A stretch of 64,000 nucleotides of DNA from Grammothele lineata. Its lineage: Eukaryota; Basidiomycota; Agaricomycetes; Polyporales; Polyporaceae. Every line of letters begins with the position of its first letter. Positions within the stretch are counted from its first letter, which is position 1. Shown here one piece after another: positions 1 through 64,000 of this stretch. The notes below the pieces were generated by a model. That model worked only from the letters and a program-made list of their open reading frames with translations, was not told the DNA's origin and did not search any database. The DNA lies in NCBI GenBank assembly GCA_002150815.3, contig NDFF03000402.1:124001-188000 (forward strand), read 5' to 3'. Made by a program: the position numbers and the translations under genes.

Positions 1-560
1 TCGTGAGGAGTTACTAGATGCGTCGGGGAGGTCAGCCGGAGGAACGCATCCGTGCGAAGACAAACAACAGGGAAAGTGGGCGGCGGTCTAGGTAGAAGGG
101 CGATAGAGAGGAACGCACCGGTATATATGCGCGACATCCCTTGCAGGATCTCTTCGGGGAACGACTCCGCAGTACCCTTGAGGAGCACGTCGACGTCAAG
201 CAGGACGCGGCCGACGTCCTCGGCGACCTTTGTCGCCTGCACGTAAACGAATGTCAGCAGCCGCTGGACAGCATCCCAGTGCGCTGTACGGGATATCCCA
301 GGAGCATTGAGCTCCCCTTCCGCGTTCGCACGGGCAGGATGCGTAGGTAGGGAGGTGGATTGCCCGGGGTTTGTGGCAGGATCTGGAGGGTTGAAAAGCG
401 GGGACAAGATAACGATCTGGAGCGTTTCTGTAGTTCTGCGTGCGACGATGGAGACCGGTTTCGCGAGGAACTGTGGGCTATCGTCCAGCCTATGGAGCGT
501 GGTGAGCAGCACGGAGTGCTGCACGTCCTCGAAGTCCGGTGGGGCAGCTGAGGTAGACAT
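1..560 (-). CDS. Phosphopantetheine adenylyltransferase-like protein, N-terminal part (cut by window edge)
   Basis: The start codon is the ATG at 560-558, and the frame runs off the left edge. An N-terminal region ending in HWDAVQRLLTFVYVQATKV and VLLDVDVLLKG resembles the N-terminal domain that precedes the nucleotidyltransferase fold in fungal pantetheine-phosphate adenylyltransferases (the Cab4 type). These make dephospho-CoA from phosphopantetheine and ATP in coenzyme A synthesis. The catalytic HxGH motif would lie outside the window, so the assignment rests on family memory of the N-terminus only. One intron is likely at 118-14: GTGCGT donor, CATCTAG acceptor, phase 1, 105 nt. After it the frame reads VTPHD to the edge. 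An unrelated basidiomycete protein with a similar N-terminus cannot be excluded. Confidence 0.5.
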   Translation of the reverse strand, partial: MSTSAAPPDFEDVQHSVLLTTLHRLDDSPQFLAKPVSIVARRTTETLQIVILSPLFNPPDPATNPGQSTSLPTHPARANAEGELNAPGISRTAHWDAVQRLLTFVYVQATKVAEDVGRVLLDVDVLLKGTAESFPEEILQGMSRIYTGAFLSIALLPRPPPTFPVVCLRTDAFLRLTSPTHLVTPH

Positions 561-1222
561 GGCGTGCTTATCTGGGGATCATCGACTGCAGTTCCACTGA
601 CGACGTCCAGTCAGCCCCTTGTTCCTCAAATGAAGCGGAAAGTCGCAGCTGTAGCGGATTCTGGAGTATGCCAGCACGCTCGTAAGAGCACGTTGGACGG
701 ATGAGATGAGATGTCATCGAAGCACCATGGCGCGATGGCTGAAATGGACAGACAAGGACAGGCACAGGCGCGGAGGCGAGCGGCGACTGCAGTCAGTGGT
801 CCTAGCTGGAGGGTATGTGTGTATAGACACGGAATGATATCATGTTATACATGGCGTTACTGTAAGTACCAGATAGCAATAAGTCAGGTGTCGTGAGCGG
901 GTCGTGAAAGCGGTCCGATGTGTGAGCAGAAAGTACGGAGAAAGCACAAAACATTGCGGTAAGGAAACGCAGTAATCCTCGCCTGGCCTCAAACCGGCGG
1001 CCAATGTCCAAGATGGGGAACGTGTCCGGAAACAGCGGGTGCGGATAATGTCATGTCCGTGTGCGAGGTGATGCGCGGCTCGCGGAGAGGTCCTTGACAT
1101 CGAAAAAGATGCTAAACGCGAACGCCAGACAGAGCAAGCAAGCAGCAGCGGTTGCGAGGTTGTACGCGTCGCACCTGCTCATCTTTATGAGCCCCACAGA
1201 GCAGCAAAATCAAACGGTTTGC
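561..1222. other. Intergenic spacer, no gene seen
   Basis: About 660 bases lie between the start of the adenylyltransferase-like gene and the stop of the membrane-protein gene, both on the minus strand. Short open frames here lack coding character and compatible splice sites. It presumably holds the promoter of the former and the 3' UTR of the latter. Confidence 0.5.
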
Positions 1223-2879
1223 TTACCATCCCAGAAATCCACCAACCGGGCAACGCTTCCCCATGAGAATGAGCACGAACTCCGCACCCCACAGAACCAG
1301 TCCGATTGCGTCTATGGTGGTACCCCACTTCAGCATCTTCCTGGCCTGCTTCCATTGCTCCTCCATCGCCAGCCCCGCGAAAATGCCTCGCCTCTTCGGT
1401 CTCCTCCGTCTCGGGCCGCCGCTTGACGCGCCCGAGTACGAGCCAGGAATGGCAGAGGAGCCGTCGTCTTCCTCGTCCTCTTCGTCCTCACGCCCACGCT
1501 CGGAATCGCGTCCGAACATACTTGGGTCGACAATGAGGTTTACTTGGACGCTACCTGGGTCGGGTGGACCCTTGCCCTTCTTCCCTTTCTTCTTTGGCTT
1601 GCCTCCCGGAAGGCCCTGCACGGGCAGGACCATCATTCCACCGGGTCCCCCGGTAAGCGGGGCACCTTTAGGTTTTCGACGGCCACAGCAGCAAGGGTAG
1701 ATGAGGAAGAAGAACGTGCAGCCGAAGAACGTGATGAAGGAAAGGATGTAAAGGAGGTATGCGGGCAGTTTGCTCGCAGGGGGCGCGGGAGTCTTGGGCT
1801 TGATGACCTACACGGGGAGGAAAAGTGATTAATGTCTCCACTCTGGGGAGAGATCTCGGAGTACACACCAGACCAGAGTAGATGGAAGCGACTACCGCGG
1901 TCAGTGCAAGGAGTACTTGCACCCATCGCGTTGCTAATCGCTTCTTCGGGCCCTCTGTTATCAACTTGCCATGCTCGTCCACGCTTCCTACAAAATGCTC
2001 TGGCACCTCGTTCTTAATTGCATCTTTTCCAAATTCCCGCTCCAGCATCCGCATCCGCTCCTCCTTGATCTCAGGGTCGACGGGACGGTCATCCTGATCG
2101 GCTGCCCATGGTACCATGCCATGATCGCGCGAAGAGCGGGAATGTGCCCCGTACGATGAACCGTACGGGTACGACGGCGGCGAGCCCAGGCTGTAAGGGT
2201 CGGCGAGCGGGTCCCGGTCGAAGGTGTAGCTTGGGTCAAAGGGATTACGTTTGAGCGCGTCATCTCCGCTGTGTCCATGCGAAGACGTGGGAGGAGAGAA
2301 GGGGTTGGCGTTTGGGCGATCCCGGTTGTACCATCCTCGGGCGAAGGAAGGAAACTGAGCGATATCAATCTCGGTATCTGGGCTGGCAACCCGAGGCTCT
2401 TCTCGTCCGCGCGAGCGGTAGGAGGAAGGGTGACCACCTCTTGAACCGGTGGGAAAGGAAGATGGGGGTGGGAGTGAGAACGGGCGACGTGAGGGTGGGG
2501 AATGGGGACCTCCGGAAAACGACTGAGAACTTGAGGCCGAAGTTAAGGACGGCGGGTCAATGGAGTCCATACGAGCAAGAGGCCTGAACGGTTGTGGGGA
2601 TGGAGGGTACGAGTCGTATGGCTGGAACGCATGCTGTTGGCGGTTGTTGCGGGCTAGTGTTTGTGCATAATCGGCGAGGTCGAGAGCTTCGACGGATACA
2701 TCGGACGGCTCACGACGCCTGTCCACTGCCCAGTGACCGACAGCCCGGTACGGATCCTGATCAGCTGTCCTCAAATTTGAGGATGCTGGTAGAGGGTCGT
2801 AGGGATCCGGAGACCATGGTCGGCGAAAACGAGAAGGCGGCGGAAGAGACTCGAGCCAATGGTCGGGGTAAGATGTCAT
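1223..2879 (-). CDS. Conserved fungal membrane protein of unknown function, three predicted helices
   Basis: Two exons, 2879-1869 and 1807-1223, joined by a 61-nt intron (GTGTGT...GTGTAG, phase 0), give 531 residues. The first 300 or so residues are a low-complexity Ser/Pro/Tyr/Arg-rich, probably disordered cytosolic region. It is followed by a short ordered stretch with PEIKEERMRMLEREFG. One helix follows (VQVLLALTAVVASIYSGLV). A second is LLYILSFITFFGCTFFFLIY, ending in a Cys triplet and basic residues that could be palmitoylated. Then come a Gly/Lys-rich linker, an acidic run (EDEEDEEDD), a basic run and a third hydrophobic segment near the C-terminus. I do not recognise a named domain. 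The layout suggests an ER, plasma-membrane or vesicle protein, which is inference from topology only. Confidence 0.75.
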
Positions 2880-3284
2880 GAGTAGTCGTCAAAGTCGTTC
2901 CAATTCGTGGCTAGTCGTCAGTAGGGATACAATGAGTGTCTGCACTGCGATGTGGTGGTGGGTATGATGGACTAGGAGGATAGAGAGGAGGGCGGGAGCA
3001 TCGAGCGGTGAGAGCGAGCGACAAGACAGCTGAAGGAACGCACGCCCAGGATCCCGGCGGGCGCTAGGCGGGCGTTACGGAGCCCCACGTGCGTCATCTG
3101 CACGGATAACGAGCCCGACATGTCCTTTTTGGGAGAAAGCGAGCGCCCCGAGCAGTGCGACATCGTCCCGAAACGTCCGCCTGCGCTCGTCGTCCTCGTC
3201 TGCCACAGCGAACGCTCGCCTTGGTCGACTCTTAGGCCACACCCCGCCGCGTGTGCCCGCTCGCATGTCGCCCTCCTTTCTCCA
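2880..3284. other. Divergent promoter region between the membrane-protein gene and ATG15
   Basis: About 400 bases lie between two divergent start codons. No gene is visible. Pyrimidine-rich stretches precede the ATG15 start, as is usual for fungal core promoters. Confidence 0.5.
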
Positions 3285-4863
3285 ATGCGCATCTCCGCGT
3301 TCTCTCTGCCACACTCCCTCCTTGTACTCATCTTTGCTCTCCTCACTGCCCGTGCCGCCCCACCAACCCGCACGCCCATAGCTCTTGAGCTTCGGGATGC
3401 ATATACAATCCGGCCTCTCAACGGCGACGCCGCCAGCGATTTTTACCAGCTTCCGTTCCAATTTACTCGCACCTTGGCCAGCGATCGCCTCCCGTCGGCC
3501 GCGGCCACTGTGCAAGCGATCCCCTCTGTCATCTTGCGCCCACGGGACCCTACTGCGTACCAGCGAGCACGTTTAAGATCCCTGCGCGAGCATGAAAGTG
3601 AAGCTATTGACTGGGAGCCCGTTACCGTGCTTGCACCGGATGTCCAGGACAAGCACACGCTCTCCCAGCTCGCTCGCATGACCGGAAACGCGTATGCGCT
3701 CCCCGGCAGGCCAAACTGGTACGAGATCGACCCTGCGTGGAATACTGTACGTGTGATTTCTTGTCTTCCTCGAGAGCTTGTTGGAGCCTGGATTCATCTC
3801 CGTTTCTCCACTTCCTCGAGGTCAAACTCCTTCCGCCATCGTCCTGACATCATTCTCCTTTGGGCGCAGAGCTTTCCATTCGGATGGGAAGACAAGGCGG
3901 ACGGCTTCCGCGGACACGTCTTCCTCTCTCCCGACAACGCCACGGTCGTCCTCTCCATTAAAGGAACGACCCTTCAGGGTCCGACGTCCAAGAAGGACAA
4001 GTTCAACGATAACCTCCTCTTCTCCTGCTGCTGTGCACGCGTCGACTTCACCTGGGTCTTCCGCCAAGTATGCGACTGCTACGCGAAGAAATGGAGGTGC
4101 GACAATACCTGTCTCACAGATGCGCTCGTCCAGGATAGCCTGTTCTATAATGTCGGAGTGGTAAGTGCTCGTCATGCTTGTTTGTTTCAATATCATAACC
4201 AGCACTTTCCTCTCGGCAGGGTCTGATCCACAACATCACCGCATTGTACCCCGATGCCAACATTTGGCTCACCGGGCACTCGCTTGGGGGCGCGCTCGCC
4301 TCCTTGCTCGGGACGACATTTGGGCTACCCGCCGTCGCCTTCGAGGCACCCGGAGAACGACTCGCCGCGCAGCGCCTGCACCTCCCCTTGCCTTCCCTCC
4401 CGCCCAACCGCACGGACGCCGGTATCGACTACGGGAACGTACCCGTCACGCACGTCTACCACAATGCGGATCCGATCCCGCAGGGTGCGTGCACTGGCGT
4501 GGGCTCGCCGTGCGCGCAGGGCGGGTACGCGCTCGAGACGCGGTGCCACCTCGGCAAGTCGATCGTGTACGACACGGTGGGGAAGCTGGGCTGGAAGGTG
4601 GACATCCGGAAGCACGTCATCAAGGAGGTGATCACGCATGTCATCGAAGCGGACGTGGATGGCTGGGAAGACGAAGACGGGAATGTGAGGGAAATTCCCG
4701 AACTCAGAGTAGAGGAGGATTGTGTGGTGAGTTCGTCGGAGTGTTCAACGCCGAGCGTAATGGTGCTGACGGTTGCATGTGGTAGGACTGTTTCAAGTGG
4801 GAGTTCGGCGACTTCAAGGACGATGATGATGACAAGGACAAGGATAAGGACAAAGACGACTGA
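3285..4863 (+). CDS. ATG15: Autophagy-related phospholipase Atg15
   Basis: Four exons (3285-3746, 3870-4160, 4220-4726, 4786-4863) with phase-0 junctions encode 445 residues. A single N-terminal hydrophobic segment (LLVLIFALLTARAAP) fits the type II signal anchor that sends Atg15 through the multivesicular-body pathway to the vacuole. There it degrades membranes of autophagic and Cvt bodies. Family landmarks are present: FNDNLLFSCCCARVDFTW, the Cys-rich VCDCYAKKWRCD, the lipase serine elbow GHSLGG (Ser about 272), THVYHNADP and RCHLG carrying likely catalytic Asp and His, and the conserved end DCFKWEFGDF. After this the chain ends in an unusual Asp/Lys tail (KDDDDDK followed by DK repeats). 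The first intron is 123 nt, long for this window. The start chosen is the only Met just ahead of the signal anchor. Identification is secure. Confidence 0.95.
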
Positions 4864-5005
4864 CCCCAGATCTAGACCATTGTATATCTATGTTGTACAC
4901 TAGCACTTCATCTGTACACCACTAACATGGCCGCCCGAGATTCCCGCCACGAAGCAGATCCCAGTCCCATACAAGAAAAGACACCATAACCCTCGGATTC
5001 TCCGT

Positions 5006-7010
5006 CTACGCCCGGCACTCCTTTCCCCCAATTAACCTGCCCTGGACATACACCCTCCTCACATTACGATCATCCCCACAAAACAAGAACCGCTCCAGCA
5101 TCCCCTCCAGCTCCTCCCTCGCACTCTTCCCTTCCTCGTTCCCGTGCTCGCCCCCGGCACCGCTCCGGTGCACAGCGAGCTCCGCGTCAAGGTCCGCACC
5201 CCAAACCGCGGGGTTACCCGCGTCGGTGCGGACGCTCACGACGAGCGCGTCGAACGCCTTGCCCGCCTCCAAGGAGCCGATCCGCCCCGCAAGCTCGCAC
5301 ACCTGCGCCCCTCCGAGCGTCGCGAGGTGCAGCAGCGTCGGCACCGGGAGCTGGCGGTCGGCGAAGCGCGCGTTGGGGCCTGGGGCGGACGAGGACGCGG
5401 GAGAAGAGAAGGCGGAGGCGGCCGCGGCGGACGCGGAGGCGGCCATGGCGACGACCTTCGAGCACATGCTCGCGTGCTGGACCGCGGTGAGGATCGAGGG
5501 CGAGAACCCGCCCGAGACGTCCGTGCCCAGGCCGACCTGTCCGCCTTGAGTGAGCTTCCTCGGAATGGACGCACAGAGAATGCAGAGGAGAGGCGACGCA
5601 CCTTGATGCCGCGGTCGAGGAGCATCCCGACGCGGGCGCACCCGCTCCTGAGGTTGAAGTTGCTGGTCGGGCAGTGACTCACGCCCGCGCCCCGCGCCGC
5701 GATGAGCCTTACCTCTTCTTCCTCGAGATGCACTGCGTGCGCAAGGATCGTGTTCTCCCTCAGCAGTCCGAACGCGTCGTACACGCCCGCATACGTCGTC
5801 TCCTTCTCCTTCCCTGCATTCGCACACGTACCCTCGCGCGGAGGAAGCGTCCCGGGCGGGAAGAGCTCCTTCGTGAACGCGATCTCCCCCGCGTTCTCCG
5901 AGATGTGCGTCTGAATCGCGAGCCCCGGATCCGCCCTTGCAAGCTCTCCGAGCTGAGAAAGAAGCTCGTTCGAACACGAGATCGCGAAGCGCGGAGTGAG
6001 CACCGGGCGCACGAGCGGCTCCGCGGCGCCGGGTAGAGGGGGAAGCGCGCGGATGTGTGCGATGAGCTCACGCGTGGCTGCGAGCGACGCGGCGGGCGAG
6101 GGCTCGACGTAGTAGGGCGCGGCGTTACGGTCCATGTTGCATTTCTGCGATGCGTGGAGAGAGGGCGGGGTGTGAGCTAGAGCGCTACGGGAGGGGAAGA
6201 AGGCGCACCTACCCCGACGAAGGCGCGCTGGCCTGCATACATGCGGGTCAGAAAGAATCAACGAGCGTTCTCCAGGAAGAGAAGAGATCAGAACAAAGCG
6301 ACGGACCATAACCGTGAATGACGTCCGCGAGCACCTTCGTCCCTTCGCCGTGCAGGGTCCCGTAGTAGCAGCACGTCGTCGACTGTAGCAGTTGCGTTAG
6401 TCAATCTCCGCGTGAGCCTACATGACAGCGAGCGTGCTTGGCGCAGGAAGCGCAGAGAGACGGGGACGTACGCCATAGTCGATGGTGCGCTTGATGATGG
6501 ATGTATATGCCCGGCGCGCGAAGGCGACATCTGCGAAGCGCGCCTCCATGGGGAAGGTCACTTCCTTGAGCCAGTCCAGCAGCTCGTACTGCCCCCCGCT
6601 GCATGAGGTTCGAACGTTCGTTCAGTATTATGCGCACACGACACGAAAGCACGGGCAGACGCACCTCCCCATGTTCGGCACCTGAGGCGCATGCTACGAC
6701 CGTCCGGGAGGAGACATCATCCCATAAGAGCGCAGTGAGAACAGGAAGGGCCGAAAGCACTCACGATATGCGTGTCGATGAAGCCCGGCATCAAGAACTC
6801 GCCCTTCTTGAGCTCCACCAAATCCGGCGCCTCGTCCGCCACGCCGCGCCGCGCAAGGACCTCCTGCAGCGCATGCGGGGCGACGTCCCGCTCGACCCAG
6901 GCGATGTCCCCGCTCGCGCGGTCGACGGCGAGGAGTGCACGCGGTAGCGCGTCGTACGTGGTGAGCGAGGTGGGGGAGACGAGCGCTCCGTAGAAGAAGA
7001 CGGTCGACAT
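5006..7010 (-). CDS. GUD1: Guanine deaminase
   Basis: Seven exons (7010-6765, 6693-6665, 6598-6472, 6382-6307, 6232-6213, 6144-5602, 5536-5006) sum to 1572 nt, or 523 residues with stop. The enzyme hydrolyses guanine to xanthine and ammonia in purine salvage. It belongs to the zinc amidohydrolase superfamily. Visible landmarks are PGFIDTHIHAPQ with the HxH metal ligands (split by intron 1), GGQYELLDWL, the STTCCYYGTLH strand, QTHISEN, the ILAHAVHL histidine, SHCPTSNFNLRSG, and GLGTDVSGG with the metal-binding Asp. Exons 2 and 5 are only 29 and 20 nt. An Ala/Ser-rich insertion (ASASAAAASAFSS) follows the catalytic core and is probably a surface loop. The ATG at 7010 begins a typical short N-terminus. 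Confidence 0.93.
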
Positions 7011-8942
7011 GGTGGCTTCGCTGTGTCTGCGTTGTTCAGATTGCGGGGTTCGTGGTGTCTCGACGTCTTCGTGTCCTTGTTCCTCGGGGGCTGGGGTGCG
7101 GTCGGTGCGCTCTAGGGCGGGGGTCTAAAGCAAGGACGCTGACGCCGACGAGGGGCGAGAAGACGCCGCCGGATAAGGGGAGGGTGATCATGTCTCGCGG
7201 GTGGGCAGGCGGAGGTGGCATGGCGTGCATGCGAAGGCGTGGCGTCCCGCGGCGGCGGCTGGGCCAAGGCGCGCGGCGCGGACCCAGATAAGCATCGCGA
7301 CCGCCCGAACCTGCCTGAACGCCTGCCCCGGTGCGCGTCTATATTAGGAAGGCGAGTAAGAACGTCAGCCGAGGGCGCCTGTTTTGCCTCGGGGTACCGT
7401 ATCCAGGGTCGAGCGGCGTCGATATTGGTGTCGGCAGCGGGGTGCAAGCGGGCGCTCTGCAAGCGCTGCAAGGAATAGCCGTTCCGCTCCAGTCGGAGGA
7501 CAGGACGAATTGAATGCATGTGCCACATGTGCCTAGAAACCATGAACCGAGTAGCTGGCCTCGTAGAAGGGGGCATCCCACGCAGGCAGGATCGGCCTAG
7601 CAAGGAAGCGCAATGCCGGACGTTACAACATTGCAATGCAAAGGCATATCTCGGGAATAGTCCGTCTCCTAACGCCCGCGGCTGACACCTTAAATGACAC
7701 TATATGCGCGTTGGTGAGAACCCTTCACGCAGTATCTAGGGTAGCCACCACGCGTTTTTCAAACGTGTTTGAGTGTGTCCCAACGGGCGTAAGGGAGCGA
7801 TGCGCTCAGTCTACATAATATGGAGGCCGTATCACGGACATCATCAATATCGCTCTGGCCTCGAATGTTCGGACGTACAGCAACACGCCCGCACCCCAAA
7901 GGCGGACAAGAACGGCGGGAGGCGGTGAAGGGCCCTTCGCATGATCACACCGGCAGCGGGGGATAGTGGTGGATTCTGGTGTCATCATTTACGGACGAGC
8001 GTCAGGACTACGTCCGCGAAGCTGATGCGGCTCTGTGTGAATTTGCGACGTCCGCGGTGCGCGGGCGGCACCGGATGTCAAGGACGCACCCGGCGGACGT
8101 CAATGCGCTGGATGGTGGTGTTCATTGACAGCGCGTGTCCGTTCAACGTCTTCCAGACAGGAAATAGCGCAATATACGAGGGTACCGGTGATTCACAGAA
8201 CGGCAAGCGCGGATGAGCTTGTGTGCAGGGCTCTCGGTTGGACCTGCGCGCTGCCAATCTGTGATCACGAATCTGCCGCCTCGGGTGACGCGACCCCGTT
8301 TGCGTCCCTTGGCGCCGCGGCCTGCGTGGGACGGCCGCGGGGAGGGGGTGTGCCTCGACACACCCGCACACCCCGACGGTGCGAGACGGCACGACGGCCG
8401 CCAGGGTTGCGCAGCGCCGTTGCGCCCGCCCTTTGGAACCTGGAATTTCCGAGCGGCGACGTCAGAGATGGATGCATGCACTGTCGCGGGCACGCGGCCG
8501 CGCCCAGTGACACTGACACGGGAGTTGCGAGGGGAAATAGGAGAGAACAAGTCGTCATCGGGGGCTCGGCACCGCCGGCAACGTGCATCGTGGTTGGGGA
8601 TGTCTGAGATGACCCACGGGACGAGCGCGCGGACGGCGGGGGACCGAGACCTCCAGGCCCCGATGGCGGGCGCAGGCGCCGGGCGCGCTGACGTCGACGG
8701 AGGCCCGTTGGGCGTGCGAGCGCGAGGCGCGGGGAGCGTGAGCGCAAAAGGAAGTCTGAAGAATGGGAGAAGGACGACGGGGCTGGCGAACAGAACGCGA
8801 AAGAGAGGCGCAGCATCAGCGGGGAAGATGATTTTGGCAGCGAGCCCGAAGGAAGAAGGAAGGAGACGCGTGCATCTGCGTGTCCCGCCCGGCCCGCGTT
8901 CGCACGCGCGCCCCCGCACGGCGGGCGCATGGAGCGCGTCTT

Positions 8943-9054
8943 GACGCGTCGTGGGCTACCGCAGCGCCGGAGACGCGCTCAGGGTCTGCGTACGACGGCG
9001 AGGACGCGTCCAAGGAAGCGCAAGACGCGTCAAGAGGCTTCAGGCCGACGCGTC
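8943..9054. promoter_or_regulatory. Cluster of four GACGCGTC palindromes (MluI cell-cycle-box-like)
   Basis: The identical 8-bp palindrome occurs at 8943-8950, 9003-9010, 9024-9031 and 9047-9054. Its ACGCGT core is the MCB site bound by the fungal MBF (Mbp1/Swi6) complex at G1/S. The cluster lies about 1.2 kb upstream of the gene at 10214 and 1.9 kb upstream of guanine deaminase, which is far for a fungal promoter. The repetition is seen directly; the function is inferred. Confidence 0.35.
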
Positions 9055-10049
9055 TGTGGCTGTCCGATAGGCAGAGAGTCCGACGCCAGGCCCGGTGCAC
9101 ATGGACGAGAAGTGAACTAGTGACGTCTGGGGCGGCGCATCAGACACGCGCAGACACGCGCAGAGCTCTCGCGAGCGTCGGCGATAGACGAGTGCAGAGG
9201 ACCTCGTCAGGTTCCTGGGCGTGGAGCCGGCGACGGCGCGGGAGTGATTGCGAGCCACAGACTACGGGCGCGGCTGTTCTGAAGATCCCATTCCAGTTGC
9301 TCGATCTGGGCCGCAGGCGCGTCGGTGTGTGGCGGGGCCGAGAGCAATGGGGAAGGAGGCAAGGGCAGAAGGCGGGGAAGGAGGATACATTGTGCTATGG
9401 AGAAGACAAGGAGGAGGATTCGAGGGGGAAGAAGGGAAAGGGTGAGTAGTACAAGACAGATGGGGCAATAGGCGGGAATGGTTGCTGAGCCGGGGGCATT
9501 AAAGCCGTTGCGAGAGCCAAGGCTGTTTGGCAACAAGAGCTGGGCAGAGAGCGGGGCTGGCGGGCACGGGCGGGCGATCGGCGCTGCGATGGAGAGCACG
9601 AGGACCGCCCTGGGACGTCGACGCTAGTCGACGCTGCCTGCGAGTCCCAGCTGAGCGTGCCAGAGCCGCAGCTGAATCAAGTGAATCACCCGGTCGCCCA
9701 GCGGTTTATCAACGCCATGACGTCGGCGGACGCCGACATTCTCGCCCGCTTTTCCGGCCCAGCCACTCGCACGGCGCGCCCCTCCCGTGCGCCACGGGCC
9801 TTGTCCTTTCGCGACCACAGACGCGAAAGCGAGCTCGCAGACCGCAAAACGCCATGCGGGGTGCGGCGCGGATGCCTTTGGCGGCAAACAAGGACGACGA
9901 AAGGCGGGAGCAATGGCCGCATCGAAATGGAGGGAAATGGATGATGGGAGCTTTGGCCGCTCCGGTCGAGCGTGCCACCGCCAGTCCCGGCGCTCACGGA
10001 CACGCGGACCCTTCACATCGGATTGCCCGGATTGCCCACGACTTGGACG

Positions 10050-10056
10050 TTATATA
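10050..10056 (+). promoter_or_regulatory. TATA-like element upstream of the gene at 10214
   Basis: TTATATA in an otherwise GC-rich stretch, about 160 bp before the start codon at 10214. It is followed by a pyrimidine-rich leader, typical of fungal core promoters. Confidence 0.3.
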
Positions 10057-10213
10057 CCCAGCCCCGCCCTTCCTCCTCCTCGTCTGCGCCCGGCGCACAC
10101 GTCGACAGATACCCCCGACTCCGTCCCCGCCGTTGTCGACCGTCTCTTCGTCGTCGTAGCCGACGCACGCCACCACCGCCCCCGTCCGCCCCGTCCACCC
10201 CCTCTCCGCCGCC

Positions 10214-11097
10214 ATGCCTCTCCTCCGCCGCACCATCTCCTCCCCCTCCGTTCGCTCGTCTCCCTACAGCTATCCTTCAAGCTCGAGTGCAAACGCGCAT
10301 GCCACGCGCGCCGCCAACCCCCAGCCCCGCAGATCATCAGGCTCAGACGTTAGCAGCCGCCGCGTCCTCGCCGACCTCGACTGGTGGACCGTCCAGGACG
10401 GCCAGCGCGAGTTCTACACGGGGCCTGTCGGCGCGCAGGACGAGGAGAGTGCGGCGGAGAACGAGCAGGTCCGTCCTCCCCGCGCACCAACCCCTGCGCT
10501 CGAGAACGACGCCGCGGTAGCGCCCCCCGCCGCCGCACCTGCTGGTTCGGGTTTCGGAGGCTTTGAGGACGAGGTGCTCTCAAGCCCTCTTTGGGACGTG
10601 AACGTGGACAGCCCGCTCGCCATGGGCTCTTCTGAGGTCCGTTCCAATCCCGCCCTCGCACGCCAACCACAGGCTCGCTGACCACCAGGCGCTTCCTCTC
10701 ACAGGCGTACTCCCCCTTCTCCCCCTTCGCGTCGCTTGCCGTCGCGCCCAGGACACCCTTCCGCAGGACGTCCTCCGAGTCGTCCCAATCCTCGGTAGAC
10801 AGCTCGCCCGACGCGAACGGGTCCTTCCCCTTACCGACGTTCATGGACGTCCTCCGGCCGACCCCCTCGGCGTACCCGTCAGTGTTCGCTGCATCGAGTC
10901 TGGGTATGGGTCGCCCCTCGAGCTCAAGTCGTGCACCACCGATCGCGTCGCGCTCGATTAGCTATTCCGCGGTCGAGTTCCAAATGTCTTCGGCGCGCGT
11001 CCACGACAGTCGCTTTGAGGACATTGTCCCCGCCCCACCTCCCTTCTTCTCGAGTACGATGGCCGACAACGACATGGATGACCTCTTCTTGGAGTAA
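10214..11097 (+). CDS. Hypothetical Ser/Pro-rich protein
   Basis: Two exons (10214-10636, 10705-11097), split by a 68-nt intron (GTCCGT...CTCACAG, phase 0), encode 271 residues. The protein is mostly low-complexity and probably disordered. It has a basic Ser-rich N-terminus and one more ordered motif, RVLADLDWWTVQDGQREF (residues about 55-72). Short acidic/hydrophobic patches follow (GFGGFEDEVLSSPLWDV), then a Ser/Pro-rich C-terminal half ending in MADNDMDDLFLE. There is no signal peptide or membrane segment. The scattered SP sites and acidic end would suit a phospho-regulated adaptor or transcription-associated protein, but that is speculation. I do not recognise the family. Confidence 0.75.
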
Positions 11098-12697
11098 ATA
11101 CCGCGCCCGTCGTGTTTTGTGCCGTGGGTGGTGAAGAAAAGCGTGCCGATACGAAGGCGCACCATCCGTCTCCTGACCCTCGCCGTAAGACGTTGAGTAT
11201 CAGCCGGCGCCGCCCATTCTACACACCCACGCCTCATCTATCCCGTCCCACTGGCCGCTCCCCCTGTATCTTCGCCGATCCCCCGCGTTTTCTGGTATTG
11301 CCCGGATCCCGCGGACGATTATCGGCTGTCCCCACACTGTTATATCATACCTATCCCTCATATCCGCCGTCTCCCTTCCATCTATGGCGCTCGTATAGGC
11401 GGGCCGCCGCGCATGCATCTCTCCCCATCTCAGGACACTGTAATCTTGTCGCAATCTTGTTTCACCACGCACCCGTCCCCGGCCTCGTCCAATGCATCGT
11501 TTCCGTTTGCATCGTCCCTTGCAGCCCCCACGTCCCCACACGTACGACCGACCGCACGACCGCCGCCTACGACGTGACGAACGTACGACTTGCCCCTGGC
11601 CCTTGTTGTGTTCATTGCCCTCCCCGTCTCCGTGTCCCGTCCCTACGACTCGACGCGCCGATGTTATACTTGATTACGCCCGCCCCGCCTCCATTCGGGC
11701 CCCGGCGTCGACCCCACCCCAATGTGCCCTGAGCTTGTTTCTTCTCTCCCCTGTCTCTCCACCTCTGTAACGACTAGACATGCACTCCTCTCCCCCGGCC
11801 TGATCTCTCCCCATCTCTGTCTTGCTGTCTTAGCGTTGTTGTTGCTTTCACCCCCACCCCTACGACCCCACAGGAGCATCACGACTCGCGAACGGCCACC
11901 CCCTACCCCTCCACCTTGCCTTTTGTGTGTGTAGTCTCGCACCCCGGGTCGGCTTGATCGTCGGCCCCTCTACTTACTGACTCGACTCGATTGTTTGGCT
12001 GACGTACGACTCGCTCCCCCCTTTTACGACCTTTTACGAGAAAAGCCCGCCCCGGCGGGCGGGTTAGTCGCTTGGCTGTGTACAATGTGCTACGTACGCT
12101 CCTACCGCTACGGTACGGTACACGGTACGGTACATGGCCCGGCTCGTGATGTACATACATACGCACTCGCATACGTACTCGGCACGCGTCCCTCGTGCGC
12201 GCGAAGTCGAGACCCGAGACCGGAGAATCGATGGTGATGGCGCGGTTTTGTGGCGCACGTTGAAAGAACACCCTGGAATGCCTTGTCTCGTTTCGTCTGA
12301 CCCATCCTCGACCCGAGGGCGTACTTGCAGCCAAGGAGATGCTAGCCGGGCCGCGCGCAGACCACGCCCCCGAAGCCCGAATCACTCCTGGCTGCCTCGT
12401 GCAGCCCGTGCAGTCCGTGGAGGTAGGTAGATCGGCGTGCGCCGTAGGTGATCCGGCTATTCGTAGGTCGCCCGCCGAGAAGCCCGCCGCTCTGAGCCCG
12501 CTGTGCCACCTTGCGACCAGGGGCTCCCGAGGACATGCGGGTCCCAGACGCAAGCTCGGACCGGCTCTCGGAAAGGCATAATGGCGGGGACAGGAGGCAT
12601 AGGCAGGACAGGGCAGGGTGTCGAAAGACGACGGGCCGCGCCGCGGTTGACGGACGACGCGTCCCGTGAACGCGTCTCGACGCCGCTGCCTCTGTCT
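11098..12697. other. Intergenic spacer between convergent genes
   Basis: About 1.6 kb of C-rich 3'-flanking sequence with no convincing gene. It includes a short tandem repeat in which the 12-mer ACGGTACGGTAC occurs twice at 12110-12133. Two further ACGCGT sites lie at about 12657-12675, next to the capping-enzyme stop. Confidence 0.5.
12110..12133. repeat. Short tandem repeat, two 12-bp units
   Basis: Two consecutive copies of ACGGTACGGTAC in the spacer downstream of the capping-enzyme gene. No function is evident. Confidence 0.6.
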
Positions 12698-14696
12698 TCA
12701 CCTGTACATGCCCCCCATCATGGCCGGCCCGGTGACCTTGCTCCACGGAGACGGCGCGAGGCGCGAATACCGCTGCTCGACACGCGGGGCGGGGGGCTGC
12801 TGGTGTTGGTGCTGGTGTTGGGGTGGGGGCGGACGCGCCGCGGCGGCGAATGGGCCCTGGTGCGAGGACGGCGGCGCGGGCGGCATGCTCACGGGCTTGG
12901 GGGGCAGGAGGTGCGCCTTGGGGGGCGGGCCGGGCGGCTGGCCGTGCCGCGCCTTCCAGCTGTTCCGGATGGCGAGCGAGCGCGCGAGGAGCTGCGAAAA
13001 GGATAAGTGGATAGATGGGTCAGCGAACTGCGCGAGAGCTATGACGAGTGGGAGAGGGACGTACCACATCCTTCTCGACACCATCTGCAATGCTCTTGAT
13101 GATATTCTCCACGACAGACTTGTGGTTCCCATTCGGCTTGTCGTTGCGGAAGCGCATCATGCGCCAATGTTCGCCTTCGATATCCCAGTGGACCTCCACA
13201 AGGCGTTCGTCGAGTTGCTCCTGCTTGTCCTTCATCCTAAGGGACGCTCCAGACATCAGTCCAGTCCACCCAAGGAGCAGTATCAAAGGCTTACCTTTCC
13301 CACTCGTCGTCGGTGACATACATCACGTCATAAAACTCGTACCGCGCCTGACCATGGTTGTCACCACACCATACGTGTAGCTCGAATATGGGCTTCGTCT
13401 GGAAGTCGGGTACGGTAGGCTTCCCTGGCGTGGGCGCAAACCGCAGCACAAGCTTGAAATCAATGGAATTCTCCGAGGGTGGCTTCCATTTCAATCTGAG
13501 AATAAGCATTTCCGCGCGGAGTGGAGCGTTTCGGTGAGAAGGCCGCCATCAGTTAACCGTACACAAAAGAAAAAGCGAGCGAGGGAACGCACATGTTCTG
13601 ATCCGTGCCGGGCGAGTAGGATGTGTTCACACATGTGTAAATGAGCCCATCATTTCCGTGCTGTAGCGAAGGGATGTCGATGTTGAACACATCTTCGACG
13701 CGGTACGAGACCTTGACGTCCTTGACCTTGAACCTGCCCTCACGGGAAAGACCGGTGCGCGCCGTCAGCTCGCGTGCATTGATGGACTACGCACAGCAGG
13801 CCACGCACTCAAAAGGCTGATTGTGTGCCATGTGCGGATGGTCGCGCATCATCTGCTGGTATGGCTTATACATCCATTGCTGTAAACGCTGCAACGAACA
13901 AGGTGCGTGTCAACTGCGCTGGCCCCGCAGCGAAATGGTATCCTCGTTGGGGATCACGTACCCCGTAGCGCTTATCCAAAGGGCGGGACATGACGTGCTG
14001 GTCGTCGACGACTAGGCAATCGAAAGCTAGATAACGCAGAGTTTCCTGTATCAACAGACAGACGGATAGGCGGCGGGCACAACTCGGTCAGCATAACGGA
14101 CAGAACGGAAAGCATGCAGCCACAAACTTGGTGCGTGCGACGATCAATATCCATGACGAGCTCTCCGTCGACAATAGAGCTGCGTAAGGGCATGCGAGGG
14201 TCTTCGTGGTGCGGGAAATATAGACCGTTGAGCTGCCGATAGGTATTGTGGCGGTCGATCTGTGCGCGCACGACCAAGATTAAGCATTCTCGCGCGCGAC
14301 ATGCGCGAACACAATGCTCACCAGATACGCCATCTGGTCTCCTGAGGGGTCCGTCTGAACGAGGAGGAGGACGCGAATGCCGTCAGACTTCTCGGCGACC
14401 CAGAAGCTACCAAATACGCCACAATTATAACGTCGTACGCGCAAGGGACAAACGACGCAAGACGCACTCTTCCTTTTCCAGCTTGTCCAAGTCCTTTGCA
14501 GCGAAGCTGACTGGTTGTCCGCCAGGAAACCTGTATGCGAAGTAGCGTGAGGATATAATCCGTTGGATAACGAGACTGGCGCCACATACCGCTCATTGTC
14601 CAAATGACAGAGCGTGGCCACTGTCCTCTTCAACCAACGTTCTTGGTCAGAATGTGGGGGCACAAGCATGCCGGGTAGTTCAGGTATTGGAGACAT
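12698..14696 (-). CDS. CEG1: mRNA capping enzyme, GTP:RNA guanylyltransferase
   Basis: Ten exons (14696-14590, 14530-14468, 14406-14322, 14259-14128, 14045-13962, 13888-13809, 13733-13593, 13495-13295, 13236-13065, 12991-12698) encode 452 residues with consistent phase. The enzyme transfers GMP to the 5' diphosphate end of nascent RNA polymerase II transcripts. The nucleotidyl-lysine motif is EKSDGIR, a KxDG motif like EKTDG in yeast. It is followed by the further family motifs IVDGELVMD, LAFDCLVVD, DGLIYT, LKWKP and the motif V/OB-fold region RMMRFRNDKPNGNH. The last 75 residues are a Pro/His/Gln-rich tail, probably disordered. The start at MSPIPELPG is the first ATG in frame. An hAT-like element ends 186 bp upstream of it. 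Identification is secure. Confidence 0.95.
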
Positions 14697-14881
14697 GCGG
14701 GACGGTTGGAAGGTGGTGGTGGCGGAGGAGAAGAGCAAGACCGACTTAGCAGGCAAAGGGCCTAGCGGCGGTCATAAACACGCATCCGCCTAAACCGGCC
14801 CACACGCTGTGACCACGCGCACGTGATCCTCGGCGGAGGACACGTCACAACAGTGACTTCTCCCCAGTCGGGTCCGGGTGC

Positions 14882-15745
14882 TAGTGATGCGCAGACTTGA
14901 CTTAACGTGACCTGACATGACTTCGTGCGACTTGATCCGAGTCAAAAGTCAAGTCACGGCTTGCAAATTGACTTGACCGGTCTAAGTGACGCCCAAGTGA
15001 CGCGAAGTGACTTGAGTCACGACTTGAGTACCCAAAACGGTAGGAGCCCCCCTCACACACTCACCGCCGCTCCAGACGATGAGAACAGAGCGGGGACGAT
15101 AGCCTAAGGCTACTGACTACTTCAGACCTCACACGAATACAAGCTACAGCACACAGCGAGCGAGGAGAAGCTGCCCAAGCATTAAAAGTAATGAGCGCCA
15201 AGAAGATTATTGAACGTTCTTATTCAGTAAGTAGTGAATAATTAATTGGCTAGTATCAAGTTGTATGTGCCACTTCTATTATAGACCATTGAATTATTTC
15301 GAACATGCTTTCGAGCGGACTACAGAAGAACAAGAAGGATAGATTGTGAGATCATGCAACGAAAATCAGTCTTCTCAATACAAGTTCGCAAAGTCCTTGT
15401 CACCTTGCCTGCAGTACACTGTTGGCGATGCACGAGCAATCGGGACCCATTCGTGACGTGTGAAAATATTTCCACAAGTTCCTCGTGCCGTGACATGTCG
15501 TAGTGGGTTTGAATAGCGCACAGAAGCAGCTCCACGACCGTCTCCTAGTCGCGGTCGAAGTGCGAGGTAATTAGCGCCCAGGGGTGCGGAAGTCGTTAGC
15601 GACTTCGGCTTGACGTGAGCCGACTTTGACGCCAAGTGACGTGCTCTCGGGTGACGTGGGCTGAGGTCACAAAATCAAGTCGACTTCAAGTTGTGTGACC
15701 TCAAGTCACAAAGTCGTGACTTGAAGTCGCGTCTGCGCAACACTA
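14882..15745. mobile_element. hAT-like non-autonomous DNA element with inverted ends
   Basis: The left end reads TAGTGATGCGCAGAC and the reverse complement of the right end reads TAGTGTTGCGCAGAC, 14 of 15 identical. Both ends carry many copies of GACTTGA/CAAGTGAC-type words in both orientations: about 14890-15030 on the left and 15600-15728 on the right. Such subterminal motif arrays bind transposase in hAT elements, whose ends commonly start with a/tAGTGTTGC. The 0.6-kb interior is more AT-rich and has no transposase frame, so the copy looks non-autonomous. I could not find a matching 8-bp target duplication in the flanks, so it may be old or one boundary may be slightly off. Confidence 0.6.
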
Positions 15746-16678
15746 ATTGCCACCACATCACCTGTGCAACTTCATCCGATCGCCCAACATCTAGACCCCC
15801 GACATTCCTACTTGATCTATTACATGGGTCAGTGTACAGAACTGTCAGTCAGTTTGTGCCGCTGTCCAATGTGGAATTCCTGTGGTATGCGGAGAACTCC
15901 ATGACCGGAGGCGGCTCGGGTCTGTGCGCGCCTGATTCAAGATAGCCGAGCGAGGCTATGAAGGGCTCCGAGCTCCCTGGAACCACAATCATCCTAACAA
16001 GCTTGGGCCCCTTGAGCTGTGCTTCGGTTGTGTTAAGGGTTTCAGCAACTCGTCTGGCGACTCTGGGATGGTAGCGCTTCGCGACTCTGGCAGTCCTTGG
16101 CAAATACATGTCGCTCCGCCGAGCTCGGAGCATCGAACTCGAAGGCGATTGCGATACGATCCCCTTGGGACTCGGAAGTTCATCGGGTTGATCAGGCTTA
16201 CCCCAACGTCTTCAGGTAGGTCTTTTATACCTACCATTTCAGCACCTACAACAGAGAGTACGACAGTTAGCTCCGCCAGGTGTATACTACCCCCAATCTC
16301 CATCATCTGTGCTGCCACGAGACACAGCTGGCTGCCCCGTGGACACTAGTGCTGATTTGACACGGGTTTGAGTGTGCCTCACAACCCTTGTATGACATAC
16401 GTCTTCACCATGTAGCTCAAATCTCAGCTGTCTATGTCATATGGCTCTTGAATGTCTAAGACCTCTGCACACCACTGTCGAAGGTTCCGATATGCACTGG
16501 CATCCTATGCTCCGGTCATGCTATACAACTTGAACAGTCTCCTGACCTTCATGCCCGAGTGTCTGCGCTTCGGTAATACTGTGCATGGTTCACAGCCTGG
16601 TCTAGAATATTCTGAGCCTCTCATCCCTCCCCTCCTTTCGTCCATGCCATAGCGATATGCATTCCCCCATCCAAAAGT
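15746..16678. other. Unresolved stretch, possible gene remnant on the minus strand
   Basis: Open minus-strand pieces occur at 16133-15849 (containing VRMIVVPGSSEPFIASLGYLES) and near 16250 (GAEMVGIKDLPEDVG), with donor- and acceptor-like sites between them. I could not join them into one model with a start codon. They may be exons of a small orphan gene or a decayed copy of one. Confidence 0.25.
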
Positions 16679-17545
16679 TCACTTAGCTGCCTCCTTATCC
16701 TCCTCCCCCTCCCCCTCCTCCTCATCCTTATCATCTGGATGGTTCTGCCGCCCTTTCTTGGACTTGTCTACGATAGGCTTACGGATCTGTGACTTTCCCT
16801 CCTTGACCTTCTCACTTGGATTTATGTTCTTCCCTTTGGGGAAGTATTCATCATCCGAGTCAGAGCTGTATGTAACCCCTGCATGAGCCGAATGTTATCT
16901 ATCTTGATCAGCCTTTCGAACACACCTAAGGCCCTCATTGATAGGGACGGTCCTGGGGTGGCAAAGACCATGCGTCAGCCTCACGACTTGAAACTTCCTG
17001 GACTAAGTGCTTGGCCTTACTGAGTTGCCTTAGTTTCGATGATGGCGAGTACTGTCTCGCCATTAGCCTCGCCAACGACCATTTCACAGTTTGTCACGGT
17101 TATTTCTGCGAGTATCGAGTCTTGAGAGCTAGAGGACGGCGCATTAGCTGGTCCACAGATGCAGGTCTTGAACAACACAAGGGTTGAGCTTCCGAGACGG
17201 TGTGCTCACGTCTGCATGGTGAGTTCTACCTCAGACATCGTGACCGAGTCAATATTGACCGTCTTGTCGTCGTGCTCGACGTCGTTTGAATGGGATGCGG
17301 TTGCGTCGTTAGGGGTGGGGGCCTCCACGGGGGAGTCTGCATGCGGCTGCATGCTACTCCGGATCCTGGAGCTCAAAATGGATGGGGCTTGGACAGGCGT
17401 ATGAGGATCCAGATACCAGTGGGAAGGTATGGCGAGTAGTGAATTCCTGCTGACATTTAATAGGCGATCCGAATACTCTGTACGGCACAGTCGTTTGTCC
17501 CGTGCCGTGCATAGGAGTACGGGCACTGCCGGGCGCCTTCGCCAT
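16679..17545 (-). CDS. Orphan protein with an ETK-type strand and acidic C-terminus
   Basis: A five-exon model (17545-17417, 17346-17210, 17128-17021, 16952-16926, 16865-16679) keeps phase throughout and gives 195 residues. Dropping the 27-nt exon also keeps phase. The N-terminus contains VPYRVFGSPIKC. The middle reads EITVTNCEMVVGEANGETVLAIIETKATQ in its essentials, split over the junction. The C-terminus has SDSDDEYFPKGKNINP, a Lys-rich part and an acidic run before EAAK. The hydrophobic strand ending in ETK resembles the E-x-K half of PD-(D/E)XK nuclease-like folds, but no partner Asp is certain, so this is weak. Some splice sites are ordinary rather than strong, and the gene could be a shortened family member. 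Confidence 0.45.
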
Positions 17546-18580
17546 GGACAGCTGCCAAAGAAAGAATTGACCAACACTCGACCAACACTCGCTTTACATA
17601 GTGCGCGCCTGCCTAGCGGATATGGTCTACTGCTGTAGTGTTCTATAAAATAGATTGTTAGTTACTGTGTGTTTACTGGCTGCGGATCGTCACTCACGAC
17701 GTGGAAACTTCGACATGCGCCGTACTACTACGGAAGGAGATAGAATCCTGGCAGATGCACCCTCCTCAGTGACGTTGAGGCCCGTTGCGGACAAGGTGAG
17801 AAGTGTGAGGGCCACAATGTTGGCGAGGGATCCGATTCATGGCGCGGCTGGCCGGAACCGCCTCCCGTTATCATCACACGTCCCGCGACCGTAGCGCTAC
17901 TCAGCATCGCAATGACCCCCAACACGCAAGTAGCATCCACATTACGCGCACTGAGAATAGGCGGACATGGAAGCGATGACATGTACAGAACTCGCATTGA
18001 CAAACGGCGGGGCGCGCATTCATGTGTGGCAGCGACTTGAAGATGGGAATATTTTTGTATTCTGAGGCCCAGCGCAAAGTGACATATGATGTGTCATTCC
18101 GTAGTATTAGTTCCTCGTTGGAATAATTCTAACAGTGACTAGAGAGCGTCCGAAATCGGGGCCCCGCCTACCCGGCTGCCAAACGGTTTCCAGGTTAACA
18201 GGGGTTGGCACTGGATGCTCAGTAGGCACAACCCGGGCTTCGGTATGGTTAGCCTACTAGCATCCCGAGCCGGAGGGCTGTCACTCGCCGTATTCTGACA
18301 ACTATTGCCAATGCCCGGGAGGGCGATGCCAGGATAGAGGATCTGCTCAAGATTGGTTCCTTGCAATAGCGGTCCGTTACATTTCCGATCCGAGAAAATA
18401 CATGCACTCAGCCCAGGGTATTAGATTACGGATACGCTATAGTAGGTGAGAAGAGAACTTTGCGTGATTCTACCCTGGCAAGTCCTTAAGTTCCCAAGTG
18501 AAATCCGTAGGACGATTCAGTGTCTGTCTGTCATAGCCTGTTCGCCGCTGTGTTATCAGTATGACACCCCAGCTCATGCA
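17546..18580. other. Spacer, nothing recognised
   Basis: About 1 kb without a supported gene. An 11-bp word (ACCAACACTCG) is tandemly duplicated at about 17570-17591, just upstream of the orphan gene start. Confidence 0.45.
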
Positions 18581-19380
18581 CTAGTAGGGCTTGTTGACAA
18601 CTGGCTTCGGTTTCGGCTTCGTCGACCCAGTGTCGGAGGGCCGTGTGTGCGGCCCGCGTGGAATCCAACCGTCTTCGTCCCCATCGTCCTCAACTATCTT
18701 GAGGACGCCGCCGCTAGCGTTGACGGCACGATCGCCGAATGTATCAACAATCAATGCTTCAGCTTCGGCGACTGGCTGAACACTACCATATATGTTTAGA
18801 GTATTAGAGACCTGATCATTTCGTTCGGATGCATGATGAACAGCGTACGCACAAGCTTGCATCTATGTCGCCCGAGAGGCTATATACGCGTCCATCGTCA
18901 ATCGAGCGCGCGTTGTAGACCAGCTTGCTTGTGCACATAATGGTAGCGACGGATGCGACCGGAGGCCCTTCAGCACGGAGGAGGGCATCGGGAGTCGTCC
19001 TACTAGAAACTTAGTGAAACCCTTCCTAGCCGTTGACATACTCACGAAGTGCGGATTTCATAGGATTTCCTCAATGGGACACACACTGCATCGGTGGAGG
19101 CAGATGTGACCTCGTCAATGGCCTCAGGTCGCGTTGGGAGGTTGGAGAGTGGGCGAGTCATCGTGTTGATAACGCAATTCACGGCTGTCCGGCCTATATA
19201 ACTCGTGACTCAGAAAGGCTCTATGGTGCAACTCCACGCATCGCAATTCGTAAACAGCTTGAGGCGTCGCTCACAGGGTGCATCGAGGACCGACGTCACC
19301 AATCCTATTGAGACGTCCTTCCGAGGGTGATGCAATGAAAGCACAGCAACGAGAATTAAGACCCACCACATGCGATGCAT
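18581..19380 (-). CDS. Orphan protein, possible signal anchor
   Basis: Four exons (19380-19275, 19193-19046, 19002-18853, 18782-18581) join in phase to give 201 residues and a stop. Every junction has a GTGAG or GTGCG donor and a TAG acceptor. A hydrophobic N-terminus (MWWVLILVAVLSL) could be a signal peptide or anchor. The rest is acidic and ordered in places: TRPLSNLPTRPEAIDEV, IMCTSKLVYNARSID, VYSLSGDIDASF, EALIVDTFGDRAVNASGG, then EDDGDEDGWIPRGP and a Pro/Lys tail ending VVNKPY. I do not know the family. Further upstream exons are possible, which would make the hydrophobic stretch internal. Confidence 0.5.
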
Positions 19381-20916
19381 ATACCTTATGTTTCCGACTC
19401 CAGAACAACACACTGGAAGATTTCCGAGGAATCGTGCGTATCGCTCCAGATACAGCCCTGTTTCGCATTGTTATAGTCGGGTCCGCGGCTGGTCCATGGG
19501 GCCGGGTTCGAGATATGAGAAGACAGTTCCACAGTGTGGGCGGGGGTCTAGATCGTTCTGCTGAGTGGACGCCAATGGGGCCCCTGGGCGTCCTAATACG
19601 CTCCCGGTAAGGCTTAGATTACCTATACTAGAGGTGAAACGAGACAAATGTCCTGGGGGAGACCACAATAAGCGAGTGGAAGGAGAAAGCGGAGCGACCG
19701 CAGAACTCACTACAGATGACAGCAGGACACGAGGCCGCGGTGCGGAGATTGGGTCCTGCACTGAGTAACGGGGCACGTTGAATCCACGAATAGACCAGAG
19801 CTAACTATGATCAAGGAATTTACATACCTCGATATGAGCACTGGCAGCTGCAGTGGAGAAATGTCGCCCGCTTTGTCCTCGCGACTGCCGTGTCGTACTA
19901 CACATAAGGTCCAATCACCGAGGTGTCCATACGAGCGACGTAGTCCACTTCAAGCAAATTTCCACTTGTCAATGACGTGAAATGGAAGAGGGGAAGAATA
20001 CAAGGGGGGAGACACTGATCCGCACGGTGTCGGAGTCGGATGTTGAACTTAGAGGGCAGGGACGCCCGCGGGAGAGTGACCGACGTCGTCAATCAACTTG
20101 TCGAGAACGCAGCATGCCATCAGCATCACCGCAAGCGAACGACCTTTCAGTCACGTGACCGTCGACAGGGACATCTCATTCCAGCCGAAGGAGGAGCTCG
20201 AGTGCGTCTCTCATTCAAGTTGCTTGCAAGCTTACAGTATCTCAATTATCTTCCGTCCGAATTTCGACGTTGTAGATACCACGTTCTTACTGTATGGTTA
20301 CCAGCGGATAAATATCCACGACGAACATCTTCTAGCTGGGACCAGTTTACGAAATTACCAACGAGGTAGGATGGTATGACCAGGACGCATGGTCATGAAG
20401 TTCGTTTACATTTCACAATGACAGTACTGAGTCCCACTGACGCCTTCAAGTATCCTACGCCATCCGCGTTTTGCGGCCAATCTACGACCTGCAACCTAAG
20501 ATCCGACATCCTGGGTCTATTTACCCTGGGGAGGGGTACTCTTGACGACCCCATTGCCCGACCTGACGGTGCCTGTGGTGGCACTAGGGCTGCCCTTGGG
20601 TTGGAACCAGCCATCATCGAGGTCCGAATCACTAGGATCCTCGTGTCGTGACTCGACCCTGCGAACATGATTGCGTCAGTATGATCGTATCGAATGGCCA
20701 GTTCTTGTAATCAAGAGTATCAGTTGATGGACAGGGGAAAACGCACTGAAGCGGAAGAGTAGTGGTTCTAGGGTACGATTTAGTGAACGATGAAGTTATA
20801 GAATATCATAAAAGAATATTTACGAGGACGATAACACACCAGCCGTCGGGTCGATACCCGCAGCAGAATCAAGGTAATCGCAGACGGGAGGGATGCAGGG
20901 TTCCGCGTCTAGACCC
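19381..20916. other. Spacer, nothing recognised
   Basis: About 1.5 kb between two minus-strand orphan loci. Only short frames without splice support are present on either strand. Confidence 0.4.
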
Positions 20917-21640
20917 TCAGAGAAGTCTTCGACAGGCCTGTTGAGATGTCAGAAGGCGCGCCACGGGGACCTGGATAACAGAAACGGCGCACGGCTGCGA
21001 CGGGGAACTCCATGTGGATGAACTTTGGCTGTGACAGCCTCCTCCAACGGAAAGGAGGTCGTTAGCCAAGGTAGGGTAGCCAATCGGAGTTGCATCCCTC
21101 TGTTCAAGAGGGAAGAGCGACGTCGACTCCCTCGAGCTCTGAGGGGCGAGCGCGGAGTCTTTGTCGTTCAAGGACATGTCCGGATGTAGATTCAATGGGA
21201 TGACAAGCCTTGTTCTTCATATATTTTTGGCAAAATACTGTAGACGGAATCCTAGGAAGGGGTGGCGTCCCGAACCACGAGGCGATGTCTCTGTGCACGT
21301 AACAGATGAAGAGATGGAATACTTAGTAGCCACCGCAATACCAAGGCGTGGTGGACATGAAACTCATATAGGAGTCCTTCGAGAAGCCTGATGATTTTCT
21401 CGAGTGTCTGCGAACCTCCGGAATGGGTCGGCACTTGTGGGGCGAGACGGCCGATGAGTGTCAGAAACGCCGGAAGGTCGAGATCCGATGAATATGGGAG
21501 CAGTGAGGCAGGGACGTCGAACGAGCGTCCTAGGGTGACGCGACGATCTGAGCAAGTACATCCGGAAGGTGACGACGGTACAGATACACTCCAGTGGGAA
21601 GAGATGCCGTACGTGAGCTCGTCCGAACGTCACTAGTGTT
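20917..21640 (-). CDS. Orphan gene, incomplete model
   Basis: A long open stretch without an ATG runs from about 21610 to 21320. It has clear coding character: HWSVSVPSSPSGC, SFDVPASLLPYSSDLDLPAF, LTLIGRLAPQVPTHSG, then LEKIIRLLEGLLYEFHVHHA. A GTGGCT donor and GTGCACAG acceptor (about 21323-21283) would lead to RDIASWFGTPPLP. The locus probably ends with the frame that stops at 20917 (SVIQVPVARLLTSQQA). I could not fix the 5' end: minus-strand pieces up to about 22360 may belong to it. The helical stretch around YEFHVHH looks like a folded domain, but I do not recognise it. It could be an intact orphan or a decaying gene. Confidence 0.3.
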
Positions 21641-22613
21641 ACATAGTCGACGTCTTGGAATGACCGCCATCTATGAATCTTACGGGGGTTCATTTGTCTC
21701 TGTTTGGCACGAGCGTCTTTCCCCCAAGCCCTAAGCATGCATGAGGCCAACAGTTCAACCTAAGCCATAGGCTCAATGTTAGCCTCCTTTAGAGTCGACC
21801 AGCCGAAGCGTAGCGACCGCGGTTCGTCGAGAAGGATGTATCTCTAGCAGTTACATAAGCGCCCAAAGGCACGCCTCAGCTATTTGCATTCTCAGAACCC
21901 AAACTCTCCTTCTCGACTCGGAGCACCGACTCACCGCATTGGGCCGATCGCACCAATTTGCCCGACGTAATGTCGCATGCACGCCTCGCGCTCGTGGGTA
22001 GATGTCCTTGTGCTGGCATCGGTGGAAGTACTCTAGACTCCAGTATGTGCCGAACAGCATAGTTATGAGTCACCGCTTTCACGCATCCGTTCGTCATATG
22101 TGGCAGTCTAGGCGTTCTATCAGATGCCTCGAGGGACCCCAGGAGAGGTGTATTAGAGTTCGTGTCGATGCACCGTGGCGCAGCATTGGCTCCACGCATG
22201 TTGCCTACCCTTCCGACGATGTAGTGCCTTCGCTGGGCTGTGGTCCTGGGGTCGTATGACTGATTCATCGCTTCTCAGGTACATGACGTTGTGGCGACGC
22301 TGTCCTTGGATGCCCAGCAAACGTCCGCCTCCTAGGATGCACAGGATCCATATCATAGAGAACTCAGAAGTACTGAATCAATTGTCAGCGTTACGTCGTC
22401 CAAGAGCGTCTAGGTGGTGTCCAGAGGCAAGCAGACTCACCGGGAGGTCCACACGGCGTTGGTTCTTTCAGCCTTCATTCATTTAGCTTCTAATCACCGC
22501 TCATCCGTCCATCTAGATATGGGCGCTCCCACCTTACAGATTGGTACAAAAGGTGAGCGCAACGAGCTCTAACGCATCCGTGGGTTCTGCCACTGTTCTC
22601 CCTTCGTCCCGAG

Positions 22614-24947
22614 ATGCAGAATCCCCCGTCAGATATTCCACAAGAATTTACCGAGCTCCCAATCACCCTACCTGAGGAGTTGCCATGCTCGGGGCTACCT
22701 CCCGCATACACACCGGACGGTCAGGTAGCCCCAATGGCTCCGATGCAGAACAACCGATACTCCAGAGTTTTCATGTATGTGCCATCTTCTCCAACCATGC
22801 TTGTGCATCATCGAATTTTCATTTTTTTCTCAGTGCTACACCAGAATACGTCAGGATACCTCGAGGGATGCATTCCACAGTGTTGCAGCCCGAGTAAATA
22901 TTGGAACGCTTCAATCCTGCATCGCCTGCTCAATTGGACACTGTTTTCTTCTAGACCGACCTATCTCGCATTCGGTTGGGTTTTGGTCACCAACCCTGAA
23001 GGCTCGCCCTTTTATGTCAACCGTGGAAGACGTATCGTCACTGATGATCCCATCTATCGCCCGGAGACATGCGTAAAAGTGATGGCTGTGGCAGAACATC
23101 TGGGCCGTCTGGTCGCTGCAGACGCGATAACCATGCCGGAAGATTATGAATGCTATGTTACCTCCGACGCAAAGGGATTCACGGGAAAATACTACTTCGT
23201 GGATCATACCACCCAGACCGTATTCTGGCTTGAGGAGATTGACCCAGAACGGCACGAATTGGGTCTCGCTCCCGTCTGTTCCGATAATCAAATGCGTGCG
23301 TATACCAATTCCATCTTCTGACGACACTGTTCTCCTGGTATTCCCGTGGGCAACTCCCGGTATTGGGAGCTCCGGGAGCATTAGGAGAGCAGGAGTAGGT
23401 CGAGTCTACAATGCATACCTAATTAATGCGTGGAACCTCTCCGCGGATCCTTGACGTCATTTCTTCATCTACCATACTTTTCGCCTGACACGATGTTGCA
23501 GGATTTGTCCTACAAGAGCAATATTGGCTTCACTGTGAATATTTCCCGCATCGATCGGTGCCAAAAGTGTTGAGAACGCAGCTCGTCGATATATTCCGCC
23601 AATGCAGAGCAGGTAAACATCTTCCAATTATGAAACCCCAATGTCGAATAACTCGACCCTCGCACAGATCAGATGACGTCGGAAATGTCGACGTTCCCGT
23701 ACAGCGCGCAGGATTGTAAAAGATACCTGGAAATTATTGATGTCGATTGTAGGTTTTATCGCTCTCGGCCCGCCACGCATTAACGCTCTGTTTTACTATA
23801 GCAGATTGCAATGAGCTGATGACCTGGACGATTGGTACGAGGGATTAGTATAGTGGAGTATGTTATGCTGATTCAAGTTTCGTCACAGCACGCCTTTGGA
23901 CGACCATTTGTGAGTGGACTACCCTCCAATCTTCCTTCAGCATAATAATGTCGTTCTCCGTCAGCACGTCATAAATACAACACATTTTTTGGCGAAGATT
24001 ACGCTAGGATTTCAAGGGAGCAGAAGCGGTTCGACAGTCCTGCTCGCGTGAGGCCCTTGGGACTCCGAATTGCTACCGTACTGCTTTTCAACATGCCTAA
24101 GACATGGGCAAAACAGCTCGATCTGCTGTCGGTAGACGACCTCACCTATAGCATACACTGGCGCGAGTTCGCCTCGGAGCTGCTTCAAGGGTGGCGGGAA
24201 GCTTCTCACATGGTGCGTATCTCGTCCCCAGATCCGGTGAGCATGCTGACATAACGCTTTGCAGTGCCTGGGTTTTCTAGTGTGAGTCCCTCGACGTCGC
24301 GAAGACGCGAAGCCTTAACTGATAACCGGTACCGTCTAATGCGCCGCCGCGTTGTCCTTTCATTAGTTCCGGAGCTGCCTTCTCGGCGGTTCGCTTCACG
24401 GCGAACGAGGTATCGACGGGGTTGGGCGCTGTCTCCCTGGTTTCTGCGCTCGCAGGCACCGTAGTCAGCACCACTCTCGGGCGATATTACTCCGGTTCTC
24501 AGAAGTTCAACGCTGGCACCGTAGTATGTCCCAACTTTCACCAATCTCTTCTATAGTACTGTGCGCCTCAGGCTGACTCTGGCCATGCCGTAGGCAATCC
24601 ATCTCTCCAAAATTCAGTGCCCGAGGCGCGGCTACGAACCGATTGCGCAGATCTACGCCTTGCCCACGGCGCTGTCGATATGGTCGCTCATTTTCCTCGC
24701 CGCTAGTATACTCAGCGCCATAGCGAATCTCTCCGGGCTTATCGCACACGCACCCGCCATCTTGCTCACCATAGTCGGCGCGGTATGCGTGTTTCATATG
24801 CATCTGTACTTGAAACACATTTTCGACTTCGGAGAAGAGGCTGGGGTTAATAGCGGCGCGGTGGTGCAATTCACGGAGCCGATGGCAGTCTTCCGCAAAA
24901 TCTGTAGCTTTTTTTGTAGCATATTTCGCTCCGTCCGAAGGGGTTAG
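22614..24947 (+). CDS. WW-domain-like membrane protein of an Agaricomycete-expanded family
   Basis: Eleven exons (22614-22774, 22834-22893, 22955-23295, 23502-23612, 23668-23748, 23805-23834, 23889-23909, 23965-24212, 24265-24281, 24367-24523, 24594-24947) keep phase throughout and give 526 residues. Exons 7 and 9 are 21 and 17 nt. After a Pro-rich start (GLPPAYTPDG) comes a WW-like part, FGWVLVTNPEGSPFYVN, then VTDDPIY, YYFVDHTTQTVFWLEE and EQYWLHCEYFP. Next are ADQMTSEMSTFPYS and IARLWT. The C-terminal half has hydrophobic, probably membrane-spanning segments: ALSIWSLIFLAASILSAIAN and AHAPAILLTIVGAVCVF. I recall many such paralogues in mushroom genomes, of unknown role. No single long frame reveals the gene, yet it appears intact. 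Confidence 0.75.
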
Positions 24948-25131
24948 ACAGCTGTACGACAAGAATCTTGGAAACATTATTTATTTCTCAGTCTCCTGGC
25001 ACCCGATCCGAAAGTGCAGAAGACGTTCACGCATGGTGTGGCGCGACATTAAAACGGACAGCAATAAAAATCAAGTCTAATTCATCGGACTACATGTACA
25101 GGGACGACCCAAGACTCCACTTTCTAAACTA

Positions 25132-26227
<1,096 letters not shown>

Positions 26228-26533
26228 ATAGAGCGGAGGGTAAATGAGACAGGATCGTCCGAGTCGTCCGACAATCGAAGAGAGGCCATAGCGCGAAATA
26301 TTAGCAGGTCAGACTACGCGCCTCAGCCGACGCATGTTTATTGCAATTACGTAACTGTAGTCTACCGTTCCACTGCGATGCGACCCAGCCTATCAGAGCA
26401 AGCCAGATGCAACAGGCCGCCGGGTCCCGAACAGTACGGACATCGAGCACAACGGAGCAAAGAGCGTACACTGGTGGAGCAAGAAAAAAAGGACAGCTGG
26501 AGCAGAAAACACGGTTGACGATCTCGTTTCCGG

Positions 26534-29500
26534 TCACTTTACTCTGATCTTCAGCACATCGTAGGGCTCATCCTGACGCACGCCTACCAGGTCCTTTGTG
26601 GCAAGGACTGTCAACGGGTTCCCGCGTCAGTGCTATGCTCAGCGAGGGCAGAAGTCCTATAGAATTCTCAGCGAACCTAGGCAATGATAGAATGCAGCTG
26701 CCGCGACACGACGTGTGCTTGTGGCCTTCGGCACGACATCGTCGAAACTCAACTCGGAGGTCGCCGAGGGGAATGCGCTCAGTTGCATCCTGGCATATCT
26801 ACGAAATTCAGGTTAAGCAATATTGATGGGATTAAGCTATAGACACTAGCCACTCACTCAAGAAAATTGAATGAGTTCTTCTCCAACGTAAGGATGTTGG
26901 ACTGTTGTGACTCTTCCGGGACGTCAGGTTCGTCGGGCACTGCCATTTGCCCATGGTCAAATCGATCGCCGACGAAGGAATTCAGACCACTCACAGTTGA
27001 AGTGAAAGTCCTCTCCGACGGGCTCCGTGTGCCTCATCCCAAAGTCCATGGGCGAGGACGGGACGTTCACCCCACCAGGGATAGCAAAGCTTTCGCGCCG
27101 GCTTCCATGCGAACTGGCCCGTTTGCTGGCGGGTCGTAACGCGCTGAATACATCGCTACCGTCGCCGCCGAACGCCCCACCGACGGATGAACTTGGCCCG
27201 GCATGATCCCACGGAAAGAGTCCACTCCTTTGGGAGCCGGACGGTAGGTCCTGTGTGGGACGGAATTGAAAGTCCAGGTGACTCCCCATTGCTGAAGGGG
27301 GCCGAGACCCTCTTCGAGCTTGACCAGGTTCCTGGTTTGAGGTGAGAATAAGCGAGAAGCATCATGAAACACGGCCTGCCTCGGATGAACGCATACGAGA
27401 TTCGAAGGGATCATCGCCGGGATGTTCTGGCCGAATGGATTGTTAAATGACGATGCGCTATATTCATAAGTGAACACCTACGGAAATCACTCATTCCAAC
27501 ACCGAAGTCCAACCCTTGATCTACATCCATAGGTATATCCTGGCGCTCAGTCAGCGGTTTGCCCTGCTCAGAGTTTCCTAGCATGTGATCTTGGACCCTC
27601 TGCCGTTTCCTCGGAGGTTCCCCTAGAACTTAACCATTAACAACAGTCGCAGATGAAAATTGGAAATGCGAAATACCTTCTATGGCTAAATGTAACCTCC
27701 CAGAGTGGGCACCGACGTGCAGACGGAAGTTCTCAAGCCAGAAGTCAACCAGCACCGGTGCTTCAACTGTCACCATATTGAGTTACCACGGTGGCGAATG
27801 GACCACAGGTACTTACCGCCTTTGGGTACGCCATAAATCATCTCTTCTATCAACTTGCTATTTTCCTTGTCAACCTTCCTCTGCGCGAGCTGGAGTTTCA
27901 GTATCTCTTGTTCCTGAACATAATTGGTCCTTGACATCTGGTTGGAATGAATAAACTAGAACCTGGCTATTGGCAAACCGGGAACGCACCTTCAACTCTT
28001 CATCAGTAAGCTCCGTCCTGCTGTCTAGCAACAACCTTACACGCTTCGCCTTGCGTTGCGGAGGGGTAGACATTTGGCCGGCAGTTCCGTCAGGAGCATT
28101 AATATAAAACGGGGAGGCCCGAGGGCTGAGCATAGGAGGAACATGTGCCGATCCCGAGGGAGGGAGGCTAGCTAAGTCAACGTTGAGCACACAGATCAAC
28201 ACCAGCGAAAAGGGTCGTACATCGATCAGGATCATGGACGGGTGACGGCCCTGGCCCTGGGTCCGGATGCACATCGAAAGCAAAGTCGCCTCCAAAATCT
28301 GGAATAATATCTTGCTGACCTCGCAGAATATCGCTGGCAACCGGGTCACCATAGCCAAAGCATTAGCATGAGCTGATGATGATTATATGCATTCTTACGC
28401 TTGTCCGAGTGCCGAGACACCCCACCCTTCCCCCAATTCTCGAGCCAGCTCGTCACCGATATCTGCACCTCCTACGCCGTCGGGGAGCGCGAACACGTCG
28501 TCAAATCCGAAACCTCCATCTAGCTGAGAAGACGAAGGCTCCAATCCGTGCGGCCCCTGAACGCTGCCTGTCAGCGAGGAGTCAAGAGCTCCGAACAGCA
28601 AGTGGTGGTGGACTTCATCTAGCGTGTGTAGCGCGCGACCATGTTCTGCCTGCACAGATGCAGACGCGGCCCTTTCCTTCCTTTCCCCCTTCGACTTGGG
28701 TCTTTTGTGTGGATCGTACTCATCATCCTCGAAGCTCTCAACATCGACGTCTTCAAGGCCACGATGAGACATGTCTCAGTTTCTCAGTATCAAGGGGAGA
28801 CGAACCATCGTAAGTACGCTCATCCCACGTCTGTTGATGATAGGATGAGTAGGGACCGGTAGTGAATGAGGCTACAGGACGTACCAGACATAGATTATCA
28901 AAGTTGATGGCAAATGCGGCTGCAGGATCAGCGATCAAGGTGAGAGCTTCCGGTCTGTGGACAGACGGGTTCTCGTTTTAGAGAGGGCGCATGGTCGACG
29001 TCGTGGATCAAATGACTGACCTAAGGCTTGGCTGAGCCATCTGCAGCTGCGCTGCATTAGCAGTGACCAAAGCGAGGTCTTGTACCGCCTTCTTGAGCGA
29101 ATGAAAACAGGAGGTCACATCGGTAAAGAAAATCTCTTGTTTGACTGAAGATATGATGAATCTTTGGCATAGAGAACAGGATGTCTTGCCCTTCGTACCT
29201 TTATACACGCTAGAAGACGCATGGGTCAGCGACATGGACCGCGTACAGCTCCATGAGAGGCGCACGAACCGAGCGACTCCGATCATTAGATTGCTTGAGA
29301 GCCTCAACGCGAGAGGTTCCGGAGGCTCCGCGATCAAGTCACAGAGCTGAGATATATCAGCGGTAAGAACGGAACGCCTTGGGAGTTTCCTGAAAGACGA
29401 TTTTGCGCCAAGGGTGGCAGCAAGCCTGCGAGAATGAGCTGAAGCGGACTGGCGGACTGGAACGTCGCGACTGCTTACCAGAGGAGACCGTAGCCGCTGT

Positions 29501-29534
29501 CCCTGCGCTCGAGGAGGTCATTAGAGAAGAACAT
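26534..29534 (-). CDS. REC8: Meiotic cohesin kleisin Rec8
   Basis: A 17-exon model with consistent phase gives 704 residues. The N-terminal kleisin domain includes MFFSNDLLERRDSGYGLLW, LAATLGAK and IAEPPEPLALRLSSNLMIGVAR, then KQEIFFTDVTSCFHSL. The FFS and RRDSG start is closer to Rec8 than to the mitotic Rad21. The acidic middle contains DELARELGEGWG and IPDFGGDFAFD, followed by TELTDEELK. The C-terminal winged helix begins ARMQLSAFPSATSELSFDDVVPKATSTRRVAAAAFYHCL in its essentials and ends LKIRVK. Rec8 replaces Rad21 in meiotic cohesin and holds sister chromatids at centromeres. Exons 3 (29209-29199) and 6 (28830-28818) are 11 and 13 nt. Intron 13 (27379-27332) needs a GC donor. Confidence 0.88.
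29199..29209 (-). other. 11-nt microexon of REC8
   Basis: CGTGTATAAAG lies between a CTAG acceptor and a GTACG donor. It supplies the residues VYK, which join VGVAR-like and KQEIFF sequence in the kleisin N-domain. Phase enters at 2 and leaves at 1, matching both neighbouring exons. Confidence 0.8.
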
Positions 29535-29796
29535 GGGGGCGCACGGAGAACGTGGCCGTCGAGAGCACGGACGGAAAACCTCTGGACGAGAAGTGCGCGC
29601 CCAAAGTCATGACCCGAGCAGGTTCAACGTCTGCCAGCGCCGCGGCCCTCGCCGGGCAGGACGTCGTCATATTCCAGACTTACGATACATGCGAGTATAA
29701 TTGCGGTACATCGATGGAGTACATCTGACCGGAGGTGAGCGATCCAGACAGCCGTCAAACCAGAAAAGAAGTCCGACCTGACCCGATAGTCCGTGC

Positions 29797-32394
29797 CTAC
29801 ATCTGGGCCCACTTCCCGGCCCCTCCCCGGCTTACCAGCCGCGCGAAGAGCTCGCTCCGTCCTCCGACGAACATGAAACTCGCTTCCTTTTCCTCGTTAG
29901 TCCCGTCGGGACGAACTTCCGCGTAGCGAATCTCGACCCCTTTCGTCAGCGTCGTCTTCTTCACGCCGGTGACGTCCGCAAGCTGGACGGCTAAGACAGC
30001 TTTCGACGATGTGAGCGGCGTAAAGTACACCGCCGTATCCGTCAGAGTGATCAGCCCAGGATTCTTCTTCAGCTGGGCCGGGAACGCTATGCGGCCGGTC
30101 AACAGGCATGCCGTCTTTGAGCTAGGACACGGAGAACGCACTGGCTACATCTATGCGAGGCTCGGATCCGCGTTGTGGCGCAGCGACTTTCGGTGCGAGT
30201 GGGTTAAGTGCCTTCCAGTTCTCGGATCGTTTCCACTGTGAACACGAGCAGACCTTCAGAGCACTACCCCGAGGATCCGGCGGCGAAGACACGTACCTGG
30301 CCATCCTGGAAGATCTGCTTGATCTCTCCCGCGCGCTCCTTCGTCTCGACGATCCGCTCTCCCCACTTGTTCCAATCGACCGACGAACTGGCGCCATGCC
30401 CGTACTCGCTCGCCATCGTACGGATGCTGCCGGTGGAGTCCCCGCCTGATCCGCCCGATTTGTGCCCCGGTCCGCGACGACGCTTGGGCTTCACAGGAAG
30501 CCCGCGCGCAACTCGCTGCGATATCAGCTCCATCGCGTACTCCGTGTCTGTGGGCACAATCCACAGCGGCGAAGGAATCCTGTCCAAGAAGTTCCGTCAG
30601 CGTCATGTTCACCGCACATGGCGCTACACCGACCTATTTCTCTCAGAAAGCGGGATCGCAGCAAGAACAGGTACGACGTGCCAGAAGCACACTCCGACCG
30701 CAAATCCCACCGTCCGCACGGCATATTGCGCAGGCAAAAGGCCGACAAAGAACAAACCGAGAAAGAACTGCGCACGATTAGTTGGAGGTTAGGCTACTGG
30801 TTCATTGGCACTTACAAGGGTGTAGTACATCGTCGCGCTTGGCTTACGCCACAGGAAAATACTATCAACGGGTTCAGCGGGGTTTCAAACAGAGAGGTAT
30901 CGTTGAACATAGAGGTATCGTTGAACATACTTCTTCACGCGCTCTAGCAGGTCCGCTGCTTCATTCATCAAGAACAGTCCTAGCCGCTTGAGATCCGCTT
31001 CCTCAGCTGCCTCCCTCACAGCATGGTCGTCCACCATATCCGTAGCGCTCATGGACGTAACGTGAACGCCGCTCTTTATACTTGCTGTATCATCCGCGCC
31101 CAGGTCGTGTTTCTCATTGGATGCTCGCTTAGCCTGCTTGAGCCTCCGAAGATGCCTGTAGTCGCTGAAGAGGCTCCACATATCTCTGACTCCGATGGCG
31201 GGCGTTGCAATCAAACGGGTTGAGAGGATGGTACCGAAAGTTTGTGAACGATCGATTCTGGCGCGGTGCTCGCGGAGCTGAGTGAGACTAGGGTATGGAT
31301 GTAGTTTCCAGCGGGTAATTTGGTATAATAGGCGCAACATGAGGGCTGATAGGAGGAGGCCATGGTACCATAGGATCCAGTAGAGCTGCGTTCCTGCTTG
31401 AGACCGGAATGCACGCGAAAGTGAACAGCATCAGCACTCACAGCGCAGTATGTGAAGCTCCTAGTCGGGGATTTCCAAGTTGCCAGTTTGAGTAGTGGTA
31501 AGACTCCAGATGTGAAGTAAGGCTCGAGGGCGACGTAAAGCCGCTGTGCGGTTTGCTTCAGACGGCTCAGGGAAAAATCCGGCGGTGGCGGCCTGGCTGG
31601 TGGAAGCATGGGAAGTAGAAAATCCTGTTCCAGGAGTGAACACAACTACCATGAAAGTGACCCCATGAAGGCGCACCAGCGCGATCCTCTGCGAGATTGT
31701 CCCATCCCAGTCTGACGGTGGCCGAGAGACCTTTGTACTACTGCCCGTTCCGCTGCCGGCAGGCTGGACCAGTGCAGGTGCACTTGCAGACGGTGCTTGA
31801 GCCAGATGTGCGTTGGTCGTGGCCGTGGAATCAGCTATCCGAACTTCTCGTACGTACTGCACGTCCGATGGACACGTTGAGCGGTGCACAGAGTTTGAAC
31901 GAACGTATGCTTACCGTGGAGAACAGGTGCAAGAACCGTTCTATTTCCTCGTCGTCATACAGCTCACGGAGCTGAACTTCCGACAGCTCCTCATCCTCTA
32001 TCGCCAGAAAACTCTCCCTAGAGGTCCCGAATGTCGGAGTGGGGACGCCAACAAAGCTCTCCGCATCCGACTCCGAGTCTGTATCGGACACGACCCGACT
32101 ATGTGACCCGCCCGGTCTTGGAAGCAGAGAAGCAGAAGAAGAAGAGGAATCGAGAGGCGCGGAAGTCGATGGTGACGGAGAAGGAAGTACAGGGGATCGA
32201 GGAGGGAGTGCTGGAGGAGCCGGAGGAGCCGTAGATTGCGCTTGCAATTCGGTCTTGCCCGGCAGGAGAGACTCATCCAGAGAGGGATCCGGCCTTGGTG
32301 GCAGAGGAGGCCGCTGTGATGCAGGCGAGAATGAAGGTGAAGTATTGCGCGTCGGATGTATGGGAGGAGGTTGGAGGAGATTGTCGTTGGACAT
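29797..32394 (-). CDS. GRAM-domain multi-pass membrane protein, GRAMD4-like
   Basis: Nine exons (32394-31915, 31856-31677, 31624-31442, 31385-30931, 30861-30816, 30767-30634, 30579-30297, 30235-30142, 30086-29797) encode 714 residues in consistent phase. The N-terminus is Pro/Ser-rich and disordered, with an acidic stretch (DTDSESDAESF). Hydrophobic segments occur around LYWILWYHGLLLSALMLRLL and, after IFLWRKPSATMYY, around LGLFFVGLLPAQYAV and GFAVGVCFWHVVPVLAAIP. A middle part is helical and charged. The C-terminus is a GRAM/PH-like domain: PAQLKKNPGLITLTDTAVYF to GGRSELFARLV. This order matches the GRAMD4-type family. Human GRAMD4 acts at mitochondria/ER in cell death and signalling; the fungal role is unclear. 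Confidence 0.8.
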
Positions 32395-33579
32395 GGTGCG
32401 TGCGGACAAAACTGAGGTGCTGCTTCTGTCCACGCCCTTCCTGGGGTAGTAGTAAGCGTCTATTTGCAGTCTATTATGTACGGCCTGGGGCAAGTGTGAG
32501 CCAATGATCCCAATGCTTCCTGCACAGCAGGAATCGCATAATCCACGAGGATATGCGTCTACGATTTGGGCGTGAGTGGAACAACTAGACCGACCATGCA
32601 GTGAATGCCTGCAATGTGCCAGTGGTGAATGTAAGCGCTTAATTTAGGATCAATGACGTCATAATCACGTGGCCTGCGATCGAGATCTTGGAGATCGGAA
32701 ATGTGGCTGAGCTACCTGCACATCGACACTGTGATTCTAGTGTACAACACTCTTCGCCACTCGATCGCGGTACTCGCAGAAGATGTCCACTCAGTACTCC
32801 TGTACTTTGAAGGTACGTTTGTTCATGTCATTCATTCCCTGGCATCAGCGCTGGCCTGAGAGCGTCTGGGTCGTGCGGAATTGTAATGATGCTTTGTAGA
32901 ACTGCCAGGCGAACGGTTAATCACTCGTCTTTCGCGCTGCGAATGACTCGAAAAAGTAGGAAGCAGATATGTACACGTGCGTTTGTATTGGACGATGGAG
33001 ATACGAAGGAAATACGCATGAACACGCAGTGGTTTAGCTGGCTCCTGGCCGTAGGCCCCCGACCTCTCGCGGCGAACTGTTGACCTTAAAGCCCAGAGTC
33101 TGCTTCCGCGTAAGACAACTGGGTAGCTTATATCAGCCTGGTATTAGCTGCACGCATGCCGCTCGAGATACGAGTCTCTTAGATTGCTCTGCGGTTGATT
33201 TGCATGGACTGGCTAACGATGATAACTTGAAATGCATCCTAGTCGCGGTCACGATCGTCGATCCAGTGACAATAGAGTTATTTAGATGATGGGGCTATAT
33301 CATAACCACTCTCGTATGATCGGCATTGTTCATACAAACAGCGACCTGGAGCCTAACCCACAAACACTCGCTAACATCGTCAAGTCTTGGTGGAGTAGAA
33401 ACGTTTCAGGATGGCTGTCGACGATAGGGGAAAACTCGCACGCAGACTATACCCACAAACGCTGTTCTCAAGAAGTCAACGATATCCTGAGGCCGCATTG
33501 ATGACCATTAGAAATGCCAAGCTGCGACGTGGAAAGGGATATGGCTTACGCACGTACACGAGGACGTGATGCAGCTTTA
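32395..33579. other. Intergenic spacer, no gene seen
   Basis: About 1.2 kb upstream of the GRAMD4-like gene and downstream of the MYND-finger gene. It is locally AT-richer. No tRNA, repeat or coding signal was identified. Confidence 0.45.
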
Positions 33580-34299
33580 TTAGGTGCGAGCCTTGCAGTA
33601 CTTCTTATGCCTCTTCCAGTCCGCCGCCTATTTCCTTGGTGAGTAACGACGAATTTTAACTGATCGTCATTGACGTCGCACCTGACACTGCCTTGAGCAG
33701 TAAAAGATGGCCTGTGGACCACGGTCGGAATGGAGGCCGGTAATCGACGACTTTACGCACCTTGCATACGGTGCACCTGGACAGACTATCCAGGGGTAAA
33801 GACAGGTTGACGCACTGTATGACCGTGACGACCGAAACACGTTCAAACCGTATGGCCAGAGGAGCGGACGGGTCCTTACGTTGTAGTTCCCGCAGGCGAT
33901 GTTACGGTCAACTGCACCCCTGCGACGCATCTGTTCCGCTGCCTCCAAGTTGCCCCGCATTTCAAAGAGCCTGGCCATGTTGTCCCTAGTGACCGCGAGG
34001 TCCGATTTGGCCCCCTTGATCTCGCGCACGTGTAGCGCTTTCACAAGGTATTCTTCTGCTTTATCGAGGTTGTCCATTGTGAGGTAGAGCTCACCCAGCC
34101 CATTATAGGAGAGAGCTGTCGTGACATCATCCACGCCTATAGTCTCCTCCTTCATCTGGATAGCTTGCAGATGTAGTCTTTCAGCCCCTGCGAGGTCGCC
34201 CATACGCTCTAGCCGCAAGGCCTCATTGTTAAGCGCAGAGCCCTCCATGACTCCATGAACTACGCCTGTAGATGGGTTAATTCGCGCGTTGATCGCCAT
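33580..34299 (-). CDS. TPR repeat protein with C-terminal MYND zinc finger
   Basis: Four exons (34299-33880, 33814-33761, 33711-33682, 33627-33580) encode 183 residues. The N-terminal two thirds are TPR helices of the kinesin-light-chain type: LNNEALRLERMGDLAGAERL, TALSYNGLGELYLTMDNLDK and TRDNMARLFEMRGNLEAAEQ. The C-terminus is a complete MYND finger spread over three short exons: CTVCK, FYCSRQCQ, DWKRHKKYC, with the expected Cys/His ligands. MYND fingers bind proline-rich peptides, so the protein is probably an adaptor. The partner is unknown. The ATG at 34299 is the first in frame. The gene is divergent from DCP2, 346 bp away, and may share a promoter. Confidence 0.85.
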
Positions 34300-34645
34300 G
34301 TTGGCAGATGGTCGCTTGAAGAATCTGCAGAACAACGAGGACGATGACACGAAGCGCAAAGGCTTGATTGGGATTACTGGGGGTGAGACGGACGTTGGGA
34401 GCGGCCGAGAACAAGACCAAAGCCGGACGCGGTAGGGCCCGGTGAAGAAGGGCCTGGCGCTAGGGCCAGCTGTAGTTTGTGTTTGTTTCTATTGTGGCTG
34501 GGCATGGGAGCCAACTGGGCCCGGCTCGGTAGGCGTTCGTTCTCCAGCCACCACCAACCTGACAGTCCCTCCCCACAGTCTCGCGCTTTAACCCGTTCTT
34601 TCCTATATATCTCCCAGTTCCTCTCGTTCCCCACTCCCAGCCGCA

Positions 34646-37053
34646 ATGGCTTCATCATCGTCATCTTCTCCTGAGCTTTCTACCGCTCCCGCAGCGTCAT
34701 CATCCCACCAATTTGCGTCCGTGCAATACTCGGACCTCAGTCGAGATGAAGTACTCGAAGATCTGTCGAGGTGGGTATTCGTATACGCCAGCCCATTACT
34801 CCAGTAGTACTCATCGTACCAGCCGTTTCATCCTCAACCTCCCGGAAGAGGAACTCGCATCAGTCGAGAGAGTTTGCTTCCAGGTCGAACAAGCGTACGT
34901 GATGCCCTTCATTCCTACGTCCGTTTATATTGATCATCTGCGATACAGTCATTGGTACTACGAGGATTTCATCCGGGAACAGCATCCCTCTAAATTCCCG
35001 TCATACACCCTCAAGACATTCTCCGAGGCCCTCTTCCGCGCATGCCCCCTCCTAGCCCACTGGGCGGAAGACCATGATAGGACCTTCGACTCTTTCATGA
35101 AGTACAAGACCCGTGTGCCCGTATGTGGAGCAATCATGCTCAACGATACATGGGATAAGGTGGGTGGCGTCTTTACCCCCTACTTTGTCCATTACGTAAC
35201 GGCTAATTGTTGGCTACCGCAGTGCGTCCTGGTCAAAGGATGGAAGTCATCGGCCGGTTGGGGATTCCCGAAGGGAAAAATCAACGAACAAGAACCCAGA
35301 CACCGATGTGCCATCCGAGAGGTGCGGCGCTCGCTACCTGTCTCCGATGGCATAATGCTCAAATCGTTGCCTAGGTTTTGGAGGAGACCGGCTATGACCT
35401 GGAGAATCAACTAGACCCCGAGAACGTCATCCAGCTATCCATTAAGGAGCAATCCATCTCACTATATGTGGTAGCGGGGGTCCCGGAAGACTTTCCGTTT
35501 AAGACAAAGACTAGGAAGGAGATCAGCGTATGTGGTTTGTTCTCGACATTCAATATCATTGATCTCAAGACACAATCAGAAAATCTCTTGGTTCCGGTTG
35601 TCCGATCTCCCCACCTGGAGGCGCAACAAAACGGCACCTGGCAAATTTTATCTTATCTCGCCGTTCATAGGGTGAGTTTCATTCTCTTTGGGACCGTCCA
35701 ATAATTCCTTACCGGTCTCCCCAAAGACCTCTCAAAGCCTTCATCCACGACCGCAAGCCCCGGAACACACCACGGAAGATGGCGCAATCTCATATCTCGC
35801 ATGTCAAGGAGGAAGTGCATTCTTCCAGCGAAGAAGACGGACTCGCCACAAACGATCAGTCTTCAGTTGGCAACTCGCAGGAGCTGAGTTCCCAGGCGTC
35901 ATCTGCTGAGCCTCAGACCCCTTCACCTCAATACAGCGCCGCTCGGGTACATCAGTCCTCCTTCGATTCATCCATTGGCTTGAACGCTTCGGACCCTGCT
36001 CGGCAAGGACCTGTAGATGGTGAGGGGTCCCATCTGGCCAGTCTTCTCGACAACCTTCAGCGTTCTGCGGCTTCCTTGAACGTGGGAGATATACCATCGA
36101 AGGCGACGGCCGAGTCGCTTTCTGTAGTGCCACCGGGTAACCATCTGACTCCCAATGTCAGCCCCGACTGGTCTGCCCATGTCCCTGCGAAGCGTACCAC
36201 GCAGGTCAACATTCCTCAGGCCAGGCCATCTCCTTCGGTCTCTCCCGCGGCGTATGATAATCCCTCGCGGCAACCTGTGTCACCTGAAGATCAGCGCAGC
36301 CCCATGCCAACATCGGTCACTTCTCCGTCCTTGCTACCTGCCTCTGTTGGACCGGTTCACGCGCGCCGAGGTTCAACAGCTGCGGCTGATATCTCGCCAT
36401 ACCTCTCGCAGCCCCGCAACATTACAAAGGAAATGCGTTACATCTCTATCTTAGAAAGTGTAGCGCAGGAATCTAACAGGGCGGCTTCGCGGATGTCTCA
36501 CCGTTCCCCGATGGCCCCTGCCATGCAAGCTGCTCATGTTCCTCAAGCCCTGCCGCCCCTTCCGGTAGGATTAAACCAGTCGGTCATCTATTCCTCTCCT
36601 TCCTCAACGCAGCAGCAAGTCCCTCGTGCTCTCCCTCCATACCCCATGTATCAGCCCCAAGCCCCGGAGGCTTTCATGGGGCGCCCGCGGACTAGTCACG
36701 CTTTCCATGGCGGACCGTTTGCCGGTGCTGGAGGTCATCGTCAAAGCATGAATGAGCACCAGCTTCGCGCTATGTTGCCGTTGAATGGACAGTGGACCCC
36801 CAGTCCTACTCCGACTTTCGCTAGCTCTCCGTACCCTATTCATGCGCAACCCTACGCCCGCCCTCCGACCAGCCCTGCTCGCGCCCTCCCTCCCTACCAG
36901 TTCCCTGTGCAACATATCGGTTTGTTATCTCGTTTGCCATACCCCGTCCCTACTGATACAATCTCCCTAGCTCATAATAATGCTGTCCGCGCCTCGAACA
37001 ACGCACAGCTCCTCTCTATCCTTAACACTCCGAACCCCGTATATCGGGCGTGA
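34646..37053 (+). CDS. DCP2: mRNA decapping enzyme Dcp2
   Basis: Seven exons (34646-34770, 34823-34894, 34949-35159, 35223-35321, 35375-35527, 35580-35671, 35727-37053) encode 692 residues. The enzyme removes m7GDP from mRNA 5' ends during 5'-to-3' decay in P-bodies. The N-terminal regulatory domain contains RFILNLPEEELASVERVCF and HWYYEDFIREQ. The Nudix box reads GKINEQEPRHRCAIREVLEE with the metal-binding glutamates. Box B follows: WFRLSDLPTWRR, then FYLISPF. The remaining 440 residues are Ser/Pro/Gln-rich and disordered, as in other fungal Dcp2 proteins. They include short leucine motifs such as ILNTPNP at the end that could bind Edc3 or Pat1. One acceptor (CAAAG at 35726) is a less common AAG. 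Confidence 0.95.
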
Positions 37054-37620
37054 CCTAGTCGTACCAGTACCGGTTCTAGATAATGTTGATGGTATTTGGG
37101 CAGTGTGCTCTCATTTCGTGTATTGATATGGTTAGTCCTATTGGTTTTGTCCACTCCATCGCATATCCAAACGCCATACTTCCCTCTGCCACCCTCCTTC
37201 ACTCTCGCTCGATTTCCTCTCATGTCTGCTCAGTGCATGGACAATGCATTCACTGCGATCCCTCCGTTGTCCATTCCACTATCATCCGCTTCCGTTCCCT
37301 ACCGTTCGTCCCGTTGCGGCCTCCTAGGCTCACGCCGATCTCTCTCTTTATGTCAGTTCCTGTCTTGCCTCACCTCTCCTATCCTTACGCTATCGATTTC
37401 TGATTTCCCTGACTCCACGATGTCTTCGTGAGCGTCGCATCTTTGAACGTCGTTATCGCAGTCCACCCATCGCGTCGCCATCTGTAGTTTTGTAGCGTAG
37501 TGCTCAAATGTCTGCGTATGTTCGTCGACCGTCGCAATGCACCTTGTTGTGTCCACCATAGAGCCATGTGTTCCCAAGCAAGTGCACTATACAATCGCTA
37601 CTGTACAACATCGGTGTAAA
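37054..37620. other. Convergent 3' spacer, no gene seen
   Basis: About 570 pyrimidine-rich bases between the stop codons of DCP2 and the FAD oxidase. They presumably hold the two 3' UTRs. Confidence 0.5.
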
Positions 37621-39949
37621 CTATCTCGAGCCATGACTGGAAGACGTTATCCTGCATACAAGGTTGGCGTCCCACTCGTCCGAACCAATACCCTCCGCAA
37701 CCACGAACATGTCGAGAGGATCGTAGATGGCTTTGATCGCTCTGAGCTCGGTGTGGTGGTCGCCGAAAAATGCTTGGAGCGGATCTGGCTCGACCAACGA
37801 CCCCTGTCCGGCGTCATAGTCAGCGCTTCCGTCTGCGTCATGCAGAGCCGCAACGGCCGTGCCACCCACCTCGTTAAAGTACGCGCCCGAGTCAGGCGCG
37901 AGAGCGCGCAGGGTGGTCATGTTTTGCCTCACCTGGCCGACGAGCCCGTCGATGACGTCCACTGGTGTGCCCTCTGCCCAGCCGGTGGAGAAGATCGTGT
38001 GGACGAGTGCGGCCCGCCACGCCGGGTTGAGCCCCACCGCGTCCGGGGGTACCCGTGACACGGCGCCGCCGGCGACTAACCTGGAGTGAGTTCGGTGTCA
38101 GCGAGCGGCCGCACGCGCGCACGGGAAGGCGAGATATTCGGTCATCGGTGGAGCGCGGTGGATCGTGCTGCCCCTACCCTGTATCTGGATATCGAATATC
38201 CGCGCCACGCGTGCAGGGTTGCCTCGGGGTGTAATTGTATGAATTGGAGCACGCGTACGCGACTTACACGAATTCCAGGTTGGAGAGCGGGAGGAGCGTC
38301 TGCGCGACGTACTCGGGGTCGCGCTGGACCACGTCCCGGGGAAGAAGCCACGAGCCGAGCGCCCCAGATGTGCCCGCGCTCCCACCAGACGTCGGCGGGA
38401 AAAACTCTTGGTACCATGTGAAGAAGGAATCGACAGGCGTCGTGAACGCCTCCTGGACCGCAAGAGTGTCGCCGTGCTTGGACGCCGCGGCGAGCGCGCG
38501 AGCGGCGGAAAAGAACGGATCGATGCTCGCGTTCGCGTGCGCGGAGGTGCCGTTGAAGAGGACGAACATCGCGGAGAGTCCGAGATGGCCTGTGCTTGGG
38601 TCCGCTGCGAGAGATGCGGACCCACCCCAGCCGGCGTCCGAGAGGTTGGGCGTCATTCGCACGAGGTCAGTGAAGAGACTCTGGAGCGACCGGGACGGCG
38701 TTGACTGCTCCGTTGACGCAGAAAAGATGGCGGTGATGAGGGGGAGATTCGGGTGCGTCCGGTATGTCGTCGAGGTCACGACTCCGTACGTGCCGCCGCC
38801 GCCACCGCGCAGCGCGAAGAACAGGTCGGTGTTCTGGTGCGCGTTGGCGGTAAAGCGCGTGCCGTTAGAGCTGACCATTGTGAACTGTAGCACGTTGTCC
38901 ACTCCTGTGGGAAGGCCTCATCATACGTCGTCGCATGACGGGGGGATCACGAAAAAAAAACTTGCCTAGTCCAAATGTTGGCGAGAGGGCGCTGTGCCCG
39001 CCCCCCAAGACCCAGCCGGAGGCGGCGCCAACAGTGCCCCCGGGGGACAAGCCGCCGACGAGGACCCGATTCCTGGCGTTGACGGCTTCGTAGGCTTCTT
39101 GCCATTGCACCCCGGCGCCCAGCGTAATCGCTGTGAGATCTAGTATTAGCGGGTCCAGGCCGTGCACCGTACGTACAGATGAGCGATAGCATCGTCCGTC
39201 CGTTCACCGTTGTTATGCTTTTCCGACACGCCCGCGCCCGCGGGCGTGAAGGACTCGTGGAATGTCACGTCCTTCATGTTATGTGTCCAGACGACAAAGG
39301 AACCCCGCGCGGTGCTGCGCCCAGAAACGTCGTGTCTGTGAGCGCATCATGAGCCCGTCAAGAAGGACAGAAGCTAGCGGAGAAACGCCATCGCTGCGTG
39401 CCGCGCGAGCGGAGGGCCGGCCGCTTACCCAGTGCTCTTTACGACGACGCGGAGGTTGTGCGTGGCGGCAAAGGCGACGGCGGCCTGGATGTCGGCGTCG
39501 CCCCGCGCGTCCACGCCGACCACGGGGACGCTGCCCTGGGTGCACGGAATGCCGAGGGCGGTGTTCATGAAGCACGCGCTGGTCGACCCGTTCTTGAAGA
39601 TGAATGTCTCGAAGTTGGCACCCTGCATGGCGCCTGGCTGGTCCGCACGCCAGGAGGCGTTGGACCACTGGCGGTGGACCTCGTCGCAGTTCCCGGACGG
39701 GTCGGAAAGCGGGTAGCATGGGGACGCCGGGGGGAGCGGGTGGAGGAGAGGCTGTGAGAGCTGCTTCTGGAGGCGAGCAAAGTCGGCGGGGCTGGGCCAG
39801 CACGGATCTCCAAACAGACAGCGGCAGTCTCGATCGGGCGCATTGGGCGGCGCTGCGGCGACGCCCAGGCTGAGGCTGCAGGGAGTGCTACTGAAGACGA
39901 GCGTCAAGACGCCATAGAAGACGAGCGGCAGAATCCCAGCGGGCGCCAT
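37621..39949 (-). CDS. Secreted FAD-linked oxidase, berberine-bridge-enzyme-like
   Basis: Five exons (39949-39429, 39335-39208, 39130-38966, 38904-38268, 38080-37621) encode 636 residues. A signal peptide (GILPLVFYGVLTLVFSS) is followed by DCRCLFGDPCWPS, typical of fungal BBE-like enzymes. The PCMH FAD domain shows VKSTGHDVSGRS, whose His is the usual covalent flavin ligand, then GAGVQWQEAY, GGLSPGGTVG and GGGHSALSPTFGL. The second site has no Cys, so a single covalent attachment is expected. A BBE C-terminal domain follows, with NPAWRAALVH and YFNEVGG, but I do not see the full YxN end. Such enzymes oxidise carbohydrates or secondary metabolites; the substrate is unknown. Intron 3 (38965-38905) uses a GC donor. 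Confidence 0.88.
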
Positions 39950-40965
39950 CGCTGCGCTAGCGCTCGACCCTGCTGAAACGCGTCCGCTGTCGAGACTACT
40001 GGTCGACACGCCTGCCGGCACTCGCTGGCAGTGGCAGAGGGGAGGGAGGACGAAGCGAGGTCCGTACAAGACGCACAGTCCGACATATAACCAGACACAG
40101 CGTTCCGCCCAGCGATAGAGTCGGCGTTCGCGCACAAAAATGGCTTGATACGCTTGACAGCCAGCCTCCTGGGATTGAGTTCGGTACGAATAGCGGCCCA
40201 CCAGTGCGCCGGAGACTTTTGGGACGCTGGGCTCGTTGAGCACGCGCAGTGAGGGGGCATGGCGTTAATGGGCAGATTAAAGGCGTGTGGCGAACTTCCA
40301 GCGCCGGTTGAGGGGCTGGCTGGAAGGTCTCGTGCTTCTAGCAGTAGAGCAGAGAGGAGCGTTGCGGCGGATAATGGGAAGCCAAGTAGATGAACGGACG
40401 TGCGGGAGCTCGCATGACTGGTAATCTAAGCAGCGAATAGCAAAAGTGAGTATAATCGGTTAGATGAACGTGTGGGACGGGAATGAGCCAATTCACACCG
40501 GGAGAAGGTCTCGTGGATGGAATCCCAAGACTGCATGTGCAGGGAAGCCGCTCGGGCCCCAGAAGAAGGGCCGGAAGCGTACACTGGACTAGGAGATGCA
40601 GCTATCTGCTGGCAGTGTGCGGAGAGTCGTACCATGCCATTTCGTCTTCGTGACTTCGCAGCAACCACCGCGCACGCAGTTGCCCAGCCTCTCGCTCGCT
40701 CCGACGTTCGAGAAAGGCTCGGAGGAAATGCGTCGGAGGAAGACAAGTCTCGCAGTCAAAGTTGCACGCCACAACACACGTGAAGATATGGATTATGTCA
40801 GCCGCGGAGGAAGAAAATGGCTTGATTTGGACAATCCAGCAACTCTGAAATCATCGGTTTGTGCGGTCTTCACCTCTCCTCGTTAAAATACCCCTTCCAT
40901 CTAGTCTCGCTTTCCCCCTATACCTTCTCTTGCTATATGGAACATTGCTAAAGCGAGTCTACGCC
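39950..40965. other. Divergent promoter region between the FAD oxidase and PRPP synthetase
   Basis: About 1 kb between two divergent start codons. The frames on both strands lack splice support. No further gene is seen. Confidence 0.45.
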
Positions 40966-42297
40966 ATGTTCACCGGAAACGGCATCAAAATCTTTTCTGG
41001 TACGTCTCACCTTCAGGCCAACGGCTCTCCGTCTGCTTCAGCTTCTTCCCTCGTAGGCACTAGCCACCCGGAGCTCGCGGAGGTCATCACCAGACGGTGC
41101 GTGCAAGCCGTGGTCTATCCCAAACACCTAAGGGCCCTGAGATCTTTGCCGCAGACTCGGCGTACCCCTGGGAAAGGCTGAGGTCACGAAGAACGGCATT
41201 GGCGAGAGCAACATCCGCATCATCGAGTCCGTGCGCGAAGACGATGTGTACATCATCAACACCGGATGCGGGGAGATCAATACGGCCCTCATGGAGGTTT
41301 GCATTATGATCCATGCATGCAAGATCGCAAGTGCGAAGCGCATTACCGCTATCCTCCCCCTCTTCCCATACGCTCGGCAAGACAAGAAGGACAAGAGCCG
41401 TGCGCCCATTACGGCTAAGCTTGTTGCCAACATGCTACAAAAGTCGGGCTGCGACCATGTCATCGTGAGTTATGGTGTCTTTTCGGCTCCTTCAAGTGAA
41501 CTGACAAAGTTCAACCCCGACGTTGTGCGGATGTAGACCATGGACTTGCACGCCTCGCAGATACAGGGCTTCTTTGATGTCCCCGTTGACAAGTGGGTGT
41601 TCTGTCACTCGTGAAAGCACGAATACACGCTTACTTTCATTCCGATGCACAGCGTAAGTGACTTCCGTCCATGTTCGGGTCCTGTAGTCGTTTACATATG
41701 CCGTAACGCAGCTCTACGCGGAACCATCAGCTATCATGTATATCCGCACCAACTTCAATCTCGCGGACATCGTCATTGTGTCGCCCGATGCCGGCGGTGC
41801 AAAACGGTACGCCGTATGATTACTCAGAGTGTTCCTAATTCGCTTACCCCACTCCCGCGTGACCCTCTAGAGCAACATCCATAGCTGATCGCCTTGGCGT
41901 CGACTTCGCCCTCTTCCACAAAGAACGCAAGAAGGCGAACGAGGTCTCGCGGATGGTGCTCGTCGGTCACGTCAAAGGCAAGATAGCCATACTTGTCGAC
42001 GACATGGCCGACACATGTGGTACGCTGTGTCTCGCCGCCAAGCATCTGGCGGAAGCCGGCGCCACGGCGGTCCACGCGTTGGTCACCCACGGGATCCTGA
42101 GTGGCAACGCACTGAAGAACGTGGAAGAGTCGGCGCTGGAAAAGCTGATCGTGACGAATACGCTCCCGCAGTCGGAGAACGTCGCTGGCTGCGCGAAGAT
42201 CGAGGTCATCGACATCGGGAACGTTCTTGCCGAGGTGATTCGGCGCAGTCACTATGGAGAGAGCGTGTCGAAGCTGTTTGATGAGGTGCCGTACTAG
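40966..42297 (+). CDS. PRS: Ribose-phosphate pyrophosphokinase (PRPP synthetase)
   Basis: Exons 40966-40999, 41057-41096, 41155-41464, 41537-41592, 41653, 41712-41806 and 41871-42297 total 963 nt, or 320 residues, close to the usual 318. The enzyme makes PRPP from ribose 5-phosphate and ATP for purine, pyrimidine, His, Trp and NAD synthesis. Landmarks are [40 protein letters not shown] (ATP loop), [35 protein letters not shown], and the PRPP-binding loop [10 protein letters not shown]. The family motif VDNLYAEP is intact only when the single base C at 41653 is an exon between two canonical introns. A direct join of 41592 to 41712 shifts the frame. Which yeast PRS paralogue it matches cannot be told here. 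Confidence 0.93.
41653..41653 (+). other. Single-nucleotide exon in the PRPP synthetase gene
   Basis: The base C at 41653 is preceded by GCACAG (acceptor of intron 41593-41652, donor GTGGGT) and followed by GTAAGT (donor of intron 41654-41711, acceptor AACGCAG). The upstream exon ends with AA and the downstream exon starts with CTCTAC. Inserting C makes AAC CTC TAC, which is the conserved Asn-Leu-Tyr of VDNLYAEP, and keeps the frame to the stop. Both introns have normal length (60 and 58 nt). Transcript evidence is needed to settle it. Confidence 0.8.
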
Positions 42298-43933
42298 AAG
42301 AGGCGGAGAGACGCTGGTATGTTTGGACTTTCGATTCGCGGGCACGGGTGCAGAGAAGATATAGACGTGCAGGCTCTTGTATTTTGTACCGCTAGCTATA
42401 TTAATGACCACGACCGCTGCTAAACGACAGCGACCGCCGATCGCGATCGCCAAAGCCTCGGGAGAAAAGACAAAGGAAGGATCTGGAAGGGTGTACATAC
42501 TCGAGCAGATCGCGGGTGGAGGATAGCCTATCATAAGCGTGGGTGCAGTGGTAGATATGCCGCCGAGGCGGGCTTGTTGAACGTCGGCTGTGCGGAAGCG
42601 GGCGCTAGCGGGCGGCAGGAGGATGCGAGCAAGTGGCGGCTGCATTTGTCGCGTTTGTCGCGGGCGTGGTAAGAGATGTCGAGATCGGGAAGCAGGACGG
42701 CTTGCCGGTCATCATCCGTTGATCACGGCGAATCACGGCCGGACTGGAGAAGAAGCTTGGGCGAGGTGGCCGGCGTCGAGTGTGGGGCCGCTGGGTGGAT
42801 CACCTGCCGGACCGTACTTAGCGTGTGTGATGGCGAGCGTGCGCAGCTGGGATTTGCAGATATCGCACTAGGCATTCATCTGCGTCTGCGTCCGCGAGAA
42901 CTGCGTTAGGGAGAGTCGAGGCGGGGAGACTCTGGCCCGCGGCGGCTGTGCGCGCTGGCGGCGGGGACGGCGTGGCTGCCACGGACCACGTCAGGAAGAA
43001 GCGGGGAGCGGTTCGGAGAACGGGGACGCGTTCTTGTGCACGCGCCGCCCCGCTTCTGGCCCCATCAAGCTATTACCCAATCAGCCCATCAGACTCACAT
43101 CCTCCATGGACGCTGTGGCGTTAGCGGGGTGGCGGCCGCACATCGAAGCCTGTCGTCCGGCCGTGACGTCCCGACCCGAAGGATTGCCGCGTACAGAAAA
43201 ACATATCATCCATGCGCCAGCGCTGGCCGGCGGGGGCAGGCGGCAGAAGAGCATCGATAGTATCATCAGTGGAGAAGCCACGAGCGCGGAGGGGCTCCGT
43301 CGCGGGTCTGTGCGCGCATGCATGCATTGCACGCTGGCAGCCCGATTGTCGAGGGCCGGGTGATTCTCGATCCGCAGGGAAGTCCGTACATATGTACGCA
43401 GAGGGAGGCGACGGCGGCGGGGCAGGCGGATCTCGGGCAGGGTGGGCGCCCCGGCACCGCCTTGGGCGGGGGCGGGAGGAGGAGGGGACGGAGTGGGAGG
43501 GCGGCGGAGGACCCCTAGCGGACGAGGGTCGGGCGCGGGGGCGGGCCGAGGAAGGGATAGGGCCTTGTAAGGGAAGAAGGGCGGATTTCGGGACCGATTG
43601 GAAGAGGGAAAGGGAAAAATAATGGGGAAAATAAAGGGTGATGATCGGGAGGCAGGCTGGGTTCTGAATCTGTTTCTGTTTCTCGTCTTCCACGCGAGAG
43701 AGCGTCCCAGCGCTCGGGGCTCGCTCTCTCCCTGCCTCGCTCTTCCCCTTCAAGCCCTCCGCTCTCTCGCCCGATTTCCCTTTCCCTCTCCCTCCCCCGC
43801 CCGCCCGCCCGCCCGCCGTCCCCTCCGCCCCCGCCCCCGCCCTATCTTTATTCCCGACTCTATGCGCCCGTCCCACTCCCTGCGCTCCCTCTAGTCCCTC
43901 TCAGCCGCGGGCGATGCAAGCTTCACCCATATC
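42298..43933. other. Long GC-rich spacer upstream of the Ime2-like kinase
   Basis: About 1.6 kb with strong strand skew. It includes a (CCCG)n-like run at about 43796-43816 and a long CT-rich leader just before the kinase start. Frames here are low-complexity Arg/Gly/Ala and are treated as non-coding. The length suits a heavily regulated promoter. Confidence 0.45.
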
Positions 43934-46900
43934 ATGTATACACACCATGTCCAACAAGGTCATAATCCACCCGTCCACCTCCAGCACCCCTACCCCCCAC
44001 ACATGCACAACGGCCACGCCCTCCCGTCCCCCCAGCCGTCTCAGCTCCCCGCCCAGCAGCAGCAGCAGCCCCATCAACAACCTCAACATGCTCCCGCCCC
44101 CTCCCATCGCGCGCAAGCGCCCGTCCCGAAGGAGCGCATCACGGTCCAAGCAATACCGGCCGTCACCGTGCAGGACGACCAGCTCGTCGTCGGAGACGCG
44201 AGAAGCAGTAAGTACTCCCCCTAAAACGCATTTACCGGCCTCCCCGGCCGTCCGCTGTTACGGCTTCCATACCAATCGGCGTTCTTTCCTCGCGCAGGCT
44301 CCACGCGTTCGTATACGCCCCTCAAACTGGTTGGAGATGGGTCCTTCGGCACGGTCTGGCTGTGCGATTGGCATGGGGCGCTACCGCCCAATACACCCTT
44401 GTCTGCCATGCAGTGCGGTCGTGGGGCGCGGCCCGAATATGCGGGCAAGAGACTGGTGGCCGTCAAGAGGATGAAGAAGCAGTGGGACGGCGGCTGGGAC
44501 GAGTGCAAGAAGCTCAAAGAGCTCGAGGTGCGTTTCCCTTTCATCTCTCGAGTGCGGGTTGCTCAGCTTAGGTACATGGCAGTCGTTACGGGCGATACCA
44601 TATCACCCGAATATCATCCCGCTCTACGACTCCTTTCTCCTCCCAGACACGAAGGAACTCTACTTCGTCTTCGAGCCAATGGAGGGCAATCTCTACCAGC
44701 TCATCAAGACTCGGAAAGGCAAGCCGCTCGCGGGCGGTTTGGTATCCTCGATCTTTCGGCAGGTCGTTCAGGGCTTACATCACATACACGAGTCCGGTTA
44801 CTTTCACCGTGACATGAAGCCGGAGAACCTTCTCGTCACAACCACGGGGCTTTACGACTACCGATCGGTGTCTCCATACGCTACCCCCGAGTCTCCACCC
44901 GAGAGCGACGTCGTTGTCATCGTTAAGCTCGCGGACTTCGGGTTGGCCAGGGAGACGAGCAGCAAGCCGCCCTATACCGAGTACGTCTCGACTCGATGGT
45001 ACCGCGCCCCAGAGGTTCTCCTCAAAAGTAGAGACTATTCAAACCCGGTGGATATGTGGGCTCTAGGGACCATTATGGCGGAGTTGGTGAACCTCCGGCC
45101 GCTGTTTCCTGGACAAGGCGAGGTAGACCAGGTGGCAAGGATTTGTGAACTTCTGGGTGACCCTTGCAGAGACTATGGCCTCGATGAGCGAGGCAGACCT
45201 CGGGGCGGAGGTCAATGGCCCAGAGGCGTTACCATGGCCCGGGCAGTGGGTTTTTCATTTCCTGAAGTATGTATCTCCCGACGAGGCGTCTGCTGTTTTG
45301 CTTATCTTGCCTTTCAGATCCCCCCGAGAGACATTCGTTCGCTGTTCGATCGTTCAGTACCTCCCAAGCTGGTCGAGTGCATCGCCGATCTGCTCAAGTA
45401 CGATCCGGAGCAGCGCTTAACCAGCCAGCAGTGTCTCGATCACCCGTACTTGACCGAGACCGCGCCTTTGAACAACCCTCCCGGTCCTCCCAGTTCTCTG
45501 TCCGCTGCGATCGCCAATGGACATCTTTCAGTACATCCCTCTGAACGAAACGGCGCGTCTCCCGTGCGCTCGCTGCCTTCGGTCACTCCTCGCAACGTTC
45601 CACCATCCCATTCCCATCACTCAGTGCCAGGCCAGCCGGAGTTCGAGCCTCAGCCACCAGCTGCGACTGTCCGCATCCCCGAGGTCTCAGTATCGCATCG
45701 CAGTGCTTTTTACGACTCCCCTTCCTCTCAAAGCCACTACTCGGACTCTGCGAGACCCTATGTTCCAGACACAGTTCACGTTCGTCTTCCCAATGGCGTA
45801 CGCTCGCGGACACCTTCGGAGCAGTCTCAAGGCTGGCCATCATATGCATCAGCATCAGCGTCGGCTTCGGATTCACATTGGGATCCCATGGAGGTGTCGC
45901 CTCAGGTGGAGATTCCTCCCGATGGCTTCGGTCAGCCTATGGACGTGCAGACATCGCCTATGATCCGGGAATACCCTGCGAGACCCCATATCGAGGACCC
46001 TATGCACGAGGCCGCGAACGGCAATATCCAAGAGGTCTCGCCCCAGCAGGTTCAAGCCAAGACTGGCAAGTTCAGTTTCGGCAAGAAGGCAAGCAGGTGG
46101 GGTCTTGCACAGATGTTTGGGAACCACGGAGACAAGAACGGCCACGCGCTTGCGCCTGTACAGGAGAACCCCATCAGCTCGGCTGGGTCGACCCCCTCTC
46201 TCAAGCGTACGCAGTCTTCCAGCACCGACAGCCGATCGTTGTCCGAGCTGTCGCCCATACAAGATGCGCCCCGCATCATCGTGGATCCCAAAGAGCGCAA
46301 GAAGGAGGCTGCGCGTATACAGCGGGACGCGGACAAGCAGCGGCGCCTCATGGCGGAGAAGCAGCAGAGGGAACAGGCTCGTGCGGTACTGGAGAAGCGC
46401 CAGCGTCTACGCGACCAGTCGTCGAATCAGTCGTCGATCGCATTCGAATGGCGCAGTACCGTCGCGATGATGCAAGGCCAAACCCCGGAAGCTCCCTCAA
46501 CGCGACCACCCGCCGCACCTGGCCCCATTCGACAAACGCAGAGCTACGGCGTGTCGTCGGTCGACGCCGCTGCAGGGAGCTTCGCCGGGGCCAGCGAGCA
46601 TTCCCGTGGCGATTGGCGACGCGATGAGCGACTGCCGAAAGCGCGACGGAGGGACTTCGACGATGACCATTCCATGTCGTCGACCGACCTCACGAGCGGC
46701 GTGTCTGTCATCTCGTTCGCGACGGTTGACAGCGACCCTGGGCCTACGCGCTTACGACATCGACCAAGTGCGTTGGGTATCAGTCGGATGACGTCCATGT
46801 CGTCGCTCGGGACCACGTTCTCGGACGAGTTTCCGAGCGGTCGTTCATCCAACTCCGTCGGGCTAGAGCAACAGTTGGCGAATGACTTTCACCTCCGCGC

Positions 46901-47410
46901 CTCGGTCGACTCCTCGTCGGTGTCGGACGGCGGCTCGCCCGCCCCGCCACCCATGCACATGTTGTCGCTTTCATCGCCCGTCCCGTGGGCGCCCCACGAG
47001 AATAGGAGCGGCTCGACGTTGGACAACGGGAGTGTCCGGACACGCGACGGCGAGCGGCCGACGCTCACCATTCCCCCTCAACCCAAGCACCCGACTGGTT
47101 TCCAGCCGTCTGGGCCCATGAGCCCATACGAGTCCCAGCAGTCTAGAAACGGGAGCTATCCTTCGAGTCCCGGGCTCGCGCCCAAGTCCGCCATCAACCC
47201 CATCTTCAAAGTGGTGAGTGCCTACTTTCACACGTCAGACCGTCCATGGACTCAGTTTTACTCGTCTAGCCTACGCTTTCCGCTCTACAGACGCGACCAG
47301 GCTCCCTTCCTCCCTTTTCCCATCTTGAGGCTGTGGCAGAGGGCGAGTACCCGCCACTATCACCGATGTCGTTCACGTCACCGGATGACATCGCCAGCGA
47401 TTTTGGATGA
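43934..47410 (+). CDS. Ime2/MAK-type (RCK family) serine/threonine kinase
   Basis: Five exons (43934-44207, 44298-44527, 44583-45266, 45318-47213, 47291-47410) encode 1067 residues. A His/Gln/Pro-rich N-terminus (about 70 residues) leads into a CMGC kinase domain. Its landmarks are VGDGSFGTVWL, VAVKRMKK with the ATP-binding Lys, HRDMKPENLL, ADFGLAR, and the activation segment TEYVSTRWYRAPE with the dual TxY site typical of RCK kinases. The glycine loop is followed by an insertion (HGALPPNTPL region) not usual in this family. The remaining 600 residues are Ser/Pro-rich, with a charged coiled-coil-like stretch (RKKEAARIQRDADKQRRLMA). Yeast Ime2 drives meiotic entry. In other fungi orthologues control sexual development and growth, so this role is likely but inferred. 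Confidence 0.9.
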
Positions 47411-48946
47411 CCCGTCGGGTCTGTTCCGTACGCGCTTCTCTTCCTGCTCCCGTCTCGTTCTACTCTCTGGGCCGCCTGTCGCAGATCATCACACTCACTC
47501 TTGGTTTCTATTTATCGTCTCGCATCGTGCTCTCATCTCTCTGCATGCGCTTCTGTTATCCGCGCACAACATCCTCATCCATCTGCTTACCTGCCACCAC
47601 TGTAATTCGCACGCCCACCCCGTGTTATCCGCACCCTCTCCAACCCGGCATCGACATCTGCACCCATCATCGCCTGCTCCTGCATATTTGCTTCTCTGAA
47701 CTTATCTGCTGCATTCATTCGTCGTTCATTTTGGACCCCACGTTGACGATCTCCTTTCCGCTACTACCCCTTTTCCGGACGCCGCATCTACTGCACGCCG
47801 CACTGCGCTCGGACCGTCATGACCAGTCACGTCATTGAAGACGCCTTACCGCGCGCGTAGTGCTGGTTGCTGTACGCACGGATGCGCTCCCCCACACTCC
47901 CTCAGTTGAACTCCGTCTCCCCTGTCTATCCCGAACTCGCTCGCGCATTCGCTTTCGTGGTACATTATAATTCGCCCCCTATTGCGGCGTATTCCCCGAC
48001 ATCCCCTCCGCCGACGCCGCATCCGCCACCCCATCTTTTCGAGAGCGTGGCCTAGTCCGTTTACCATACGTAGATTACATCCCTCGTGTATTTGTACAGT
48101 ACTCCGAGCGACCGGCCGAGAAAAGGACTTAAACACCACAGGACCGTTTGCTTGGCGTGCATGCACGGACCGCCGGGTTTGCGTTCGTATTCACACCGGC
48201 AGCTCAGCGCGGCGCGTGTAGCATGTGCTGTGGACGCAACTCTCTAGTTCATTGACTCTTCCGTATCGCCGTGCTGGGACCGCGTGGAAGGCGATGGTGC
48301 GTATCCAGAACAAGGTCAGTCAGGCTGCGCGTCAGCCAGCGGCGAATCCGTGGATCTGCCGCTCTGCATTTCACACGTGGGGACGCAGCGGCAGGTAATA
48401 ACGCCAGCCGCGGATATGTCTCCCGCTGCCGGATGCCTCCATGCGCAGGGAGGCAATCACGAAGAAGCTCGTCACAGGAGGTGTCAGCGGTGAGCTCCCT
48501 TACGGCGCGAGGACGGCCCCGTGTATGGCCTCGACCGGGCGGAGGCGGTGAGGAGGCGGATGTGGGCTGACAAGAACGCTAACTTTGGGTACGGAACGTG
48601 CGCGGACGATCGAGGCAGACGGGGATACCGAGGGGCTCTGCCCGGGACGTCCGAGGAATGTGTGGGGGCGTTCCGGAGCCGACGGTCTAGAACGGAGAAG
48701 AACGCGTAAAGGCCGCGGGGCGTGGACGCGCGAGGACGGTCAGGAGAATGGGACATGCCGGCGCGTTCGCACGGTGCGGCTCGGGACGGGGCGTTGAGTG
48801 TCGGAGATGAGCACGCTCTGGCTGAACGTATGCGGAAGCTTGTCATGCAGATACGGCAGAGGCACGCGGAGAGAGGTGCGGGAGCAATGCTACAGACGCG
48901 ACTGTATTCGTCCGGCAAGCGCAAACGTGTACACGACTATAGCCGC
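47411..48946. other. Convergent 3' spacer, no gene seen
   Basis: About 1.5 kb between the kinase stop and the NDUFS6 stop. The kinase side is C/T-rich, typical of a basidiomycete 3' UTR. No repeat or RNA gene was recognised. Confidence 0.45.
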
Positions 48947-49596
48947 CTAGTGGTGGTGTGCCTGCTCAAAACGAAGGCCGCTGACGGGGGAAGGGGGCGA
49001 TGAGGCGGAGCGGGTAAAGGCAGGGAACAGATAGCTCACCAGTAACTGTTCGCCGCGGTTCCGGACGAGGGGCAAGCGGATGGATAGTTCAGGTTGCAGT
49101 TGCAGATGTAGAACGACAGATGCAGAAGATACGTACCCGCATGCGCGAGGTCCGGGCTTGTCCTAATACATACATTAGTTACCCATGGTATGTGGAATAT
49201 AGCAACGAACTTACCAAGTTGATGAATATCTTGGGGTGGCCAAGAGGACCTCCTCCTGAACACTGGTGAACAGAGGTATAAATGCATGGGATCACTTGAC
49301 GCACCACCGTCGCAGACCGCCTTGCGACCATTTACGACACGGATAGGTTCGTTGTTGATCATTTCCATCGCGCTCAGAGGGTTGGGCTGAAGCTCCATGA
49401 TGGTCTGCTCAAACCGCGGACCTGAATGGGCCTGTGGGCGAGGACGTTGGCTAGTGGACCATGCCTGGGCGAAGTTGGGTGCCTGAGGAACGGCAGCGGC
49501 GGGGGTCGGAGCCTCGTGAGTCGGGACGGGAGTGGAAGTGGACGAGAGACGGGTCAGCGGGCGCGCAAGGCCCTGGAGAGCTCGGCGGGCGAGCAT
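48947..49596 (-). CDS. NDUFS6: Mitochondrial complex I zinc-binding subunit, NDUFS6 type
   Basis: Five exons (49596-49305, 49255-49215, 49162-49137, 49045-49040, 48980-48947) encode 132 residues. The N-terminus (MLARRALQGLARPLTRLSS) is a classic mitochondrial presequence. The C-terminal CHCC zinc finger is complete: VCDGGGGPLGHPKIFINL, DKPGPRACGYCGLRFEQ, then AHHH. It includes the Cys, His, Cys, Cys ligands. The subunit sits in the peripheral arm of NADH:ubiquinone oxidoreductase and is needed for late N-module assembly. The fourth exon is only six bases (TTACTG), and without it the zinc-ligand CGYCG motif is broken. The gene is divergent from HSP104 across a 415-bp shared promoter region. 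Confidence 0.92.
49040..49045 (-). other. 6-nt microexon of NDUFS6
   Basis: TTACTG lies between a GAACAG acceptor and a GTGAGC donor. With the flanking exons it spells Gly-Tyr-Cys-Gly, the zinc-ligand motif conserved in the family. Confidence 0.85.
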
Positions 49597-49817
49597 GGCG
49601 GTCGTCGCAGACGGAGAGTTGGCGGGGCCGAATATGGCAGGCGTGCGCGTGGGCGGCGCTCGGTCGGGGGGCGTGGGAAGTCTGGCCGGGAAAGGACGGA
49701 AGGCGTCCCAGACGCTCGCCGGCGCTAGAGGGCTCTGGGAGGTACGATGACGTCAGGCACCCTGTCAGTGCCGGAACGGGCAGTCGGACGAACACCCGCG
49801 AAATGCTGGGTGCGTAC

Positions 49818-49829
49818 TCGAACGTTCGA
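49818..49829. promoter_or_regulatory. Palindrome resembling a heat-shock element upstream of HSP104
   Basis: TCGAACGTTCGA is a perfect 12-bp palindrome about 185 bp before the HSP104 start. It contains GAA and TTC units two bases apart, as in heat-shock-factor sites, and a third GAA follows at one base off the ideal spacing. Function is inferred from sequence and position. Confidence 0.35.
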
Positions 49830-50011
49830 CGAATTGGCCTGTCCGGTCTCGCTCGTTCGTCTCAGTTCGACAACACCCGATGACCAGAGTATATCAGTCT
49901 CTGCGCTGCAGCCCTCGCCCCCCATCTGCATTCTACAACGACACTCTAAACGTCTTTACGCCACCTATACCCTCTGCTCCCTAACGACATTTCTCTTCCT
50001 CTTTCTTTGCC

Positions 50012-53011
50012 ATGGCTTCCTCTATGAACTTCACCGACAAAACCCAGGAGTCGCTTTCAGCGGCCATCCAGCTCGCTAAGGACTACGCAAACGCGCAAGG
50101 TAAGTATCTCGTTCCTGATAAGCATTTTATCTCATAATTGACGGGTCGCGTATACAGTCCATCCCGCTCACATCGCCTTCGCGTTCCTCAACGAGGGTCA
50201 AGGCGAGGCCAATGGAGCATCTTCTGGTTCACAAAACTCGCTCTTCAGCTCGGTCATCGAGAAGGCTGGTGGTGATACCGTAAGTTCCTGTGTAATGTCT
50301 TACGCAACCTGCCCTGCTAACAATGTCTCGTAGACCGCCGTCCGGAGAGGTATCCAGAAGCTCATCGTTCGGCTGCCCACTCAGTCTCCTCCCCCGGATG
50401 AGATCACACTTGCTTCTGCCACCATGAAGGTCCTCCGCGACGCCGACTCGTTACGCAAAACCATGCACGACTCTTACATTGCACAAGACCACGTTCTCGC
50501 AGCCCTTATCAAGGACTCTTCCATCTCCCCTGTACTCAAGGCGGCAGGTCTGACCGAGGAAGTCCTCAAGACTGCTATCGACCAGATCCGTGGCAACCGT
50601 CGAGTCGACAGCAAGAACGCGGAGCAGGGCTTCGATGCCTTGGGCAAGTACGCCACCGACCTCACCGCGCTCGCTGAAGAGGGCAAACTCGATCCCGTGA
50701 TCGGTCGCGATAACGAAATCCGTCGCGTCGTTCGCATCCTTTGCAGAAGGTCCGTTGACGTCTTTCGACTAAGCCTTCGTGATTGTTACTGACATTGCCT
50801 TACAGAACAAAGAACAACCCGGTGCTCGTCGGCGAGCCCGGTGTTGGCAAGTCTGCCATCGCCGAGGGCCTCGCTCAACGGATTGTCAACCGCGATGTCC
50901 CCGCTTCCCTCATCGCGCGTCTCTACTCCTTGGATATGGGCGCGCTCATGGCCGGCGCCAAGTACAAGGGCGAGTACGAAGAGCGCATCAAGTCTGTCCT
51001 CGACGAAGTCGAGAAGGCTGCCCAAGACGGTCCCGGCGTCATCCTCTTCATCGATGAACTCCACCTCATAATGGCAGGCCAAGGCTCAGAAGGTGGAGGC
51101 ATGGACGCTGCCAACCTCTTCAAGCCCTTGCTCGCTCGTGGCAAGCTTCGCTGTATCGGCGCGACCACACTCTCCGAGTACCGCAAGTACATCGAGAAGG
51201 ATCCCGCGCTCGAGCGGAGGTTCGCCCAAGTACTCGTCAACGAACCTTCCGTAGCCGAAACGATTTCAATCCTCCGTGGTATTCGAGAGAAGTACGAGGT
51301 CCATCATGGCGTCCGCATCCACGATGGTGCCCTTATCGCCGCGGCGACTCTCGCACACCGCTATCTCACATCAAGGCGTCTACCGGATTCTGCTATTGAC
51401 TTGGTCGATGAAGCCTGTGCCAGGTATGTGACTTTAGCTCTGCATAGTCCAGTTCACGTGGTCGCTCACGATCTGTGGACAGTGTACGTGTCACTCGCGA
51501 GACCGCGCCCGAGGCTATCGATCAGTTACAGCGTCGCAAACTCGAACTCGAAGTCGAGATCCATGCCCTAGAGCGCGAGAAAGATGATGCTTCGAAGGAG
51601 CGTCTCGTCGCCGCCCGCAAGGCCATCGCCGACCTCGATGACCAGCTCCAACCCCTACAAGCCGCGTACCAGGCCGAGAAGCAGCGTGGCGACGAGATCA
51701 ACAACGTCCGCCGGCGCATCGACGACCTCAAGGCCAAGGCTGACGAGGCCGAGCGCCGTTATGATCTCGCCACTGCATCTGACCTGAGGTACTATGCCCT
51801 CCCCGACCTCACGAATAAGCTCGCGCAACTCGAGGCGAAGAAGGCCGAGGAGGACGCCGCCCGCGGCTCTGGTACAGACACCGTCACCCCCGACCAGATT
51901 GCAGAAATCGTCGCGAGGTGGACAAACATCCCCGTGACGCGGCTAATGAGCACGGAGAAGGAGAAGCTGCTCCGTATGGAGAAGATACTCGCGGGGAACG
52001 TCGTCGGCCAGCCTGAGGCTGTCAAGGCGGTTGCCAACGCGATTCGTCTAAGTCGTTCGGGTCTCCGCAACGCGAACCGCCCCATCGCAAGCTTCCTGTT
52101 TGCTGGTCCATCAGGTACCGGTAAGACTCTCATGAGCAAGACGGTAAGTAGTGCTTGCTTGTCTATAGTATAGTGAAACTGTTTACTCAAGGCCGTCTCT
52201 CTAGCTCGCAACACTCCTCTTCGACTCTCCGGAGGCGATGATCCGTATCGATGGCTCTGAGTACTCCGAGAAGCACTCGATCGCTCGTCTCATCGGTGCA
52301 CCCCCAGGCTACGTGGGCCATGACCAGGGCGGTCAGCTCACCGAGTACATCCGTCGGAAGCCGTACTCGATCGTCCTCATCGACGAGATCGAGAAGGCCT
52401 CGAGGGAGTTCTATCAGCTCTTCCTTCAGGTCCTCGACGACGGAAGGTTGACGGACGGTCAAGGCCGCATCGTCGACTTCCGCAATACAGTCATCATCAT
52501 GACGAGCAATCTCGGTGCGGCCTTCCTCAACGAGATGGGCGAGGGTGCGGTCAAGCCCCAGACCCGCGAGCTCGTCATGGGCGCCATCCGCAACCACTTC
52601 CCGCCCGAATTCATTAACCGTATCGACGAGATCGTCATCTTCCGCACCCTCTCCCGCCAGAACGTGCTCAAGATCGTCGACATCCGGCTCCAGGAGGTGC
52701 AGGAGCGGCTTGCGGACCGGAAGATCAAGCTCCAGCTCGATGACGCGGCAAAGAACTACCTCATGTCCATCGGGTACTCGCCCGCTTATGGTGCGCGGCC
52801 GCTCAACCGCGCCATCCAACAGGAGTTGTTGAACCCGCTCTCGGTGATGATCCTATCTGAGCGCGTCCTCGACGGCGAGACGGTGAACGTCCAGTTCGAT
52901 GGCCCGCACAACCGCTTGCACATCGTGCCCAACCACGAGGGCACAGGCGAGAGTATGGACATCGACTGGGACGACGTCGACGACGACATCGACATCGAGG
53001 AAATGGACTAA
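50012..53011 (+). CDS. HSP104: Heat shock protein Hsp104, ClpB-type disaggregase
   Basis: Six exons (50012-50099, 50158-50279, 50334-50749, 50806-51423, 51483-52143, 52205-53011) encode 903 residues, near the 908 of yeast Hsp104. This hexameric AAA+ ATPase pulls polypeptides out of aggregates together with Hsp70. The N-domain begins [18 protein letters not shown]1 has Walker A GEPGVGKS and Walker [10 protein letters not shown]. The coiled-coil M-domain follows ([19 protein letters not shown] region). NBD2 has GPSGTGKT, the pore loop GYVGH and Walker B IVLIDEIE, with sensor IIMTSNLG and the arginine pair in FINRIDEI. The C-terminus is an acidic tail ([15 protein letters not shown]) comparable to the Hsp70/Hsp90-contacting tail of yeast Hsp104. 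Confidence 0.96.
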
Positions 53012-53207
53012 GGATGTGCGTGAGGCTACGGATACAGACTCATTGCTTGGGTACTTGGGAACCGGATGTGTATATTTACTTCGTTGTATCAGTAGCTACC
53101 TTGTCAAAAGCACTGTACAATAGCATAATCCCATTGCTCTTCTCCCTAAAATCAGTCAGTCGTACTACGGTGAATTCCGTACTATAACCCGCTTGAGGGA
53201 AAGAAAC

Positions 53208-55257
53208 CTAGTCGTCTTCCGTCTTGACCGGGACCTGCGGAAGAGGCCTACGGTTGTCAGGCCTGACTTTGCGGAGTCGCGTTGGGTCACAGGTTACATG
53301 ACTCTCGGGGTGCTTCCACTTCGCGTACCACTATTGAGTATGGCGTCAGTCTAAGCATTCGAAGATTATTGGGGATTCACATACACGCCCATACTTGTCT
53401 TGCTCCACCTGGATCCCCCACTCTTTCATATGGTGGCTGTGATGCTTGTCGACCATGTACGCAAACGCTTCACGCACCCACACCTCTCGCACTGTCCACC
53501 TCTTGCTCCGCAAAAGCTGCTTGTCTCTCTCCGTGATATTGTCTGTTGCAAGATTTTCGTCGGTCAAGTTCAGGAGGTCGATTACGTAGCAGCACTCTGG
53601 AACAGAACACCTCCACTGGAGTGCTGCGCCAACTTGCGGAGGGCGGAAGAAGGCCGAAGGGATGCATGCGGCGATATCAGGGTCCGGAGGAGGCAATGGG
53701 GGCGGTGAAGGGGTGCGGGCGGGGACATCAGACTGAACACTGAAGTCAGAGTCGTACGTATTACCCTGTAGTTCGCCCTCGACCACGCGCTCGTGCCATC
53801 GCTGTGGCCGGGAGGATGTTGACGCGACGGTGGGTGCAAATGGTGCACGGCGGCGACCGGCCGGGTTTCCCTGGTTGCGTGACAGAGACGGGTGAGCATA
53901 ACGACGGCGACACGGCGCACAAAACACGAATATGACACACCTGTGCCGCCTTCTTCCGCTTCCCCCTCAGCCGTGTCTGTCTCGGGGCCGGGAGGTCTTC
54001 CTCCATGGGTTCATCCACCGGGAGTGGATCGTCCTCCCACACGCCCCAGCGGCGCCCTTCCCGCGCCGCCTCCCAGCGCATCCGGCGCACGTCGCGCTCC
54101 CAGCGCTCCCACACATCCACATCGGCGAGCCTACGCTTAGACGCGCGGAGCTGCTTCACAATCCACTCTACGTGCTCTGCAAAGCGCGAGAGGACTTCCG
54201 AGCGCGAGACGTGACGAAGGACGTGCTCACGGTCCGGGAGGAGGGCCCCCTCCCCACCGGGTTGAAGGTCTGAGTCCAAATGAACATCGAAGTGCGGGCG
54301 GTGTTGGCGTGCTGCCGCGGAGGTGGCCATATGTTCAAAATAGAGGTCAACGAACCAGTCGGGAGTACGGAGATGCCGGGGTGTCTTGTTGTCTGCATGA
54401 GTGTTGGAGTTGGCATTAAGCGCAAGGAGCTCCATCATAGTGTACATGATGCGCCAGCGAGAGAGGTACTGTGTGGCATCGTCATGCACTGAGCCAAGAG
54501 AATATTATGGAGAGAGGCTTACACGACGACTAAGCTCGTAGGTGTGTATATGGAGGGATTTAACGGCATATCTTCGTTTACTGAGTAGAACGCAGGTGTC
54601 AAGAATCTGATATGAAGCGAAGTCATGATGGGAGCCATACCTGGACTCCGATTGAAATAGCAGTCCGCCAGGAACATGGGAACCTGCCCAATTATACGAT
54701 CGGTTCTGTATACAGGCTTACGCTCAGGCATGATGGCTTACTGATTAGGTACACCGCAGGCAACCTTTTCTTGCCCTCGATTGTAACACGAATTCTAATC
54801 TGACCGTGCTCGAAGCCGGGGGTTCGTTCATACAAACTTGTAAGTGTGAGGTTGCTCGCACGAGCGGCGGGGTCACGCTGCAAACGGGCGTAGTGGTCAC
54901 GCTCCCGCAGCTCCTCTTCAATGACACTTATGGCCGCGGCACTGAGCCATGTCAGGTCTTGGATTTCAAGTGTGCCCCGGAAGCGCACAGTCGACTTTTT
55001 CTCTCGTGCCGTGTCATATTCCAACTGGCAACGTTCACACTCCGTTAGTCTGAAAGAGGTGGTGAGAGAGCAGCGAAGTAAAAGTGATCATTAACGATCA
55101 CTCACCCCGTGATAAAGCCCCCCCATTCAAGCAGGACGCCTTCGAGATACCGAGGATTTGCCGCAGTTGCACCCGGCACTATGTCTGTGAGCACCTCTTC
55201 CTCCAGATAGGGCCCGAATGGTTCGCTAACAAGAGCCTTGAGTGAAGCTGGTGCCAT
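53208..55257 (-). CDS. Basidiomycete orphan protein
   Basis: Seven exons (55257-55106, 55049-54755, 54705-54641, 54580-54525, 54488-53941, 53870-53385, 53330-53208) join in phase to 574 residues. The N-terminal half is ordered: ALVSEPFGPYLEEEVLTDIV, LTECERCQLEYDTARE with a CxxC pair, a strand-rich part, YNWAGSHVPGGLLF, then a helical part (RWRIMYTMMELLALNAN, TPDWFVDLYFEHMA, HVEWIVKQLRASKRRL). A basic/Pro-rich linker follows. The end holds WRCSVPECCYVIDLLNLTDENL with Cys pairs that could bind a metal, HHSHHMKEWGI, WYAKWKHPESHVTC and a charged tail. I do not recognise a named domain. The cysteine pairs and basic linker would fit a nucleic-acid-associated protein, which is speculative. Confidence 0.75.
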
Positions 55258-55588
55258 TGTCCGTAAACTAGGCACGCGAATTGTCCCAGAACATTAGTGT
55301 ACGAAAGTCTGGCGCTGTGATCTGCACACACCCCGAAGCGCCCTAGGATATCGAAGATGCTCGATAGTGCCAGCACCGGTCCAAGTGAAAGGCGAGACCG
55401 TCGTCCTGGGCGAAGGAGTACTGTACAATCTCGCGTGGCTCGCCGAGTGTCTCAGTGCCATTACCACGTTACCACGTGCGCTTCCCAAATATGGAATGAC
55501 GCAAGGATGGGGCGTGCTTCCCGGGACTGCCGCGGAGACTGCAAAGCTCATTCGCGACTCGCCGTGTCTCTGTTCTACCACATCCCTC
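55258..55588. promoter_or_regulatory. Divergent promoter between the orphan gene and the NIPA transporter
   Basis: A 331-bp stretch separates the two divergent start codons, so the promoters overlap. An in-frame ATG at 55495 would lengthen the transporter by 31 residues that lack hydrophobic or conserved features, so the later start was preferred. Confidence 0.4.
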
Positions 55589-57899
55589 ATGACGGTCACT
55601 GACGGTGACCCTTCCATCTCTATTCCAGTTGGCATCGTTATCGGCCTCCTCGCTTCTTTCGTTCAGTCCCTCGGTCTAACCATCCAACGCAAGAGCCATG
55701 TTCTGAACCAGGCACTCCCGGAGGAGCTTCAGAAAGTTGAGCATCGCAGACCGTGCGTCCCTCGCTTCTGTCATTCATTTCCGCCGCTCACACATCTAAA
55801 GTCTCTGGCTTTTGGGCTTTGGTATGTTCTTGTAGGCTGTTGGTTGTGCTCGTACGCTCACCGTTGCGTAGCCATCTTTATATCCTCCAACCTATTCGGA
55901 TCCCTCGTTCAGATTGCCTCCCTCCCCGTCGTAATCCTTGCTCCCCTCGGCGCAGTATCCCTCCTTTGGAACGCATTCTTTGCGCGCCTTCTCCTCGGCG
56001 ATGTGTTCTCTCCATGGATGGTCCTGGGCACACTACTAATTGCAGGCGGCGCTGTTCTCATTGCGATCTTCGGCATAGTTCCGGAGCCGACCCACTCCCT
56101 CGAAGACCTCCTTCGTCTTTTCAACAGACCAGCATTCATAGCCTATTTCTCGCTTCTTGGTTTCGTGGTCTTTGTTTGTCTTGTCATCGTAAGTCACGCC
56201 TATCCTGTTGGTCGCATGGTTTCGCTAAGCTGACGCCATCTAGACCCATGTCGTGGAGTACGCCTACACACGACGCTACAAGCCCATGGATGTTAGCCCG
56301 CCACTCTCGCCGCTTATGGCCCCTAATACTGCCCCATCTATCCTGACTACGGCTACTACTGCTAGTCATGCAGTTGACCCCACCTCTCCTACCGAACGTA
56401 CGCCTCTCATTGACCGCAAACCTCATTCTCGGTCGAAGTCACCTTCCCCCTCAACCTCCGTAACGTCTATGATCACCAGCCCGCTCTCATATACCACGCA
56501 TTCTCCTCGCACTCCGATTTTCCTCGCATCCTCTTACGCATCCGTCTCTGGCATCCTCTCGGGCATGTGCCTGTTATTCGCCAAGAGCGGCGTCGAGCTT
56601 CTTCTGCTCACCATCGCTGGCGACAATCAGTTTTGGAGGTGGCAGGCCTGGTTATTGGTAGTAGGCCTAGTCGCCTTCGCCCTCCTCCAGCTCTGGTACA
56701 TGCACAAGGGCCTGGTTCTCGCCGACCCAACCTTGGTCTGCCCTCGTGAGTAATACTATTCCCTAGACGCGAGCTTCACTAAGCTACCAGCAGTCGCGTT
56801 TTGCTTCTACAATTTGTCGTCCATCGTCAATGGCCTGGTTTACTTCGATCAGTTCTCTGTCCTCCCCACTTCCCATCTATTCCTCGTCCTTCTTGGCATA
56901 GTTGTTCTTCTGGGAGGCGTCTGGGTAATCAGCTTCCCCCCAGAAGGTGGTCGTGGTGTGGACATCGGAACGTGGACAGAAGGCGAACCAGCAACTGAAC
57001 TCATGAGCGCGGGCGAAGAGAGCGACATCGAAGCTCAAGACGATGCACCATACGAAGACGAGCCGCTCCCGATGGACGGACAGTCGCCCGTTGATAGGGA
57101 GCGTGGCCGTTCTTCGAGACTATCCGGCTTAGGTTTACAAGTCATCACAGAACCTCCGACTCCCATCTCTGCACCGCAGTTCTCCCCGAGGCCACCGCCG
57201 AGTCCCTCACAGTTCCGGCGACACCATCCTGTCCCGCACGGTCGACAGCAGACAGATTCGGCGCTGCTCACCTCCCCACCGCGGCGCTCTCTCTCGTCGT
57301 TCACGGCGAGCACGCACGGCGACGCCGACCGGGGGACGTATAGTAGCACCTTCGACGCGCTCCAAGCGCGTGCGACACAGAGTCGGCGCCGCCGACGCAC
57401 GACACTCGATCCCGTGCACTCGCCGCCGCTGCTCTCCCCACCCACGTCCGGGCTCAATGGCTTCTCGATCGGTCTGTCTCCGATTAGCCCCGGGTTCTCG
57501 ATCGTGCCTCGTGAGCGGCGGAGGCGCGCTGCCCCGGGCACCACTACTGGGAGCATGTCTGGGAGCGTGGTCCTCGGGAGTGCAGGCGGGAGTGGCAACG
57601 GGATCGGAGGAGACGATGCAGCGTCCGGCCAGACGTCGCGCTCGCCGCTGAAGATGCGGCGGGTCGTGAGCGAGGGTGATGCCGACGCGCGGGAGAGGCG
57701 ACGGAGAGCGGCGGCGGCAGCAGCAGCGAGAGAGGAAGGATCGCGGGATCTGGAGCAAGGGTCGTCGGGCGTTGCGGGACCTGCTGTTGACCCTGAGGGC
57801 CTTGAGGGTGAACAGGAGGTCGCTGCAGACAATGCTCGGAGGGCAAGGGGCCGGTGGAGATGGCTGCGAGGTGTTTTCGACGGAGCATCCGGGCGATAA
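55589..57899 (+). CDS. NIPA-family magnesium transporter
   Basis: Five exons (55589-55752, 55802-55821, 55872-56188, 56244-56745, 56794-57899) encode 702 residues. The N-terminal 400 residues form the multi-pass NIPA (DUF803) transporter: VGIVIGLLASFVQSLGLTIQ, LWLLGFAIFISSNLFGSLVQ, PLGAVSLLWNAFFARLLLGD, GTLLIAGGAVLIAIFG, a long Ser/Thr-rich loop with SPTERTPLI, then further helices to LVVGLVAFALLQLWYMHKGL and HLFLVLLGIVVLLGGVWVI. The family moves Mg2+ across plasma or endosomal membranes. Exon 2 is only 20 nt. The C-terminal 300 residues are a disordered Ser/Pro/Arg-rich tail. The last intron ends in a CAGCAG tandem acceptor that could add one codon by alternative use. Confidence 0.9.
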
Positions 57900-59825
57900 G
57901 CGCGAGTAATGAACCGATCTATATCAGTTCATACAGTGACCCGCGTTGTAGTCGTACTGGCACACACACATACCTAGAATCGTTAAGACTGGATCTTGAG
58001 TTCAGGCTCGCCCGATGTCACGGAGGGGTAGATGAAGTCGAAGATATACTTACAGTAAGTGCTGGTACACATGCTTGGTGGCGCTCGCTCGACATTTGTC
58101 GATTGATATAACAGCAGGATAGTGGTTTTGCAGCTCCTTGGACGTGCATCAGAAATCGACGGTGTTATATGCTCGTAACACCGCTGCTAGGCTGGGATTA
58201 GCAGTGCGCCGCCACCGTGGAGGGCCGGCAAACGCCACGCGCCCACGCTTCCTCCCGTGAGCAACCTCAGGCCCTCAGCCAGCGTGGCAGACTCGTGGCA
58301 GACGCTACCCCGATCACGGACGTAGATCTCATGCCGATCTCTAGCCTGGGACCACATGGACGAGACGGGGGCTGCCTTTCGCGTGCGCCGTCTTCTCAAG
58401 TCTCAAGCGCCAGCAGGACTCCAGACAGCGAGGCATTGCATAGAATTGATGGGTAGGTTGCAGGGAATGCGAAGCGGGGACGCTCCACCGTCCACAGACT
58501 ACCACTGCTCCCGGTCACTGGGGACATCGACGCCGCCCGTGATGGTGGGGGCCGTTGAGCACGACGACACCGGGAAGTGGGCTTTTCGGCTGGACCATGT
58601 GGCGCACCCCTATGGGCTACGCGCGGCTGGCGGCGCAGCGGATGAAAGGATAGGAAGTCCAAAGTTCCACTAAATGTTGCTAAATGTTGATTGAAGAGCT
58701 GATCGCCAGCGACGCCCGCAGGCTCGCGGTAGAACGCACAAAGCATGCATCATGGGACGATGATGATGACGACAAGTAGCAGAGCTTCGCCACAGTGCGG
58801 GGGCCCCTTCGATACGGCGGCGCGACGCCTTGCATTTTCCAGTACATTTGAGGCGCGTAGGAGAAACCGGCGGTTCGCTGAGTCCGCCCGCGCGGGCGAA
58901 TTCTAGGCGTTTATCGCTTCTAGGCTAGGTACGGAAGGTACGAAGGCTATCGTGGACCTGAGGAATGTGGGGCTTAGGGCGCGAGCAGGGGCTCTCATCT
59001 CGGCTGGAACAGTGGTGAATTGTGGCAGGAGGAAGGGAAGGCGTTTCACCGCCGGATGTGTGCTGTGGCGGGGAGGTCGGGCGAAACGTTGGCGGTGGCC
59101 GGCGTCGGGAACTTCCAAAAACGGATTCGGAAGGTCGCGCAGGACGGGGGATCATGATGCCAATAAGAGGATCTCGATTTCCAGATACGCGACTTCCCCC
59201 CACGGCGCCACACACGTGATCGCGTATCCATCTGGCGCTTAGCTTGTGGCTGGTTATCCAGGGCGGGCAGAAGCAAATTCACAACGCCTTCTCTCGTTGT
59301 TACCATGCGTCCGTGGGGACGGGGCCTGCGCCCAGGACCTTGTGAGGGCGAGATAGGTGCAGCGGGTGCACATGAATGACCTGGGGCATTTATGAGAAGG
59401 ACGGCGGAGATGAGCGCGAGCAGGAATTCCTCCAACGGTGAGAACGGCCAGGGAGATCAAATCGCCTAATCCTTCCGCGTTGCGTCTAGTCTGCCGAACG
59501 CTTGGGCTGTGACTACTGTGCAAAACAAAAGTACTCGACGTGGTCCGGCGCGGCGCGCTGCCAGCCTGGCTCTTTTTCACCGACGACGACGTCGACCAGC
59601 GCACCCTCGAGCCAGTGCTCCCGCTTGGCTCATCGCTGTGCCTCCCCCGCTTCTGCACCCAAGGCTGTCTCTGCTGTCCTTGCTCCACTGTCCTTTCTGC
59701 TTGCCAGCGGTAGCTCCGGCCGCTAGCTGAAGACTCGCACCACCGTCATTCCCTTTCGCCTGCTCATTCCTCGTCAATCTCCTCTCCGACCCTAATCGAC
59801 CTCAGACATACTCCCTCAAGCCACA
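57900..59825. other. Spacer upstream of the DENN-domain gene
   Basis: About 1.9 kb without a supported gene. Frames are short and unsupported by splice sites. The last 100 bases before 59826 are C/T-rich leader sequence. Confidence 0.45.
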
Positions 59826-62800
59826 ATGCACAACCCTCGCACACGCACGCACCCTCCCGTGCCGCAGCCGCTAGCCGTTTCTGCGACTCCCGCGCTGCCA
59901 ATTGCGGAGAAGATCATGCGCACGCGCCTCGAAGAGGACAGCGCTAAACCAGCCCATGGAAGCACCACGGGCTCGCTCCTCTCCCGCCGAAACACGGCGC
60001 AAAAATCGACGTTGAGCCTGCGCTCGACGACGAGCACGCACTCGCGCAACACCGACGCCGGCAACGGCAACGTCAACGGCGCGGGCGCGGGCGCGAGCAG
60101 CCGCCGTCACGGCGTCCCCCGCGCGATCCCGGCGCCTGACCCCATCATCACTATCTCGGCGAGCGGGGGGTCCGCGTCCGGGTTCGGCGGATCGAACAAG
60201 GACGACGCCGCGTACGGAGGCACCCGTAGCCCCCTCTCCCCCTCCTCTTCCGCACACGGCCACGGCCGCAAGTCTTCCTTCTCCCGCCAGCCGTCGCTGC
60301 ACTCGCTCTCGCGCTCGCACACCACCGCCGCGGCCGACGACGACGCGGACTACGTGACGGTCGAGCACCCTCTGAACGGGCCCGTCGAATTCAACGCCGG
60401 GACCGCGAACAACGCCCAGGCCGTGGTCCACTCGCCCCGCGACAAGGCCTCGCGGGTGCTGGGCATCCGCCACCGCCAGAGCATGGAGCCCATCCCGGGC
60501 TCGAACCGCAACTCGCTCGCGTCGGCGCGCTCCGCGCCGGCCCCCTCGTCCTCGGTGAGCGCGCCGCCGCCCACGCCGTCGGGGCCGACGATGCCGCTCG
60601 CATCGCTGTACGTCGTGTCGGGCCTGCCGAAGAGCCCGCACACGTGGACGCTGGCGGACCCGGACGCGGTCATGGGCCTGCACCACGCCGAGGGCGCCGT
60701 CGGGCGCTGGTGGCGACCGGAGGTGCTGGGCAGCACGATCAGCCCTGGGGCGGGCGGGGGCAAGCGCAAGAAGAAAGGCAAGAGCGGCACGGACGACGGC
60801 GCGGGCGCGTTCAGCTCCTCGGGATATCTGAGCAAACAGGACGTGGGGAAGATGCTCTCGAAGGCTTTGAAGGTGCGTCGGGCGCGCTGCGTCTCTGTGT
60901 TGCGCGGCGGGCGTATCCCGAAACGGATGGGCTAATTGACGCGCGCGTTGCTCGCAGCTTTCGTTCACGCGCGAAGTGGAGATCATCGCGTCGACGCTTC
61001 AGCCGGCGTCCACGGTGCACAACTTTACGTTCACGCTGCCGGCACCATCGACGCCGCTCGCGTCGAGCCCATCGACAGACGTGCTGCGGGCGTCGGTATT
61101 GACGACGAACACGGACGTGTCGGCGTACGCATACCCGTACGCGGAGGACCCGTTCGTGCGCGCGCGACCGTCGTCGGCGTACCTAGGGCCCTCGACGTTC
61201 CTGTCGCCCAACGGGCACACACCGAGCTCGCGGAGCGTGAACGACCTCGGCGTCGGGGGCGGGAGCGGGAGCGGAGGGCAGGTCACCTATCACGGCGTGT
61301 GCCTTACGGTGTGGTCACATGCGGACGCGGAGCGGTCGGCTGCGATCCGGCGGACGCTAGAAGCGGGGCGTGCGAGAAAGGAAAGCGCGCAGAGCCTGGT
61401 GGCGGCGCGTCGGCGGGGGCACGGAGGCGGAGAGGGCGCGAGCGACCCTGCGCTGCAGGCGCGGCGGCGGGCGAAGGCGGGGCAGCGGGGGCCGTGGGGC
61501 GCGGGGACGGACGCGGAGACGGACTTTGAAACGGACGGCGAGGGCGGGGCAGTGAGCGAGAGCGACTACGAGGTGGCGAGCACGGTCGGGCACACGCCCG
61601 GCGAGAGCACGCTCTTCCTCCCGGGCGACACCGTCTTCTGGCTGCCATATGCGCTCAGTGAGTGTCATTTTGTTCGGGTCCGTGCGGGGACGCTGACGGA
61701 GTGCAGCGCTGGTGTCACGGTTCCCGATCTACGACCTGATGCGGGACTACCTGACGCTGTCGTGGGCGCGGTTCTCCAAGGACGTGCAGTCGCACACGCT
61801 CCAGATCTCCAAGATCCTCTCGCACCCCGCGCCCCGCCCCGGCGAGCTCGTCCGGCTCGACGCCTCCGCCGCGTCCCCGTCCGGCGCAGAGACGTGCCTC
61901 GAGGTCGTCGCCCGCTTCCCCGGCGGCCTCGACTTTGGACGCGGCCTCGTCGACGTCAACTTCACGATGTGGCCGCTCTTCAAGTGCCTGAACATCGACA
62001 ACATCCTCACCATCTGCGAGGTACGTCACCGTCTATTTTCCATTATGGATGGCGCGGAGCGCTGACGGCACGTCTCCGTGCGCAGATCGCGCTCGCCCCG
62101 ACGGGCCGCATCCTGTTTTTCTCGCGGCACCCGGCCATGCTCGGCATCGCCGTGCTCACGATCAAGTACCTCGTCGAGCTCCGGGGCTGGAACGGCGTCG
62201 CCCTCGCCTCGGTCCACTCCCGCGACGCCAAGATATACATCGAGGACCCCGGGCCGTGGATCATCGGCCTCGCCACAGAGGCTCGCTACGCCATGCGCCC
62301 GCCGCCCGAGGTCTGCATCGTCGACCTGTGAGTGCCGTTGTCTCCGCCGGCATCGCGCGCCGCACCGTAGTTGACTTTGGACGCGGCGCTCCGCTCGCAG
62401 GGACATCAACTACCTCAACTGTGCGTCGCCGCCGCCGGGCGTCGTGTCCGTCAAGCAGCAGCGGGATCGCTACCGCCAGAAGCTCCTCGCCGCCTTCGAG
62501 CCTCACTACCACCCCGATCACTGCGTTCCCAGGTCCGTTGCTCGTCGTGTCCGCGCTCGTTCTCACTTCTCACGCTCGTCGCCCGCAGCGAGTTCAAGGA
62601 GGCGTTCCCCGCCGGTCGCTTCCGCCCCGTCTGCAAAATACAGGCAAAGCGCGGCGCCGCCTCCACCGCCGTCGCCGACATGGTCAAGCCCCCAGAGTGG
62701 TGGCACTCGACTCGCATCATCCAGGCCTTCGACGCCGTCCTTGCCGACAAGATGAAGAAGCCCTCGCTCCTCAAGCGCATCAGCTCCTTCGGCAGCGTCC

Positions 62801-64000
62801 GCACCCCGCCCCGCCTCACCGTCGCCGAGCAGCACATCCAGCTCTCCATCCGCAAGCGCGCCACCGCCTTCGTCGACGCCCGCGACGACCTCGAGACTAA
62901 GATCGGCCGCCTCTCCCGTCGCCTCAACTTCCTCATGACCGAGTCCGACCTCTGGCGCGACAAGTTCGTCACCTTTGAGCAGTACGCCGAGAAGCTCAGC
63001 GTCGAGGCAAGCGAGCTCCGCTCCAAGATCAACAGGGAGCAGAAGGAGACCAAGCGCCTCTCCAGCATGATTACCCTCACCACCGCGGAGAAGACGAAGC
63101 TGCAGGACCGTGAGTGCACACCCCCGTCTCCATCGCGCCCCTTCATCTCCGCCCACACTAACTGACACCTCCGCGCCTCTCTTCACAGAACTGCGCGACA
63201 CCGAGAGCGCGCACAAGACGGCCCTGCAAGAACTCGAGCAGATGCGCGACCAGATGGAACAGATGGAGGAAGAGCGCGCCCAGATGATCGCCGAGGTCGA
63301 GGCGCAAATCGAACGCGCATTGGCTCACATGGCCGTCGACATCGACGACTCGTCCGAGTACGGCGGATCCCGCCCCTCGAGCCGCATGTCTTCGCGCTCC
63401 GCCCCCAGCACCTACCGCCGCGGAAGCGACGCCGGGCGCCAGCCGAGACCCCTACGCTCATTTAGCACCGAGTCGACGCTCGCGGAGTCGTTCGACCACG
63501 CGGACGAGATCATGGTCAAGACCGAGCGCGTCACGGGCACGGTGCTCGAAGAGGACGAGCCGGAGGACGGGGCCGCAAAGGCGGAGAAGGCGAAGAAGCG
63601 CTTCTCGGCGGGCGAAGGCGACCCGCAACACGATGGCATGAAGGCCGTCGACGAGGGCATCAGCCAGAAGAGCGACAAGATCGCGCAGAAGGTGCTTCAG
63701 ATCCAGCGCAAGGTCCGTCTTCGCATTTCTCGACCTGCCGGTAGCGCTGACCTAATTGCTTGCAGCTGGAGAACGCGCTCGGCGCAGAGGCGTACCGCCG
63801 CTCGCTTGATAGCCAGCAGAGCGAGAGCGAGCTGTCCGAGTCGACCCGTCGCTTCCGCTCCCGCCACGCGCGCACCCCAAGCAAGAAGAGCACCCCTGCC
63901 GGCACCCGCCGCTCGACGCCCGTCCGCCGCGACGTCACCTCGCCCAAACTCGCCACGACCCCCCTCTCCGAGCCCAGCGAGCCCAAAACCGACGTCGTTG
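59826..64000 (+). CDS. DENN-domain protein, 3' end beyond the window
   Basis: Eight exons are visible (59826-60872, 60958-61657, 61707-62020, 62086-62327, 62401-62532, 62589-63109, 63189-63712, 63766 to the edge), giving at least 1238 residues. A disordered Ser-rich N-terminus leads into a tripartite DENN module: SFTREVEIIASTLQPASTVH and TYHGVCLTVWSHA (upstream part), FWLPYALTLVSRFPIYDLM, then the core LFKCLNIDNILTICEIALAP, GRILFFSRHPAMLGIAVLTI and GPWIIGLATEARYAM, DINYLNC. A long coiled coil follows (RLSRRLNFLMTESDLWRDKF; LRDTESAHKTALQELEQM). DENN proteins are Rab exchange factors in vesicle traffic. A large charged insertion between the upstream and core parts is unusual. The final exon is incomplete. 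Confidence 0.88.

Follow-up and report, generated by a model that had tools for sequence, protein, structure and literature searches.

A gene for a class I PRPP synthetase-like protein in Grammothele lineata very probably contains an exon of a single nucleotide, C41653, which would split the codon for Asn147 into AA and C. Four features of the sequence mark out the candidate exon: its effect on the reading frame, the splice signals at its edges, the lack of any other such site in the gap and the agreement of the product with its protein family. The gene lies in a stretch of 64,000 nucleotides of contig NDFF03000402.1 (hereafter the window, numbered from its first base) and is laid out as follows.

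40966..40999, + strand: PRPP synthetase exon 1, with the start codon (joined frame, blind gene finder)
41057..41096, + strand: PRPP synthetase exon 2 (joined frame, blind gene finder)
41155..41464, + strand: PRPP synthetase exon 3, encoding the bulk of the Pribosyltran_N domain and an unusual KNGIGE loop (joined frame, blind gene finder, homologue comparison, Pfam)
41537..41592, + strand: exon 4, 18 residues plus AA, which begins the next codon (joined frame, gene finder)
41593..41652, + strand: intron 4a, 60 nt, GTGGGT...GCACAG (ranked by total score at percentile 45 among 160 introns)
41653..41653, + strand: candidate one-nucleotide exon, a C that supplies the last base of the AAC codon for Asn147 (only AG-N-GT in the gap, VDNLYAEP restored, choice of the gene finder)
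41654..41711, + strand: intron 4b, 58 nt, GTAAGT...ACGCAG (ranked by total score at percentile 22 among 160 introns)
41712..41806, + strand: exon 6, starting with CTCTAC at a full codon (joined frame, blind gene finder)
41871..42297, + strand: exon 7, to the stop codon, with DDMADTCGT (joined frame, gene finder, Pfam)

Exon 4 ends in GTTGACAA, its final AA being the first two bases of a codon, and exon 6 opens at 41712 with CTCTACGCG. The gap between them measures 119 nt, and joining 41592 directly to 41712 leaves the message one base short. Within this gap AGCGT, at 41651-41655, is the sole AG-N-GT, so that one base separates the AG of one complete intron from the GT of the next. When C41653 is included, the seven exons add up to 963 nt and encode 320 residues plus a stop codon in an unbroken frame; the C completes AAC and yields VDNLYAEP, a motif of PRPP synthetases. 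The first-pass annotation of this DNA had proposed the same structure, and its boundaries (an exon at 41537-41592, a 60-nt GTGGGT...GCACAG intron, C41653, a 58-nt GTAAGT...CGCAG intron and an exon starting at 41712) proved correct as written; the joined frame likewise confirmed its reading of AAC-CTC-TAC, VDNLYAEP and a 320-residue product.

Elsewhere in the window, an HSP104/ClpB-like gene model occupies 50024-53011 on the + strand (899 aa, six exons, unbroken frame), and a 305-aa model at 12698-13991 on the - strand matches mRNA capping enzyme. In the catalytic-domain profile the latter match begins at position 106, and the 5' part was probably missed by the model.

The predicted protein and its Asn147

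We compared the predicted product with its family. Residues 6-319 aligned to human PRPS1 (E 6e-132), Pfam identified the three domains expected of class I PRPP synthetases (Pribosyltran_N, Pribosyltran and Pribosyl_synth), and the score against TIGR01251 was 358.8 bits, where the cut-off is 113. PVDNLYAEP was identical across the three alignments shown in the homologue search, human PRPS1 among them. Against NCBIfam NF002320, the product with Asn147 scored 382.5 bits, a product with Lys-Trp at this point (from the donor at 41597, discussed below) 375.2 and one with exon 4 skipped 311.6. By numbering counted from the alignment, Asn147 corresponds to N144 of human PRPS1, and a table in PMC7403961 names N144S among relapse-specific leukaemia mutations.

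How fixed this Asn is can be judged from 15 bacterial homologues, an unbalanced sample made up chiefly of Holdemania and candidate-phyla species. In these the column holds N in 5, Y in 6 and D in 4, and none of the 15 has an insertion directly after that column; 11 of them carry one extra residue some positions upstream. Since the bacterial column varies among N, Y and D with no insertion there, the Asn is less fixed than the length of the motif at the junction.

The 41.8-Mb genome contains at least two PRS loci, the gene in the window and a paralogue on contig C204 that reads VDNLYSEP and is intronless at this site. Class I PRPP synthetases have a nucleotide loop of the form F-[SA]-[ND]-x-E, and the window copy has KNGIGE in its place; the loop is KFSNQE in human PRPS1, FSNGE in the paralogue and F-[SA]-D-x-E in all 15 bacterial homologues. 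Because of this loop we call the predicted product PRPP-synthetase-like and regard its catalysis as uncertain. Residues that contact adenine are replaced in this loop, so the copy in the window may be a regulatory or altered subunit.

Splice signals, gene-finder choices and chance

We trained a gene finder on 264 kb of the same genome (the 64-kb window and 200 kb of contig C204), which yielded 64 genes and 162 well-flanked introns, all of them predictions and not cDNA. The 162 predicted introns have the donor GT[AG][AC]GT, a branch site near CTGAC and a median length of 66; the 160 that lie outside the PRS gene served as the comparison set. By this same-genome model both 4a and 4b are ordinary, resembling the genome's introns in length and signals. 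In 4a the donor alone ranks below average, at percentile 15, and its GTGGGT occurs in 2 of the 160; the best branch match, GCTTACT, places its A 20 nt from the intron's end. In 4b the branch is at percentile 11, the best match being a weak GTTTACA with its A 18 nt from the end, and the donor ranks at percentile 22, as few donors follow a C (19/160). Similarity between 4a and 4b, as a possible duplication would leave, was at chance level, with 321 of 2,000 shuffles equally similar.

When tiny exons were barred, the finder omitted exon 4 altogether and joined 41464 to 41712, with a score of 54.2. When one-nucleotide exons were offered it took C41653, scoring 61.0, 58.0 and 55.0 at penalties of 0, 3 and 6, respectively. 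At the penalty of 6 nats this was its sole one-nucleotide pick in 66 genes, and at 0 and 3 it made one further such pick, in a gene on C204 whose NACHT-like identity was read from the sequence. Offering only 2-nt or only 4-nt exons produced one pick each, both outside PRS, and with all lengths from 1 to 11 nt allowed at penalty 3 the one-nucleotide exon in PRS was kept while two 7-nt exons and one 4-nt exon were chosen elsewhere. Given that the finder also picks other tiny exons, a pick alone is no proof.

Three of the other sites can be placed on C204. The predicted NACHT-like gene, at C204:426614-426774 of G000 (126614-126774 of the joined piece; L040), has CAG-G-GTGAGT, where a one-nucleotide exon was preferred at low penalty and a 7-nt exon scored slightly above it when permitted. 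Candidate tiny exons of 4 (or 2) nt and of 7 nt lie at 64220-64350 (L034) and 114673-114833 (L039) of the joined piece.

We estimated how often such a site would arise by chance with dinucleotide shuffles of the gap, in which the first six and last three bases were held fixed and both introns had to be at least 40 nt long. Some AG-[CT]-GT appeared in 2,637 of 20,000 shuffles; a site scoring as well as the real one appeared in 3. Genomic stretches placed in the gap gave any such site in 961 of 14,260 cases and an equal score once, in a stretch that sits elsewhere in the window. Among the 27 other predicted introns of at least 95 nt, 6 contain an AG-N-GT and none has an equal score, the nearest being the C204 NACHT-like case (9.1 vs 11.5 for PRS). 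The one-nucleotide-exon interpretation of the first-pass annotation is thus supported by the splice model, by the gene finder once offered the option and by the protein-family fit.

Alternative junctions and rival explanations

Our enumeration of single introns took in GT, GC and AT donors between 41560 and 41699 and acceptors of the AG or AC type as far as 41734. It also took in insertions of one exon between a donor fixed at 41593 and an acceptor fixed at 41711. Single GT-AG introns that leave the frame open do exist, running from donors 41579, 41585 and 41597 to the acceptor at 41711, and some to 41687. Two statements of the first-pass annotation therefore hold in a narrower form than they were given: that exons 4 and 6 cannot be joined in frame is true of one canonical intron that keeps VDNLYAEP, and that a direct alternative needs a non-GT donor is true of a plain K replacing the N. 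Its statement that other acceptors lead to a stop or a non-conserved frame has to be amended for 41687, which is also open with the same three donors. All three donors scored below every one of the 160 comparison introns (percentile 0) and delete or replace conserved residues; the intron from 41579 to 41711, for example, removes VPVDN. Without the C, the junction in the message would read GTTGACAACTCTAC, and AAGTGGCTC is the other junction that would conflict with the C exon.

Besides C41653, seven insertions left the frame open and were rejected on intron size. Six of these would place 25-37 nt inside VDN-LYAEP beside an intron of 22-28 nt, and the seventh is a 34-nt exon with a GC donor and a 25-nt intron. 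C41653 is thus needed for the conserved-protein frame, as the alternatives that keep the frame damage the motif.

The scored alternatives comprised the six main single introns and the intron that skips exon 4, and the pair 4a and 4b outscored each single-intron alternative among them. In nats, the totals were +0.33 for the pair, -2.92 for exon 4 skipping, -4.93 for one 119-nt intron (frame broken), -10.61 for the donor at 41579, -10.95 for that at 41597 and -16.22 for that at 41585; for these totals the donor, acceptor and length models were built without the PRS introns, which stayed in the branch and coding models, and neither one-base exons nor lost bases were penalized for rarity. With assumed priors of 1 in 10,000 for a one-base exon (about -9.2 nats) and 3 in 100,000 for a lost base (three positions; about -10.4), the pair falls to about -8.9, still ahead of the donor at 41597, and the 119-nt intron to about -15.3. 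Skipping of exon 4 has the better splice score once these priors count, yet its family fit drops by 71 bits, from 382.5 to 311.6.

The main rivals to the one-nucleotide exon are a lost base in a single 119-nt intron and a decaying gene copy with an altered ATP-site loop. If one intron spans 41593-41711, the Asn codon has lost a base, through an assembly error or a real deletion, and AG-C-GTAAGT is a coincidence. An intron of this length would be unremarkable, as 18 of 160 sampled introns reach at least 110 nt, so the length of the gap proves little by itself. The deletion, however, must have struck precisely the junction codon, 3 of 963 coding positions and outside any long homopolymer, in company with a chance site of a quality reached by 3 of 20,000 shuffles. 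Three of six other predicted genes in the window (HSP104-like AAA, amidohydrolase and NUDIX) match whole family profiles with no break of frame; the other three (lipase, capping enzyme and NIPA) gave partial matches, perhaps through a fault of the gene finder, and the scan of these six was not a systematic survey of assembly errors. We consider a lost base improbable.

Decay, or incomplete translation, would free the junction from any constraint on its frame, and both the loop (NGI, vs FSN in the paralogue and human protein) and the further PRS copy in the genome are in keeping with it. Against this, the remaining exons are open, all four remaining introns begin with GT and end with AG, the three expected Pfam domains are present and just two PRS loci (a lower bound) were found in 41.8 Mb; decay also leaves the well-placed AG-C-GTAAGT unexplained. 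We consider decay highly improbable. The slightest chance belongs to a single canonical intron with the weak donor GTGTTC at 41597, spliced to 41711, which yields VDKWLYAEP and 321 residues. This intron is GT-AG, keeps the frame open and gives a protein that matches its family at 375.2 bits, 7.3 bits worse than the product with Asn. Its donor, at -2.50, scores under all 160 comparison introns, 157 of which have G at +5, and GTGTTC occurs in none of 162; moreover, it replaces the Asn with Lys-Trp, adding a residue at a place where none of the 15 bacterial homologues has one.

Proposed splicing and published one-nucleotide exons

If C41653 is an exon, AA would end exon 4, the lone C would constitute exon 5 and CTC would open exon 6, with U2-type introns of ordinary appearance, 60 and 58 nt long, on either side of the C. 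We suggest that 4a and 4b are removed one after the other, since the acceptor AG of 4a (41651-41652) would lie inside the stretch covered by U1 snRNA at the donor of 4b, and the two sites could hardly be bound at once. Such sequential removal is plausible. Were 4a to leave first, AGC/GTAAGT would become AAC/GTAAGT, a better donor, and the site would act as a ratchet point at which one base is retained. The donor score of 4b rises from 5.12 to 6.75 nats once 4a is removed, and the acceptor score of 4a is unchanged when 4b is removed first; either order would yield the correct message. The predicted products are 182 residues if the C is dropped (with a frame shift), 153 if 4a is retained and 203 if 4b is retained.

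It is also possible, and we offer this with considerable doubt, that the single C represents intron sliding held at a persistent intermediate stage. On such a reading the two introns, in phase 2 and phase 0, lie one base apart and are spliced in a preferred order, the first excision improving the donor of the intron that remains; a relative that had lost one of the two would seem to show an intron shifted by one base, and imperfect splicing without the C would give the 182-residue product and could in that way tune enzyme level. A single-nucleotide intron shift was reportedly described by Fekete in 2017. No literature linking intron sliding with microexons was found in our search, nor anything related on PRPP synthetase introns in basidiomycetes.

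Contrary to the first-pass annotation, which knew of no fungal example, a one-nucleotide exon has been published for Fusarium CYP621A, in 20 orthologues (24 genes in all) and with support from 18 SRA reads, and its authors call it the first fungal case (Nelson and Syed 2026, PMC12940212). As in PRS, a single base between AG and GT completes the codon of a conserved motif in a fungal nuclear gene, the gap is about twice the usual intron length and automatic annotation missed the exon. The Fusarium gene is an ascomycete P450 with a G exon (AGGGT) backed by RNA, whereas the present candidate is a C in a gene of primary metabolism, read in one genome from its DNA. No other nuclear fungal one-nucleotide exon was found in the open-licence literature searched.

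The plant precedent that the first-pass annotation had named, Arabidopsis APC11, is in print, where cDNA as well as constructs with a reporter demonstrate the exon (Guo and Liu 2015, PMC4674806), and APC11 and VPS55 one-nucleotide exons of plants appear together in PMC8831610, in which a read mapper failed on plant APC11 unless given the exon. The APC11 exon is constitutive and, like that of PRS, required for the frame; it differs in being from a plant and in lying 333 nt into a gap of 422 nt (PMC4674806). In VPS55 the single nucleotide is followed by a GTRAGT donor, as by GTAAGT in PRS, but that exon is conserved in diverse land plants, is documented by RNA-seq and RT-PCR and gives alternative isoforms in some lineages (PMC8831610).

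Fungal stwintrons likewise comprise two short U2 introns at one place and are spliced consecutively, as proposed for PRS (PMC8469720, PMC5639578). A stwintron is an intron within an intron, interrupting the donor, branch or acceptor element or nested in a wide sense, and keeps no exon base (PMC8469720), whereas 4a and 4b are complete neighbours, with a GT, a branch match and an AG apiece, and a single base is retained between them. Microexon terms were absent from two stwintron papers examined by text search, and in a Rhizoctonia genome paper microexons appear just as a mapper setting. The fungal mitochondrial introns rnl-576 and rnl-577 also have insertion sites one base apart with a one-nucleotide exon between them, and some relatives are said to have just one of the two; these are non-spliceosomal group II introns in an rRNA gene (PMC12308204). 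P450 genes of the basidiomycete Phanerochaete chrysosporium resemble PRS in having very small exons between short introns, the shortest being 6 bp (2 aa), against 1 nt in PRS (PMC1184071).

Spliceosomal exons of one base are very rare, the published examples being a handful of plant genes and a single gene of Fusarium, and the PRS gene is probably a further case of this already published structure. If confirmed by RNA, it would add one more gene to APC11, VPS55 and CYP621A, here an enzyme of primary metabolism. It also holds a lesson for gene models, in that ordinary gene finders may err at such sites: the finder lacking a one-nucleotide option lost a whole upstream exon. With introns this small, the gene would provide a compact system in which to test whether overlapping acceptor and donor sites impose strict turn-taking on the splicing machinery.
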